Part shown: piece after piece, positions 1 to 56,730 of the stretch | Layout: each line of letters starts with the position of its first letter | Numbering within the stretch: the stretch's first letter is position 1 | DNA from: Thiotrichaceae bacterium | GTDB lineage: Bacteria; Pseudomonadota; Gammaproteobacteria; Thiotrichales; Thiotrichaceae | NCBI GenBank assembly: GCA_027083815.1 | Contig: JALWMR010000086.1 | Location: 1-56,730 of the forward strand | DNA length: 56,730 nucleotides | Direction: 5' to 3' | Notes under the pieces: generated by a model | Told to the model about the DNA's origin: nothing | The model's database searches: none | What the model saw: only the letters and a program-made list of their open reading frames with translations | Translations under genes and position numbers: made by a program

Positions 1-34
1 AGTCTATTTCTAAAGCCCTGTCGAATTGATAAGG

Positions 35-140
35 GACAAAAGGGCAAGCCGAGGCTGAAAGGGAGACAATATTGGAGCGTAGCGACGACTACCCGTAAGG
101 GTGCATTTACAAAATGCATAAAAAGTGGGGGGTGTACTTT
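35..140 (+). repeat. Long copy 1 of the GGGGGGTGTAC repeat family
   Basis: The core at 120-140 has six G followed by TGTACTTT. Upstream are the family's long module (GGAGCGTAGCGACGACTACC at about 76-95) and a hairpin GCATTT-AC-AAATGC directly before the core. The hairpin's stem sequence differs from those of the other copies although its position is the same. The copy lies upstream of the DyP peroxidase gene. The rest of 141-315 is AT-rich with no gene that I can support. Confidence 0.85.
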
Positions 141-315
141 ATATGCTGTTTTATGAATCAATATAAGTGTTTTAATGAATTATATTTATGTAATGAGGCT
201 ATTTATACTATCAAAGTAGCTAATTAACATTAACGTGAACAATTCTTTAAGCAATTTTTAACTAGTGCAGTGTACTAGTCCGTAACAAATAAAGAGAAAT
301 GAGAAGAGATAAACC

Positions 316-1206
316 ATGATTACAGTGAATAAAATACAGTCAGGGATATTGCAGCCCGTGCCCAGACAGGCGAGATACTTGAGTTTTTCCTTAAAACCTG
401 ATGTGGTCGGTCTGCATGATCTGTTGAATAAACTGGCGGCAGAGGTGGACGGTAATACGGTGGTTGTTGGCCTGGGTTTGTCCGTGATTCAAACACTGGG
501 TAAACAAATAGACGGTTTGCGTGTGATGCCTGTCAAGTCAGAAAATGGTATTAATATTCCATCGACTCCGGTTGACTTGCAATGCTGGTTAAGGGGCGAC
601 GATAAAGGCGAACTTGTCCATAAAAACAGATACTTAAAGCGGCTTCTTCAATCGACATTTAGGCTTGATAGTGTCATTGATGCCTTTCAATATGGCCCCA
701 GTCTGGATTTAACCGGCTATGAAGATGGCACAGAAAATCCTGATGGTGAAGAGGCTTTAGCCGCCGCCATTGTGCAAGGCAAAGGTGCAGGGCTGGATGG
801 CTCCAGTTTTATGGCGATACAGCAATGGCAGCATCATTTGGATGTGTTTGATGCCATGCCTGCCCAAAGACAGGATCACACCTTTGGGCGACGCAGAAGC
901 GATAATGAAGAAATTGATGATGCGCCCGAATCGGCTCACGTAAAGCGCACTGAGCAAGAAGCCTTTGAGCCACCTGCATTTATTTTAAGACGCTCTATGC
1001 CCTGGGCAGATGGGCAAAATGAAGGCCTGGTGTTTGTTGCTTTTGGAAAATCCTTTGATCCTTTCGAGACCCTGCTAAATAATATGCTGGGTGTCAATGA
1101 TGGGGTGACCGATGCCCTGTTTGACTTTACCCGGCCATTGACTGGCTGCTATCTGTGGTGTCCTCCTGTAAAGGATGGAAAACTTGATCTTAGCGTTGTT
1201 TTATAG
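316..1206 (+). CDS. Dye-decolorizing (DyP-type) heme peroxidase
   Basis: This is a 296-residue DyP-family heme peroxidase, which uses hydrogen peroxide to oxidise bulky substrates. The family signature GxxDG is seen as GYEDGTENP (residues about 134-142). A candidate proximal heme histidine lies in SAHVKR (His208), and a distal arginine in ILRRSMPW (about 223-230). The length and compactness fit the YfeX-like bacterial group (class B/P). There is no signal peptide, so it is probably cytoplasmic; no encapsulin gene or Tat signal is adjacent. The start at 316 has only a weak purine-rich stretch upstream. It appears to be a single-gene unit. The family call is firm; the physiological substrate is unknown. 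Confidence 0.92.
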   Translation: MITVNKIQSGILQPVPRQARYLSFSLKPDVVGLHDLLNKLAAEVDGNTVVVGLGLSVIQTLGKQIDGLRVMPVKSENGINIPSTPVDLQCWLRGDDKGELVHKNRYLKRLLQSTFRLDSVIDAFQYGPSLDLTGYEDGTENPDGEEALAAAIVQGKGAGLDGSSFMAIQQWQHHLDVFDAMPAQRQDHTFGRRRSDNEEIDDAPESAHVKRTEQEAFEPPAFILRRSMPWADGQNEGLVFVAFGKSFDPFETLLNNMLGVNDGVTDALFDFTRPLTGCYLWCPPVKDGKLDLSVVL

Positions 1207-1308
1207 CTTATGGGTTGAGGCGTAGCCGAATAATATGATATTCATTTTAATTAATGGAATAATATTACGGCATATTTATATATAAAACGCCATACAGGAG
1301 CAAGTAGT

Positions 1309-1512
1309 TTAAAAAGCCCCTAGAATAAAGCCAAATCCTGTAAAAAACCAAACTGGATAAAATTGCAAGGCAGCTTCATATTCTCCCGTCTTGGCAAGCA
1401 ATAGATAAAATGAAAGCCAAACTATTGTTCCTGTTATAAAGGCAATTACAGCACTCCCAAAACCCAGAGCTAATCTGTCAATTAAAGTAGCTGGTTCATT
1501 TTTTGTGTTCAT
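1309..1512 (-). CDS. Small two-helix membrane protein of unknown function
   Basis: A 67-residue ORF has a polar N-terminus (MNTKNEPATLIDRL) followed by two hydrophobic segments at about residues 15-38 and 48-66. I do not recognise a family. It is convergent with the DyP peroxidase gene. The Shine-Dalgarno region before the ATG is poor. It is kept because its two-helix hydropathy and polar start look protein-like rather than random, but it could be spurious. Confidence 0.5.
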   Translation of the reverse strand: MNTKNEPATLIDRLALGFGSAVIAFITGTIVWLSFYLLLAKTGEYEAALQFYPVWFFTGFGFILGAF

Positions 1513-1544
1513 AGTAGATTATTATTGGCTTTTATTGATTTATT

Positions 1545-1580
1545 AAAGCACACCCCCCCACTTTTTGGCACTTTTATAAG
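1545..1580 (-). repeat. Short copy 2 of the GGGGGGTGTAC repeat family
   Basis: Read on the minus strand this is AAAAGTGCC, then AAAAAGTG with a run of seven G, then TGTGCTTT. The usual TGTAC is TGTGC here. It faces the long plus-strand copy at 1653-1754, so the two form an inverted pair about 210 bp wide. Confidence 0.8.
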
Positions 1581-1652
1581 AGGAATGGTTATCTCTAAGA
1601 CTGTAAATTTGATCTTGCCTTGTCTTGTATAGGCATGATACGAAATATATTA

Positions 1653-1754
1653 GATAAAGGGCAGCTGAGCGTAGGCGAGATAATGTCGGAGCATAGCGAC
1701 GACGACCCGCAGGGCGGTTGAAAACCGCCAAAAAGTAGGGGGGTGTACTTTTTT
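1653..1754 (+). repeat. Long copy 3 of the GGGGGGTGTAC repeat family
   Basis: This is a full-length copy: the module with GGCGAGATAATGTCGGAGC, then a GGCGGTT-GA-AACCGCC hairpin, then the core AAAAAGTA with six G and TGTACTTTTTT. It is followed by the tail AGGTTGTTTTTTTGCC seen after several other copies. It sits about 115 bp upstream of mnmG. Read on the reverse strand, the module is open and encodes NRPAGRRRYAPTLSRLRSA, nearly the peptide that the thiB copy inserts. Confidence 0.85.
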
Positions 1755-1868
1755 AGGTTGTTTTTTTGCCTCAAAGTACAGAGAAGCACAGGGAATTACG
1801 CCAAAAGACCAAATTACGTTATACTGCTGGGCTGATTTTATCTAAGCCTTGATACAAGCTAAATTAAT

Positions 1869-3758
1869 ATGAATTACTCTGAAAAATACGATGTGATTGT
1901 CATTGGTGGCGGCCATGCAGGAACCGAGGCGGCGCTTGCACCGGCGCGCATGGGTTTAAAAACGCTGTTACTTACGCATAATATTGAAACCATTGGTGCA
2001 ATGAGTTGCAACCCGGCAATTGGTGGTATTGGTAAGGGTCATATCGTTAAAGAGATTGATGCCCTTGGCGGTGCGATGGCTCAGGCGGCGGATAGGGGAG
2101 GCATCCAGTTTCGCACCCTGAATGCCAGCAAGGGGCCTGCGGTGCGGGCGACGCGCGCTCAGGCAGATCGGGTACTTTACAAGGCGGCGATTCGCAAGGC
2201 AGTAGAATCACAGCCAAATCTGCAACTATTTATGCAGGCGGTGGATGACCTGATTATTGAAGGCGAGCAGGTTGTCGGGGTGCGTACCGAAATGGGGCTA
2301 AACTTTTTTGCCAAAACGGTAATTCTAACCGTCGGCACCTTTCTGGGTGGTAAAATTCATATTGGTTTGCAAAACCATTCCGGCGGGCGTGCTGGTGATC
2401 CGCCTTCTATCGCACTGGCAGACCGTTTGCGGGAGTTGCCGTTTCGGGTTGATCGTCTAAAAACAGGCACACCGGCGCGAATTGATTCACGCTCTATTGA
2501 TTTTAGCAAGTTGCAGGAGCAGCCCGGTGATACACCGATTCCTACCTTTTCCTATATGGGTAAAGCAGAGGATCACCCGCGCCAGATTTCCTGTTATATC
2601 ACCTATACCAACGAGCACACTCATGAGATTATACACAGCGGGCTGGATCGCTCGCCGATGTACACCGGTGTGATAGATGGTGTTGGTCCGCGTTATTGTC
2701 CGTCGATCGAAGACAAAATTGTGCGCTTTGCCGACAAGGATAGTCACCAGATTTTTATTGAACCAGAAGGCCTGGATACCTATGAAGTCTACCCCAATGG
2801 CATCTCTACCAGCTTACCATTTGATGTGCAGTACGACTTTATAAGATCAATACAGGGCTTTGAAAATGCTCATATTACTCGCCCCGGCTATGCGATTGAA
2901 TATGACTATTTTGACCCGCGTGATTTAAAGCCAACGCTGGAAACAAAGTTTATTAACGGTCTGTTTTTTGCTGGGCAAATCAATGGTACAACAGGCTATG
3001 AAGAAGCCGCGGCCCAGGGGTTGCTGGCGGGAATCAATGCCGCCTTGCAGGTGCAGGAAAAGGAGGCATGGTTTCCAAAACGATCCGAGGCCTACATTGG
3101 TGTGATGGTCGATGACCTGATTACCCACGGCACACAAGAGCCTTACCGCATGTTTACCAGTCGTGCCGAGCATCGTTTGCTGTTGCGTGAAGATAATGCC
3201 GATTTGCGTCTTACCGAAGTGGGGCGTGAGATGGGGCTGATTGATGATGTGCGTTGGCAGGCATTTAATGACAAACGCGAAAAGGTTGAGCGTGAAATGC
3301 AGCGTTTACGCGATACCGTTTTGCGCCCTTCAGACATTAATAAAGAAGAGCTTGAACGGGTTTTTGATGGCGCATTAAGCCGCGAATTTCGCCTTGACGA
3401 ATTGTTGCGCCGTCCTAATGTCACTTATCAATCCTTAATGAGTATTGCCGAATTTGGGCCCCCTGTCGAAGACCCAAAAGTGGCTGAGCAAGTAGAAGTA
3501 CAGTTTAAATACGCCGGCTATATTGATCGACAGCATCAGGAAATCGACAAACAAAAGAAGCATGAAGAAATGCGCCTTCCAGAGGATTTTGACTACGCGG
3601 CAATAAAAGGCGGCCTATCAAATGAAGCACGTCAAAAACTGCTGGAACAAAAACCCACAACCATTGGTCAGGCTTCTCGAATCCCCGGAATTACACCGGC
3701 AACCATCTCTATATTAATGGTGCATTTGAAAAAGCATCGTAATCAGAAAGTCAGTTAA
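1869..3758 (+). CDS. mnmG: tRNA uridine-5-carboxymethylaminomethyl modification enzyme MnmG (GidA)
   Basis: This 629-residue protein is the usual length for MnmG. With MnmE it installs the (carboxymethyl)aminomethyl group on the wobble uridine of several tRNAs, using FAD and methylene-tetrahydrofolate. The N-terminal dinucleotide-binding motif [12 protein letters not shown] is at residues 11-22. The signature [13 protein letters not shown] and the central TGTFLGG segment are present, and the C-terminal helical domain is complete. No clear Shine-Dalgarno precedes the ATG. Next downstream, after 10 bp, is a small membrane-protein gene, and then rsmG. mnmE is not in the window. Confidence 0.98.
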
Positions 3759-3768
3759 TCAATAAATA

Positions 3769-4170
3769 ATGAAGATTTCATGGTTTTGGGTTTTATTAGC
3801 ACTCCTCTCACTTTCTTTGCTTATTTTCTATTTATATTTTGAAATAGCGTTAATAATAAAATTATACTTTTCTCCTCAAATAGGTGCATCGGGAGAGCTA
3901 AAATATCATGAGCCACTAGGCTTGTTTGCTCCCGTTCTTTATCTTTTTGAAGGAGGGATTAAGATGCTACAAGGCTTATCTCCTGCTTTAAAATTTATTA
4001 GAGAGGCTTTGTTGCTTGCAAACTCTGTCTTGTTAGCTATATCGCTGCCGGTGAGTTATTTTGTATTTAAACAAAAGTTATGGGCAGGCATCGTTATTGT
4101 ATTATTATCATTGCCAATGATGATGTTTCTCTTTGAGGAGCTAAAGTCGATGCTTTACCCTCTATATTAA
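3769..4170 (+). CDS. Uncharacterised small membrane protein between mnmG and rsmG
   Basis: The protein has 133 residues. Hydrophobic stretches lie at about 4-33, 48-60 (weaker), 78-98 and 104-125, so three or four membrane passes are likely. No family was recognised. The gene starts 10 bp after mnmG and lies between two genes that are normally adjacent (mnmG and rsmG), so it is probably co-transcribed. Its codon use is more AT-rich than that of mnmG, which suggests an insertion into the pair. Confidence 0.7.
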   Translation: MKISWFWVLLALLSLSLLIFYLYFEIALIIKLYFSPQIGASGELKYHEPLGLFAPVLYLFEGGIKMLQGLSPALKFIREALLLANSVLLAISLPVSYFVFKQKLWAGIVIVLLSLPMMMFLFEELKSMLYPLY

Positions 4171-4244
4171 ATTTAATCCAGCCTCGAATGGGTCCGAATA
4201 GGAAAGAAAGCCAATAATGAGTTCTAATATTGAAATGTGTGTAA

Positions 4245-4871
4245 ATGTCGATGGATAATCTCTGGGATCCAGGTTTATTGAGCATAAATTGTAATCCAGA
4301 TGAAAAACAATTAGCCTTGTTAAAACAATACGTTGATTTACTAGATCGCTGGAATAAAACCTACAACCTTACCGCAGTGCGTAACCCGAAGGACATGATT
4401 CCTTTACATATCTTTGATAGCCTTGTTATTGCTGATTTAATCAAAGGAAATAACTGCTTAGATGTAGGTAGTGGGGGCGGTTTGCCTACAATTCCACTCG
4501 CCATAATGCAACCACAACGGCGGTTTACGGCATTAGACACTAATGGCAAAAAAACCCGTTTTATTCAACAGGCGGTCATTGAACTGGGTTTAAATAATGT
4601 GCAGGTTGAACAGGCACGGGTTGAAAACTGGCAGACTGAAACGGCATTTGATGCCATAGTGAGTCGTGCCTTTGCCTCAATTCATGATTTTGTCAGCCTT
4701 TCGGCAAAACATTTGAGTGATGGCGGCTCTTTATTTGCAATGAAGGGGCAATACCCGGCGGCTGAGCTACAGCACCTGCCTAAAGGCTTTAAACTGGTGG
4801 CTGAACATGCACTTACAGTTCCCTTTGTAGAAGGCGAACGTCAATTATTGGAGATTTCACATGAATATTAA
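4245..4871 (+). CDS. rsmG: 16S rRNA (guanine527-N7)-methyltransferase RsmG (GidB)
   Basis: A 208-residue SAM-dependent methyltransferase that modifies G527 of 16S rRNA. The SAM-binding loop LDVGSGGGLP is at residues 72-81. The family features RWNKTYNLTAVR (about 35-46) and IVSRAFASI are present. Two in-frame ATGs (4245 and 4251) are possible starts, neither with a strong Shine-Dalgarno. The 3' end overlaps the next gene by 11 bp. In many gammaproteobacteria parA and parB follow this gene; here they do not. Confidence 0.97.
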   Translation: MSMDNLWDPGLLSINCNPDEKQLALLKQYVDLLDRWNKTYNLTAVRNPKDMIPLHIFDSLVIADLIKGNNCLDVGSGGGLPTIPLAIMQPQRRFTALDTNGKKTRFIQQAVIELGLNNVQVEQARVENWQTETAFDAIVSRAFASIHDFVSLSAKHLSDGGSLFAMKGQYPAAELQHLPKGFKLVAEHALTVPFVEGERQLLEISHEY

Positions 4872-5880
4872 CTGGAATAAAACTGTATCCTATTTACTTG
4901 CTATTTTATTTTTACTAAGCCTGCTTGTTAGCCTGTTTTATAAAGATGCCAAAGCAGAAATGCAGCCATCAAAAAAGCTGGGCACTGTAACTAAAGAATA
5001 TGCCCCCGTCGATGTTGATATGAAGTTGACTAAAGTGGGAGAGCATTCATGGTATGTTCAGGGAAAAGCCGGCATGGCAACGGATAACGCCGGTTTTATT
5101 TCCAATGCGGGTGTTGTTATTACCGATGACGGCGTGGTGGTTTTTGATGCTTTGGGTACACCTTCTTTGGCGTGGAAACTGGTTCAAAAAATTCGTGAAA
5201 TCACTGATAGGCCGATTGTAAAAGTGGTGGTAAGTCATTACCACGCCGATCATATTTATGGTCTACAGGTGTTTAAAAAACTCGGTGCAGAGATTATTGC
5301 CTCCGAGGGTGTGTATGAGTATATAGACTCCGATGCCGCCAAAAGCCGTTTAGAGGAGCGTCAGTTATCACTCGACCCCTGGGTTAATGAAAATACCCAT
5401 GTCGTCACACCCGACCGGATTATTGATAAGGGTGAAAGCTTTCAGCTTGGCGGTATTACCTTTACCCTGAATGTGATTGGCCCGGCGCACTCTGACGGTG
5501 ATATGACCCTGTATGTTGAAAATGATCGTGTACTCTTCACTGGCGATTTAATTTTTGAGGGGCGTGTTCCTTTCCTGGGTAGTAATAACACCAAACACTG
5601 GCTGGAGACGCTGCAACGTATGGAAACGGCCAAACTGAATGCGCTCGTTCCTGGTCATGGCCCAGCAGCGAAAGAACCCAATAAGGCGATTACACTCACC
5701 CGCAAATACCTCGCCTTTATGCGTGAGAAAATGGCAGCAGCCGTTGAAGATTTAACCGAATTTGACGAAGCATACAAGGCGATTGACTGGTCAGAGTTTA
5801 AAGACCTGCCTGCCTTTGAAGCCGCCAACCGCAAGAATGCCTTTCTGGTCTATTTGTCCATGGAAGCAGAAGGAGAATAG
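4861..5880 (+). CDS. Exported metallo-beta-lactamase-fold hydrolase
   Basis: This 339-residue protein has an N-terminal signal peptide or anchor (about 1-32) and a metallo-beta-lactamase fold. The zinc motif HYHADH is at residues 126-131. Further metal-ligand positions are seen in GPAHSDGD, FTGDLIF and LVPGHGP. It resembles the quinoprotein-relay/SoxH-like group of periplasmic zinc hydrolases rather than true beta-lactamases; that subgroup is inferred. It overlaps rsmG by 11 bp and is translationally coupled to it. The substrate is unknown. The repeat copy at 5901-6060 follows directly. Confidence 0.88.
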   Translation: MNINWNKTVSYLLAILFLLSLLVSLFYKDAKAEMQPSKKLGTVTKEYAPVDVDMKLTKVGEHSWYVQGKAGMATDNAGFISNAGVVITDDGVVVFDALGTPSLAWKLVQKIREITDRPIVKVVVSHYHADHIYGLQVFKKLGAEIIASEGVYEYIDSDAAKSRLEERQLSLDPWVNENTHVVTPDRIIDKGESFQLGGITFTLNVIGPAHSDGDMTLYVENDRVLFTGDLIFEGRVPFLGSNNTKHWLETLQRMETAKLNALVPGHGPAAKEPNKAITLTRKYLAFMREKMAAAVEDLTEFDEAYKAIDWSEFKDLPAFEAANRKNAFLVYLSMEAEGE

Positions 5881-5900
5881 GGGACGGGCTGAGCCATTAG

Positions 5901-6060
5901 GAGAAAAGCCATGCGTCGCCAAACAACGGCGACATAATGATTCGCTGCGCTCACCCTTCGGGTCAGCTAAAGCTGTTGTCTCGCTACCGCTCGGCTGAAT
6001 TGTCCGTTTCACACAACGAAACGGCAAGTTCACTAAAAAAGTAGGGGGGTGTACTTTTAA
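5901..6060 (+). repeat. Long copy 4 of the GGGGGGTGTAC repeat family with two-hairpin module
   Basis: The copy starts GAGAAAAGCC and ends in the core AAAAAAGTA with six G and TGTACTTTTAA. It contains two hairpins: GTCGCC-AAACAAC-GGCGAC (about 5933-5953) and CCGTTTC-ACACAAC-GAAACGG (about 6004-6024). The same two-hairpin block occurs in the copy at 38417-38590. Between the hairpins is a version of the long module in reverse orientation (GCTGTTGTCTCGCTACCGCT). Confidence 0.85.
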
Positions 6061-6225
6061 CCCAGAAATTTCATGAATCTGTTCCCATATCGCACAGGAT
6101 ATTGACTTCACAAGGAAATTTTCGAAGGAGTCTCGTATTAGTGATTACGAGCGACTGAGGAAATATTTCTTGTGAAATCAATAGACAAGTGAGATGGGTG
6201 CATGATATGTGAATTTTCCGGGTTA
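6058..6225. mobile_element. MITE-like 168-bp palindromic element
   Basis: The two halves are imperfect inverted repeats. The outer ends are TTTAACCC and GGGTTAAA. Inner arms pair TATTGACTTCACAAGGAAAT with ATTTCTTGTGAAATCAATA, and the centre pairs AGTCTCGTA with TACGAGCGACT. It has no coding capacity. TTAA at both tips is either part of the element or a target duplication. It directly abuts the repeat copy that ends at 6060. It is best read as a non-autonomous mobile element; no matching transposase gene is in the window. Confidence 0.7.
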
Positions 6226-6249
6226 AAGATATTTCAATGATAAAAAATG

Positions 6250-7173
6250 CTATAAACAACTATAACGAAAGCTGTCATCAAGCTTTAGTGGCAAAATCAG
6301 CGTGCTAAACTTCAGTTTTTTAGCTTCTTTGCATAAAGATTGGCGTGCATTGGGCTCATTGATGTATTTTTGTTTATATTCTGCATTAAACACGGCTTTT
6401 CCCTGATCTATAAAGGGTTTGAGCAGGTCGCATTCCGAAAACTCGAAACACTGTTCATTAACGGCAAAGTCAAAGTCATTGACGAGCGTCTTTACCTGAT
6501 CTAAATCATTCTTTAAACCAATGGATAAACCTCTTTGGTGCGCTTCTGTGGCAAGAAAGCGGTTAAAGACAAGTTGATCTTGAGCTGTAAGCGGAAATCC
6601 CGATTGATTGCTATAGCCATCGACATTATCTGGTTCAACTCCGTCACAGCCCATCTTTTTTGCCAGATCAAGACGAGCACGCATGATCTTTTTAACATTG
6701 GCTGAGCGAATATCCAGCCAGCGTTCACCTTCCCAGCCATCCAGTGCCTTGCCAAGCTCGCTGGCCTTAAATTGATCAGCATCACTGCGCCAGTTTTCAT
6801 ATGAGCCGGCTGAGAAATAACAAATTACCTTGCTTGATTTTTTCTGTAAAAAATGAACAGTTACCTCGCTATTATCGAACAGGTCAATATCGTAAATATC
6901 CACATTATAAGCGGTTGTCAGCAAGCCTTGTAACTGCCATTGCCAGGTGGCTAAAGGCTTGGGTTGATACCAGCTCCCAGAATCCGAGGTAGGCGTATCG
7001 GGAACATTGGGTGTTGAGGGGGTGTCGATGGGGTCTTCTACAGTATTTTTATTGGATGAACTGCCACAGGCTGTAATAAAAACCATTAGAACCAATGAAA
7101 CAGCGGTAGTTCTGAGTACTGTGTTTAAATCGCTATTTTTATAAAAGTGTAAGTCTGTGTGCATGATAGTCAC
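6250..7173 (-). CDS. GH114-like lipoprotein (endo-alpha-1,4-polygalactosaminidase family)
   Basis: The protein has 307 residues. It has a hydrophobic signal and lipobox VFITAC (Cys36), then a Ser/Thr/Pro/Asp-rich linker (about 40-67), then a TIM-barrel-like domain (about 68-307). Family hallmarks are WQWQLQG, VICYFSAGSYENWR, GWEGERWLDIR and the acidic GCDGVEPDNVDGY, where catalytic acids are expected. The family cleaves galactosamine-containing exopolysaccharides. It is therefore probably an outer-membrane or periplasmic lipoprotein acting on a surface polysaccharide. It is a single gene, divergent from the vWA gene at 7417. Confidence 0.88.
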   Translation of the reverse strand: MTIMHTDLHFYKNSDLNTVLRTTAVSLVLMVFITACGSSSNKNTVEDPIDTPSTPNVPDTPTSDSGSWYQPKPLATWQWQLQGLLTTAYNVDIYDIDLFDNSEVTVHFLQKKSSKVICYFSAGSYENWRSDADQFKASELGKALDGWEGERWLDIRSANVKKIMRARLDLAKKMGCDGVEPDNVDGYSNQSGFPLTAQDQLVFNRFLATEAHQRGLSIGLKNDLDQVKTLVNDFDFAVNEQCFEFSECDLLKPFIDQGKAVFNAEYKQKYINEPNARQSLCKEAKKLKFSTLILPLKLDDSFRYSCL

Positions 7174-7416
7174 CCTTGATGGTATTCATAATAGCAATAA
7201 TAACCGCATTTTTTATTTGCTTCATCAGAGTCTCACAATTAAAGATAGTTCTTATTATTTATATTGTGATGTATTTCACAGTTTATTAATTATCAATAGT
7301 CATAATGGTTGTCGATTAGCACTTTATTATATATCAGCTATATTTAAGGGAAGTCTGATCAACGAGCAGCCTAAAGGGTTTGTTTGGTTGAAAACTATCA
7401 AAGGAAAGAGAAAGTC

Positions 7417-9972
7417 ATGCAGAAAATAATTTTTTCACTATTCGTTTTATTGCTAATTCAGTTTTCAGCCTACGCCGAAGAAAAGCCACAGGCTGTGATT
7501 GTTTTTGATGCTTCGGGCAGTATGTGGGCAAAGGTTAACGGAAAAACCAAAATCAGTATTGCAAAGCAGGCACTTGGCAAGGTTGTTAGCGACTGGGATA
7601 CCAATGTAAATATAGGTTTGATTGCCTATGGTCACAGGAAAAAGGGGGATTGTAGCGATATTCAGACCCTGGTGCCTATAGGTCAAGTTAATAAACAAGG
7701 GATGATTGCAGCTGTAAAAAAAATAACCCCCAAAGGAAAAACCCCCATTAGTCGCTCTCTTCAAAAAGCGGCAGAAGCTCTTGGTTTTACTGAAGAAAAA
7801 GCCACCGTAATTTTAATCAGTGATGGTCAGGAAACCTGTAAAGCTGACCCCTGTGCAACTGCCAAAGAACTTGAGAATAAAGGCATAGATTTTGTGGCGC
7901 ATGTGATTGGCTTTAATGTTGATAAAAAAACGGATGCACAGCTTAAGTGTATTGCTGATGTTACCGGTGGTGAGTATTTTTCAGCCAAAAATGCAACTGC
8001 TTTAAACACGGCAATGGAGAAAATTGCTGAAAAAGTACAAAAGGAAGAACCCAGGCCTGTACCTGAGCCTGCACCTGAACCAAAGGAGCTTAAATACAAT
8101 TTAAGCGTTGCTACCTTTAATGAGGCCGGCAAACCAGTAAGCTCCAGCAGTATTACCCTTTATAAAAAAGATGGCACTGATGAGTTCGGCAAGCCTAAAC
8201 TGACAGAAGTTGCAAAGGGTTTATATACCAATAGTAAAAGCTTTAAAGTTCCCCCTGGGGAGTATGTGGTTAAGGCAAAAGTCAATAATGGCGTTGGTCA
8301 GGCCCAGGAAGATGTGACCATAGAGCCATCCAAAGGCAAGGAGATCAAACTGATCTATAGTATTGGCACATTAAAAGTAGGCACCTTTAATGAGGCCGGC
8401 AAGCCAGTAAGCTCCAGCAGTATTGTTCTTTATAGGAAAGATGGTACTGATGAGTTTGGCAAGCCTAAACTGACAGAGCTTGCAAAGGGTTTATATACCC
8501 AAAGCAAAAACTTTAAAGTTCCTCCTGGGGAGTATGTTGTTAAGGCAAAGGTCAATAAAGGTGTTGGTCAGGCCCAGGAAGATGTGACCATAGAGCCATC
8601 CAAAGGCAAGGAGATCAAACTGATCTATAGTATTGGCACATTAAAAGTAGGTACCTTTAATGAGGCCGGCAAGCCAGTAAGCTCCAGCAGTATTGTTCTT
8701 TATAGGAAAGATGGTACTGATGAGTTTGGCAAGCCTAAACTGACAGAAGTTGCAAAGGGTTTATATACCAATAGCAAAAGCTTTAAAGTCCCTCCGGGTG
8801 AATATGTGCTTAAAGCAAAAGTCAATAATGGCGTTGGTGAGGCACAGGCAGATGTAACTGTTGAATCTGCCAAAGGCAAAGCAATCAAACTAATCTACAG
8901 TATTGGCTTGTTAAAAGTAGGCACCTTTGATGAGGCAGGAAGGCCAATGAGTTCCAGCAGTATTACCCTTTATAAAAAAGATGGCACCGATGAGTTTGGC
9001 AAGCCTAAATTAACAGAAGTTGCTATTGGCAGATACACCGATAAGAAATTGTTTAAAGTTCCCCCTGGTGATTATGTCGTTAAGGCAAAAGTCAATAATG
9101 GTGTTGGTGAAGCACAGGCAGATGTGACCATAGAGCCATCCAAAGGCAAAGAGATAAAACTGATCTACAGTATCGGCTTGTTGAAAGTAGGTACCTTTGA
9201 TGAAACTGGAAAACCGATGAGTGCAAGCAGTATTGCACTTTATAAAAAGGATGGAACCGATGAGTTCGGTAAGCCCAACTTAATAGAAGTCGCTATAGGC
9301 AGGTACACGAATAAGAAACTATTTAGAGTCCCTCCCGGTGAGTATATTGTTAAGGCATTGAATAAAAAAGCTAGGGCAAAGACAAAGGTAACTATTGAAG
9401 CGAGTAAGGGGAAGGAGTTAAAGCTTGTACTTAAAGAGCAAGCACTGAAGGAGAGTGTACCCAGTTTAGACAATAAGGCTCATGAATCAATCCCGGAAAA
9501 AGCTAAGAAACCAGTGATTGAGGTTGACAAGACAGAATCCGATAAGAAACCAGAGCAGACAGCGCCAGAGCCGCGAAAAGTAGAGAAAAATAAAGAGGCA
9601 GAAACAAGCCAGAATAAGGATAAAGCAAAGTCTCAAGCGGCTATTTTCAAGGAGTCCGTTGTCGCCTCGCTACCACTAATCAAACAAGCTAAAAGCTGTT
9701 ATCAGGAAGCAAACAGTCTGGATCAAGCTAAGGCGTGCGAGAAGTTTGAGTCGCAAGCTACTGAAAAATCGCAAATAATTTTACAAAAGGCGTTTGGTAA
9801 AGCGGTAAAAATGGAACCACAGAAAACGCATACACAATGGGATGCTGGTATTAAGAAAACCGTGGTAAAGAACGCGGACAACGATATTCGCCAGATGGAA
9901 TTAAGCATTAAATGTATAGATAGGGGCGCAACCCTGGCTAATTTAAAGGCGTGTATGGCTAAGGGCTTGTAA
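7417..9972 (+). CDS. Secreted von Willebrand factor A protein with five 90-residue repeats
   Basis: The start at 7417 follows AAGGAAAGAG and gives a signal peptide (residues 1-21, ending SAYAEE); an in-frame TTG 33 bp upstream is less likely. The vWA domain spans about 25-215 with the MIDAS motif DASGS at 31-35, then TPISRS and ISDGQETC. After a Pro/Glu linker come five tandem units of exactly 270 bp (residues about 231-674), each with a TFNEAGKPxSSSS start, a DGTDEFGKP segment and KVPPGEYVVKAKV. The units look like carboxypeptidase-regulatory or Ig-like beta-sandwiches (inferred). The C-terminal 170 residues are Lys/Glu-rich, followed by a helical segment with several Cys. It is a likely periplasmic or surface adhesion or scaffold protein of unknown role. 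Confidence 0.9.
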   Translation: MQKIIFSLFVLLLIQFSAYAEEKPQAVIVFDASGSMWAKVNGKTKISIAKQALGKVVSDWDTNVNIGLIAYGHRKKGDCSDIQTLVPIGQVNKQGMIAAVKKITPKGKTPISRSLQKAAEALGFTEEKATVILISDGQETCKADPCATAKELENKGIDFVAHVIGFNVDKKTDAQLKCIADVTGGEYFSAKNATALNTAMEKIAEKVQKEEPRPVPEPAPEPKELKYNLSVATFNEAGKPVSSSSITLYKKDGTDEFGKPKLTEVAKGLYTNSKSFKVPPGEYVVKAKVNNGVGQAQEDVTIEPSKGKEIKLIYSIGTLKVGTFNEAGKPVSSSSIVLYRKDGTDEFGKPKLTELAKGLYTQSKNFKVPPGEYVVKAKVNKGVGQAQEDVTIEPSKGKEIKLIYSIGTLKVGTFNEAGKPVSSSSIVLYRKDGTDEFGKPKLTEVAKGLYTNSKSFKVPPGEYVLKAKVNNGVGEAQADVTVESAKGKAIKLIYSIGLLKVGTFDEAGRPMSSSSITLYKKDGTDEFGKPKLTEVAIGRYTDKKLFKVPPGDYVVKAKVNNGVGEAQADVTIEPSKGKEIKLIYSIGLLKVGTFDETGKPMSASSIALYKKDGTDEFGKPNLIEVAIGRYTNKKLFRVPPGEYIVKALNKKARAKTKVTIEASKGKELKLVLKEQALKESVPSLDNKAHESIPEKAKKPVIEVDKTESDKKPEQTAPEPRKVEKNKEAETSQNKDKAKSQAAIFKESVVASLPLIKQAKSCYQEANSLDQAKACEKFESQATEKSQIILQKAFGKAVKMEPQKTHTQWDAGIKKTVVKNADNDIRQMELSIKCIDRGATLANLKACMAKGL
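8111..9440 (+). repeat. Five in-frame 270-bp tandem repeats inside the vWA gene
   Basis: Units begin at 8111, 8381, 8651, 8921 and 9191, exactly 270 bp apart (90 codons). The fifth is shortened near its end. Units 2 and 3 are almost identical at nucleotide level, which indicates recent duplication; units 4 and 5 have diverged more. Copy number could vary among strains by recombination or slippage. Confidence 0.95.
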
Positions 9973-10009
9973 TATTATTGTATGAACATTTAGCTTAATT
10001 AGGCTCTCC

Positions 10010-11344
10010 TTATGCGTTTTTCTTGCGGACATCACTTTTACGTGGTGGTCGGTTTCCGCCCGTGCTGGTTTTTCTTTGTGGGCGCTTAGCTGAAGCTTGT
10101 TTATTACTCCGACTGTTTTTTTTGTTTTGAGGGTGCTTCTGGCTTGATTTTCTTGGTTTGTTTTTAAACGATTTTTTAGGTTTGTCGTTGTCGTTTGAAA
10201 CAGGCACATCGTGATCCGGCTCAAAGCCATCAACGAGTTTCCTATCTAATTTTTGTTTAATAAGGCGTTCAATATCACGCAGTTGCTTAAACTCATCAGC
10301 ACTAACCAATGAAATGGCATGGCCACTTTTTCCGGCGCGTCCGGTGCGGCCTATGCGATGCACGTAGTCTTCTGGCACATTGGGTAAATCAAAATTAATC
10401 ACGTGGGGTAGCTGGTCAATATCAATGCCCCGGGCAGCAATATCGGTGGCAACCATGACCTGAACCTTGCCCTTTTTAAAGTCTTGCAAGGCACGTGTCC
10501 GCTGGTTTTGACTTTTATTACCGTGAATCGCAATCGCCGGGATGCGTTTTGTGTTGAGTTGTCGGCAAAGCCTGTCGGAGCCGTGTTTGGTGCGCGCAAA
10601 CACCAGCACCTGGGTCCACTGGTTTTGTTCTATCAGGTGAGCGAGCAGAGCAGACTTTTGTTTTTTATCGACCGGATGAATCCATTGTTTTACTGACTTT
10701 ACGGTCGTGTTGCGCGGGCTAACAGAAATTTCTACCGGGTCATTTATCATCCCCTTGGCAAGTGCACGAATCTCTTTTGAAAAGGTCGCTGAGAACATTA
10801 AATTCTGCCGTTTTTCAGGAAGATAAGAAACAATCTTGCGGATGTCGTGAATAAAGCCCATGTCGAGCATGCGATCAGCTTCATCCAGCACTAATATTTC
10901 AAGTTGATCAAAACGGACGGCTTTTTGTTGATACAAATCCATCAGTCGTCCCGGTGTTGCAACCAGAATATCAACACCTCTTTGTAAGCGTTTCATTTGC
11001 GGATTGATTTTCACACCGCCAAAGACCACCGTAGAGTAGAGGTTTAGGTGTTTGGCATAAGCAATCACACTGGCTTCCACCTGAGCGGCCAGTTCGCGCG
11101 TTGGGGTTAATATAAGGGTACGAACCTGCTTCGGCTTGGCTTTTGGGCCTTTGGATAATATTTCTAAAAGAGGCAGTGTGAAACCGGCTGTTTTACCTGT
11201 GCCCGTTTGAGCGGCCGCCATAATATCCTTGCCTTTTAATATGGCAGGAATAGCTTGCTGCTGAATTGGGGAGGGTGTTTTATACCCCTGCTTATCGACG
11301 GCTTTAAGAATGGACTCGGATAAACCAAGATTGGAAAAACTCAT
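10010..11344 (-). CDS. rhlE: DEAD-box ATP-dependent RNA helicase RhlE
   Basis: A 444-residue RNA helicase. It has the Q-motif ([10 protein letters not shown]), motif [10 protein letters not shown] (44-52), PTRELA, DEAD at 154-157, SAT (FSATFS) and the C-terminal HRIGRTGR. The tail after about residue 375 is Lys/Arg/Asn-rich, as in RhlE proteins, and probably binds RNA. RhlE acts in ribosome assembly and RNA turnover. It is a single gene, convergent with the vWA gene. Confidence 0.95.
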
Positions 11345-11427
11345 GTGATACTCTACTTTGAAATTACTATGTGCTAAAGGCGGCGAGAGTACAGCAGTTT
11401 AGAGGTGGTGTAACCTTATTCTTAATA

Positions 11428-11463
11428 GAAAAGGGCAAAAAAGGCGGGGGGTGTACTTTTTAG
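11428..11463 (+). repeat. Short copy 5 of the GGGGGGTGTAC repeat family
   Basis: GAAAAGGGCAAAAAAGGC, a run of six G, then TGTACTTTTTAG, followed by the family tail GAGTTGTTTTTGCCACGG. The short form has no long module. It lies upstream of rhlE, which reads away on the other strand. Confidence 0.85.
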
Positions 11464-11934
11464 AGTTGTTTTTGCCACGGAAAGACACGGAATAACACAG
11501 AAAAGAAGATGCCAGAATCCGCGACAAGCCCTTTTAACAAGCCGAGCAACGCAGACATCGGAGGATCAGGGCTTTCGCCTGTTTGAGCGACGATAGGAGC
11601 GAGTTCGAAAGACCCCGCGGATGTTGAGTAGCGCAGGGAACCGCTTGCGGCTTGTTAGCAGGGCGGCTCTTCTTTGGATACTTTCTTGTAGCTGTTGACA
11701 AGAAAGTATCTCGCAGCCATACGCAAGCGTTTGAAAGAAAAACATACGCTTCAGGCTGCGAAACCTTTACTACAAAATGGCAGGTCGAGTCGTAAACAAA
11801 ACAATGTCGGAGGAACGACAACAACCCGAGGGCGGATGAAATCCGTAAAAAAGGCGGGGGGTGTACTTTTTATTATTATTTTTCAGCTATTTTTATGCTA
11901 GCTTAAAGTGAAATACTCGAACTGGACTTAAGAA
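11464..11934. other. Gene-free interval between repeat copies 5 and 6
   Basis: This interval of about 470 bp holds repeat-derived sequence rather than a gene. An inverted repeat TACTTTCTTGTAGCTG/TTGACAAGAAAGTATC lies at about 11680-11710. A segment resembling the long module (CAATGTCGGAGGAACGACAA) leads into copy 6. ORFs of 96 and 68 codons cross it, but their composition follows the repeat, and I do not regard them as genes. Confidence 0.6.
11795..11872 (+). repeat. Long copy 6 of the GGGGGGTGTAC repeat family
   Basis: The module segment AACAATGTCGGAGGAACGAC is followed by the hairpin CGGAT-GA-AATCCG (about 11833-11845) and the core AAAAAAGGC with six G and TGTACTTTT. The hairpin stem again differs from other copies but still pairs. 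It lies about 60 bp upstream of the methyltransferase gene. Confidence 0.8.
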
Positions 11935-12552
11935 ATGAATCGACAACAGCATTGGCAAACCATTTATACCAAAAAAGATGTGACTAAAGTAAGCTGGTTT
12001 CAGGAACATGCCGATACGTCTTTAGGGATTATCCAAAAGTATGAGCTTGATAAAGATACACATATTATAGATATCGGTGCAGGTGCTTCCCCCCTGGTGG
12101 ATGACCTGTTAGATGCGGGTTATAAAAATATAGAGGTGCTTGATATTTCGACTCAGGCACTGGATATTGCCAGGCAAAGGCTGGGGAGCAGGCAAGAGGA
12201 CATTGTTTGGCGTACAGCTGATATTCTTGATGCTAAGCTACCCGAAAAATCCTATGATGTTTGGCATGACAGAGCCGTTTTTCATTTTTTAACCCAGCCA
12301 GAAGACCGTGAGCGTTATGTGAATCAGGTTTTAGCGGCTTTGAAGCCCGGGGGTAAAGTCATTATATCGACTTTTGGACCCGATGGGCCACTACAGTGTA
12401 GTGGCTTACCCATAGTTCGCTACAATCATGACAGTTTGCACAATGAGTTTGGCACGGCCTTTAATTTAATGGAGCACGGTGAAGAAGATCATTTAACGCC
12501 AGATGGCTCGGTGCAGAAATTTGTGTATTGCTTTTGCAAGTTGAGTAGCTAG
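11935..12552 (+). CDS. Class I SAM-dependent methyltransferase
   Basis: This 205-residue protein has the SAM-binding motif IIDIGAGASPL (about 44-54), the acidic motif II (EVLDIS), and LKPGGKVIISTFGPDG. The N-terminus (RQQHWQTIYTKKDVTKVSWFQ) is typical of a widespread small methyltransferase group that carries thiopurine- and trans-aconitate-methyltransferase-like annotations. The substrate cannot be assigned. It is a single gene; its stop codon lies in one arm of a downstream inverted repeat. Confidence 0.88.
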   Translation: MNRQQHWQTIYTKKDVTKVSWFQEHADTSLGIIQKYELDKDTHIIDIGAGASPLVDDLLDAGYKNIEVLDISTQALDIARQRLGSRQEDIVWRTADILDAKLPEKSYDVWHDRAVFHFLTQPEDRERYVNQVLAALKPGGKVIISTFGPDGPLQCSGLPIVRYNHDSLHNEFGTAFNLMEHGEEDHLTPDGSVQKFVYCFCKLSS

Positions 12553-12607
12553 TACCCAACCACGTAAAATTGATGTATCCGTCAATATAATGCGGTTGGA
12601 GTACTAG
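12549..12607 (+). other. Inverted-repeat hairpin at the end of the methyltransferase gene
   Basis: The outer arms CTAGTAC and GTACTAG are perfect and extend through CCAACC/GGTTGG. The inner part pairs ATTGATG with CGTCAAT. There is no T-run, so it is not a classical intrinsic terminator, though it may stabilise the 3' end. The rest of 12608-12806 shows nothing I can identify apart from the leader of the next gene. Confidence 0.6.
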
Positions 12608-12806
12608 ATGTGTTTTGCCTACTTACCATCCATCTGAAAAAAAGAGGCAATTATCTTTTTTAGGCATAAAATATTACCTTGTTAGCAGTTTAACCGAGCT
12701 GCAACTTACCAAGCCCCCTAATTCTATCTTGGTGAGCCTCTTTAATTTTTAGACTTGGTGAAATCATTAAAACAATAATCTAAGTCACTAAAATACAGGG
12801 TTAGTT

Positions 12807-15017
12807 ATGAAACCTAAATTTCAATTTATGTGGATAATGTCAATCCTATTGACATCGTTGTTGTTTTTATCAGGCTGTGGAGGTGCAGCGAGTACTGCTA
12901 AAAAAGGTGATGCTGATGCAAAACCAACGATTAATATGCCAGGCAGTATGCGCCAAAGTTATGATCAGGTACTGATTCTCTGGGCTGATGCGAGCGATAA
13001 CGGGTCGATAAAATCGTATCTGTGGAAAGACGCCAAAGGAAACAAAATCGGGGATAAAGCTTTATTAACCATTGATGCGCCACACCCGCTTGGTGTAACA
13101 ACGTATTCTGTTTCAGTGACTGATAATGTGGGGCAAACAAGTACAAAAAGCATAAAAGTAACCATAGAAAGTGACCTTCCTGTGATTTCTCTTCCTGATA
13201 CGCAGCAACAAGATAATGATAAGGATCTGGTTATTTCTGCCGATGTCAGTGATGATGGCGAAATTGTAGGGTATGAATGGAAAGATGCTCAGGGGAATAT
13301 TGTCAGCGACAAGAAAACCTTGCGTGTATCAGCACCTTTGGCGATGGGTACATTAACTTATACATTAACTGTTACGGACGATGTCGGCCAGAAAAGTAGT
13401 AAGTCTATTTCGGTGCTTGTTAATGATGGTAAATATGATACCGAAGACCACGGTATCGCCATCTATATGAAAAATAAACCATCTTCCGAATATCAATTAT
13501 CACAAATAACAGATAGCAAGTTTAATGCGCTGGAAGAGCTTAATAAATACCAGGTAGCGGATAAGCTCTTATCAACCTTGTTTTTTGCCTATCCGCTTGA
13601 TCAGCTAAAACAAAAAATAGATTCAGGTCATTTTATTTCTGATTTACAAAAACAATTTTTGGTATCTGAAAATAATATGGCAATAGTTGAGGCAAATATA
13701 AATGATGAAAATCGTTATTATTTGAGTGATAACCGCCCTGATCTAAAGATATTGGCGCGTTTCTATGAAATGTCGAAACTTGATAAAACCTACCTGGATC
13801 ATTGGACTAGTTATATTCTTGCTCAAACCATACTTTTTTCTCCGGCCGCAGAATTACAGACGGTTGCTAATCCCGATGCGTTTGGTGTTTACAATCGCCT
13901 GTTTAATTTGCAACAGCGTGAAACTGGAATGCGCTATGCTGCCTTTGTACACATGCAAAGTGATGAGAACTGGCGACGCTTTAGAAGCCCGGAGGATAAT
14001 GGCCGGGAGATGCTGGAAATCTATGCGCTGGATGAGGTGGATGAACATGTTCCTGTAGCAGCTCAAGCTTTGCAGAACTGGCGTTTGAATAAAGATAAAG
14101 ATACCCTGGTTATTGGTTTAAACCAGAATACAGAACCTCTGACGCTACTTGGAGAGATGAACTTCACCACCGGTGTGGATTTTTATGCGGCACTGGCTAA
14201 ATCAAATGCGTTTACCAAGGGGGTTACAACACGTTTGGTGAATTATATGTTTGCCGCTAGCAGTGATGAAAAGAAAGCCGATTTAATCGATAAAATTGTC
14301 AATACAAACCCTGAGACCTGGCAGGATATATTGTTGCAAATTTTATTTTCTGAGGATTATTTGCTACATACCAGCCGTGTAAAAAGTATTGAAGAAGCTA
14401 ATTTCCCGCTCATGAAAAAGCTGAGCTATAACACCAATTTTTATAGCTTTAGCACTTTAAGTAATGAAATGAAAAAAATGGGCCAACTGGCAATGAGTTA
14501 TAAGCTAGGCCGCTTAAATCGTGTGCCCCTGGATAATGTCTCATTTGGTACTTATCAAAAATACCTGAGAGAACAAATATTCAGGGAATGGTCTAGAGAT
14601 ACGGCTTTGAGCGTAAACCCGCGAAACCTTGATGAAACCCATAATAGTGCCTACTACATGAGTAACTTTAAAAGTTATCAGCGTCGTGGAATCAGTAGCC
14701 GATATTTTATGTCAGAAGATAAGTATCAGGTTGTTAATGATAATCCAGAGAAAACGGTAGAGAATTATATTACTTATTTATTTAAAGCAATTTTGTATAG
14801 GGAGCCTCGGGCAGATGAGCTGGCCATGTTTTCCGAACATATCAATGGTATTCCACCTGCTGATCCGCAATGGTTTTATAAAGCACTTGTGTATGAAAAT
14901 GAGGATAAGGATTATCAGACATATGTTCGTTACTCGGGTCGCTATTATATCCAGTATCTTGTTTTTGAATATATGCTGCGGCTTGATGATATGTACTTTT
15001 TTAAGGAGGTGGAGTGA
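12807..15017 (+). CDS. Large lipoprotein with two PKD-like domains, partner of DUF1501 protein
   Basis: A 736-residue protein with a lipoprotein signal (LFLSGC, Cys24). Two Ig/PKD-like beta-sandwich domains lie at about 42-122 and 126-208, each ending in a TYS/TYT-V-TDxVGQ-S/T-SKSI pattern. Residues 215-736 are a long, mostly helical region. Near its end LFKAILYREPRADELAMF resembles the Arg-x-Pro-x-x-x-Glu motif of DUF1800/DUF1553-type proteins that usually pair with DUF1501; this is a by-eye inference. The stop overlaps the next start (TGATG). Probably periplasmic and anchored to a membrane. Function unknown. Confidence 0.8.
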   Translation: MKPKFQFMWIMSILLTSLLFLSGCGGAASTAKKGDADAKPTINMPGSMRQSYDQVLILWADASDNGSIKSYLWKDAKGNKIGDKALLTIDAPHPLGVTTYSVSVTDNVGQTSTKSIKVTIESDLPVISLPDTQQQDNDKDLVISADVSDDGEIVGYEWKDAQGNIVSDKKTLRVSAPLAMGTLTYTLTVTDDVGQKSSKSISVLVNDGKYDTEDHGIAIYMKNKPSSEYQLSQITDSKFNALEELNKYQVADKLLSTLFFAYPLDQLKQKIDSGHFISDLQKQFLVSENNMAIVEANINDENRYYLSDNRPDLKILARFYEMSKLDKTYLDHWTSYILAQTILFSPAAELQTVANPDAFGVYNRLFNLQQRETGMRYAAFVHMQSDENWRRFRSPEDNGREMLEIYALDEVDEHVPVAAQALQNWRLNKDKDTLVIGLNQNTEPLTLLGEMNFTTGVDFYAALAKSNAFTKGVTTRLVNYMFAASSDEKKADLIDKIVNTNPETWQDILLQILFSEDYLLHTSRVKSIEEANFPLMKKLSYNTNFYSFSTLSNEMKKMGQLAMSYKLGRLNRVPLDNVSFGTYQKYLREQIFREWSRDTALSVNPRNLDETHNSAYYMSNFKSYQRRGISSRYFMSEDKYQVVNDNPEKTVENYITYLFKAILYREPRADELAMFSEHINGIPPADPQWFYKALVYENEDKDYQTYVRYSGRYYIQYLVFEYMLRLDDMYFFKEVE

Positions 15018-16426
15018 TGAAAAGGCGTGACTTTTTAAAACTATCCCTGGCATTGCCGACTACTCTTATGGCTTCGCGCTTTGCTTACGCCAAAAATGAT
15101 TTGTCTAATGTTATCTTTGATGCAGGGCAATTTGATAAATCTCGGCAAACTATCATTGTCTTTTTGGCGGGAGGGCCTTCTCCTTTATCTGGAAATTTAT
15201 CGAATATCAATGAGTTGAATCAATCATCTCAACAGGATTATTTTTCGCATTTTGGTTCTTATCTAAGCCCTGTTGAGGGTTATGATTTGTGGAAAGAAGC
15301 CGGTGGTGAAAGCATGAAAAACATGCTGGACAACAATGAAATGACATTAATTCGCAGCTGCTATTCAGCGGAGCGTGAAAAGGTAGGCAATAAGTCCCAC
15401 GGTATTTGCACGCAGGAAAACATGAGTGGCAGCTTTAGTCCGGATACGGCAGGGGCACTTACGACTCTTTCGCGCATTATGCAAAAAAATGGCAAATTTA
15501 ATGCGCTGGAATTACCTTTTATGACGCTTAATGGTGAGAATGGTTTTTACTCAGGTGATCCTGAAAATGGGCTCAAGCCCGTTTCACTGGATTATCGCTT
15601 GTCAAATCCCTTTGATCGAAAAGTAACAAATAATATTTTTTATACCCGGTCTGAAAGAGAAGTTGAAGGTTATAAGTCTTCTCCTCCAGCACTGGATAAG
15701 CAGATGGATGAACTGGCAAAAGCTTATAACTCCGTGCCAGAGATGAACAGTTTTTTGGAGAGCAGGGCTATTCTCGCCAGTAAAATACAGGATGTTGCCG
15801 AACAGCGAAATGATGCTGACAATAAAGATAAAAACCTAAGCACCTATGGCTATACGGAGGATGATCTGTTCCATCAATCACTGGCAACCGCGATAGAACT
15901 GCTTGACTCTAACGAGTCTACCCGAACGATAACATTGGGAACAAGTGGTTTGGGTGGATGGGATGATCATTCTTTTTGTAAACGCAACTATACAAGGCGA
16001 ATGCAAAATCTATTTCAAGCACTTGAAGCAGGGATGAAACATCTGGATGGAATAGGCAAAAAAAATAAAATCAGTATCCTGGTGTTTGGTGAGTTTGGGC
16101 GAAATGTTAATTTGAATGCATCATATGGATGGGATCATGGTAATCTTCAAAACTTGTTTATTATAGGTGGTACGGATTATTTTAACCATGTTGGTGGAAG
16201 CGATGCCATAGTGGGGCAAACTGTTGTTGATAATGGTGGAAAAGCAAAAAGTGGTCGCCTGTGGTTAAAACCAAAGAAAGGTGAATACCAATGTGAGCCT
16301 TTAAGTATTGCTGCGACTTTGTATGCCATTCATGGTATCCAAAATCCAGAAGAATTAACCGGTGGTTATGGTGTTATCAACCCTACTGTAAAAGGTCAGA
16401 ATTTTCTTAAAGATGGGCTTGTTTAA
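15017..16426 (+). CDS. DUF1501 (sulfatase-like fold) exported protein
   Basis: The ATG at 15017 is preceded by AAGGAGG with 7-nt spacing and overlaps the upstream stop by one base. The 469-residue product begins KRRDFLKLSLALPTTLMASRFAYA. It resembles a Tat signal but has KRRDFLK instead of a full twin-arginine consensus. DUF1501 features include VFLAGGPSP, the GxxSH segment (VGNKSHGICT), GLGGWDDHS and LVFGEFGRNVN. The family belongs to the alkaline-phosphatase/sulfatase superfamily, with unknown substrates. The tight overlap with the preceding lipoprotein gene implies joint function at the envelope. Confidence 0.9.
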   Translation: MKRRDFLKLSLALPTTLMASRFAYAKNDLSNVIFDAGQFDKSRQTIIVFLAGGPSPLSGNLSNINELNQSSQQDYFSHFGSYLSPVEGYDLWKEAGGESMKNMLDNNEMTLIRSCYSAEREKVGNKSHGICTQENMSGSFSPDTAGALTTLSRIMQKNGKFNALELPFMTLNGENGFYSGDPENGLKPVSLDYRLSNPFDRKVTNNIFYTRSEREVEGYKSSPPALDKQMDELAKAYNSVPEMNSFLESRAILASKIQDVAEQRNDADNKDKNLSTYGYTEDDLFHQSLATAIELLDSNESTRTITLGTSGLGGWDDHSFCKRNYTRRMQNLFQALEAGMKHLDGIGKKNKISILVFGEFGRNVNLNASYGWDHGNLQNLFIIGGTDYFNHVGGSDAIVGQTVVDNGGKAKSGRLWLKPKKGEYQCEPLSIAATLYAIHGIQNPEELTGGYGVINPTVKGQNFLKDGLV

Positions 16427-16792
16427 ACTGAGGTTTTTTTTAAGGAACCTCTGATTAAGTTCAATAAATTCTGGCTAAGCCCCGCAGGGTAAGTCTCTAA
16501 GGCACTCCTTTGGCATAGAGCAATGACTCCGTTGATGCACTTCTTGTGAAGGTCGTTGCACCATGCTAAAAAAGTAGCATTCCCTGCGAAGCGCGCCTAG
16601 CAGGCTGTTGAAATTCTACTTAGACGGCACGATACTGCGTTAAAATAGACCTCAAAATGCTCATTTACTCCAGTAAACTGCGCTTTTTCGGTCGATTTTG
16701 CCTTGTCTCGCACTCGTCTAAGCGAATTTCAACAACCTGCTAGGATATGATGCCTTAGAGACTTACAGAATTTTATCAGCCTGCTAGACGTT
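16427..16792. other. Gene-free interval filled by nested inverted repeats
   Basis: No gene is present. The outer arms GTAAGTCTCTAAGGCA (16489-16504) and TGCCTTAGAGACTTAC (16751-16766) are perfect inverted repeats. A 150-bp element (16596-16745) lies between them. The start (AAGGAACCTCTGATTAAGTT) resembles the hairpin arm at 41586. Confidence 0.8.
16596..16745. mobile_element. MITE-like 150-bp element nested in a larger palindrome
   Basis: The terminal inverted repeats read CCTAGCAGGCTGTTGAAATT on the left and, on the complement of the right end, CCTAGCAGGTTGTTGAAATT, with one mismatch; pairing continues to CTTAGACG. It is non-coding. The flanking perfect 16-bp outer arms show it sits inside a second palindrome. 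No transposase is encoded in the window. Confidence 0.75.
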
Positions 16793-17185
16793 TTATAGCT
16801 TTTCTATATCACTAATTGCCGCCTCAATATGCTGAGTAGCTAACGTAGCAACTTCTTTTACTGTTGCATTATTTTCAAGGCCGAGCACGGGATCTGGTGC
16901 CATAAAGTGTAAGATGGTTTCGCCATTTTCTTCGCGAACTGCGATGGTGCAAGGTAATAAAGCCCCTGCCTCTGGTGCTGCTTCAATAACCTGCTTTGCC
17001 ATGCCAGGATTGCAAGCACCTAAAATTCGATACGGTGCAATATCTTCGCCTAGTTTGTTTTTAATGGTCGCCTGAACATTGACCTCGCTAACAATACCTA
17101 ATTTGTGTTCCATTAAAACACCTTTTAGTGTTTCAATGGCTTGATCAATGGGTTGTTTAATCTTTGTGTTTAATGTGTATGACAT
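16793..17185 (-). CDS. DUF302 family protein
   Basis: A 130-residue DUF302 protein. The start at 17185 is chosen because GGAG lies about 7 nt before it (GGAGACTACAATG); an ATG at 17197 is also in frame. Visible features are the central YRILGACNPGMAKQVIE and the LLPCTIAVRE strand, typical of the family. The fold is small alpha/beta with no known biochemical role; relatives are often near heavy-metal or redox genes. It is a single gene, with a repeat copy just upstream. Confidence 0.92.
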   Translation of the reverse strand: MSYTLNTKIKQPIDQAIETLKGVLMEHKLGIVSEVNVQATIKNKLGEDIAPYRILGACNPGMAKQVIEAAPEAGALLPCTIAVREENGETILHFMAPDPVLGLENNATVKEVATLATQHIEAAISDIEKL

Positions 17186-17211
17186 TGTAGTCTCCATTTG
17201 TTTGCAATGAG

Positions 17212-17247
17212 CACAAAAGTGCCAAAAGGTGGGGGGTGTACTTTTAA
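17212..17247 (+). repeat. Short copy 7 of the GGGGGGTGTAC repeat family
   Basis: CACAAAAGTGCCAAAAGGT, a run of six G, then TGTACTTTTAAT. It lies about 30 bp upstream of the DUF302 start on the opposite strand, so it may overlap that gene's promoter. Confidence 0.85.
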
Positions 17248-17349
17248 TACTACTCTATAAGCATCTTAATCAGTGTTTTCTTAAGGCCGCGTAATGTAGT
17301 GTTTCTAATAACAGGATGCATTGATTATTATTAATCAGCGTATTCTTAA

Positions 17350-17931
17350 TCAAGGTAGTTTGAATGATTTCCCCCGAAGCATTTCAGATAAGCGAATTAA
17401 TGGCAGCCCGATTAAGGCTGTAGGGTCATCACCTTGCATGCGTTTAAACAGAGTAATCCCTAAACCTTCCGATTTGAAGCTACCTGCACAAAAGTAGGGC
17501 TTTTCTGCCTGTAGATAAGATTCAATTTCCTCTTTATCAAGCTTTCTAAAATCAACATGAAAAGGCACTAAATCAAGTTGATAAGTATTGTCACTGCTAT
17601 CATAGAGGCATAAACCGGTTAGAAAACTCACTCTTTTTCCGGAGCTTTCAGCGAGTTGCTTTCGGGCATTTTCATGATTGCCCGGCTTGCCACGAATAAT
17701 GCCGTCTAAAATTGAACATTGATCCGAAGCGATTATGAGTGAATCTGGGTGTCGCTGCGCAACGGCTTTGGCTTTTTCCAGTGATAAACGCAAGACATAA
17801 TCCTCTGGTGACTCATCTGCTAAGGGTGTTTCATCAATATCAGGTGAATCAACGCTAAAATCCAGTTGCAGACGTTCTAATAATTCACGTCGAAACGGAG
17901 ATGTGGAGCCTAGTACCAGTTGTTTAGCCAT
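17350..17931 (-). CDS. Maf-family nucleotide pyrophosphatase (YceF-like, m7GTP)
   Basis: A 193-residue Maf protein. Motifs: LGSTSPFRRELLERL (about 7-21) for nucleotide binding, DIDETP, the conserved LSLEKAKAV and SDQ (ASDQCSILDG), and the C-terminal GLPLIRLSEML. Maf proteins hydrolyse modified nucleoside triphosphates; the YceF branch prefers 7-methyl-GTP. This branch is supported by the divergent position next to yceD-rpmF, its usual neighbourhood in gammaproteobacteria. Confidence 0.93.
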   Translation of the reverse strand: MAKQLVLGSTSPFRRELLERLQLDFSVDSPDIDETPLADESPEDYVLRLSLEKAKAVAQRHPDSLIIASDQCSILDGIIRGKPGNHENARKQLAESSGKRVSFLTGLCLYDSSDNTYQLDLVPFHVDFRKLDKEEIESYLQAEKPYFCAGSFKSEGLGITLFKRMQGDDPTALIGLPLIRLSEMLRGKSFKLP

Positions 17932-18053
17932 GAAAAAGAGTATGTAAAAAGAAAAGGGAGGCGAATTGTACTAAAAAAGCTATTAAAAAACTGCATTATT
18001 ATGTCAAAAAGATCTTTACACAAAGGTATAAGGGTACCTATAATTCCGCTCTT

Positions 18054-18650
18054 ATGTCGAAGAACAGTTCTGTACAGCGTTTACCTGTAGAAGTTGACCC
18101 GTATCGCTTGGTTGAGCAAGGGCGAATCTACGAAGGAAGGATCCCTCAGAGTGATTTTCCTCGCTTAAAAGAACAACTGTTTAATGACAATAAAAATGAT
18201 CAAACAAGACTAGTTGATAAAGGTGCAAGTGATAATCTAATACAGGTTAAATTAGAGTTTACCCGTACTAAGACAAATTTGCCTGTTATTGTCGGCACCA
18301 TAAAGGCGGCGCTCGAAATGCCCTGTCAGCGCTGTTTGCAAAGCGAGACAGTGCCTTTGGAAACCTCGTTTGAAGTTGTTCTTGTAAGTAACGATGCTGA
18401 AGCACAACGATTGCAAGAAGGTTATGATACCTGGCTAGTTGAGGATCAACGATTATTTATACAGGATTTTATTGAAGATGAAATCCTGTTGGCATTGCCT
18501 TTTGTGGTGAGTCACAAAACCTGTGAGCCAGCAAAGGCATTGATTGAAGCCTCACCCGATAATATTATAATTGACGGTGATGCACAGACTGATGAAACAC
18601 AGGAAAAAGAGAATCCTTTTGCTGTGCTGAAAGATTTAAAACTTAATTAA
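18054..18650 (+). CDS. yceD: YceD/DUF177 family protein (23S rRNA accumulation protein)
   Basis: A 198-residue DUF177 protein. The central MPCQRCLQ (about 89-96) is the family's Cys-x-x-Cys hallmark, and EDEILLALPFV (about 141-151) is conserved. The gene nearly always precedes rpmF. The E. coli member is needed for normal 23S rRNA levels. It is the first gene of the yceD-rpmF-plsX-fabH group and is divergent from maf. Confidence 0.93.
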   Translation: MSKNSSVQRLPVEVDPYRLVEQGRIYEGRIPQSDFPRLKEQLFNDNKNDQTRLVDKGASDNLIQVKLEFTRTKTNLPVIVGTIKAALEMPCQRCLQSETVPLETSFEVVLVSNDAEAQRLQEGYDTWLVEDQRLFIQDFIEDEILLALPFVVSHKTCEPAKALIEASPDNIIIDGDAQTDETQEKENPFAVLKDLKLN

Positions 18651-18690
18651 TTTAGATGAAAAGAGCATATGCTCTTAAATGGAGTAACCC

Positions 18691-18894
18691 ATGGCAGTAC
18701 AAAAAAGTAAAGTAACGCGTTCTCGTAGAGGCCAGCGTCGCTCACATGATTCTTTAAAGAACCCAACCTTGTCAACAGACCCTGTATCTGGTGAGACACA
18801 TCTGCGTCACCACATGACACCCGATGGTTTTTATCGTGGTCGTCAAATTATCGCATCTCCAGTTGAGATGGACGATGAGGATGACGAAGAATAA
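18691..18894 (+). CDS. rpmF: 50S ribosomal protein L32
   Basis: A 67-residue L32 starting [20 protein letters not shown], an unmistakable signature, with [16 protein letters not shown] in the second half. It is about ten residues longer than E. coli L32 because of an acidic tail (MDDEDDEE). The ATG has GGAG with suitable spacing. An intrinsic terminator follows, so rpmF can be expressed apart from plsX. Confidence 0.98.
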
Positions 18895-18925
18895 ACCAGC
18901 ACGTTTTTTTCAAATATTTTTATAG

Positions 18926-18952
18926 ATCGCGGGCATGTCCCGCGATTTTTTG
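18926..18952 (+). terminator. Intrinsic terminator between rpmF and plsX
   Basis: A perfect 8-bp GC-rich stem ATCGCGGG/CCCGCGAT with a 5-nt loop is followed by TTTTTTG. It would partly uncouple ribosomal-protein expression from the phospholipid and fatty-acid genes downstream. Confidence 0.9.
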
Positions 18953-18990
18953 TAGTACCATACGCTCCATAAAAAAATGGTAAGTTTCAA

Positions 18991-20007
18991 ATGGACTCAT
19001 TATTTCGTATTGCAATTGATACCATGAGTGGTGACAACGGCCTTGAGGCAGTTGTGCCAGCCGCTGTAATGTTTTTAAAGGAGCATGATGATACTATTTT
19101 GACTCTGGTTGGTGATGAAACTTTACTAAGATCAGAGCTTAAAAGGCTGAAACAGACTGATAATGAAAGATTAATTGTTCAGCATGCCTCGCAAGTTGTT
19201 ACCATGGATGAGTCGCCGGCCCTGGCACTGCGTGGTAAAAAAGATTCTTCCATGAGAGTTGCCATCAATCTGGTCAAGTCAGGAGATGCCGATGCAGCGG
19301 TTAGCGCAGGAAATACCGGCGCGCTGATGGCAACTGGTCGTTTTGTGTTACGCATGTTGCCGGGTATTGATCGACCCGCTATTTGTACCGCTATTCCGGC
19401 CTCCAAAGGCCACACCTATATGTTGGATCTGGGGGCTAATATTGATTCAACATCCGAACATCTTTATCAATTTGCCGTCATGGGTTCTGAACTAGTTCGT
19501 GCTATTGATGGGATAGATAGCCCAAGAGTGGGTCTGCTCAATATCGGTTCGGAAGACATGAAGGGCAATGAACAGGTAAAAGCGGCCCATGAAAGACTTC
19601 AAAGCGGTGAGTTTAATTACATTGGTTTTGCCGAGGGTGATGATATTTTTCATGGTGATGTTGATGTCATCGTCTGCGATGGCTTTGTAGGAAATGTCGC
19701 ATTAAAAACATCGGAAGGTTTGGCGAAAATGCTTTCGCAGGAAATTAAGGCGGGTTATATGAAGAACCTTTATACCAGGTTTGTTGCCTTGATTTCATAC
19801 CCTGTATTAAAAGCATTCAGAGATCGCTTCGATCATCGTCGCTACAACGGTGCCAGCTTTTTGGGCTTAAAAGGTATTGTTATTAAAAGCCATGGTGGAG
19901 CCGATAGTCTGGCTTTTTCTTATGCCATTAATATTGCCCGCAAGGCCGTTATGGAAAAAGTACCTGAGCGAATTGAGCAGCACCTGCAAAAGCATCTGGT
20001 TGATTAG
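18991..20007 (+). CDS. plsX: Phosphate acyltransferase PlsX
   Basis: The protein has 338 residues. PlsX makes acyl-phosphate from acyl-ACP, the first step toward phosphatidic acid. Conserved features are DTMSGDNGLEAVVPA near the N-terminus, SAGNTGALMA (about 104-113), MLDLGAN and VCDGFVGNVALK. The start is 38 bp after the terminator, with GGTAAG upstream. fabH follows after 90 bp. Confidence 0.97.
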   Translation: MDSLFRIAIDTMSGDNGLEAVVPAAVMFLKEHDDTILTLVGDETLLRSELKRLKQTDNERLIVQHASQVVTMDESPALALRGKKDSSMRVAINLVKSGDADAAVSAGNTGALMATGRFVLRMLPGIDRPAICTAIPASKGHTYMLDLGANIDSTSEHLYQFAVMGSELVRAIDGIDSPRVGLLNIGSEDMKGNEQVKAAHERLQSGEFNYIGFAEGDDIFHGDVDVIVCDGFVGNVALKTSEGLAKMLSQEIKAGYMKNLYTRFVALISYPVLKAFRDRFDHRRYNGASFLGLKGIVIKSHGGADSLAFSYAINIARKAVMEKVPERIEQHLQKHLVD

Positions 20008-20097
20008 CATCTGCTTGATTAATAATTACGTTAGCTATTATATTGGTGGTTGGTTTGATACTTTTGGCTGCCACCGAGCTGAGATAAGGATAAAACA

Positions 20098-21069
20098 TTG
20101 AAATATTCACGCATTACCGGCACGGGCAGTTACTTGCCCGAAAAAGTATTAAACAATTACGATCTGGAAAAAATGGTTGATACCTCGCATGAGTGGATTG
20201 TTGAGCGCACCGGTATAGAAAAACGTCATATTGCTGAAGAAGGGCAATCAACCAGCGACCTTGCTGAAATTGCCGCCAAAAATGCCATGGAAATGGCGGG
20301 CAAAACAGCAGATGATATTGACCTTGTTATTGTCGCGACCACCACCCCCGATCTGATTTTTCCTAGTACCGCCTGTTTATTGCAAAAAAAACTGGGTATT
20401 ACCAATAGCGCCACTGCATTTGATATTCAGGCCGTTTGTACCGGTTTTGTTTATGCTCTGGGTATTGCCGACAAGTTTATCAAAAGCAGTACACATAAAT
20501 GTGCTCTGGTTGTCGGTGCTGAGACACTTTCTAATATTTTGGACTGGACAGACAGGTCAACCTGTATTTTGTTTGCTGATGGTGCTGGAGCGGTGGTACT
20601 GGAAGAGAGCGATGAACCGGGCATTTTATCAACCCATTTACACGCTGATGGTAAATATGATGAATTGCTTCGTACTAAAGGTGGCCTTTCTAAAAATAAA
20701 GAATTACTTGATTCGGGTGGTGCTTTTGTTGAAATGAGAGGCAATGAAGTGTTTCGTGTGGCAGTTAATACCCTTGGCCGCATTGTGGACGAAACACTTG
20801 AAGCCAATAATATGAAGAAGTCAGATGTAGACTGGTTAGTGCCACATCAGGCTAATATTCGTATTATTAATGCAACCGCTAAAAAGCTTAAAATATCTAC
20901 CGATCGTGTGGTAGTTACAGTACATGAACACGGTAATACCTCAGCAGCGTCTGTGCCGCTAGCTCTAGATGCCGCCGTGCGTGATGGGCGCATAAAACGC
21001 GGTGAAACCATCTTGCTGGAGGCCTTTGGTGGCGGTTTTACATGGGGTTCTGCTTTACTTAAGTATTAA
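20098..21069 (+). CDS. fabH: 3-oxoacyl-ACP synthase III (KASIII) FabH
   Basis: A 323-residue KASIII that condenses acetyl-CoA with malonyl-ACP to start fatty-acid synthesis. The catalytic triad is visible: Cys in [10 protein letters not shown] (about 113), His in PHQANIRI and Asn in EHGNTSAAS. The start is a TTG preceded by AAGGA; the N-terminus [14 protein letters not shown] aligns well with known FabH starts. The canonical next genes (fabD, fabG, acpP) are absent; uvrC follows. Confidence 0.97.
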
Positions 21070-21111
21070 AATTAAGTATTAAATCACAATTTAGTTATCT
21101 AAATAGTATAT

Positions 21112-21150
21112 TAAAAGTACACCCCCCCCACTTTTTGGCGTTTTTCTCGG
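21112..21150 (-). repeat. Short copy 8 of the GGGGGGTGTAC repeat family, abutting uvrC
   Basis: On the minus strand: GCCGAGAAAAACGCCAAAAA, then GT with eight G, then TGTACTTTTAA. Its edge lies within 3 bp of the likely uvrC ATG (21153), so the normal upstream region and Shine-Dalgarno of uvrC have been replaced by repeat sequence. Confidence 0.88.
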
Positions 21151-21152
21151 CT

Positions 21153-22985
21153 ATGGTAGATTCAGAAGGTTCTTTTGATAGCAAAGCTTTCCTGAAAACG
21201 GTTCCTCATAAGCCCGGCGTGTATCGAATGCTGTCTGCCGATGGCACTGTCCTCTATGTTGGTAAGGCAAAGGATTTGCGCGGCCGCGTTTCTAGCTATT
21301 TTCGCTCCAATCTGGTTAATTCACGAATTTATTCGATGGTAAAGCAGATTCGGGATGTGCAGATTACGCTGACCAATACTGAAGCTGAAGCCTTACTCCT
21401 TGAAAGCAACCTCATTAAAAAACATTACCCCCGTTATAATATCCTGTTGCGTGATGACAAAAGCTATCCCTATATTTATCTATCGGCACATCGTTATCCC
21501 CGCTTAACGTTTCATCGTGGCGCACGTAAAGGCAAGGGCCAATACTTTGGTCCTTATCCCAGTGCTGGTGCGGTGCGTGAAACCTTGAATTTATTACAAA
21601 AACTTTTTCTAGTGCGCCAATGTGAAGATAGCTATTTTAGTAATCGCTCTCGTCCCTGCCTGCAATACCAGATTGAACGTTGTAGCGCCCCGTGTACTCA
21701 GGAAATATCGGAAGAAGATTATCAGCAGGGTGTGCGTCATACGGTACAGTTTTTGCAAGGCAAGAGTCAGCAGGTTATCAATGAGTTAGTGCAATTAATG
21801 GATCAGAGTTCTGTGCGTCTGGAGTTTGAGCAAGCCGCGCTCTATCGGGATCAAATAGAAAAGCTGCGTCAGGTATCACAACAGCAAAGTATTAGCGGAG
21901 GGCAGGGCGATGTTGATGTGATAGCCTGTCAGTTTGCATCCAATACCGCCAGTGTACAGGTGTTAACTATCCGCAAGGGTAATAATCTGGGTAATAAAAA
22001 TTTCTTCCCCAAAGTGCCTGATTATTACAAAGATGAAGAAATCAATGAATCAATTATCATTGCCTCATTTATTGCTCAATATTATATGAGCCGTGAAATT
22101 CCAGCCGAAGTCATTTTAAGTCATAAGCCGAATGATTTGGAAACGCTACAGGAAATGTTATCCCTAAAAGCAGAACGAAAAGTGGGTCTATCGTATCGCT
22201 TACGTGGAGACCGTTCACGCTGGGTTGAAATGGCGTTGCAAAATGCACAATATGCACTAAACACCCATTTAGCATCAAAGGCGGGCATACAAAAACGGGT
22301 ACTTGCCCTGCAAAATGAACTGAACCTGGATTACATTCCGGCACGAATGGAGTGTTTTGATATTAGTCATACCATGGGGGAGGCAACGGTTGCTTCCTGT
22401 GTGGTATTTGGTCTGGAAGGCGCAATCAAATCTGAATACCGGCGTTATAATATTAAGGACATCGTCGGTGGTGACGATTATGCCGCCATGAAACAGGTGC
22501 TTGGCAGACGCTTTAAAAAGGTGAAGGAAGGTGATACAAAATTACCTGATATAGTGTTTATAGATGGCGGTAAAGGGCAGGTATCACAAGCTATTCAAGT
22601 CTTGCAGGATTTACAAATTAATGGTGTTGATATTATTGGCGTGACCAAAGGGGAGGGTCGTCGTCAAGATATGGACACCTTAACCATCGGCAAGCAAAAA
22701 ATAATGTTGCCAGCACACTCCAGTGCGCTACACTTAATTCAGCAAATTAGGGATGAAGCACACCGTTTTGCCATAACGGGGCATCGTCAACGGCGACAAA
22801 AGACAAGAAATACCTCGCCATTAGAGGGCATCGAAGGGCTGGGGCCAAAACGTCGTCAAAGCTTGCTAAAACAATTCGGTGGAATCCGCGCAATTACCCG
22901 TGCAAGTGTGGATGAATTAAGCAAAGTAAAAGGAATTAGTGCGTCTCTTGCACAAAAGATTTATGATGTATTTCATAGTGAATGA
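21153..22985 (+). CDS. uvrC: Excinuclease ABC subunit C (UvrC)
   Basis: A 610-residue UvrC, the nuclease that cuts on both sides of DNA lesions in nucleotide-excision repair. It has the GIY-YIG domain (GVYRMLSADGTVLYVGKA, about 22-39), the UVR motif region (about 205-240), the RNase-H-like endonuclease domain (CFDISHTMGE, FIDGGKGQ, DEAHRFA) and C-terminal helix-hairpin-helix motifs (GLGPKRRQSLLKQFGG). The ATG at 21153 fits family N-termini (DSKAFLKTVPHKPG); an in-frame TTG at 21135 lies in the repeat. I see no Shine-Dalgarno before 21153. Confidence 0.97.
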   Translation: MVDSEGSFDSKAFLKTVPHKPGVYRMLSADGTVLYVGKAKDLRGRVSSYFRSNLVNSRIYSMVKQIRDVQITLTNTEAEALLLESNLIKKHYPRYNILLRDDKSYPYIYLSAHRYPRLTFHRGARKGKGQYFGPYPSAGAVRETLNLLQKLFLVRQCEDSYFSNRSRPCLQYQIERCSAPCTQEISEEDYQQGVRHTVQFLQGKSQQVINELVQLMDQSSVRLEFEQAALYRDQIEKLRQVSQQQSISGGQGDVDVIACQFASNTASVQVLTIRKGNNLGNKNFFPKVPDYYKDEEINESIIIASFIAQYYMSREIPAEVILSHKPNDLETLQEMLSLKAERKVGLSYRLRGDRSRWVEMALQNAQYALNTHLASKAGIQKRVLALQNELNLDYIPARMECFDISHTMGEATVASCVVFGLEGAIKSEYRRYNIKDIVGGDDYAAMKQVLGRRFKKVKEGDTKLPDIVFIDGGKGQVSQAIQVLQDLQINGVDIIGVTKGEGRRQDMDTLTIGKQKIMLPAHSSALHLIQQIRDEAHRFAITGHRQRRQKTRNTSPLEGIEGLGPKRRQSLLKQFGGIRAITRASVDELSKVKGISASLAQKIYDVFHSE

Positions 22986-23017
22986 AATAAATAATTAACC
23001 TGTTAAAGAAGTAAAAA

Positions 23018-23557
23018 GTGACCTTCAATTTACCCATTTTTCTGACCATCTTACGCATTGCAGCCATACCTCTAATTGTGTTGTTTTTTTATTTGGAAAT
23101 GCCTCTTACTGCCTCAACAATCTTTGGCCTGGCAGGATTAACGGACCTTCTTGATGGCTACCTGGCCAGAAAATATAATCAGGAATCGCGTTTTGGTGCC
23201 TTTCTCGATCCGGTTGCAGATAAGCTACTCGTTACCGTTGCACTGTTGTTAATCGTTGAAAGAGAGGGTGAATTCTGGATAAGCATAGCAGCCATTATCA
23301 TTATTTCTCGTGAGATAATTATTTCAGCCCTGCGTGAGTGGATGGCAGAAACCGGGCAGCGCAGCAAGGTTGCGGTTGCTTATATAGGCAAGGTAAAGGC
23401 AGTGACTCAAATATTCGCCCTGATCTTTCTACTGTACAATCAGGACTTATGGGGCATGCCACTACGAGAGGTTGGTCTGGTTTTTCTTGTCATTGCCATC
23501 GTGCTAACTGTGATTTCAATGGTGCAGTATTTAAAATCAGCCTTTATGGGCAAATAA
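23018..23557 (+). CDS. pgsA: CDP-diacylglycerol-glycerol-3-phosphate 3-phosphatidyltransferase PgsA
   Basis: A 179-residue integral membrane enzyme making phosphatidylglycerol phosphate. The CDP-alcohol phosphotransferase signature is intact (LLDGYLARKY and FGAFLDPVADK, about 42-70). The start is GTG at 23018. There are four or more hydrophobic segments. It follows uvrC by 32 bp; uvrC-pgsA is a common pair. Confidence 0.96.
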   Translation: MTFNLPIFLTILRIAAIPLIVLFFYLEMPLTASTIFGLAGLTDLLDGYLARKYNQESRFGAFLDPVADKLLVTVALLLIVEREGEFWISIAAIIIISREIIISALREWMAETGQRSKVAVAYIGKVKAVTQIFALIFLLYNQDLWGMPLREVGLVFLVIAIVLTVISMVQYLKSAFMGK

Positions 23558-23569
23558 TTGCTTGTTGCC

Positions 23570-23606
23570 GAGAAAAGTGTGAAAAAGTAGGGGGGTGTAC
23601 TTTTTA
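23570..23606 (+). repeat. Short copy 9 of the GGGGGGTGTAC repeat family
   Basis: GAGAAAAGTGTGAAAAAGTA, then six G in total with TGTACTTTTTA. It sits between the convergent pgsA and L,D-transpeptidase genes, where a bidirectional terminator would be expected. Confidence 0.87.
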
Positions 23607-23629
23607 CTTACTATTCTCTGTATCCATCA

Positions 23630-24223
23630 CTATCTTTCGTGCAAATTCCTCACTATATCAACCAGCGTACCCACGTTTACATGCTCGAACAAGTCTATAA
23701 CTGCCTGATTAGCCATACGAATGCAGCCATGTGAGGCCGGCGATCCTAATCGGCCTTCTTCCTGGGTTCCGTGAATATAAATATAGCGCTTATAAGTATC
23801 ATTACTGCCGCCTTTATTGATGCCTGCCTGCAAACCGCTTAACCAGAGTATGCGGGAGGTAATAAGATCCTCTGTGCTGCGGCTATCTTTTTCTGTCAAT
23901 ATTCTGGCTGTTTTGCCGGTATTGATTCGTCCTTTAAAGATGCTGCACAGTGGTGCATTATCGCCAATTTTTTCTGCAATAAGGTGTACACCCAGAGGCG
24001 TTTGATAACTGCCTGAAAGGTTACCTGTTCCTGCTTTGGCTGATGAAATGGGAAAGCTGCCAATAAGTTTGTTGCCTTGCATAAGAAACAAACGTTGTTC
24101 GCTTATTGATATTATAATAATGGGTGCAAAAGGGTCTTTTGGGTAATGACTGAGAAAATGTTCTTTTAAATAATCCAGCCTGTGTAATAAGGGCTGGATA
24201 TGGGCTTCATTCTGCTTAGTCAC
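23630..24223 (-). CDS. L,D-transpeptidase (YkuD domain) protein
   Basis: A 197-residue protein with a YkuD fold at about 35-195. The active-site pattern is seen as [10 protein letters not shown] followed by SHGCIRM, with the catalytic Cys. No clear signal peptide is encoded, which is unusual for an enzyme that cross-links peptidoglycan. The start is a GTG overlapping the purF stop by 8 bp, so it is translationally coupled to purF; an alternative role such as an intracellular carboxypeptidase-like activity cannot be excluded. Confidence 0.9.
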
Positions 24224-25718
24224 TATCGGTCATGTCGATGGCAACCATGTCTTCGACTTTTTTCTTATTGGCATCGTTGCGCATTTCTTCCAGATCAGAA
24301 AAATAGTTTCCCGATTCGCCAGTTATATATTCGCCGGTAAAAACAGAGCAGTCAAAGGATTTTAGGGAGGGGTTGCCCACTTGAACGGCATCAATCAAGT
24401 CATCAAGCTCCTGATATACCAGGCGGTCGGCACCGATTTCTTTAGCGACCTCTGCTTCTGTTCTGCCGTGTGCTATCAGTTCATTGGCGGCGGGCATGTC
24501 GATTCCATAAATATTCGGATAACGGATGGCAGGCGAAGCTGAGGCAAAATAAACATTTTTTGCGCCTGAATCGCGAGCCATTTGTACGATTTCACGAGAG
24601 GTTGTGCCGCGCACAATGGAGTCATCGACCAGCATGACATTTTTACCTTTAAACTCAATATCAAGTGGGTTAAGTTTACGGCGCACCGATTTTTTTCGCT
24701 GTGTTTGCCCTGGCATAATAAAGGTACGACCGATATAACGATTTTTGATGTAACCTTCGCGGTAGGGCACCCCCAGGGTTATTGCCATTTCCAGTGCGGA
24801 GGTGCGACTGGTATCTGGAATCGGTATGACGACATCAATATCATGGTCAGGCCAGGTGCGCTGCACTTTCTCAGCCAGTTTGTGACCCATTCGCATACGC
24901 GCCTTGTGAACAAATACATTGTCGATAACCGAATCAGGACGCGCAAAATAGACATATTCAAAGATACAGGTGTTGTAGCGTGGTTTTTCGGTACATTGTT
25001 TGGTGTGTACTTCACCATCTTTTGTAATGAAAATTGCCTCGCCGGGCTCTATGTCGCGAACTATTTCATAGCCCTGAGTGACTAGTGCAACGCTTTCGGA
25101 GGCGAGCATGTGATCGGTGCCATTTTCTGTTTCACGTTTACCATATATGAGTGGGCGAATGCCATGTGGATCACGAAACCCAACGATGCCATCGCGGGTT
25201 ATCATGGCGACAACGGAATAGGCCCCCGTACATCGTTTGTGAACGCCGCTGACTGCGGTAAAGATTTCTTCAGGGTGTACCCTGTATGCTTTACACTTGT
25301 GTAATTCCTGAGCAAATATATTAAGCAGTATTTCTGAGTCTGAATTAGTATTTATATGGCGTCGGTCAATTTCGTAGATTTCTTTTTTTAAGGCTCTTGC
25401 ATTGGTTAAATTACCATTGTGGCCAAGAGAAATGCCGTAGGGAGAATTGACATAAAAAGGTTGAGCTTCAGAGGCAGATGAGGAGCCAGCAGTAGGGTAG
25501 CGTAAATGGCCAATTCCCATATTGCCAATTAGCTTTTTCATGTTTTTTTCGTGAAAGACTTCGTTTACAAGCCCGTTTTTACGACGAATATAAAGCCGCT
25601 TTCCATCGCTGGTTACCATGCCAGCAGCATCCTGGCCACGGTGTTGCAGGACCAGAAGCCCATCATAAATCTCTTGGTTAACAGGGGTGTTACTTAAAAT
25701 GCCAATAATTCCGCACAT
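24216..25718 (-). CDS. purF: Amidophosphoribosyltransferase PurF
   Basis: A 500-residue enzyme for the first committed step of purine synthesis: PRPP plus glutamine to phosphoribosylamine. The N-terminal nucleophile Cys2 (MCGIIGI), the class II glutaminase region (LGHNGNLTN) and the C-terminal PRPP loop ([13 protein letters not shown]) are present. cvpA is immediately upstream, as in E. coli. No purine operator was identified with confidence. Confidence 0.98.
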
Positions 25719-25798
25719 GGGTAAGTCGTCCGAACGTTATAATACGTTTAGTAAGTGGTGGTTTGTAGCCAGTTTTTTGATAGTAATCATACAGGGTC

Positions 25799-26374
25799 TT
25801 ACTGGTTTGATGAATCCGGGGTTGAGGTGTCGCTGGGTACGATTGTATTGACAGGTATATCCTTTTTGTTTTGTCCCAGATTCTGATCGATATATTGGTT
25901 GAAATCTTCAGGTATCTGCGTTTTTATCCATTCAGTGGCTTCCTGAAACTTGGGTATAAATCGGGATTGCTGCCAGTCAACTTGTTTAGGTAGCTCAGTA
26001 AGGCTTAAGAGCATTACTAACAAGGTTATGGCTAATGCGCCCAGGACTATGCCCAGTCCGGTGCCTAGAATACGATCAAAAGTGCCTAGTCCAATAGCCG
26101 ATACTGCTTTGCTGAATAAAAAGTTGATGATGGCTCCCGCCAGTAAAACACCCAAAAGAATAAGTAAAAATGCCAGGCCGGTTTGAGCAACCTCACTACC
26201 GAGTTTAATGGGTAAGGCACTTGCTAAAGCATCTTTATATTTGATTGCAAGAAGAATGGCGGCTGTCCACGTGGCTATAAAAATGCCCATCCAGACCAGG
26301 CCTCTCATAAAACCAATCAAGGCGGTAATTAAAATAATGACAACAATCGCAATATCAAAATAGTTGATATCCAT
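25799..26374 (-). CDS. cvpA: CvpA family inner-membrane protein
   Basis: A 191-residue CvpA/colicin V production protein with four hydrophobic segments (about 5-25, 30-45, 63-88 and 103-125) and a polar, acidic C-terminus. The early motif ITALIGFMRGLVW is typical. The start at 26374 follows AAGGA with 7-nt spacing; a GTG two codons earlier is too close to that site. It is placed between dedD and purF as expected. Confidence 0.94.
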   Translation of the reverse strand: MDINYFDIAIVVIILITALIGFMRGLVWMGIFIATWTAAILLAIKYKDALASALPIKLGSEVAQTGLAFLLILLGVLLAGAIINFLFSKAVSAIGLGTFDRILGTGLGIVLGALAITLLVMLLSLTELPKQVDWQQSRFIPKFQEATEWIKTQIPEDFNQYIDQNLGQNKKDIPVNTIVPSDTSTPDSSNQ

Positions 26375-26424
26375 CAGCACGTCCTTTCCATGTAGCCTTC
26401 GCTATTTATATGTTTAGCCAAAAT

Positions 26425-27315
26425 TTAGTTGGAAATGACTAAACTGTTTTGTACGAAGAAATTCTTTTGATATCGCTTTTTCATCCCTGCCTGTGCTTTT
26501 ATGGCTGAGTTACGGTCTGCATGTCCGCCTACTCTTACACGATAAAGAATTTTGTTGTCACGAGTGGTTTGTGTGATAAACACTTTATAACCCTCTGATT
26601 GCATAGTTTTTGCCAGTTTGTTGGCGCGAGACTGACTGGATGTGGCTAACAACTGGATTGAATATTTTCCCAGTGGTTTTGAAGCAATACCTGTGCTGCT
26701 AGCTGCAGCAACTGACTTGGCTTTCTCTTTTTTGGCAGTCTTGACAACATTGGTAACAAGGGTTGATTTTTGTGCTTTTTTTGCCGATTTTTCTGGACTT
26801 TTCTTATTAACAATTTGAGGTTTAAAGTTGGATTCTGGTTTTTTCTGCTGTTCGTTAGCAGAACTGGCAACAACTGTTTCCTTAGTTGGAGTTTTGTTAG
26901 TGTCAACTTTGATTGGTAGCTCCTCTTCCATCACTACCGCAGTGGTATCGATTATTTCTTTGGTCTCATTGGGTTGAGGAGGGCGTATCGCGAATCCGGG
27001 TTTATCCGTTGATTTAGCATTTGAAATGGAATCTTTTATTAAATTGGTTGTTCCGGTTGCCGCTGCAACGACAGAGCTACCTGCATCTGCAACTTTCTCT
27101 TTGGTGTTGTCCACAAGAGTGGCTGCGTTATCGCTTACTTTATTTATGGCACCACCGAGGCTCGGAATCTTCATGTCAGGTGCATTGGGTAATTTAATGT
27201 CGACAACTTCCTGTCGTTCACGGCTTTTATCTTTAAGTAGGTAGCCTAATAACAAGGCTGCAATTATTGCTAAAACTACTGCCCCTATACCACGTTTTAC
27301 CATTGCATTATCCAT
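26425..27315 (-). CDS. dedD: SPOR-domain protein (DedD-like)
   Basis: The protein has 296 residues: a short cytoplasmic start, one membrane helix (about 10-28), a long Lys/Ala/Thr-rich periplasmic linker, and a C-terminal SPOR domain (about 218-296, starting KYSIQLLATSSQSRANKLA). SPOR domains bind denuded septal peptidoglycan, so a role in cell division is expected. The position between folC and cvpA matches dedD. AGGA precedes the ATG by 7 nt. Confidence 0.9.
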   Translation of the reverse strand: MDNAMVKRGIGAVVLAIIAALLLGYLLKDKSRERQEVVDIKLPNAPDMKIPSLGGAINKVSDNAATLVDNTKEKVADAGSSVVAAATGTTNLIKDSISNAKSTDKPGFAIRPPQPNETKEIIDTTAVVMEEELPIKVDTNKTPTKETVVASSANEQQKKPESNFKPQIVNKKSPEKSAKKAQKSTLVTNVVKTAKKEKAKSVAAASSTGIASKPLGKYSIQLLATSSQSRANKLAKTMQSEGYKVFITQTTRDNKILYRVRVGGHADRNSAIKAQAGMKKRYQKNFFVQNSLVISN

Positions 27316-27354
27316 GATTGCGTCCTGCTCCTTCCGTTATTTTGTTCAGGTGTG

Positions 27355-28653
27355 CTAACTCGAAAACTCATTTAACCCCGTTTTCTCCGCTTCACTTATT
27401 TGTAGTATCTCGGATACTACCAGAAAAGAGCCAAAAACGACTACTCTATCTTTAAAATTACTGATGTTTTTCAGACTCTGATATGTGCTTTTGAAATCAT
27501 TATGAGGAATAAGTTCTGCTTCCCCTATTTGGTCACTTAAGGCTTGATTTAGTTCATTTATTGTCATGCCACGTGTTCCGCCTAAGGGGACAATATGCCA
27601 TTCATCAATTGCAGGTGACATAATTGAAACGACCTGCTTTATGTCCTTATCTTTTAGCATGGAAAACAGGGCATATGTTTTACCTGACACAGGGTTATTT
27701 GCAAGATAGGCGGCTAATGCTTTGGCGGCCTGGGGGTTGTGGGCGACATCCAGTAACCACTCCGGTTGTTGACTGATTATCTGTAAGCGACCTGTTGCCT
27801 TGGCAGATAATAATCCTTGCTTGATAGCATCGGTGTCAACGGGTAGTTTCTCTTTTAGTGAATACAAACCTGCTATCACAGTGGCGGCATTGTTTAACTG
27901 AAAACGGCCTTTTAAATTAGGTTTGGGCAGATTAATGGTTTTGTTTTGACCGACCCACTTCCAGCGATTGGGGGTTGCATCATCAGTCTCAATAAAAAAA
28001 TCTTTATCTAATTGATAGAGTTTTGCACCAATTTTACCGGCTTGTTTTGCAATAGACTTTGGCGGGTGAGGATCACCGCAAATAACGGGTGTATCCTTTC
28101 TCATAATACCAGATTTTTCTATGCCTATAGTTTCTCTGTCATTTCCCAGCCAATTTTCATGGTCTATATCGATACTGCTAATAATGGCCAGCGAGGTATC
28201 CCAAAGATTGGCTGCATCCAGTCGTCCGCCTAAACCAACTTCAAGTATTGCTACATCAATGTTTTGTTGCGAAAAACAGAGTATTGCCGCAAGTGTACTA
28301 AATTCAAAGTAGGTGAGGCTGATATTGCCTCGTGCTTTATCAATCACCTCAAAGGCATCAATAATTTGTTGCTCATTGGCGTTTTGAGCATTGATCTTGA
28401 TGCGTTCATTGTAGTCAATCAGATGAGGAGAGGTGTAGCTGCCTACATTATAGCCTTGTGCTATGAGGATGGCTTCCAGCAGGGCAACTGATGAGCCTTT
28501 ACCGTTAGTGCCAGCCACGGTGATAATGGGGAAATCAGGCTTTAACAGTTTTAGTTTGTGGGCGACTTTGCCAATGCGCTCCAAACCAAGATCAATTTCA
28601 GTAAGATGAAGTGTTTCCTGCCATGATAACCAATCGGATAAGGTACGTTTCAT
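27355..28653 (-). CDS. folC: Dihydrofolate synthase/folylpolyglutamate synthase FolC
   Basis: A 432-residue Mur-ligase-family enzyme that adds glutamate to dihydropteroate and folates. The ATP loop is TVAGTNGKGSS (about 45-55), followed by YTSPHL and NERIKIN, the family signatures, then EVGLGGRLDAAN. It starts 24 bp after accD in the same operon. Confidence 0.97.
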   Translation of the reverse strand: MKRTLSDWLSWQETLHLTEIDLGLERIGKVAHKLKLLKPDFPIITVAGTNGKGSSVALLEAILIAQGYNVGSYTSPHLIDYNERIKINAQNANEQQIIDAFEVIDKARGNISLTYFEFSTLAAILCFSQQNIDVAILEVGLGGRLDAANLWDTSLAIISSIDIDHENWLGNDRETIGIEKSGIMRKDTPVICGDPHPPKSIAKQAGKIGAKLYQLDKDFFIETDDATPNRWKWVGQNKTINLPKPNLKGRFQLNNAATVIAGLYSLKEKLPVDTDAIKQGLLSAKATGRLQIISQQPEWLLDVAHNPQAAKALAAYLANNPVSGKTYALFSMLKDKDIKQVVSIMSPAIDEWHIVPLGGTRGMTINELNQALSDQIGEAELIPHNDFKSTYQSLKNISNFKDRVVVFGSFLVVSEILQISEAEKTGLNEFSS

Positions 28654-28677
28654 CGGTTTGTCCGGTGCAATAACCGA

Positions 28678-29652
28678 CTAACTATCTTTGGATGATTCAG
28701 GTTTTTCCTGGTCTTTACTTTCATCTTCGGTATTTAAGGCAAGCGGTGCCGGTTCGGGAATGGCATCTTTTTCTTCCATATTTTCAGGGCGTGGTTTGTG
28801 GGTTAACATGCATAATAAATCGGCAATTTCCTTGCGTAAATCCTGACGGGAGATAATGCGATCTATGGCACCCTTTTCAATTAAAAACTCACTACGCTGA
28901 AACCCTTCAGGTAGCTTTTCACCAACGGTTTGTTCAATAACGCGCGGTCCGGCAAAGCCAATCAATGCCTTTGGTTCAGCGATAATAACGTCCCCCAGCA
29001 TGGCAAAGCTGGCTGAAACCCCACCCATTGTGGGATCGGTCAAAACCGAAATAAAGGGTAGGTCGGCCGCTGATAGCCTGGTGAGTGCCGCACTGGTTTT
29101 AGCCATTTGCATCAGTGAAAATAGAGCTTCTTGCATGCGAGCGCCACCGCTGGCGGAGAAAACTACTAAGGGTATTTTCTCTCTAATTGCGGCATTGACA
29201 GCCTGCACAAAACGTTCGCCAACAACCGAACCCATAGATCCGCCCATAAAACGAAAGTCAAAAGCAGCAGCGACCAGGTCAACTCCATGTACCTGACCTT
29301 TTATAACGATTAATGCATCTTTTTCATCGGTTGCTTTCTGGGCGGCTGCGAGTCGGTCTTTATATTTTTTACTATCTTTGAATTTAAGGATATCAATAGG
29401 TGTGACATTATTGGCTATTTCTTCTTGCCTGGCATCTTTGTCCAGGAAATAATTAAGTCGTTGGCGACCACCAAGACGCTCATGATGACCACACTTGGGG
29501 CAAACCTCACGGTTTCTTTCAAGATCGGCGCGGTATAATACGGCATTACAAGCGGGACATTTATGCCATAAACCCTCTGGGATTGACTTTTTCTTTGCGG
29601 TAGTCGTTTCAGTACGAATTCGTGAAGGAATTAATTTTTCAAACCAGCTCAT
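28678..29652 (-). CDS. accD: Acetyl-CoA carboxylase carboxyltransferase subunit beta AccD
   Basis: A 324-residue subunit that, with AccA, transfers carboxyl from biotin to acetyl-CoA. The N-terminal zinc ribbon has [10 protein letters not shown] and CPKCGHHE; the crotonase-like core includes [19 protein letters not shown] and [16 protein letters not shown]. The start MSWFEKL at 29652 is preferred because E. coli AccD begins MSW and GGAC lies just upstream. An ATG at 29673, overlapping the trpA stop, is also in frame. The C-terminal tail is acidic and Pro-rich. Confidence 0.96.
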
Positions 29653-29665
29653 ATCAAAGTCCATT

Positions 29666-30484
29666 TTAACCATCCGTTAAACCATCCATTGCTGTACGCA
29701 TTGATTGTAGTAGCGCGCCTATCTGGGTTTCTATTGTATCAGCATCATCGACATTATTTTCAATAATTTTGACAATGGCGCTTCCAACAATGGCACCATC
29801 AGATACAGCTGATACGGCGGCTGCGCTAGCGGCATCCTTAATGCCGAAGCCAACGCCAATAGGTAGATCAGTGATTGATCTGATTGTGTTAACACGCTCT
29901 TCTACCTCGGCAACATTCAGTATGCTGGAGCCGGTTACACCTTTAAGTGAGACATAGTAAAGATAGCCACTTCCAGCTGATGATATTTTACTTATGCGTT
30001 CCTGCGTTGTCGTTGGGGCCAGAAGAAAGATAGGGTCAATATCTGCTTTTTTTAAAATGGCGACAAGCTCTGTACCCTCTTCAGGTGGTAAATCAACTGT
30101 TAATAATCCATCCACCCCCGCTTGTGCTGCCCTGTCTGCAAAGGTTTGATAACCCATAGTTTCAACCGGATTAAGATAACCCATTAAAACAATGGGAGTT
30201 TTATCATCCTTTTTTCTGAATTCGGCAGTCATGTCAAGAACGTCATTTAAGCTTGTGTGATGTACCAATGCCCGCTCGCAGGCAAGCTGTACCGTGGGGC
30301 CATCAGCCATGGGATCAGAAAAAGGAATGCCAAGTTCAATAATATCAGCACCCGATTCGACCATTTTATGCATCAAGGGTACCGTAATGGATGGGTTTGA
30401 GTCACCCGCTGTAATATAGGGGATTAAGGCTTTTTTGCCGTTAGCCTTTAAACTGGTGAAACATTGTGTCAAACGTGTGCTCAT
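29666..30484 (-). CDS. trpA: Tryptophan synthase alpha subunit
   Basis: A 272-residue TIM barrel that cleaves indole-3-glycerol phosphate. The active-site segment [14 protein letters not shown] holds the catalytic Glu, and the second catalytic acid region is [21 protein letters not shown] and [11 protein letters not shown] bind phosphate. The start overlaps the trpB stop by 4 bp (ATGA), so the two subunits are translationally coupled. Confidence 0.98.
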
Positions 30485-31743
30485 AACTTTATCCCCTCAC
30501 GTGCAGCAATAGTATTAATATCTTTATCGCCGCGCCCCGACAGGTTGACGATAATAGTTTGATCCTTTTCCAGAGTGGGAGCCAGCTTCATGGCATAGGC
30601 CAGAGCATGACTGCTTTCCAGTGCAGGAATAATACCTTCAATGCGTGTTAATGAGTGAAACGCTTGCATCGCCTCATCATCGGTGATGGCAACATAGTTG
30701 GCGCGCCCAATGTCTTTTAAAAAGCAATGTTCCGGACCAACGCCCGGGTAGTCAAGACCCGCCGAAATAGAATGGGGTTCGATCACCTGACCATCTTTAT
30801 CGGCCATCAGGTACATACGATTACCGTGTAGCACGCCAGGATTGGCTTTGCAAAGCGGAGCTGCATGTTCACCTGTTTCAAGCCCTCGGCCAGCGGCCTC
30901 TACGCCATATATTTGTACCTCCAAATCAGGCAGGAATTCGTGGAACAGGCCAATGGCATTAGAGCCACCGCCAATACAGGCAACAAGGGCGTCGGGCAAT
31001 TTGCCAGTTTGTTTCAGGGATTGCTGTTTTGCCTCACGACCTATAATGGTTTGGAAGTCGCGTACCATCGCCGGGTAGGGGTGTGGGCCAGCCACAGTGC
31101 CGATACAATAAAAGGTGTTATCTACATTCGTCACCCAATCACGCATCGCTTCGTTTAGGGCATCTTTAAGTGTTTTGGAGCCAGAAGAAACCGGGCGAAC
31201 CTCAGCCCCCAGGAGCTTCATCCGGTAGACATTAGGTGCCTGGCGGGCAACATCAACTTCGCCCATATAAACAACGCACTCCAGACCAAGCCGGGCGGCA
31301 ATGGTGGCCGTGGCAACACCATGTTGACCAGCACCGGTTTCGGCAATAATGCGCGGCTTGCCCATGTGTTTGGCGAGCAGAGCCTGACCAATAGTATTAT
31401 TGATTTTATGCGCGCCGGTGTGATTCAGATCTTCCCGTTTTAAATAAATCTGTGCGCCACCAAGCTCTTTTGACCAGCGTTCGGCATGATAAAGCGGGCT
31501 GGGCCTGCCCACATAATGACGCAGATCGTTGTCAAAGTCGGTTTGAAACTGTTTACTTGTTTTAAGCTTGTCATAGGCCTGTTGCAGCTCGTCAATGGCT
31601 TCCATAAGCGTTTCGGCAGCAAAGCGCCCACCATAAATGCCAAAGTGACCTTGTGCGTCAGGGAAGGCCGCCCAATCGACGGTTGACAGATCAACATTGC
31701 TTAAGTCGATCATATTCAATTCATTATTTATTGTACTGGGCAC
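30481..31743 (-). CDS. trpB: Tryptophan synthase beta subunit
   Basis: A 420-residue PLP enzyme joining indole and serine. The PLP lysine is in [11 protein letters not shown], and the phosphate-binding loop is [10 protein letters not shown]. The GTG at 31743, inside trpF, has GAGG 6 nt upstream. An internal ATG at 31713 (MIDLSNVD) is closer to some family starts but lacks a Shine-Dalgarno. The overlap with trpF would be 20 bp. Confidence 0.97.
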
Positions 31744-32371
31744 GTCTTACCTCATTCATTAGCTGCATAATTTTATCTTTATCCTTCACGCCAGGAGCTT
31801 GCTCTACACCACTGCTCAAATCGACCGCATAAACGGATACCTGCTCAATGGCCTGTGCAATATTGTTCGGGTTTAAACCGCCCGCCAAAATGATCGGTTT
31901 ATGATAATCCCGCGGTGTATTTTTCCAGTCAAATGTATGACCTGTACCCCCCGCCTTGCCAGCGCCATGACTATCAACCAAAAAGCCTTTGGCTTCAGTG
32001 AACTGGTCGGCATATTGGGCAAAATCAGCCGCTTGCCTGTTTTTCATGCCCACCGCTTTAATATAGGGGCGTTTAAAGGATGCGCAATACTCGGGCGTTT
32101 CAGAGCCATGAAATTGTAGCAAGTCAAGCGGCACACTTTCCAGCACTGAATCAACAAATGATACGGGTGCATCCAGAAACAGGCCGACACTGGTGATAAA
32201 TGGAGGCAGGCTGTCACAAATCGCTACTGCCTGTTCGATACTGACATTGCGCGGGCTTTTCTCATAAAACACCAGACCGATAGCATCTGCGCCAGAATCA
32301 CAGACAGCCTGGGCATCCTCTATGGAGGTAATGCCGCAGATTTTGACACGTATTCTTCGGTATTCATTCAT
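31724..32371 (-). CDS. trpF: Phosphoribosylanthranilate isomerase
   Basis: A 215-residue TIM barrel for step three of tryptophan synthesis. It has [12 protein letters not shown] with the catalytic Cys, [19 protein letters not shown], and [10 protein letters not shown] followed by VDLSSGVE for phosphate binding. It is the first visible gene of the long trpF-to-ldt cluster. truA, which often precedes it, is absent; a repeat copy lies upstream instead. Confidence 0.98.
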
Positions 32372-32461
32372 GAGGGTGACGTTAGCACATGCCAGAGAAA
32401 GTATGAAGATACAAAAACATCAGGAATCAACAATAACAGTCAGGGCGAAGTTAGTGTGGGT

Positions 32462-32496
32462 GAAAAGGGCAGAAAAGTAGGGGGGTGTACTTTTTA
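32462..32496 (+). repeat. Short copy 10 of the GGGGGGTGTAC repeat family
   Basis: GAAAAGGGCAGAAAAGTA, six G, then TGTACTTTTTAG, followed by the tail GGTTGTTTTTGTCAC shared with other copies. It lies between the divergent trpF and DUF6502 genes. Confidence 0.87.
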
Positions 32497-32565
32497 GGGT
32501 TGTTTTTGTCACTAAAAAATAGACTTATCCTTATAAGAGTCATTTTTTATTCCTATAAGAAAACA

Positions 32566-32594
32566 TTGCTCTAAACTCATAATGGGATTATAAT
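32566..32594 (+). promoter_or_regulatory. Predicted promoter for a leaderless DUF6502 transcript
   Basis: A perfect -10 hexamer TATAAT is at 32589-32594. A -35-like TTGCTC is at 32566-32571, with exactly 17 bp between them. A start site 7 nt downstream of the -10 falls on the A of the ATG at 32601. No Shine-Dalgarno is present upstream, which agrees with a leaderless mRNA. Confidence 0.6.
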
Positions 32595-32605
32595 CCCATT
32601 ATGAG
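32576..32605. promoter_or_regulatory. Perfect 30-bp palindrome over the -10 box and start codon (candidate operator)
   Basis: The left half CTCATAATGGGATTA is the exact reverse complement of the right half. It covers the whole -10 hexamer and the first five bases of the DUF6502 gene. A dimeric DNA-binding protein here would block RNA polymerase. The product of the gene itself, with its helix-turn-helix-like segment, is the natural candidate (inference). Confidence 0.7.
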
Positions 32606-33434
32606 TCAGCCACTCAAAACAAGTCTCCCAAAAGCGGTTATGCATATTTTGAAACCGATAATCCGCATTCTGATGCGGAATGATGTGTCTCATGCTGAAT
32701 TTTGTGCGTTGGCTAAACAGGCTTATTTTGATGTGGCACATAAATACTTTGCGATTCCCGGCAAGAAAATGACGCATTCCAGGGTGGCGGTTTTAACCGG
32801 CATAAACAGGAAAGAGGTGCTACGTTTATCACGTCAAAAAGAGGCTAATGAAGAAACATTGGAAGGTACGCCTAATCGGGCAAAACGGGTGGTTAATGGC
32901 TGGTTAAGTGACCCTGATTTTTTGGATAGCAACAAAAAGCCTCTGGTGTTAAATATCAAGCAGGGCGAGAACAGTTTTTATCAGTTGGCAGCACGTTATA
33001 GCGGCGATATTACCGCTGGCGCAATTATTGACGAGTTGCAAAGGCTGGGTATTGTTGAATTAATTAATAGTGAGCAGATCAAACTCAACCAGGAGGCGTA
33101 TATCCCTCAAACGGGAGAGCTAGAAAAAATTGACATTATTTCAACCTGTGCCAGCGACTTGATGGATACCGCAATTTACAACCTGGATGTTGATGCCAAA
33201 CACGGTCGTTATCAGCGCCAGCTTGTTTATACCGGTGTTCCGGCTGATATTGCCGAGGAGTTTCAACGCCTGAGCAGTGAAAAGGCGCAGGCGTTGCTGG
33301 TTGAATTAAATCAGTGGTTAGCTGAAAACACCCGCGATGACAAAGAGCAGTCAACAGAGACAAGTCAACCAGTAGAAGAAAAGCGGGTTGGTTTGGGTAT
33401 TTATTATTTTGAAAATGAAATGGAATCAACATGA
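32601..33434 (+). CDS. DUF6502 family protein, probable helix-turn-helix regulator
   Basis: A 277-residue protein. Residues about 1-60 (HILKPIIRILMRNDVSHAEF and the following helices) match the start of DUF6502 proteins. A helix-turn-helix-like segment THSRVAVLTGINRKEVLRL lies at about 55-73. The middle (about 115-150) resembles a winged or degradation-control domain with YSGDITAGAIIDELQRLG. The start codon sits inside a perfect palindrome with no Shine-Dalgarno. The stop overlaps the following lipoprotein gene by 4 bp (ATGA). Function is not established for the family; a transcriptional regulator of the downstream surface genes is inferred. Confidence 0.8.
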   Translation: MSQPLKTSLPKAVMHILKPIIRILMRNDVSHAEFCALAKQAYFDVAHKYFAIPGKKMTHSRVAVLTGINRKEVLRLSRQKEANEETLEGTPNRAKRVVNGWLSDPDFLDSNKKPLVLNIKQGENSFYQLAARYSGDITAGAIIDELQRLGIVELINSEQIKLNQEAYIPQTGELEKIDIISTCASDLMDTAIYNLDVDAKHGRYQRQLVYTGVPADIAEEFQRLSSEKAQALLVELNQWLAENTRDDKEQSTETSQPVEEKRVGLGIYYFENEMEST

Positions 33435-34831
33435 GCGATTATAAAGCGATTAAACACAAGGGAGTTAACGCATTAATAATAGCCTTTAGCCTGGTGTTCT
33501 TGATAGCCTGTGGCGGCGGTGCAACAAGTAACAAAGGAGAAACCGTTGCCTCAGGTGAAGGTGGTATTATCGGCACGGCAAGAATTCTGGCATCGACCCC
33601 AACCAAAGTTCATTTTAAATCACAAAGTGGCAAAAGGGCAGAAGCTGATATTGATCCATTTGGTAAATTCAGGCTGTCTAAAACAGATGCAGATGCCTAT
33701 TTGCTGAGAGTGAAAAAAGTTCAAAATAATCAAAATAGTAGCGCCCGAAAAGGAGCAGACAGCAGTTCTAGGAGCCTCGCTCAATCCGCCCAAAAAGAAG
33801 CCAGCGATGATTATTATTACAGTGTTGCACACAGTGACGGTAAGCACCTGATTAATCGAAATATACACCCCTATACTGATTTGATTGTGCGCAACTGGTT
33901 TGCCACCAAAATGATTAATATTAATAAAGAATTTGATAGCGATCAGCCCATTATGCAAATTCCCTCGGTTGCCGAAATAAATGCCATTGAGAACGAGATT
34001 AAAGGCATTGTCGCCAGAGTATTGGCAGATTATGGAGTTAACCAGTCGGTCGATTTGCTTTCAACGCCGTATGATCGTAATGGAAAGGGGCTGGACAGTT
34101 TTCTGGATAAAAACAAGGTGGTTATTGATAGCCAGGACAAAATCACCATCATCCTCAAACAGCCCAGCGGCAATGCGATTACTATCAGTGTCAAAAAGCT
34201 GAGCCTGAATAAAGACCTGACCAGCAATAATGATACTCCGCCCAGCACGCCCGAAAATCTTATGGCATACCCGCAAAGTGCCACCAGCATTATTCTGCGC
34301 TGGAAAGCATCAGCCGATGATAAAGGCGTATCTGGTTACAACATCTATCGAAACAATCAAAAAATTGCCACCACAGCTTACCCGGTTTATACCGATACTG
34401 GGCTGAACAGTGGGCAAAACTATCGCTATCAGGTTGAGGCACTGGATGGCAGAAACCAGACTTCTGCCAAAACAGCCCAAACCGCGCCCGTTTCCCCCAG
34501 TTCAAATGCCACAATCCCCTTAAATGGAAGCTACGATGTGGTCGTCACCAGCACCTCAACCGAAGCATATTGCAGTGGTGCAACGGGCAGCTTTGTTTTA
34601 AGCAATGATGAAGATATTAATGGCTCAGTCACCAGCGACACCAATAGCAGCTACGTGTTTACCCTAAATGGAAAACGCAATAAAAACACCGGCGAAGTCA
34701 CAGGTGGCTTTGCCATTACACAAGGTATTACCTATGCCAGCATTAACGGCATTATTAATGGTCTCGACTCAAACGGAACCTACAGCGATATTCGCGGCTG
34801 TAAGGGCGTTTGGGTGGCGACAAAACAGTAA
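33431..34831 (+). CDS. Lipoprotein with a fibronectin type III domain
   Basis: A 466-residue protein with a lipoprotein signal ending VFLIACGGG (Cys27). Residues about 45-260 have no recognised fold but include a carboxypeptidase-regulatory-like start (GTARI...DPFGKFRL). An Fn3 domain lies at about 277-355 (PSTPENLMAYPQSATSIILR, then SGYNIYRN, then YRYQVEALD). The last 100 residues form a Ser/Asn/Thr/Gly-rich beta domain with two Cys. It is coupled to the DUF6502 gene by a 4-bp overlap. Probably outer-membrane anchored. Confidence 0.85.
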   Translation: MSDYKAIKHKGVNALIIAFSLVFLIACGGGATSNKGETVASGEGGIIGTARILASTPTKVHFKSQSGKRAEADIDPFGKFRLSKTDADAYLLRVKKVQNNQNSSARKGADSSSRSLAQSAQKEASDDYYYSVAHSDGKHLINRNIHPYTDLIVRNWFATKMININKEFDSDQPIMQIPSVAEINAIENEIKGIVARVLADYGVNQSVDLLSTPYDRNGKGLDSFLDKNKVVIDSQDKITIILKQPSGNAITISVKKLSLNKDLTSNNDTPPSTPENLMAYPQSATSIILRWKASADDKGVSGYNIYRNNQKIATTAYPVYTDTGLNSGQNYRYQVEALDGRNQTSAKTAQTAPVSPSSNATIPLNGSYDVVVTSTSTEAYCSGATGSFVLSNDEDINGSVTSDTNSSYVFTLNGKRNKNTGEVTGGFAITQGITYASINGIINGLDSNGTYSDIRGCKGVWVATKQ

Positions 34832-34858
34832 ATTTTTAAAAACGTAAGGAGATAAAAG

Positions 34859-36511
34859 ATGCTAAAAATGAAAAAGAAGTTACAGATTTTAATACTTTCG
34901 CTCAGTGCTTTGGCAGGCGGTGGTTTTAGTTTAACGGCACAGGCTGATGTAATGGGGTTTGTGGAAAGCCATAAAATTCCTGGTCAGGTACTAAGTCATG
35001 TTGTAAGTCATAATGGTAAATTTGTTTATGCAGCCTCTACTAGCCCTGGCAAGATCTATGTTTTCTCCAGAAATCAGGAATATGGGAAATTGACGGAATT
35101 ACAAGCAATTAACCCGCCTTCCTCAGTATCCACTTTTTCTTCTCAGGGAATGGTAATCAGTCCTGATGATAAACAGCTTTATATCCTCAACCTTAATGGA
35201 GACGTCTTACGTTTTGATGTGAATGATATGGGAGAACTTACTTATGTGGGTTCAATAGAAACTGCTGGTAGAGGCAGTGGAATTGTTATTTCCAGCAATG
35301 GCAGTTATCTCTATGTTGCAGGATATTATGGAGAGCTTACGGTACTTAGGCGTGCTGCCAATGGTAATCTTTCTAAGAAGCAGTTAGTTACAAAAGATTT
35401 AAACGATAATGAAATTTCATATGCTAAAGAAATGACGCTAAGCCCTGATGGAAAACAACTTTTTGTTTCAAGCCCATCTTTTGATGACCGTTTATATGTT
35501 TTTAATATTGAAACTGGTGGTACTTTGACAAGTACACAGGTTTTTATGAACAAGAATAATAGCTACAACCCTAATGATGAAGATATCAAGATTGATGGAG
35601 CAGGGGGATATGGTACAGCAGTAACTAAGGATGGAAAATATTTCTATGCTGTTGGTCGTACTAGGTCTGTCAAAGATTCAATTTCAATTTTTAAGCGTGA
35701 TGGAAATGGTCGTCTTAGTTTTTATAAAAATGTAGTTTCACCCAAAAAATCAGCAACAAACTCGAATACAATTATTTTTTCTCCTGGGGCTGATTTAATA
35801 ATAAGCCCTAATCAAAAATATGTTTATGTTTTTGATGATATCACGGATATCCTCAGCGTGTGGCGACGAGATATTAAAACTGGAGATCTATCTTTACTCG
35901 ATAGAATTAATGGTATTTCAAGCACTCATTATGATTACCGTATGAATATTTCCCCTGATGAAAAGCATTTATACTTAAATGCGACAAGTGGGATTGTTGT
36001 TTATGATCTACGTTCCGATCTCAATATCGTAAAATCTGGCCCCAGCACCAATGTAGCCCCTAATGGCACCATCTCCTATACTCTGGCAGTGACCAATAAT
36101 GGCCCCAGCGATGCCTATAATGTGGTGGCCACAGATACCCTGCCTGCTGGCACAAGCTATATCAGTGGCACGGTTAATTCAGCCTCAGGTTCATGTTCAG
36201 CCAGTGATCAAAAAGTCACCTGTAGCATGGGTAAATTTGCTGTAGATGACGGCTATAACGCCATTATTCAGGTAAAAGCCCCCACAGCAGAAGGCACAAT
36301 CACCAATACAGCCAGCGTGACTGCCGACCAACTGGACAGCAAAACAACGGATAACAGCGATTCGGTCACCACCACCATTAAAAAAGGCGGCTCAACCCTG
36401 CCACCCGTAACAGGTGGTGGAACAGGCGGCAGCGGCGGAGGTAGCATGCCACTGAGCTTGTTTGTGCTGTTATTGCCCGCTTTACTGCGTCGCAGACTAA
36501 AGTTTAATTAA
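34859..36511 (+). CDS. Beta-propeller/DUF11 surface protein with GlyGly-CTERM tail (copy A)
   Basis: A 550-residue protein. It has a signal peptide (about 4-30, ending TAQAD), a lactonase/YncE-like seven-bladed propeller (about 35-380, blades with SPDGKQLFVSS-type strands), a DUF11 domain (about 385-515: VKSGPSTNVAPNGTISYTLA, TDTLPAGTSYIS), and a C-terminal GGSGGGS spacer, hydrophobic helix and Arg cluster (about 525-550). That tail is the GlyGly-CTERM sorting signal processed by rhombosortase in known systems. AGGAG lies 7 nt before the ATG. It is followed by a terminator and a paralogue. Confidence 0.9.
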   Translation: MLKMKKKLQILILSLSALAGGGFSLTAQADVMGFVESHKIPGQVLSHVVSHNGKFVYAASTSPGKIYVFSRNQEYGKLTELQAINPPSSVSTFSSQGMVISPDDKQLYILNLNGDVLRFDVNDMGELTYVGSIETAGRGSGIVISSNGSYLYVAGYYGELTVLRRAANGNLSKKQLVTKDLNDNEISYAKEMTLSPDGKQLFVSSPSFDDRLYVFNIETGGTLTSTQVFMNKNNSYNPNDEDIKIDGAGGYGTAVTKDGKYFYAVGRTRSVKDSISIFKRDGNGRLSFYKNVVSPKKSATNSNTIIFSPGADLIISPNQKYVYVFDDITDILSVWRRDIKTGDLSLLDRINGISSTHYDYRMNISPDEKHLYLNATSGIVVYDLRSDLNIVKSGPSTNVAPNGTISYTLAVTNNGPSDAYNVVATDTLPAGTSYISGTVNSASGSCSASDQKVTCSMGKFAVDDGYNAIIQVKAPTAEGTITNTASVTADQLDSKTTDNSDSVTTTIKKGGSTLPPVTGGGTGGSGGGSMPLSLFVLLLPALLRRRLKFN

Positions 36512-36524
36512 ATAAAAACAGGAT

Positions 36525-36554
36525 AAAACCACCGGTGAAATATCCGGTGGTTTT
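36525..36554 (+). terminator. Stem-loop between the two propeller genes
   Basis: An 11-bp perfect stem AAAACCACCGG/CCGGTGGTTTT with an 8-nt loop. The final TTTT may serve as the U-tract. It would reduce read-through into copy B, which has its own strong Shine-Dalgarno. Confidence 0.8.
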
Positions 36555-36584
36555 AGCAAATTAAAAAAAGATAAGGAGATAAAA

Positions 36585-38291
36585 ATGAAAAAGAAGTTAC
36601 AAATTTTAATACTCTCGCTCAGTGCTTTGGCAAGCGGTGGTTTTAGTTTAACGGCACAGGCTGATGTAATGGGGTTTGTGGAAGATACCTTACTTGAAGG
36701 AAATGTTTATCAACATGCCATTAGCCCTGATGGTCAATTTGTTTTTTCTACAACTTTAAGCCCAGCTCAACTCTATGTACACCGACGTGATCCTGAAACG
36801 GGTAAATTAACTCTTGTTCAAAAAATAGAAAAAGCAGATCTGGTTCCCGGTAAAACAACATTTTTCAATCCGCAAGGTATGGTAGTTAGTCCTGATAGCA
36901 AACAGTTGTATATTAGTACTGTATTTGGGGAAGTTGGTGATAGTGACTTGCCTTTTGATGAGTCTGTAGTGCGCTTTGATATAAGCTCAAATGGCTTATT
37001 GTCCTATCATAGCAGAGTGATAACGGGTAAAGCAGATACTGGTCTGGTTATAAGCCCAAAAGGAAAATTCTTATACGTGGGATCAGCTAGTTCTTCAGGT
37101 GCACCAATTGCTGTATTAAAACGGGCTAATAATGGCAATATTAGTTTGGTTGAGACAGTTAAGACAGATTCAAATGGAAATGAGTTAGATGACACCCAAA
37201 GTATTAGCATTAGCCCTGATGGCAAGACATTATATGCATCAAGTTTAAATGTTGATGGTCATTTATATATTTATAATCTAGATAAAACAACAGGACACCT
37301 AACTGGCGTTGATACCCTTATCCATAACAATATAGTTAAACCTATCTGGCGTCATTCAGAAGATACGCCTGTCCCAGGCTCAGGTGGTGCAGGCGTTGCT
37401 ATTACAAAAGATGGAAAGTTTTTGTATTCTGTTGGTGGTTATGGAGAACCAAGTTCAGAACAGCGTCGTTCAATAACTATTTTTAAACGTCAATCTAATG
37501 GCAAGCTTGAACATTTTAAAGATATAAAATCACCAGATAGTGGTAATGGACTTGGTATTCTATTTGCCACTAAAGCTCATTTGATTCTTAGCCCTAATGA
37601 AAAATATATTTATACCTTCGACCCAATTATTAACACAATTGGCGTATGGAAAAGAAACACTACAACAGGTGATTTAACCTTTTTGGATAAAATTGATGAA
37701 ATTTCAAATAACACCTCGGGTAATAAGCTAGTCAGTTCCAAAGATGGACGGCATGTATACCTTAATGCATCTAATAAGATAAAGGTCTATGACCTACGCT
37801 CCGACTTGGAGATTGTAAAATCTGGCCCCAGCACCAATGTAGCCCCTAATGGCACCATTTCCTATACTTTGGCAGTGACCAATAATGGCCCCAGTGATGC
37901 GCAAAATGTGGTGGTCACAGATACCCTGCCTGCTGGCACAAGCTATATCAGTGGCACGGTTAATTCAGCCTCAGGTTCATGTTCAGCCAGTGGTCAAAAA
38001 GTCACCTGTAGCATGGGTAAATTTGCTGTAAATGACGGCTATAACGCCATTATTCAGGTAAAAGCCCCCACAGCAGAAGGCACAATCACCAATACAGCCA
38101 GCGTGACTGCCGACCAACTGGATACAAAAACAACGGATAATAGTGACTCGGTTACCACCACCATTAAAAAAGGCGGCTCAACCCTGCCACCCGTAACAGG
38201 TGGTGGAACAGGCGGCAGTGGCGGAGGTAGCATGCCACTGAGCTTGTTTGTGCTGTTATTGCCCGCTTTACTACGTCGCAGGTTTGGCTAG
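36585..38291 (+). CDS. Beta-propeller/DUF11 surface protein with GlyGly-CTERM tail (copy B)
   Basis: A 568-residue paralogue of the preceding gene with the same architecture: signal peptide, propeller (about 30-400), DUF11 (about 405-535) and GlyGly-CTERM tail with RRR. The first ~98 bp and last ~460 bp are nearly identical to copy A, with about 3 and 18 differences counted by eye. The propeller has diverged and is about 20 residues longer. Such conserved ends with a variable middle suggest gene conversion at the ends or diversification of the exposed domain. Confidence 0.9.
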   Translation: MKKKLQILILSLSALASGGFSLTAQADVMGFVEDTLLEGNVYQHAISPDGQFVFSTTLSPAQLYVHRRDPETGKLTLVQKIEKADLVPGKTTFFNPQGMVVSPDSKQLYISTVFGEVGDSDLPFDESVVRFDISSNGLLSYHSRVITGKADTGLVISPKGKFLYVGSASSSGAPIAVLKRANNGNISLVETVKTDSNGNELDDTQSISISPDGKTLYASSLNVDGHLYIYNLDKTTGHLTGVDTLIHNNIVKPIWRHSEDTPVPGSGGAGVAITKDGKFLYSVGGYGEPSSEQRRSITIFKRQSNGKLEHFKDIKSPDSGNGLGILFATKAHLILSPNEKYIYTFDPIINTIGVWKRNTTTGDLTFLDKIDEISNNTSGNKLVSSKDGRHVYLNASNKIKVYDLRSDLEIVKSGPSTNVAPNGTISYTLAVTNNGPSDAQNVVVTDTLPAGTSYISGTVNSASGSCSASGQKVTCSMGKFAVNDGYNAIIQVKAPTAEGTITNTASVTADQLDTKTTDNSDSVTTTIKKGGSTLPPVTGGGTGGSGGGSMPLSLFVLLLPALLRRRFG

Positions 38292-38312
38292 CCCTAACGC
38301 TTTTGACTGGAG

Positions 38313-38344
38313 AAAACCCCTTCCTTAGTGGAGGGGTTTTTTTA
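38313..38344 (+). terminator. Intrinsic terminator after the propeller genes
   Basis: The stem AAAACCCCTTCC/GGAGGGGTTTT (one bulged T) with a short TTAGT loop is followed by TTTT. It ends the 32.6-38.3 kb gene set. Confidence 0.92.
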
Positions 38345-38693
38345 TTGGTTTCAGCAAAAGGGTAACGTTGAGTAAAATGCCTAAAAAGACGGGGTACTTA
38401 TTATGGTTGTTTTTGTCACGGAGCCGAGCGATAAGCGAGACAATGTCAGAGTGTAACGACGACAACCCGAAGGGTGAGGCGTAGCTGAACAAAAGCCATG
38501 CGTCGCCAAACAACGGCGACATAATTGAATTGTCCGTTTCAAACAACGAAACAGCAAGTTCACTAAAAAAGTGGGGGGGGTGTACTTATCAGATTATCTC
38601 AGGGGGGCTTAGGACGGGCGTTAGCGTCATTTGTTTGATTGTAGTTTGCGCAAGATCAAAATATAGTATATTCTAATATGCTAATATAGTTTT
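38345..38693. other. Gene-free interval with repeat copy and degenerate core
   Basis: No gene is supported. It holds a degenerate core (AAAAAGACGGGGTACTTA at about 38383-38400) followed by the family tail TGGTTGTTTTTGTCACGG, then the full long copy 38417-38590. The remainder (38591-38693) is AT-rich with several ATATAGTATATT-like steps that may hold the glsB-like promoter. Confidence 0.7.
38417..38590 (+). repeat. Long copy 11 of the GGGGGGTGTAC repeat family with two-hairpin module
   Basis: It starts with GCGAGACAATGTCAGAGTGT in the long module, continues through the GTCGCC/GGCGAC and GTTTC/GAAAC hairpins shared with the copy at 5901-6060, and ends in a core with eight G and TGTACTTA. A degenerate core and tail lie immediately upstream, so two insertions may be stacked. 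Confidence 0.87.
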
Positions 38694-38723
38694 ATGCTTT
38701 TAACCAATCGCAAGGAGAGAGAC

Positions 38724-38984
38724 ATGGCACTTTGGACGCTATTAGTTTGGTTGGCTGTTGGCGCAGTCGCCGGTATTTTGGCTCGTAAGGTTATGGGTGG
38801 TACATCACCCTTTGGTTTTATTGGTGATATTATTTTGGGTATTGCTGGAGGCGTGGTAGGTGGTTATTTGATGGCTCTGGCTGGTTTCGGTAATACCACG
38901 GGTGGTTTGATTGCAACTATTTTAACTGCGACAGCGGGTGCTGTTTTGTTGATTTGGACAACCAAGTTTCTAAAAAAATCATAG
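38724..38984 (+). CDS. GlsB/YeaQ/YmgE family stress-response membrane protein
   Basis: An 86-residue protein with about three membrane helices and the Gly-rich pattern GAVAGILARKVMGG, then FIGDIILGIAGGVVGGYL, typical of the family. The ATG at 38724 has AAGGAGAG upstream; a longer in-frame start at 38694 lacks one. Family members are induced by stress but have no defined activity. It is nearly contiguous with the next gene (9 bp), so the two are probably co-transcribed. Confidence 0.92.
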   Translation: MALWTLLVWLAVGAVAGILARKVMGGTSPFGFIGDIILGIAGGVVGGYLMALAGFGNTTGGLIATILTATAGAVLLIWTTKFLKKS

Positions 38985-38993
38985 GTGTTTGTT

Positions 38994-39596
38994 ATGGAAG
39001 CGAATGAAACGAATAAAGAAGATCAAAAAAGTTTTTTTGAACGCCTGGGGGAGATTTTAAATTCACCTTTGCCTGGTACTGAAGCGAAGAAAACTGAAGC
39101 AGATAAAACGGTATCAGGCACGGATGTTTCCCATGAGGATAACTCCTTGTTGGCACGTGTAAAAGAGATATTAAATACACCCTTGCCCGGTAGTGACACC
39201 TTAGATGCGCAAATCGCAGAAGATAATAGTCTGGATACGATGTTGCGCGATATATCTGAAAAGGATGTTCAGGAAAACTGGTGGGAAACTGACTGGGCGG
39301 CCTTCAAGGCGCATCAGGATGAAGACCGTAAGGGTTTAAACATGAAGCAACGCGTGGATCAAGAGGCGTTTGCAAAGTATCAGGAGCAAGAGCGCCAGCA
39401 ATTTGATGCCTATCAGTCAAAAGAGTTTGAGTTGTTTCAGGCGCAACAACAAGCCAAGCTGGCATGGATTCAACAGCAGCAGCTACAGCAGGCAGAAGGA
39501 GTAGAAGTTGCAGGCATGGTGCCGCCTCCAGCTCCGGTAGCACCTTTGGCACCAGAAATGCCAACACCTCCCTGGTTAAAAAATTCTCAGGTGTAA
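38994..39596 (+). CDS. Unknown acidic, Gln-rich protein with a duplicated ILN-x-PLPG motif
   Basis: A 200-residue protein of no family I recognise. Two copies of a short motif occur near the N-terminus: FFERLGEILNSPLPGTE (about 15-31) and LLARVKEILNTPLPGSD (about 52-68). Residues about 95-165 are charged, Gln-rich and likely a long helix or coiled coil (EFELFQAQQQAKLAWIQQQQ). The tail is Pro-rich (VPPPAPVAPLAPEMPTPPW). No signal peptide is present. Co-transcribed with the GlsB-like gene; a cytoplasmic partner or scaffold is possible. Confidence 0.8.
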   Translation: MEANETNKEDQKSFFERLGEILNSPLPGTEAKKTEADKTVSGTDVSHEDNSLLARVKEILNTPLPGSDTLDAQIAEDNSLDTMLRDISEKDVQENWWETDWAAFKAHQDEDRKGLNMKQRVDQEAFAKYQEQERQQFDAYQSKEFELFQAQQQAKLAWIQQQQLQQAEGVEVAGMVPPPAPVAPLAPEMPTPPWLKNSQV

Positions 39597-39634
39597 AGGT
39601 TGCTTAAGGCTTAATTTAAGTCATCTATATTGCT

Positions 39635-39665
39635 AAAGCCCGCGTTATAATATGCGGGCTTTTTA
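39635..39665 (+). terminator. Intrinsic terminator after the Gln-rich protein gene
   Basis: The stem AAGCCCGC/GCGGGCTT with a 10-nt AT-rich loop is followed by TTT. It separates this unit from the DUF455 gene. Confidence 0.92.
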
Positions 39666-39679
39666 ATTGGTGCTATTTT

Positions 39680-39715
39680 GGGAAAAGGGCAAAAAAACCC
39701 GGGGGTGTACTTTTT
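39680..39715 (+). repeat. Short copy 12 of the GGGGGGTGTAC repeat family, at the DUF455 gene start
   Basis: GGAAAAGGGCAAAAAAACCC, then five G, then TGTACTTTTT. The last T residues run into the TTG codon at 39714, the likely start of the DUF455 gene. The segment GGGGGTG lies 6 nt before that codon and can pair with the anti-Shine-Dalgarno CACCUCC using one G-U pair. Confidence 0.85.
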
Positions 39716-40517
39716 GAATCTATATAATGCTGTTTATGAGTGCTTAATGCTGGATAATGTGAATGAAAAGCTGGCTAAGACACAAAAATTATATAATGGT
39801 TGGCAGAAAAACACGCTGTTACGCAGTGAAACGTTGCCAATCAAGCCACCTGAGCGGATAGAGGTTCCCGGTCGCCCGGAGAAGCCTGATTTGATTGATC
39901 CAACTCAGTTAAAACAGCGAAAATTAGGTTCTGAAGAAGGTCGGGCAACCCTGGTTCACGCCATTTGTCACATTGAATTTAATGCCATTAACCTGGCACT
40001 GGATGCGGTCTATCGTTTCAGGGATATGCCGGATGATTATTATGGCGACTGGCTAAAGGTGGCAAAGGAAGAGGCGTATCATTTTTCATTGTTGAGCCAG
40101 CGTTTGCAGGATATGGGTTATCAATACGGTGATTTTCCCGCACATAATGGTTTGTGGGAGATGGTTTTGCGAACCGATCAGGATGTGTTAGTTCGCATGG
40201 CGCTGGTGCCTCGTGTATTGGAAGCTCGCGGGTTGGATGTGACACCACCAATGATGGATAAACTTGCCAGGGCCGGCGATAATGAGTCTGTTAAGATACT
40301 CAAGATTATTCTTCGTGACGAAATAGGCCATGTGGCAATAGGCTCGCGCTGGTTTAAATATTGTTGTGCAAAAAAAGATTTGAACCCGGAGCAAACCTTT
40401 AGAGACTTACTGGTCGAATATATGGGTGGCGGGTTGCGGGGGCCATTTCATAATGAAGCGCGTTTGCAAGCAGGCTTCAGCCAGCAGGAGATGGACGAAC
40501 TGGTTAAAATGGTTTAA
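39714..40517 (+). CDS. DUF455 family ferritin-like protein
   Basis: A 267-residue protein if started at TTG 39714. The reading frame is open back to 39678, but codons 39678-39713 are repeat sequence. NLYNAVYECLMLDNVNEKL is the expected N-terminal helix of the family. Ferritin-like metal ligands are visible in AICHIEFNAINLALDA, AKEEAYHF and LRDEIGHVAIG (E-x-x-H patterns). The family is related to diiron oxidases such as MiaE; the reaction is unknown. An ATG at 39747 would remove half of the first helix. The lytic transglycosylase gene follows after 31 bp. Confidence 0.85.
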   Translation: MNLYNAVYECLMLDNVNEKLAKTQKLYNGWQKNTLLRSETLPIKPPERIEVPGRPEKPDLIDPTQLKQRKLGSEEGRATLVHAICHIEFNAINLALDAVYRFRDMPDDYYGDWLKVAKEEAYHFSLLSQRLQDMGYQYGDFPAHNGLWEMVLRTDQDVLVRMALVPRVLEARGLDVTPPMMDKLARAGDNESVKILKIILRDEIGHVAIGSRWFKYCCAKKDLNPEQTFRDLLVEYMGGGLRGPFHNEARLQAGFSQQEMDELVKMV

Positions 40518-40548
40518 ACCTGAATCCCTAAAATGATATAGTGGGGCG

Positions 40549-41589
40549 ATGCGCACAATTAATATGAAACTATTTACTCGTTTAATCCTCTTGACGATTT
40601 GCCTGTATCCATTTTGGGTGAATGCTCAATTATCGAACAAACAGCAATCGAGTATTGATAAAATACAACTGGCCATGCGGGGAATAGATGGTTATTCAAT
40701 TACTCCCAAAAGAACCTTTAAAAAAGCCTCGGCTACCGCGAAGCAGGGTAAGCCGCTAAAACCTGCCAGGAAGTCCCAGACCAAACAAAGAAAGGTCAGC
40801 TACTGCCTGAATGGCAGTTATAAAAAACTGGCCAAAAAAGTAAAAAAGCATCAAAAAACAATTACTAAATACAGCCTTAAATACGGCGTATCGGAGTCGC
40901 TTATCAAGGCGATCATTACGGCAGAGAGCTGTTTTAATGAACGTGCCGTATCCCCCAAAGGTGCGCATGGACTAATGCAATTAATGCCACAAACGGCTAA
41001 ACGGTTTGGCGTAAAAGATCGCTTTAACCCTGCTTTGAATATAAAAGCCGGTACGCGCTATTTACAGTTCTTGCTGGATTATTACGATGAAGACCTGCTC
41101 AATGCTATTGCTGCCTATAATGCCGGTGAGGGGGCTGTAGATAAATACAAGGGAATTCCCCCCTATAATGAAACCCGCTTGTATGTTAGAAAAGTAGCCG
41201 CCTTGTATAAGTTATATGCACAGGGAGGAGGGCAGCTAAGCCCGCTATTGGTGTCTTTTTCAAAAGATAAGAAATTAGCAAGGTCAGTGTTTGTACCGCG
41301 CGCCATGGCGCACTCAAGATTTAGCCCTTATAAAGGCAGAAAGCGAAACATTGAATGGGGGCGATGTGCCAACCGAACCAGTACCCATCTGAAACGCTCA
41401 ACCAGAGTACAAAGTGGCAACGGTGTGTGGCAACGTATTTATATCGCACAAAAAGGAGATACCCTGTTACGGGTAATGCAAAAAACGGGTATACATAAAA
41501 ATAAAATTGCTCAAATGAACGGCTTGCGATCACGAGCAAAGCTTAGACCTGGTCAGCGTCTTCTGGTTTGGGAATGCAGAAAACGTTAA
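40549..41589 (+). CDS. Lytic murein transglycosylase with LysM domain
   Basis: A 346-residue protein. It has a signal peptide (about 6-26, ending VNAQ), a basic linker, an SLT/lysozyme-like domain (about 105-225) and a C-terminal LysM domain (about 301-343, YIAQKGDTLLRVMQKTG). The catalytic Glu is in ITAESCFNERAVS, followed by GAHGLMQLMPQTA and AIAAYNAGEGAV, all family hallmarks. It cleaves peptidoglycan glycan strands in the periplasm. The start at 40549 is taken; an in-frame ATG at 40564 is also plausible. Confidence 0.94.
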   Translation: MRTINMKLFTRLILLTICLYPFWVNAQLSNKQQSSIDKIQLAMRGIDGYSITPKRTFKKASATAKQGKPLKPARKSQTKQRKVSYCLNGSYKKLAKKVKKHQKTITKYSLKYGVSESLIKAIITAESCFNERAVSPKGAHGLMQLMPQTAKRFGVKDRFNPALNIKAGTRYLQFLLDYYDEDLLNAIAAYNAGEGAVDKYKGIPPYNETRLYVRKVAALYKLYAQGGGQLSPLLVSFSKDKKLARSVFVPRAMAHSRFSPYKGRKRNIEWGRCANRTSTHLKRSTRVQSGNGVWQRIYIAQKGDTLLRVMQKTGIHKNKIAQMNGLRSRAKLRPGQRLLVWECRKR

Positions 41590-41644
41590 GGAGAGCCTGA
41601 TTAAGTTGATTAGAATAACTGGACTTGATCAGGTTCTTCTTAAA
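41586..41644 (+). other. Palindromic hairpin after the lytic transglycosylase gene
   Basis: TTAAGGAGAGCCTGATTAAG pairs with CTTGATCAGGTTCTTCTTAA around an 11-nt loop. The first arm includes the stop codon. There is no strong T-run, so it is either a weak terminator or a small REP-like element. Similar sequence starts at 16440 (AAGGAACCTCTGATTAAG). Confidence 0.6.
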
Positions 41645-41763
41645 TTATATCTCGATTTTCGACCATTTATAAGAAAAACAAGCCACTATAATGAAAAGCT
41701 GAAGAAAATAATCACGAAATAGGTTAATATTTAGCCAATCGGGCTAAATCAGAGAAAATAAAT

Positions 41764-43467
41764 ATGCGACCTGCAAGAGTCATTCTGAATGCAAAATCAC
41801 CTCTAATTAACACACCAGCCTGGCTGGCTTTATTAGATCATTACAAGAAGGTGAAGAAAATTCACATGCTGGACCTTTTCGAAAAAGATCCACAACGTTT
41901 TGAGCGATATTCTATAAAGTTTAATGATATGTTGCTCGATTTTTCAAAGAATCGTGTCACCGATGAAACCATGAAGCTACTCTTTGATTTGGCAAGGCAA
42001 GCCAGGGTTGAAGAGTGGCGTGACAAAATGTTCAATGGTGAAAAAATTAATAATACCGAGGGACGGGCTGTTCTGCATACCGCTTTGCGTAACCGTTCTG
42101 GTCGCCCCGTTTTTGTTGATGATGAAAATGTCATGCCAGCGGTTGAGGCCGAGCTTGAGAAAATGCGGGTTTTTTCAGAAAAAGTACGTAGTGGCCAGTG
42201 GATTGGATACGCAGGCTTGCCGATTACCAATGTGGTTAATATTGGTATAGGTGGCTCTGACCTGGGGCCGAATATGGTCTGCAGGGCTTTAACACCGTAT
42301 GCACATAATAATATTCGGGTGCATTTTGTATCCAATGTTGATGGCACCCATATCGACCAGATGCTGAAGCATCTGCGCCCGGAAACAACGCTGTTTATTG
42401 TAGCTTCAAAAACCTTTACTACTCAGGAAACATTAACCAATGCAAATACCGCAAAGAAGTGGTTTCTGGATGGGGCTGGACGTGTGACCGAAGATGATAT
42501 TGCCAAACATTTTGTTGCTGTATCGACCAATGAAGAAGAAGTTGAAAAGTTTGGTATTGATCCGGTTAATATGTTTCGCTTTTGGGACTGGGTAGGTGGG
42601 CGTTACTCCTTGTGGTCTGCCGTTGGCCTGGCTAGCATCATCTACATAGGCATGGATAATTTTATAGAGCTTTTGGAAGGTGCGCATGAAATGGATGAGC
42701 ATTTCAGAAGTGAATCTTTAGAAAGCAATATGCCGGTTATACTTGCCATGCTGGGTATCTGGTATGGTAATTTCTTTAATGCCGAATCAAGTGCGGTTCT
42801 GCCTTACGATCATAATTTACGCATGCTTCCTGCCTATCTGGAGCAGGCTGATATGGAAAGTAATGGCAAGTCGGTAGATCGGCAGGGTCGTCAAACAACC
42901 TATTCAACCGGTAAAATAATCTGGGGTGCAGAAGGTATAAACGGACAACATGCTTTTTATCAACTGCTTCATCAGGGAACCCGTTTAATTCCAACTGACT
43001 TTATTGCTTCGATACAGTCGGATGTCTGTCTGAGGAATCATTGTGATATTTTAGCTTCTAACTTTCTGGCGCAGACGGAAGCCTTGATGCGCGGTCGTAA
43101 TATGGATAAAACCCGCGAGCAACTGGAAAAGGCAGGTATCGAATTGCACAAGGCTGAAAACCGCTTGCCACACATGATTTTTGAAGGCAATCAGCCGAGT
43201 AACTCAATCGTTATCAAGAAGCTAACACCTCGTGCTCTGGGTTCTTTATTGGCCATGTATGAACATAAGATTTTTGTTCAGGGTATTGTCTGGAATCTTA
43301 ATTCTTATGACCAGTGGGGTGTTGAACTGGGCAAGAAGCTGGCCAAAAATATTCTCCAGGAGCTTGAATCAGGTGAGAATATGCACGAGCATGACAGTTC
43401 AACACAAGGCTTGCTGGACTGGTTTAGAGAAGTGCGTCGAGAGTCAATGGAATCAGAAAAACAGTAG
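41764..43467 (+). CDS. pgi: Glucose-6-phosphate isomerase
   Basis: A 567-residue enzyme interconverting glucose-6-phosphate and fructose-6-phosphate. Signatures are [41 protein letters not shown] and QGGRQTT-like [13 protein letters not shown]. The catalytic Glu and His regions ([15 protein letters not shown]) are present. It is a full-length, single-gene unit with weak Shine-Dalgarno and ends near a repeat copy facing bamB. Confidence 0.97.
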
Positions 43468-43484
43468 CTAATCAAGGCTGCTTA

Positions 43485-43522
43485 AGAGAAAAGCCATAAA
43501 AAGTAGGGGGGTGTACTTTTTA
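43485..43522 (+). repeat. Short copy 13 of the GGGGGGTGTAC repeat family
   Basis: GAGAAAAGCCATAAAAAGTA, six G in total, then TGTACTTTTTAG. It lies between the convergent pgi and bamB genes, ending at the bamB stop codon (43520-43522). Confidence 0.88.
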
Positions 43523-44692
43523 GTTACTAAAACGACTAAGTACACCACCTTTTCCAATCGCATATATGCTTTGGCCCGAGACTTCGGGTTCAACAGAGTA
43601 TCCCGCAGGGTCACCTTTAGCGCGGGCAATAAATTTCCCCGAAACCGTATTAATCCAATGCAGGTTACCTTTTTTATCACCGACAACCACTACGGAAGGG
43701 TTGATAATCACGGGTAGGGTGGGCTCATAACGTTTTAAGTCATCCATACTCCAGATGGGCGATCCTGTTTGTGGGTCTAACTTCCAGATTAAGCCTTTAT
43801 CATCACTGCTATAAAGTCCATTAGGGTCAACGCTTACGCCCGTTGAGGTGGAAAAGGAACGCAGCCAGGCAAGTTCACCAGCTTGCATATTGATTCCGGT
43901 TGCATTGCCATTCATAGATGCAGCAAACAAGGCATTTCCCAGTGGTTTTATTCTTCCGTCAATATCAATAATGCGCTCAAGTTCGGTTCTGCCTCGTGGT
44001 ATGGCTATAGTGACTTCCCATGCGGGCTTACCGGTCTTTAAGTTATAGGCAGCTACCTTGCCATTATCAAAGCCAGAAATGACAAGTGGGCCGACAAGAA
44101 CAGGTACGCTGGCACCTAAAATGGTGAGAGCCGGTGGGCGCTGTGAACGTTGCCAGATTAGCTCACCTGTTTCCGATGATAGGCCGTGTATTTTTCCGTC
44201 AATAGTACGAAAAGCGACTCGTCCATTTTTGCCGGGAGAGACCGAAAGTACCTCGCTGCTTAGTCGCTCTATCCAGAGTATTTTTCCTGTATTGGCATCC
44301 AGGGATAGGGCATTGCCATTGCTTGTCCCAAGAAAAATTTGCTGTGCATTTTTATTTGAGGAGCCAGCATTACCATTGATACCTGCACTAATGGTTTCGC
44401 CGATTTTTTGTTTCCAGAGCAATTTTCCGTTAGTTTTGTTATATGCGCTTGCGCTTGAAGCGCCGCCAATATAAACGGTGTTTGGGTCAATAAAGGGATG
44501 AACCTTGTTCTCTCCCATGGCACTGGCTGTTTTTATCTGCCAGTTTTTTTGAACGTTAAGTGTGGCTTTAACCGGCTTTAGGGGGGCAAGAGGGATTGGC
44601 CTGGAGGTTTTACTGCCAAAAACTTGCTGGGTGCAGCCGTTTAAAAAAATTACAAACGCGGCAAATAAAACTAAACCAGGCAATTGTTTCAC
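43520..44692 (-). CDS. bamB: Outer-membrane protein assembly factor BamB
   Basis: A 390-residue lipoprotein with a beta-propeller of PQQ/WD-type blades (GKLLWKQKIGE, TGKILWIERLSS, TGELIWQRS, TGKPAWEV, AGELAWLRS). It helps BamA insert outer-membrane proteins. The start is GTG 44692, with AGGAG 7 nt upstream, giving KQLPGLVLFAAFVIFLNGC (lipobox Cys); the frame is open further upstream but overlaps yfgM. It follows yfgM by 10 bp. The usual next gene, der, is absent. Confidence 0.95.
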   Translation of the reverse strand: MKQLPGLVLFAAFVIFLNGCTQQVFGSKTSRPIPLAPLKPVKATLNVQKNWQIKTASAMGENKVHPFIDPNTVYIGGASSASAYNKTNGKLLWKQKIGETISAGINGNAGSSNKNAQQIFLGTSNGNALSLDANTGKILWIERLSSEVLSVSPGKNGRVAFRTIDGKIHGLSSETGELIWQRSQRPPALTILGASVPVLVGPLVISGFDNGKVAAYNLKTGKPAWEVTIAIPRGRTELERIIDIDGRIKPLGNALFAASMNGNATGINMQAGELAWLRSFSTSTGVSVDPNGLYSSDDKGLIWKLDPQTGSPIWSMDDLKRYEPTLPVIINPSVVVVGDKKGNLHWINTVSGKFIARAKGDPAGYSVEPEVSGQSIYAIGKGGVLSRFSN

Positions 44693-44702
44693 TGTGTTTC
44701 TC

Positions 44703-45359
44703 CTATGCCCCTTTTTTGGGTGTATCACCCGTTTTGGCCGTATTGCCCAGGTCGTCACGTTTTAGTTTTAATAGCTGAATGCCTTCTCCACCCGAACTTA
44801 ATATTGCCTCATCATAAGCTTCTCGTGCTTTTGGAATATCATTTTCAGCATAATAAATATCACCTTTTATCTCGGCAATAAGTGATGTAAAGGGTTTTGG
44901 ATAGTTCTCAGAGATGATTTTTTTTGCTTCATCCAGTTTACCCGCACTGACCAAAGCGCGAGCCAGTCGTATTTTTGCAATGGTTACGATACTTTCTTGT
45001 GAGCTTTCAGCGGCTTTACGTAATTGTGTAATACAGCTATCTGTCTTTCCTGCTTCGCAATCAGCTTTTGCCACTCTTAATGCTGCAAGGGAAGCATAAG
45101 CTGTGCCGGAATAGTTATCGTTTAGTTTTTTTAGAATTGACTCTGCTTCCGGGCTATTTGGGCCTGTTTTGCTAAGTTTATAGAATAGCCTGGAAGCACC
45201 CTCAGATTGGTCTAGCTGATACTGTTGCCAGTATTTATAGCCAAACATGCCGGCAATAGTAATCGCAACGCCTGCTATGACTGACAGGCCATTTTCCTTC
45301 CACCAGGCTTTTAGTTCTTCTGCTTTTTCTTCATCTGATTTTAAATCAAAGTCTGCCAT
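44703..45359 (-). CDS. yfgM: YfgM ancillary SecYEG translocon/periplasmic chaperone protein
   Basis: A 218-residue single-pass membrane protein. The N-terminal ADFDLKSDEEKAEELKAWWKEN is a family hallmark, followed by a membrane helix (about 23-42) and TPR-like helical repeats to the end. In E. coli it cooperates with PpiD at the translocon. Located between hisS and bamB, as usual. Confidence 0.95.
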   Translation of the reverse strand: MADFDLKSDEEKAEELKAWWKENGLSVIAGVAITIAGMFGYKYWQQYQLDQSEGASRLFYKLSKTGPNSPEAESILKKLNDNYSGTAYASLAALRVAKADCEAGKTDSCITQLRKAAESSQESIVTIAKIRLARALVSAGKLDEAKKIISENYPKPFTSLIAEIKGDIYYAENDIPKAREAYDEAILSSGGEGIQLLKLKRDDLGNTAKTGDTPKKGA

Positions 45360-45422
45360 TTTGTTTCCTTAATTATTGATGCTACTGTCTGTGTCTAATC
45401 GAGTGTGACTATATCAGAGTCT

Positions 45423-46709
45423 TTAAGACTCCTCTATCAACCCGCCAATTAATTCTACACTTTCAGGTTGTGAGATAGTTTGTTGTTCTGAGAGCTTTAA
45501 ATGTTTGCGTAAGGGTTTTATATTAATGGTGTTTTCAGTCACTTCATTTTCACCCAATATCAGAGCGTAGTCAGCACCTGAGTTGTCAGCGCGCTTTAAT
45601 TGCGATTTGAAACTGCCACTACCGGCATTGACTTGTAAGCGCAAGTTTGAAAAATTATCCCGTAGTTTTTCAGCCAGTGAAAGACCCGCCAGTTCAGCTT
45701 TTTTGCCCGCCATTACCAGATAGGCATGTGGTTTGCTTCGTGACTGATCCAGTTTTTGTTCTTCAACTAGCAGTTGCAGGCGATCAAGCCCAATACCAAA
45801 CCCACAGGCCGGTGTCTCACGACCGCCAAGCTGCTTAACCAGCCCATCATAACGTCCCCCTGCACAAATTGTGCCTTGTGCACCCAGATCATCTGTTATC
45901 CACTCGAATACGGTGCGGTTGTAATAATCAATGCCGCGAACAAGGCGCGAGTTGACCTGGTAATCAATACCTATTTTATCTAATCGTTCTTTTAAACCTT
46001 CAAAATGCTCTTTTGATTCATCATCAAGGTAGTCAAGTAAATCGGGGGCATTGGCAACCAGCTCTTTCATTGTCGGGTTTTTAGTGTCCAGAATACGCAA
46101 AGGGTTTTTATGCAAGCGCCTTTGTGAATCAGCATCAAGTTGATCCTGATGCTGGCTAAAATAGTCAACAAGTACGCTACGATAGGCTTCACGTGCTTCA
46201 TTGCTACCCAGTGAATTAATTTCCAGGCGAACATTTTTAAAACCAAGCTTTGACCATAAACGAGCGGCTATTGCGATTACTTCGGCATCAATATCAGGTG
46301 TGGCAATACCATATGTTTCTATGCCGGCTTGATAAAAGCCGCGATAACGTCCCTTTTGGGGGCGTTCATGGCGGAACATGGGGCCGGTATACCAGATTCG
46401 TTGTTGCTGATTATGAAGTAGACCATGCTGTATGGCTGCGCGCGCGCAGCCTGCCGTGCCTTCCGGGCGCAGGGTTAAACTGTCACCATTGCGATCCTCA
46501 AAGGTGTACATTTCTTTTTCAACAATATCAGTGGCATCACCAATGGAGCGTTTAAAAAGCTCAGTGGGTTCGATAATGGGCGTGCGCAGTTCTTTATAGC
46601 CGTAACTATTAAAGAGTTCTCTGGCACAATTTTCTATCATTTGCCAGGAGGATGATTGCTCTGGAAGAATATCGCGCATACCGCGAACTGATTGGAGATT
46701 TTTTGCCAT
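45423..46709 (-). CDS. hisS: Histidyl-tRNA synthetase
   Basis: A 428-residue class II synthetase. Signatures: [10 protein letters not shown] at the N-terminus, motif 2 [16 protein letters not shown], the histidine-specific [14 protein letters not shown] and [14 protein letters not shown]. The C-terminal anticodon-binding domain is complete (about 330-428). It is preceded directly by rodZ rather than by ispG, which is found between them in many relatives. Confidence 0.98.
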
Positions 46710-46726
46710 GTGATTAACTACTTTTT

Positions 46727-47740
46727 TTATTCCAGTGTAAAATTAGCAACACTGCCTTTGATGTAGGGTGTTAGATCAACCGCTTTTCCATCGACAAACA
46801 GGGAAAGCCCCTGAGCATTACCCACACGAAAGGTTAGAGGTTTCTTTAACGTTAAGGTTTTTTCTTTACCGGCCGTATTTTGTCCTTCAAAAACAGTTTT
46901 ATTGTTTTTGTCTCTTATTCGCATCCATACTTCTTTGTTGAATACCAATTTTATATTGATTGTGTTGCCAGTTGGCTTGGGGGTTTCTGTCTTAGCTTCG
47001 GCTTCTGAGGGTGCTTTTTGTTCTTGTTTTGCTGTTTTATCCTCAGACTTTACAGTGTCTTCGCCGGCATAAGGTTTATCTGATTTTGTATTGGTTTGGT
47101 CATTAGTTGTTTCTTGCTGCTGTGGTGTTGGTTTTGCAGAGTTTGTAGAATCGGGTTTATTGCTATTCTTATTTGCATCATTCGCAGTATTACCAATAGG
47201 TAAAGGTGTCGGAACAGGCATGGTACCGGTTAATACGGGGTTGTTGGAGCCATTATTCAGTAATTGAGGAGATGACTGTGATGAGAAACCTTGCCAGGTT
47301 GATTTAAGCCATTTGTTGACACTGGGTATCATAAAAATACCTGAAATAATGGCCAATAGTAGTCCAAGAAAGAAAATTTGAATTACTACAGGAGAAAAAC
47401 GTTTTGCTGAATGAGTGTTTATATTGGGCGCGACTCTAAAATGATTTTGCAGTTCTTTTGGGTCCGCCCCACGCAGTGATTCATAGATGTTTATGAGTTC
47501 GCTGGGGTCTTCATCGGCTATTTTGGCATAGTTTCGTAAATAGCCGCGCACATAAGGAGGAACAGCTAGTGCAGAAAAATTTTCATTTTCAAGATGTTCC
47601 AGTGTTTCTTCGGATAGACATAATGCATCAGCCATTTGTGTGAGTGAATAGCCCGCTTTCTCCCGGTATTCTTGTAGTAAAGTACCAAGCTCCCCTTCTT
47701 GTGCCAAGGGTATTGAAGCGTTTTTTTTATCTTTAGCCAT
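46727..47740 (-). CDS. rodZ: Cytoskeleton protein RodZ
   Basis: A 337-residue protein. It has an N-terminal helix-turn-helix domain (about 14-85: [32 protein letters not shown]), one membrane helix (about 118-140), a long Asn/Thr/Lys/Pro-rich periplasmic linker, and a C-terminal beta domain (about 262-337). RodZ links MreB to the envelope for rod shape. Its position between pilW and hisS is typical. Confidence 0.95.
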
Positions 47741-47774
47741 TATAATTAATTACCAATTAGTTACCAACAGATAC

Positions 47775-48509
47775 CTAGTTTATACGTTCAGCTTCAGGGC
47801 TGGCAGGGAATAGTCTTAACAAGGCAGCTTTGCAGGTTGCAGCCTTGCCGTTATTTTTCATCTTTTGATTTACCTTTACGCATAACTCTAAGGCTTCGGG
47901 GGTTGATCTGCCAACACTCTCGTAACGCAGCATAAAGCCTTGCGCACGAGCATATTGCTTTCGATCAAAATAGAGCTTTGACATTTCAAGCAAAGCCGAC
48001 GGGAACGATGAATGTTTTTTTAACGCTTGCCGGAAGTATTGTTCTGCCCTGGCATCATTGCCTGTTTTTCTCAAACAGATTCCTGCATTGGTGTAGGCAA
48101 ATTCGGGCGTTCTATAAAGTGGATCTTTCACGGCTGTCAGAAATTGTTGCACTGCTTTTTGAGGTTGACCATTTTTGCACAGATAAGAGCCATAGTTATT
48201 GCGTATTTCCGGGTTTTTGGGGGCAAGCGAGATAGCTTTCTGGAAATATTGATTAGCCTTGGCCTTATCGCCCAGGCGTTCTTGCAATATAGCAAAATAG
48301 TGGTTTGCTTTGATCGAGTTAGGGTTTTGTTCAATAGCCTTTGATAATTTTTCATTTGCTCTGTTAAGGTGTCCTTTTTGTAGATATTGAACCCCTAAAT
48401 CAGAATTATAGTCAGCTGCTTCCTCTGTCTTGACTTGCGAAGAACAAGCAGAAAGTAAAAAGCTTGCAAGCAGGAAGCTTGGAAAAAAAACATAGCTAAA
48501 TTTATTCAT
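47775..48509 (-). CDS. pilW: Type IV pilus biogenesis/stability lipoprotein PilW (PilF)
   Basis: A 244-residue lipoprotein (signal ending LLSAC, Cys22) with about six TPR units (LGVQYLQKGHLNRANEKLSKA, KANHYFAILQERLGDKAKAN and following). The family pilots secretin assembly for type IV pili. The neighbourhood rlmN-pilW-rodZ is conserved. It is 98 bp after rlmN. Confidence 0.94.
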   Translation of the reverse strand: MNKFSYVFFPSFLLASFLLSACSSQVKTEEAADYNSDLGVQYLQKGHLNRANEKLSKAIEQNPNSIKANHYFAILQERLGDKAKANQYFQKAISLAPKNPEIRNNYGSYLCKNGQPQKAVQQFLTAVKDPLYRTPEFAYTNAGICLRKTGNDARAEQYFRQALKKHSSFPSALLEMSKLYFDRKQYARAQGFMLRYESVGRSTPEALELCVKVNQKMKNNGKAATCKAALLRLFPASPEAERIN

Positions 48510-48607
48510 TGAATATCCCCTTATTCATTATTTTAATTGATGCCGGTACCATGTTCAATAAAACAAGCGTTCAATAGAACAAGATTATTGATTCGATAGA
48601 ATAGTGC

Positions 48608-49708
48608 TTAACTGGATTCTATGCGCGCAAAATGAACATCTCTGCGGCTTTTGTCGCTTACTTGCCCTGCTAATTGGCCACAGGCAGCATCAATATCATC
48701 CCCCCTTGTTTTTCTGGTCATCACAATTAGCCCGGCATCGACCAAAATATCCCTGAACCTGTTAATCCGATTATTTGATGAACGTTTATAGCGTGTTTCA
48801 GGAAACGGGTTAAATGGTATCAAATTCACCTTGCAAGGTACATCTCTTAATACATTTATCAACTCTTTGGCATGTTGATCCAGGTCATTAACGCCCTCAA
48901 GCATTACATATTCAATGGTGATTTTTTCTCTCGCTGCTTTGCCGTCCATATAACGCAAACAGGAAGCCATCAGCTCTTTAATTGGGTATTTACGATTTAT
49001 AGGCACCAGCTGATCGCGTAATTCATCATTGGGTGCATGCAAGGAAACCGCCAGACTCACCTCAATGCGTTCGCGTAAACGATCAAGCGCTGGCACCACA
49101 CCAGAAGTGCTTAAGGTTACTCGACGCTTGCTCAGGCCATAGGCATTGTCATCCAGCATCAAGTCCATGGCATCAACGACGTTCTCAAAATTGAGTAGTG
49201 GTTCGCCCATTCCCATCATAACCACATTGCTGATTACCCGATTTTCCTGATGATCGGGTTGTAGCAGGTTTTTCGCCAGCCACAGTTGACCAATAACCTC
49301 GCTGACACTGAGGTTGCGATTAAAGCCCTGGCGTGCGGTTGAACAGAAGGTGCAATCAAGGGCGCAACCGACCTGTGATGATATGCACAGGGTGCCGCGA
49401 TCATCTTCAGGTATAAAAACGGTCTCAATACAGTTACCGTCAGCTAGGCGCAATAACCACTTGCGAGTACCATCATCCGATTGGTTGTCAATGGCAACTT
49501 CAAGTGGTTTTATTTCGGCAATTTCTTCAAGTTCTGCACGTAAGGCCTTGCTAACATTTGTCATTTCTGAAAAATTATCAACGCCGTGCTGGTGTATCCA
49601 TTTAATAATTTGAGTGGCACGAAAAGGTTTCTCCCCCCGTTCGAGGAAGAAAGCCTTGAGTTTTTCTGAAGTAAAATCCAGAAGGTTGATTTTTTCAGGT
49701 GTTGCCAT
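48608..49708 (-). CDS. rlmN: Dual-specificity 23S rRNA/tRNA adenine-C2 methyltransferase RlmN
   Basis: A 366-residue radical-SAM enzyme methylating A2503 of 23S rRNA and A37 of some tRNAs. The 4Fe-4S motif C-x3-C-x2-C is in [27 protein letters not shown] and [12 protein letters not shown] are conserved, as is the catalytic Cys near the C-terminus ([13 protein letters not shown]). It starts 3 bp after ndk ends. Confidence 0.98.
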
Positions 49709-49711
49709 TAA

Positions 49712-50143
49712 TTACCTTGTGCGCGGACAAATCTCATCTTCGTTAAAGAAGTAGTCAATCTCTATCTTAGCATTTTCTACGCTATCTGACCCGTGAACTG
49801 CATTTTCATCAATACTTTGAGCAAAATCAGCACGGATAGTTCCTGGTGCCGCTTCAGCCGGGTTGGTTGCGCCCATTAGCTCGCGGTTACGATTAACCGC
49901 ATTTTCACCTTCCAGGACCTGAATCATAACGGGGCCAGAGGTCATAAACTCAACGAGTTCGCTAAAGAAAGGACGCTCTTTGTGAACCGCATAAAAACCT
50001 TCTGCTTCTGATTTAGAAAGATGTTTCATTTTTGCAGCGATGATTTGTAATCCGCCTTTTTCAAAGCGTGAATAAATCTCACCGATCACGTTCTTTGCAA
50101 CGGCATCTGGTTTGATAATAGAAATAGTGCGTTCAATAGCCAT
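49712..50143 (-). CDS. ndk: Nucleoside diphosphate kinase
   Basis: A 143-residue enzyme exchanging phosphate among nucleoside di- and triphosphates. The start at 50143 has AGGAG 5 nt upstream; the longer frame to 50200 is not needed. The catalytic His is in [12 protein letters not shown], and [13 protein letters not shown] is the N-terminal signature. First gene of the ndk-to-bamB cluster. Confidence 0.98.
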
Positions 50144-50279
50144 GTTAACTCCTGAATAAGTAATACAGAGTATACCTTGCCTGATAACAGAGGCATACAT
50201 AAAAGGGCGCGTTATTGTACTGGTTACTATCCCTATTGCAATGCTAAAATGAGCCTTAATTATTTAATGAGAGCTTGTT

Positions 50280-50606
50280 ATGTCGGATCAGGAAAATCAG
50301 GATCAAAGTAATAAAAAATTCTATAAAATGGCTGATTCTTTTATTGATCTGGCCAATCAGCATTGCGATAGCACCGATAATGCCGAGGTTGGCTCAGCCC
50401 TGCTTTATGCCTCATCCCGTTTTAGTGCATTTGTGGTTGCCTCTTTTGCACAGAACAAGGATCACTATGAAGGTGAGATTGATAACGCCATCGAGTATTT
50501 TGGTAATGAATTCAAGCGCATGTTGGGTGAGAATCTGGAACAATATAAAACAGTCTTTGATAAAGCGCCGCGTTATGAGCATCTTGTAAAAAAAGATTCA
50601 AAGTAG
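50280..50606 (+). CDS. DUF3144 family protein
   Basis: A 108-residue acidic, helical protein. NKKFYKMADSFIDLANQHC and VGSALLYASSRFSAFVVAS are characteristic of DUF3144. No signal or membrane segment is present. Function unknown. Divergent from ndk and convergent with the thiamine kinase-like gene. Confidence 0.9.
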   Translation: MSDQENQDQSNKKFYKMADSFIDLANQHCDSTDNAEVGSALLYASSRFSAFVVASFAQNKDHYEGEIDNAIEYFGNEFKRMLGENLEQYKTVFDKAPRYEHLVKKDSK

Positions 50607-50636
50607 GCGTTGTAATGTCTTAACAGGACGTTTAGA

Positions 50637-50673
50637 GGAGAAAAGCTTAAAAAAGGTGGGGGGTGTACTTTTT
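50637..50673 (+). repeat. Short copy 14 of the GGGGGGTGTAC repeat family
   Basis: GGAGAAAAGCTTAAAAAAGG, then T with six G, then TGTACTTTTTAA. It lies between the convergent DUF3144 and thiamine-kinase-like genes, ending 5 bp before the latter's stop. Confidence 0.87.
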
Positions 50674-50678
50674 AACTA

Positions 50679-51494
50679 TTATTGATGTGCTAGTTTCCAT
50701 AATATATTGATATTATTAGTAATTATTCGATATATATAGAGTATTTTTGCTTCATTTTCTCCGTAGTCTGGTTTTGTTTGTCTCAAAAGGTCTATAGATT
50801 GCTGTTTATTGAGCTTAAGCGAGTTACTTAGCATGGCAATGTCCCAAAAGGGTGATGCCATGGCTGAATATTCCCAATCAATAAGCCATATTCTAGCGCT
50901 CTTTTGATCTATCAGAATATTTTCTTTTATCAAATCAATATGTGCAGGAACAAATTCCTTAATATCAGGGTGAGGGTTTTCTTCTAAGCCTTTGATTAAG
51001 TTTATTGTTTCTTTGAATCTATTGGTGTTTTCTTTTTGCTGTTTTGGGCTGCATTGCTGGTAATAGGCTTCAAGTTGTCTGGCCATTTTCTGGTTATCAA
51101 GCAAGCCCTTAAAGTTGTATTGGCTGCTTTGTAGTTTATTCAGCAGCGATGCTAATCGCATGCTTGAAAAGGTGTCTGGTCTTAGCTCCTGGGTAAAAGA
51201 CAAATAAGGTCGCAGGTTAATGCCTGTTTCATCGTGCCAGAGTATTTTGGGCGTTAAGCCAAGTTGGTAGGCTATTTCGGTATTGTGAAATTCATTGTCG
51301 CGCTTAATATGTTTTTGGGTGCTCTGTTTGGGGATTCTAAGCACATACTGATCTATTTCGGTGCTGAGTAAATAATTGTGATTACTTTGACCTGATAATG
51401 CTTGAAGCTTGATATTTTCTGGCGGCGTATTGGCAAGCAGTGGAATTTTTCTGAATAATGGCTTTATCACCTTTTTATCTATTGGATCAATCAT
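50679..51494 (-). CDS. thiK: ThiK-like thiamine kinase/aminoglycoside-phosphotransferase fold kinase
   Basis: A 271-residue kinase of the choline-kinase/APH fold. The ATP-binding lobe includes SGQSNHNYLL and VLRIPKQ. The Brenner motif HIDLIKENIL supplies the catalytic Asp and Asn, and WLIDWEYSAMASPFWDIA carries the metal-binding Asp. Last gene of the thiBPQ operon, overlapping thiQ by 4 bp. That context favours thiamine phosphorylation (salvage) over choline or drug phosphorylation. Confidence 0.75.
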   Translation of the reverse strand: MIDPIDKKVIKPLFRKIPLLANTPPENIKLQALSGQSNHNYLLSTEIDQYVLRIPKQSTQKHIKRDNEFHNTEIAYQLGLTPKILWHDETGINLRPYLSFTQELRPDTFSSMRLASLLNKLQSSQYNFKGLLDNQKMARQLEAYYQQCSPKQQKENTNRFKETINLIKGLEENPHPDIKEFVPAHIDLIKENILIDQKSARIWLIDWEYSAMASPFWDIAMLSNSLKLNKQQSIDLLRQTKPDYGENEAKILYIYRIITNNINILWKLAHQ

Positions 51495-52246
51495 GCGCCA
51501 AGATATTTTTTAATTTGCAGCTGTTTTGGCCGTTTTAGTAGCTCATTGCAGTTGCCTGTTTCTAGCACCTCTCCTTTGTAGATAAAGGCACAGCGATCAG
51601 ATGCCTTGAGTGCATCGCTGGGTTGATGGCTAACAAACAAAGCTGCCATATTTTTTTCGGCAACCATTTTTTTTATCAGTAAAATAATATCTTCACGCAT
51701 TGCCGGACCTAATGCGGCAAGGGGTTCATCGAGTAGCAGAATTCTTTGTTCGCGCACCAGGGCACGTGCAAGAGCCACCCGTTGTTGTTGGCCGCCCGAT
51801 AATTGGCCGGGAAGCCGGCTACTTAGCTCGCTTAAACCAACGCTATTGAGCGCTTCTTTAATGCGCTTTTTTTCTTCCTGGCTCAGTTTTAGTGAAGGCT
51901 TGATACCGATGGCTATATTGGTAAAAACATCCAGGTGTGGAAATAAATTATGCGCCTGAAAGACGGTGGTAACAGGACGCTTTGATACCGGAAGTTGTGA
52001 AATATCACTGCCATCCAGCAGTATTTGACCCGATTCGGCGGAGATAAAGCCGGCAATAAGGTTAAGCAGGGTGGTTTTGCCGGAACCGCTAGCACCGATA
52101 ATACTCAATATCTCGCCTTGATGAACCTTTAGATTAAAATGCATGGAAGATGTACTTGCCAATTTTGTTTTATCAGCGCCGAGCTTTTCGTCAGTATTTT
52201 TAATTGGGTGTTTGTAGCTAAAACGTAAATTCTTAACCTCCAGCAT
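51491..52246 (-). CDS. thiQ: Thiamine ABC transporter ATP-binding protein ThiQ
   Basis: A 251-residue ATPase. It has Walker A GASGSGKTT, the signature LSGGQQQR, Walker B ILLLDEPLAAL and the switch His (FVSHQPSD). The start at 52246 (MLEVKNLRF), inside the end of thiP, is chosen over longer frames because the domain begins there. Between the first strand and FNLKV it has an insertion of about 20 residues (YKHPIKNTDEKLGADKTKLA) compared with E. coli ThiQ. It powers uptake through ThiP. Confidence 0.93.
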   Translation of the reverse strand: MLEVKNLRFSYKHPIKNTDEKLGADKTKLASTSSMHFNLKVHQGEILSIIGASGSGKTTLLNLIAGFISAESGQILLDGSDISQLPVSKRPVTTVFQAHNLFPHLDVFTNIAIGIKPSLKLSQEEKKRIKEALNSVGLSELSSRLPGQLSGGQQQRVALARALVREQRILLLDEPLAALGPAMREDIILLIKKMVAEKNMAALFVSHQPSDALKASDRCAFIYKGEVLETGNCNELLKRPKQLQIKKYLGA

Positions 52247-53807
52247 TGCTTTTACCCCCGATAAAGCGTTCCAGTAGCCAGAAAGCAAGCAGGCAACTGA
52301 GCAGTAAAATAAGCGCTGTAATCGCTGCTTGTGGCATTTGATAGGCCGATAAACGATGATACAACAACAGAGATAAGGTGCTTGTTTGTGGTGTGCCAAA
52401 TAGTGCAATGACACCCAAATCGCCCATTGCCATAGCCGTCACCAGCGCAGCGGATAAGCCCAGTGGTTTGCGAAGCAGGGGTAAGTCTATTTTGATAAAT
52501 CGTTGCCAGCCGTGAATATTTAGGTTGGCACAAAGGCGTTGATACTTTTGGGTATGCTGACGCAGTGCCGGCCCGAGGGTGCGAATGACAAAAGGTAAGC
52601 CCATTAAGCCATTGATTAATATAACGATGGCTATCGCCCAGTCAAACACATTGATGTGTTTTGATAACAGTATAAACAGGCCGGTACCTATCACCAGCGG
52701 TGGTACGACATAGATGACCGAACCGGAAAGCTCCAGAAGTTGTGCCATTCTGGTTTTTTTTTGATAGGCCAGTTCGGCGCTGGCGGATAAAAGAAACCAC
52801 CCCAGGGAAATTGAGATAAAGGCTGCGCTCAAGCCAATAAGAATGCTAAAACCCATCGCGCGCCATAGGTTCGCATCGCCTAGTACTTCTCCTAGAGGCC
52901 CCTTCAGAGCATCAATCAGCATGGCAAGTAATGGTGTGGCGATAAACACCACACCTAAAAAAATAAATAAGGCATGACTCCAGTGAGCTGATAAGTGGCG
53001 GGTATCGGCATGAATATTCAAATCAGGATCAATATCTGGCAAGTGGCTAAAACGTGCTGCGATTAGTGCCAGTAACACTGAAAGGGCTAGCTGTATTAGT
53101 GCTAGAATGACCGCTTGAGTGGGGTCGAAATCAAACCGTAGCGATTGGTAAATGGCGACTTCCAGTGTGGTGCTGCGTGGTCCGCCACCTAAGGTTAGCA
53201 CCACCGCAAAGCTGGTTAAGCAAAGCATGAAAATCAATAAACTTATTCCCGGTAAACTCTCTCGAATAGCGGGCCACTCGATGAACGTCCACTGCTCTTT
53301 TCGGCTCATGCCCAGTTGTACACTAATACGCCAGTGTTGATCAGGTATATGATTCCAAATAGGTAGTAATAGCCTTACTGACAGGGGCAAATTAAAAAAC
53401 AAATGGGCTAATAAAATACCCGTTAGGCCGTATAGTTTGCTACCCAGAGGAAGCCAGCCTTGTGCGCCATAGACTGATACGATACCCAAAACGGCTACAA
53501 TTGCGGGTACTACCAGAGGTAAGCCAAATAAGCCTAGAATCAGTGTTCGAAAAGGAAAATCGCCAAAATGAGCAAATGACCAGGCAAGCAATAAGCCCAG
53601 CGAAACACTTAAAAGTGTGGATAGTGCGGCTTGTTTCAGGCTAAATAAAATCACGCCTCGCAAATAAGCGTCTTGCCAGATGTTTAGTGGTGTCGTATCG
53701 CGATAGGCGCTACCTAAACTATTATCGGCAAGAAACAGGCTTAGCAATGGCAGGCTGACAAAAGCTAGCAGTATAAAAAGGACGAAGTATCCGAGCCTGA
53801 TTTTCAA
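52233..53807 (-). CDS. thiP: Thiamine ABC transporter permease ThiP
   Basis: A 524-residue inner-membrane permease formed by two homologous halves, about 12 membrane helices in total. Each half carries the binding-protein-dependent transport motif near its cytoplasmic loop (EWPAIRESLPGIS at about 180; IDLPLLRKPLGLS at about 445), which docks ThiQ. thiQ overlaps its 3' end by 14 bp. thiP is separated from thiB by 190 bp containing a repeat copy and a hairpin. Confidence 0.94.
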   Translation of the reverse strand: MKIRLGYFVLFILLAFVSLPLLSLFLADNSLGSAYRDTTPLNIWQDAYLRGVILFSLKQAALSTLLSVSLGLLLAWSFAHFGDFPFRTLILGLFGLPLVVPAIVAVLGIVSVYGAQGWLPLGSKLYGLTGILLAHLFFNLPLSVRLLLPIWNHIPDQHWRISVQLGMSRKEQWTFIEWPAIRESLPGISLLIFMLCLTSFAVVLTLGGGPRSTTLEVAIYQSLRFDFDPTQAVILALIQLALSVLLALIAARFSHLPDIDPDLNIHADTRHLSAHWSHALFIFLGVVFIATPLLAMLIDALKGPLGEVLGDANLWRAMGFSILIGLSAAFISISLGWFLLSASAELAYQKKTRMAQLLELSGSVIYVVPPLVIGTGLFILLSKHINVFDWAIAIVILINGLMGLPFVIRTLGPALRQHTQKYQRLCANLNIHGWQRFIKIDLPLLRKPLGLSAALVTAMAMGDLGVIALFGTPQTSTLSLLLYHRLSAYQMPQAAITALILLLSCLLAFWLLERFIGGKSNAGG

Positions 53808-53834
53808 TTGTACATCTCTTTTGGGGGTTTAGTA

Positions 53835-53868
53835 TTAAGGGCATCTCTATTAATAGAGGTGTCCTTAA
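53835..53868 (-). other. 34-nt near-perfect palindrome between thiB and thiP
   Basis: TTAAGG/CCTTAA outer arms and CATCTCTATT/AATAGAGGTG inner arms, with two non-canonical positions. It may act as a processing or attenuating hairpin within the thi operon, giving more ThiB than ThiP/ThiQ, as binding proteins usually require. Confidence 0.6.
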
Positions 53869-53902
53869 GATAACCCTATCATATAAGTAGGCAGGGTACT
53901 CC

Positions 53903-53987
53903 CAAAAAGTACACCCCCTAGCTTTTTATGGCTTTTCTAAAGCCATCCTTCGGGTAGTCGTCGCTTCACCCGGCTTGGGGTTTTCTT
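53903..53987 (-). repeat. Long copy 15 of the GGGGGGTGTAC repeat family, between thiB and thiP
   Basis: Read on the minus strand: GAAAACCCCAAGCCGGGTGA, AGCGACGACTACCCGAAGG, hairpin ATGGCTTT-AGA-AAAGCCAT, then AAAAAGCTA with five G and TGTACTTTTTG. It starts about 10 bp after the thiB stop. This stem sequence is unlike that of any other copy yet pairs perfectly. Confidence 0.85.
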
Positions 53988-53997
53988 AGAGGAGCCG

Positions 53998-55164
53998 TTA
54001 ATTAGCCATTGCCTTAAGCCATTCCCGAGTCCAGGTTTTTCGATTTTTAGCGACATCTTCTTCGGTAAATAATAAGGCAGGGGATGGATCAATCAATGTT
54101 TGATAGGCTTCAGGTAATTTTTCTTTGGGTAGATAAGCCGGATACATCCAGTTACTCTCAGGAATGATGCTCTGAAAGGCTTCACTTTGCATAAACCTTA
54201 AAAAATCTTCAGCAAGTTCTGGTTGTTTGGCATTGGCCAGCATAGCTGCGACTTCAACTTGTTGATAATGCCCCTCTTCAAATTTGGCGGCGGTATAGTT
54301 ATCTTTTTTTTCGGCAATTATATGATAAGCAGGGGAGGTGGTATAACTGAGCACCATAGGCGCCTCACCCTTCAGAAATAAGCCATAAGCTTCACTCCAG
54401 CCTTTGCTGACCGTTACGATACGAGGGAGCAGATTCTTCCAGGCATCGGTTGCTTTATCGCCATAGATTTTTTTCACCCATAGCATTAAGCCCAAACCGG
54501 GTGTGCTGGTGCGTGGATCCTGTATAAGAATCTTGGGGCCACTTTTGTTTTCGACCAATTCTTGCATGCTTTTGGGTGGGTTTTTCAGCCTGTTTTTATC
54601 ATAGACAAAGGCGAAGTAGCCAAAGTCGTAAGGCAAAAAGATTTCATCTGACCACTTATTAGGCAAAGCACTCGGTTTTTCTTCAATGCCATGAGGCGCG
54701 AATAAGCCAGTTGCTTTAGCCTCTGCTGTTAAATTGGTATCAAGCCCCAAAACTACATCGGCCTTGCTGTTTTCCCCTTCCAGCTTTAAGCGGCTTAACA
54801 AGGAGACACCGTCTTCAAGAGCCACATAATTAAGCGTGCAATGACACTCTTTTTCAAAGGCTTCTTTTACTTTTGGCCCGGGCCCCCATTTGCTGGTGAA
54901 TGAGTCATAGGTATAAACGGAGAGTACAGGTTTTTCATCTGCGTTAGCAGTAGCTGCCAAGCCAAACATAACAAAGAGTAGCATGGAGAAAAGGCCAGCC
55001 GAGCGATAGCGAGACAATGTCGGAGCAAAGCGACGACTACCCGTAGGGCGGTTGAGCCGAGCCGCAGGCGAGACAGCAGCTTTAGCTGACCCGCAGGGTG
55101 AGGCGTAGCCGAGCAAAACCGTAAAAAGGTGGGGGGGTGTACTTTTAAAGAATGAAAAAGGCAT
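53998..55164 (-). CDS. thiB: Thiamine-binding periplasmic protein ThiB with a repeat inserted in its signal peptide
   Basis: A 388-residue precursor starting at 55164, where GGAG lies 6 nt upstream. Residues 1-7 are MPFSFFK. Residues 8-56 are encoded by a repeat copy. Residues 57-75 (GLFSMLLFVMFGLAATANA) are a hydrophobic core with a cleavage site. The mature protein begins near DEKPVLSVYTYDSFTSKWGP and matches the ThiB/type-2 extracellular binding-protein fold, with YDFGYFAFVYD, QDPRTSTPGLGLM and VLSYTTSPAYH. It binds thiamine for ThiPQ. A TPP riboswitch lies upstream. Without the insert the N-terminus is an ordinary signal peptide; with it, export may be impaired or rely on an internal start. 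Confidence 0.92.
   Translation of the reverse strand: MPFSFFKSTPPHLFTVLLGYASPCGSAKAAVSPAARLNRPTGSRRFAPTLSRYRSAGLFSMLLFVMFGLAATANADEKPVLSVYTYDSFTSKWGPGPKVKEAFEKECHCTLNYVALEDGVSLLSRLKLEGENSKADVVLGLDTNLTAEAKATGLFAPHGIEEKPSALPNKWSDEIFLPYDFGYFAFVYDKNRLKNPPKSMQELVENKSGPKILIQDPRTSTPGLGLMLWVKKIYGDKATDAWKNLLPRIVTVSKGWSEAYGLFLKGEAPMVLSYTTSPAYHIIAEKKDNYTAAKFEEGHYQQVEVAAMLANAKQPELAEDFLRFMQSEAFQSIIPESNWMYPAYLPKEKLPEAYQTLIDPSPALLFTEEDVAKNRKTWTREWLKAMAN
54997..55143 (+). repeat. Long copy 16 of the GGGGGGTGTAC repeat family, in frame inside thiB
   Basis: Element orientation is antisense to thiB. The 147 bp are 49 whole codons with no stop. It includes the module (GCGAGACAATGTCGGAGC), a duplicated GCCGAGC segment, and the core AAAAAGGT with a run of seven G and TGTACTTTT. 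The encoded peptide NRPTGSRRFAPTLSRYRSA closely matches the translation of the intergenic copy at 1653-1754 in the same frame. Exact insertion borders are uncertain by a few bases at each end. Confidence 0.9.
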
Positions 55165-55169
55165 GAGTA

Positions 55170-55194
55170 TCTCCATTAATTGATAAAAAGGAGA
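55170..55194 (-). promoter_or_regulatory. Candidate Shine-Dalgarno-sequestering hairpin of thiB
   Basis: On the transcript TCTCC (55190-55194) can pair with GGAGA (55170-55174), the thiB ribosome-binding site. It could form the expression platform of the TPP riboswitch upstream by hiding the ribosome site. The stem is only 5 bp, so this is tentative. Confidence 0.4.
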
Positions 55195-55246
55195 GATGCA
55201 AAGTGACCAAATCAGAAAAAGAATCAAAGCAAGATGATTTAGCCAT

Positions 55247-55339
55247 AACTCACATCCCTACGCCGGTATTAACCGGATCAGGTTCATCGGATTGAGCTTA
55301 GGCTCTCTCAGTTGGATTGATCCAACACTCCGTTGAGTT
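55247..55339 (-). promoter_or_regulatory. TPP riboswitch (THI element)
   Basis: On the transcript, P1 pairs AACTCA with TGAGTT. The conserved CTGAGAG and the 3' region GAACCTGATCCGGTTAATACC, followed by GGCGTAGGGA, are the hallmarks of the THI element. The aptamer ends about 80 nt before the thiB start. Binding of thiamine pyrophosphate should turn the thi operon off; a Shine-Dalgarno-sequestering step is possible. Confidence 0.95.
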
Positions 55340-55390
55340 CGCGTTATTACTATAATGACTTTTTATGCTTTCGCAAGCAGCTGATTATAG

Positions 55391-55500
55391 AGAAAAGGGC
55401 AACCGAGCCGTAGGCGAGATAATGTTGGAGCGTAGCGACGTCTACCTGTAGGGCGGTTGAGCCGAGCAAAACCGTAAAAAAGGTAGGGGGTGTACTTTTG
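55391..55500 (+). repeat. Long copy 17 of the GGGGGGTGTAC repeat family
   Basis: GAGAAAAGGGCAACCGAGCC, then the module (GGCGAGATAATGTTGGAGCG), a CGGTT/AACCG pairing with an eleven-base loop that carries a GCCGAGC insertion, then AAAAAAGGTA with a G run and TGTACTTTTG. It sits between the TPP riboswitch promoter region and the FAD oxidoreductase gene. Confidence 0.86.
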
Positions 55501-55519
55501 GATTAATTAAATAGAAGGT

Positions 55520-56730
55520 TTAACTGTATTTTGAGTAATCTACGTTGATTGTATCAGCCCTAAAAGCTTCATCTGGCAATGAAATAGGCATCAATATGCG
55601 CCTTTCGGGTAGGGTATGAATATTTTTGTGAAGTAATTCTTTGGGCGTTGAGCCTGTTTGCTGGGCAAGAAAAATCTTTCCATTACTGGGCTGGTTTACT
55701 CTAAGCTGAAAGTGTTTTACGCCTTGTATGATCTCATTTATTGATGCTTCGCTCGGGCGTGATAGTCTTTGCGGGATTATATATTTTATGCGTTCATTTT
55801 TAATTAGCATTTCTATCTGCTGGTCTGTTCCGGGTAGTTTTCCTGCCAGGCTTTGTTTAACAAACTGTGCCAGTTGTTTGCCTTCGTTCCAGCACCAGTC
55901 ACCCGTTTCTACAGGGCGTAATACATTTCCTGTGGCAAAATAAGCAGGGTCAGAGCAACGACAAAACTGGTCAATAATGGGGCCATTGGTATTGGGGTCG
56001 ATTTCAAGGTGCCCCATTCGCGCCAGCGATGCTTCGGGGGTGAATTTTCCTGAAAAAATTACGCCATCACATTCGATGCTTGTAGTTTTTCCAAGGGTAT
56101 TTTGTATGACTACCCCGCCCACCTGGTCTTTGCCAAGAATTTCAATCAGTTGTGTATCCAGTAATAGTTTGGTTCCCAGTAGTGGAGGGATAAATTTCAT
56201 TGGGGTGTAAGCGGTAATGCGTTTGTTTTCTTCCAGCATTGCAACCGGCTTGATACCCGCGTGTCGGCAGGTAGCAATGGCAGAGAATGAAACCAGTTCA
56301 CTGCCAATAATGACTGGCTTTTCAAAGGGCTTTTCATCATCAAGATAAACTAGCGATTGCAGTGCGCCAGTGGTCATTATGCCTTTGGGGCGTTGACCAG
56401 AAACTAGCCGTGCTGAGCGGGGCGTTTCACGGGTTCCACTGCTTATTACAACCCGTTTGGCACCTAGCTGTTTAATGCCGTCAGCTGTGGAGAGGATAAG
56501 ATTACCCCCTTGCTCAAGGCTTGTGACAGTTGTGTTAAGTGCAATATTAATCCCAAGGCTTCGTGCTGTCTCAGCAATTTTTTTGGCAAAGGCAGGGCCA
56601 AGATAAACGCGTTTAAACTCGCTTAAACCAAAGGGTGAATGACCACAATGGCGTGGGTTTCCACCTGCCTCTTCGCAGCGCTCCAAAACGATTATATCGC
56701 TTACACCTTGTTTTTTTAGTGCTATGGCGG
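55520..56730 (-). CDS. FAD-dependent oxidoreductase, 5' end outside the window (partial)
   Basis: About 403 codons are present and the frame stays open to the window edge, so the N-terminal FAD-binding Rossmann motif lies just beyond. Upstream of the TTG at 56686 the frame reads IALKKQGVSDIIVLERCEEAGG, which is where GxGxxG and the second strand acid are expected. VVISSGTRETPRSARLVSGQRPKGIMTTGALQ and CDGVIFSGKFTPE...YFATGNVLRPVETGDWCWNEG match the NAD(P)/FAD oxidoreductases of the HcnB/opine-oxidase/GlpA-like type. The substrate cannot be assigned. It is followed by a repeat copy and is in the same direction as thi genes but separated by the riboswitch. Confidence 0.8.
   Translation of the reverse strand, partial: AIALKKQGVSDIIVLERCEEAGGNPRHCGHSPFGLSEFKRVYLGPAFAKKIAETARSLGINIALNTTVTSLEQGGNLILSTADGIKQLGAKRVVISSGTRETPRSARLVSGQRPKGIMTTGALQSLVYLDDEKPFEKPVIIGSELVSFSAIATCRHAGIKPVAMLEENKRITAYTPMKFIPPLLGTKLLLDTQLIEILGKDQVGGVVIQNTLGKTTSIECDGVIFSGKFTPEASLARMGHLEIDPNTNGPIIDQFCRCSDPAYFATGNVLRPVETGDWCWNEGKQLAQFVKQSLAGKLPGTDQQIEMLIKNERIKYIIPQRLSRPSEASINEIIQGVKHFQLRVNQPSNGKIFLAQQTGSTPKELLHKNIHTLPERRILMPISLPDEAFRADTINVDYSKYS

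Follow-up and report, generated by a model that had tools for sequence, protein, structure and literature searches.

To our knowledge, self-recognising DNA watermarks are established only in the Neisseriaceae and the Pasteurellaceae, and the DNA uptake sequences (DUS) of the former are present in thousands of copies per genome. Dispersed repeats of other kinds include the BIME-2 elements, which are gyrase sites, and the Rickettsia palindromic elements, which were reportedly described by Ogata et al. in 2000. For the DUS, dialects with a shared inner core as well as inverted pairs have been described (PMC3630211). The uptake signal sequences (USS) of the Pasteurellaceae originate by mutation and have a strong consensus with two AT-rich segments located 3' of the core (PMC1626085). 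Moreover, the even spacing of uptake sequences is ascribed to Karlin in a citation contained in PMC1939737. In enterobacteria, the repeat units RU-1 and RU-2 are found inside genes, one example being Y. pestis YPO1552 (PMC2759123).

The repeat analysed here lies in thiB and elsewhere in the genome of a Thiotrichaceae bacterium (assembly GCA_027083815.1). The 56,730-nucleotide stretch of contig JALWMR010000086.1 that was analysed is called the window in its whole length. Like the USS and the DUS, the 36-nt core of the repeat is present in hundreds of copies on both strands with a very strong consensus and even spacing, its spelling varies as dialects between related species around a common inner part, and it occurs in permissive coding sites and in inverted pairs. 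As in the USS, two AT segments follow on the 3' side of the core, separated by about one helical turn. Unlike in the USS and the DUS, the core is longer (36 nt, with a C-run of 5-8 nt) and mostly intergenic, its density is lower, phased AT extends far beyond it, and the host belongs to a lineage for which we found no described uptake sequence.

With the Rickettsia palindromic elements, to which the original prediction had drawn a parallel, the repeat has in common that its DNA sits in frame and stop-free within genes and is tolerated as peptide, which fits the modules found in thiB. The parallel does not extend to the core, which appears to be no recent insertion but to have been already in the signal peptide of an ancestor, which lies in genes in both orientations, and which came first, the modules following. 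RU-1 and RU-2 are MITE-like and bear terminal inverted repeats, whereas the core has none and is spelled in dialects at orthologous sites. The core also resembles the REP/BIME elements with RAYT in its short, intergenic and sometimes paired copies, but it is asymmetric and no Y1 transposase was found in this genome.

The thiB gene and its signal peptide

According to the original prediction, a dispersed repeat had been inserted in frame and without a stop in the thiB signal peptide. The reading frame is indeed open from the ATG at 55164 to 53998 (Table 1), and the repeat lies in frame, without a stop, in the first 75 codons. Translation from an internal start had been considered as an alternative. 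The upstream ATG is supported because the GGAG in front of it is matched in the sister genes, while none precedes the internal ATG at 54984. Likewise, the match to an intergenic copy, claimed for 1653-1754, was recovered between 55055-54990 and 1656-1721 with 86% identity.

Table 1. Positions of thiB, the parts of its signal peptide and selected cores in the window
Feature	Positions	Strand	Support
thiB, periplasmic thiamine-binding protein, 75-residue signal peptide	53998..55164	-	TIGR01276, 430 bits; ORF
GGAG Shine-Dalgarno of thiB	55171..55174	-	sequence reading; GGAG also before the start in sister genes
TPP riboswitch 5' of thiB	55237..55342	-	Rfam RF00059, 74.9 bits
36-nt core motif, coding for KSTPPHLFTVLL in the thiB signal peptide	55111..55146	-	33.9 bits (profile made without the thiB copy); orthologous copies in the dialects of G010 and G009
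Module B (CTCACCCTGCGGGTCAGCTAAAGCTG...), within the insertion specific to this genome	55055..55110	-	35 nt with 94% match to 5950-5984; relatives without it
Module A (CAACCGCCCTACGGGTAGTCGTCGC...GGCCTTTTCTCC), within the insertion specific to this genome	54985..55054	-	86% identical to 1656-1721; relatives without it
Native hydrophobic region and cleavage site MLLFVMFGLAATANA, then DEKP	54940..54984	-	hydropathy; alignment with relatives
Core copy downstream of thiB, opposite orientation	53903..53941	+	30.5 bits
Intergenic core with module A, upstream of the TPP riboswitch	55390..55500	-	
Intergenic core; G010 and G009 sites at the orthologous place, same orientation	21111..21150	+	
Intergenic core; orthologous dialect site in G009, same orientation	17210..17247	-	
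Intergenic core; orthologous dialect site in G010, same orientation	11424..11462	-	
Facing core pair, the minus-strand core with module A; source of the peptide match in the original prediction	1542..1754	.	

The genome under study (G000) was compared with sister genomes, which are mostly drafts or MAGs. As had been anticipated, orthologs free of the insert exist: six thiB genes of the same genus lack the extra codons and their signal peptides have about 21-28 residues. The nearest one, that of G010, has 26 residues compared to 75 here, and the predicted excess of 49 codons is therefore exact. However, these codons are not one inserted element. The insertion comprises only about 126 nt (42 codons), consisting of module B and then module A at 55110-54985 directly after the core, and the other 7 codons of the excess stem from short indels further on, in the native tail. 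Orthologous counterparts of the initial 36 nt of the repeat are present in G010 (AAAAGACCACCCCCCCTCTTTTTCGCTGTTTTG) and G009 (AAAACCCATCCCCCCCTTTTTTTACATATTTTT), each in its own dialect. For G010, the profile match to the thiB core alone is weak (E=0.033) and the ungapped in-frame orthology carried this point. An in-frame insertion relative to insert-free orthologs thus holds for the 126-nt modules and not for the core. The same sites in sister species carry different, species-specific sequence, which is not expected from simple insertion, and a single 147-nt insertion was rejected, since core dialects are found in the thiB genes of G010 and G009. The core in thiB is most readily read as an old part of the signal peptide that was already present in an ancestor.

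In thiB, the end of module A is an imperfect repeat of the end of the core. The modules add 42 residues with a net charge of +7 between the n-region encoded by the motif and the native hydrophobic core. Repeat DNA has thus been inserted in the signal sequence, as proposed, but the split is not obviously destructive: the hydrophobic core and the ANA cleavage site are intact downstream of the modules. For mature ThiB, pN is 0.155 and pS is 0.80, the only values given because dS is saturated, and the mature protein is under constraint. Given an intact start codon, Shine-Dalgarno sequence and cleavage region and the constraint on mature ThiB, we infer that thiB probably still functions and that its signal peptide of 75 residues works in spite of its unusual length.

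The core motif and its dialects

The alignment of all copies yielded the consensus AAAAAGTACACCCCCCnACyTTTTTtGCCcTTTTCTCC, a 36-nt asymmetric unit with one conserved orientation. In the 1.18 Mb that were read letter by letter (about 42% of the 2.78-Mb draft genome, about 22 kb of that apparently N), about 280 core copies were found, which corresponds to about 237/Mb, and most of them are intergenic. The exact 14-mer AAAAGTACACCCCC occurs 372 times genome-wide (190 and 182 copies on the two strands), compared to 0 for the reversed control, and the window contains 17 copies of the repeat end where 0.4 are expected. The 12-mer AAGTACACCCCC is present in 244 exact and 36 one-mismatch copies (about 7:1), while chance would give 1:36. 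The spacing of the cores is more even than random, with a variance/mean of 0.52 over 84 windows, and the neighbouring gene pairs at cores are convergent in 43 and divergent in 20 cases. Neither terminal inverted repeats in the core nor a clean empty site with a target duplication were found. A MITE with AAAAGTACACCCCC terminal inverted repeats was rejected because most copies are solitary 36-nt asymmetric units. Moreover, the repeat could not be assigned to a known RNA family, the TPP riboswitch being the sole match in the window, and the three largest core-free gaps, which were checked as possible foreign islands, look like core metabolic operons.

The AT content oscillates in phase with the core at a period of about 10.5 bp, a signal that is strongest at the core and decays to about -290 and +165. 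A genome-wide periodicity as the cause of the phasing was rejected because no 10.5-bp AT periodicity is left at distances of more than 600 nt from the cores. Phased AT beyond the core was also detected in G010, and it was not seen in G009 and G002, which have few sites. Of the 12 close core pairs in G010, 10 face each other, and many facing inverted pairs lie about 68 bp apart.

GC-rich modules (A, B or another) are located at the 3' end of about 18% of the cores, and module A accompanies about 40 of the 263 cores counted in this genome. Module B was also observed without a core at four loci (L093, L104, L105 and L107), within another dispersed repeat (TTATTCGGCAAACAACGCC...) that is longer and near-identical between its copies and from which the inserted modules may have come. 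Two near-identical composite repeats at 5904-6060 and 38491-38589 of the window carry another module, the CCGTTTCGTT...AACGAAACGG hairpin, beside the core, and a module like this one also adjoins a core in G003 (L071). At L099:4236-4267, a core adjoins the probable TTG start of thyA, and because it abuts this start, the G-rich strand of the motif (AAGGTGGGGGG) may be the ribosome-binding site of thyA. The window also contains four tandem copies of a 270-nt unit at 8101-9210, which are 83-92% identical to the first and have a length that is a multiple of three. Two pairs of long direct repeats at 34834-38035 (133 and 300 nt, 88-89% identical) suggest duplicated genes or domains.

In several species of a single Cocleimonas-like genus of the Thiotrichaceae, the motif was shown to occupy orthologous positions, with its own spelling in each species. 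The dialect is AAAAGTACACCCCCC in G000, ATACCCATCCCCCC in G002 and G009 and AGACCACCCCCC in G010, and in all four genomes the dialect part is followed by a T-tract, about 4 nt and another T-tract. The logos of G010, G009 and G002 revealed a common architecture of an AT-rich start, CAC or CAT, a C-run and the two T-tracts about 4 nt apart. These three sister dialects rest on 40, 26 and 15 sites, and those of G003, G004, G007 and G011 on few sites only. Sister species carry the motif in their own dialect at the matching place of thiB, the tolB signal peptide, a midA loop, iorA (two places) and selU. When orthologous flanks were compared, a core was present here in 20 of the 35 cases with a sister site and in 20 of 163 cases otherwise (odds ratio 9.5, p=6e-8), a test that omits four small loci chosen for their core and includes a few other such loci. 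The orientation of the orthologous flank sites agrees 13:3. A family-wide scan revealed a dense motif in G000, G002, G009, G010 and G011 and a moderate density in G004, while the remaining genomes, with those outside the genus among them, are at or near background. Independent insertions would not be expected to leave old sites with a sequence that is homogenised within each genome.

Cores inside genes

A crude caller, which called ORFs mechanically, placed 38 of the 280 cores within ORFs of at least 120 codons, some of them merely gene-end overlaps or alternative starts. Many of the convincing cases are located in signal peptides or N-terminal membrane segments, for instance in thiB, tolB, a PBP1C, a BatD-like protein, a polysaccharide deacetylase and others. 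These examples are not an unbiased sample because several loci were chosen for having a core here. In either orientation, the motif codes for a basic stretch running into hydrophobic residues (KKYTPPLIWRFL; EKSQKKWGGVLL) and therefore suits the n-region of a signal peptide. The further repeat-in-gene cases that the original prediction suggested looking for across the genome are thus present, and one of them, the polysaccharide deacetylase, has undergone the same in-frame event as thiB. Its signal peptide contains only the core in G003, whereas here 63 nt (21 codons) of module A are added to it, which points to the same two-step history.

As to how the core itself enters genes, the evidence from sequence appears mixed. 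In selU, the conserved VLYCFRGG is covered by a full core at the cost of only 2 residues more than in motif-free relatives, and in midA of G002 and G009 the motif occupies a loop of 17 residues compared to 19-21 in G001, G004 and G011. The view that all in-gene cores are insertions was rejected on these grounds. On the side of insertion, alignments to PDB homologs revealed about 12-13 extra residues at the core in G000 midA and CobD, and the G000 TolB is 12 residues longer than that of G004; loop and signal-peptide lengths vary. A degenerate core (25 bits) at L158:15001-15034 coincides with GKYTPLHFVAFHP in a probable radical-SAM protein and is possibly a further motif over native sequence. 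The G010 ortholog of the tRNA 2-selenouridine synthase gene selU (L278) has one in-frame TGA.

Possible roles of the core motif

We favour, with about even credence, an uptake-sequence-like (DUS/USS-like) role for the core because of its strong consensus, the species dialects, the even spacing, the two T-tracts one helical turn apart and the inverted pairs. We do not claim membership in either class. In such a role, a surface receptor on the type IV pilus or competence machinery would prefer DNA of the local dialect, and recombination of the preferentially taken-up DNA would push the motif and the helically phased AT toward the preference of the receptor. The motif would build up wherever the genome tolerates it, be it between genes, in signal peptides or in loops, and would have become the n-region of the thiB signal peptide in an ancestor. 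Later, and in this lineage only, GC-rich modules of about 42 codons would have been inserted in frame at the 3' end of the motif. The Sec pathway probably tolerates such a long basic n-region, so that ThiB would still be exported. PilQ, ComEC and DprA are present in this genome but are not specific: both motif-rich and motif-poor genomes have competence genes, as do many unrelated bacteria. It counts against uptake that the density of about 240/Mb is well below that of the DUS, that the core is longer than the DUS and that some in-gene cores (G000 midA and CobD; tolB compared to G004) look inserted. Moreover, phased AT that extends out to about 290 bp has not been described for the USS and hints at a protein that wraps DNA, and in G009 and G002 no phasing beyond the core was seen.

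It is indeed possible, if somewhat doubtful, that the motif is the binding site not of a receptor but of a co-evolving intracellular protein that wraps DNA or organises the chromosome, such as a nucleoid protein or gyrase at a strong site, with the copies in signal peptides as tolerated side effects. The phased AT around the core and its absence at a distance, the even spacing and the predominance of convergent over divergent neighbouring gene pairs would all agree with such a protein, and periodic arms of 10.75 bp are known from the gyrase motif of E. coli (PMC6379681). However, the ratio of perfect to one-mismatch sites is stricter than usual for intracellular sites, following the argument of PMC1626085. 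For gyrase in particular, spelling shifts between close sister species are unexpected, and its motif is symmetric, about 130 bp long and degenerate, without a 36-nt consensus. We consider it rather unlikely that the motif is specifically the nucleation site of a novel protein that wraps DNA, organises the chromosome and differs in specificity from one sister species to the next. Such a protein would impose helically phased AT over about 450 bp at hundreds of sites with even spacing and would reshape the proteins in whose genes the motif falls, most of all their signal peptides.

If the core were a non-autonomous mobile repeat of REP- or MITE-like type that spread long ago, before speciation, and was homogenised in each genome by gene conversion or continuing transposition, the in-gene copies would be tolerated insertions like those of Rickettsia. 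The gaps of about 12 residues at some in-gene cores, the clearly inserted modules A and B and the Y1 transposases of G002, G009 and G010 speak for this reading, which we nevertheless judge unlikely. A REP/RAYT system was rejected for G000, as no Y1/REP transposase (PF01797) was found in this 99.7% complete genome, and the asymmetric core has neither terminal inverted repeats nor a detected target duplication. Furthermore, each genome has its own dialect at orthologous sites, selU and the midA genes of G002 and G009 accommodate the motif with 2 more residues and no net gain, respectively, and the spacing is more even than random. It is very improbable that thiB is decaying after the modules disabled export, or that repeat copies were wrongly joined in the assembly, although the draft consists of 254 contigs and the repeat has hundreds of copies. 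Against both stand the open frame, the TIGR01276 match, the intact riboswitch, Shine-Dalgarno sequence, hydrophobic core and cleavage site and the low pN relative to pS. The thiB copy is moreover only 79-86% like the nearest copies in the window, and a second gene, the polysaccharide deacetylase, shows an in-frame event of the same kind.

If the uptake-sequence-like role is true, a third, unrelated lineage would have such a watermark, with at least three dialects readable at orthologous sites, and these dialects would allow a direct test of the co-evolution of uptake specificity and genomic sequence. If the motif is a chromosome-organising site instead, it would represent a new kind of species-specific architectural signal. 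Either way, a signal at the level of DNA writes peptide into export signals, and in two cases, thiB and the polysaccharide deacetylase, later repeat insertions have added 42 and 21 codons to such a signal and the gene has survived.
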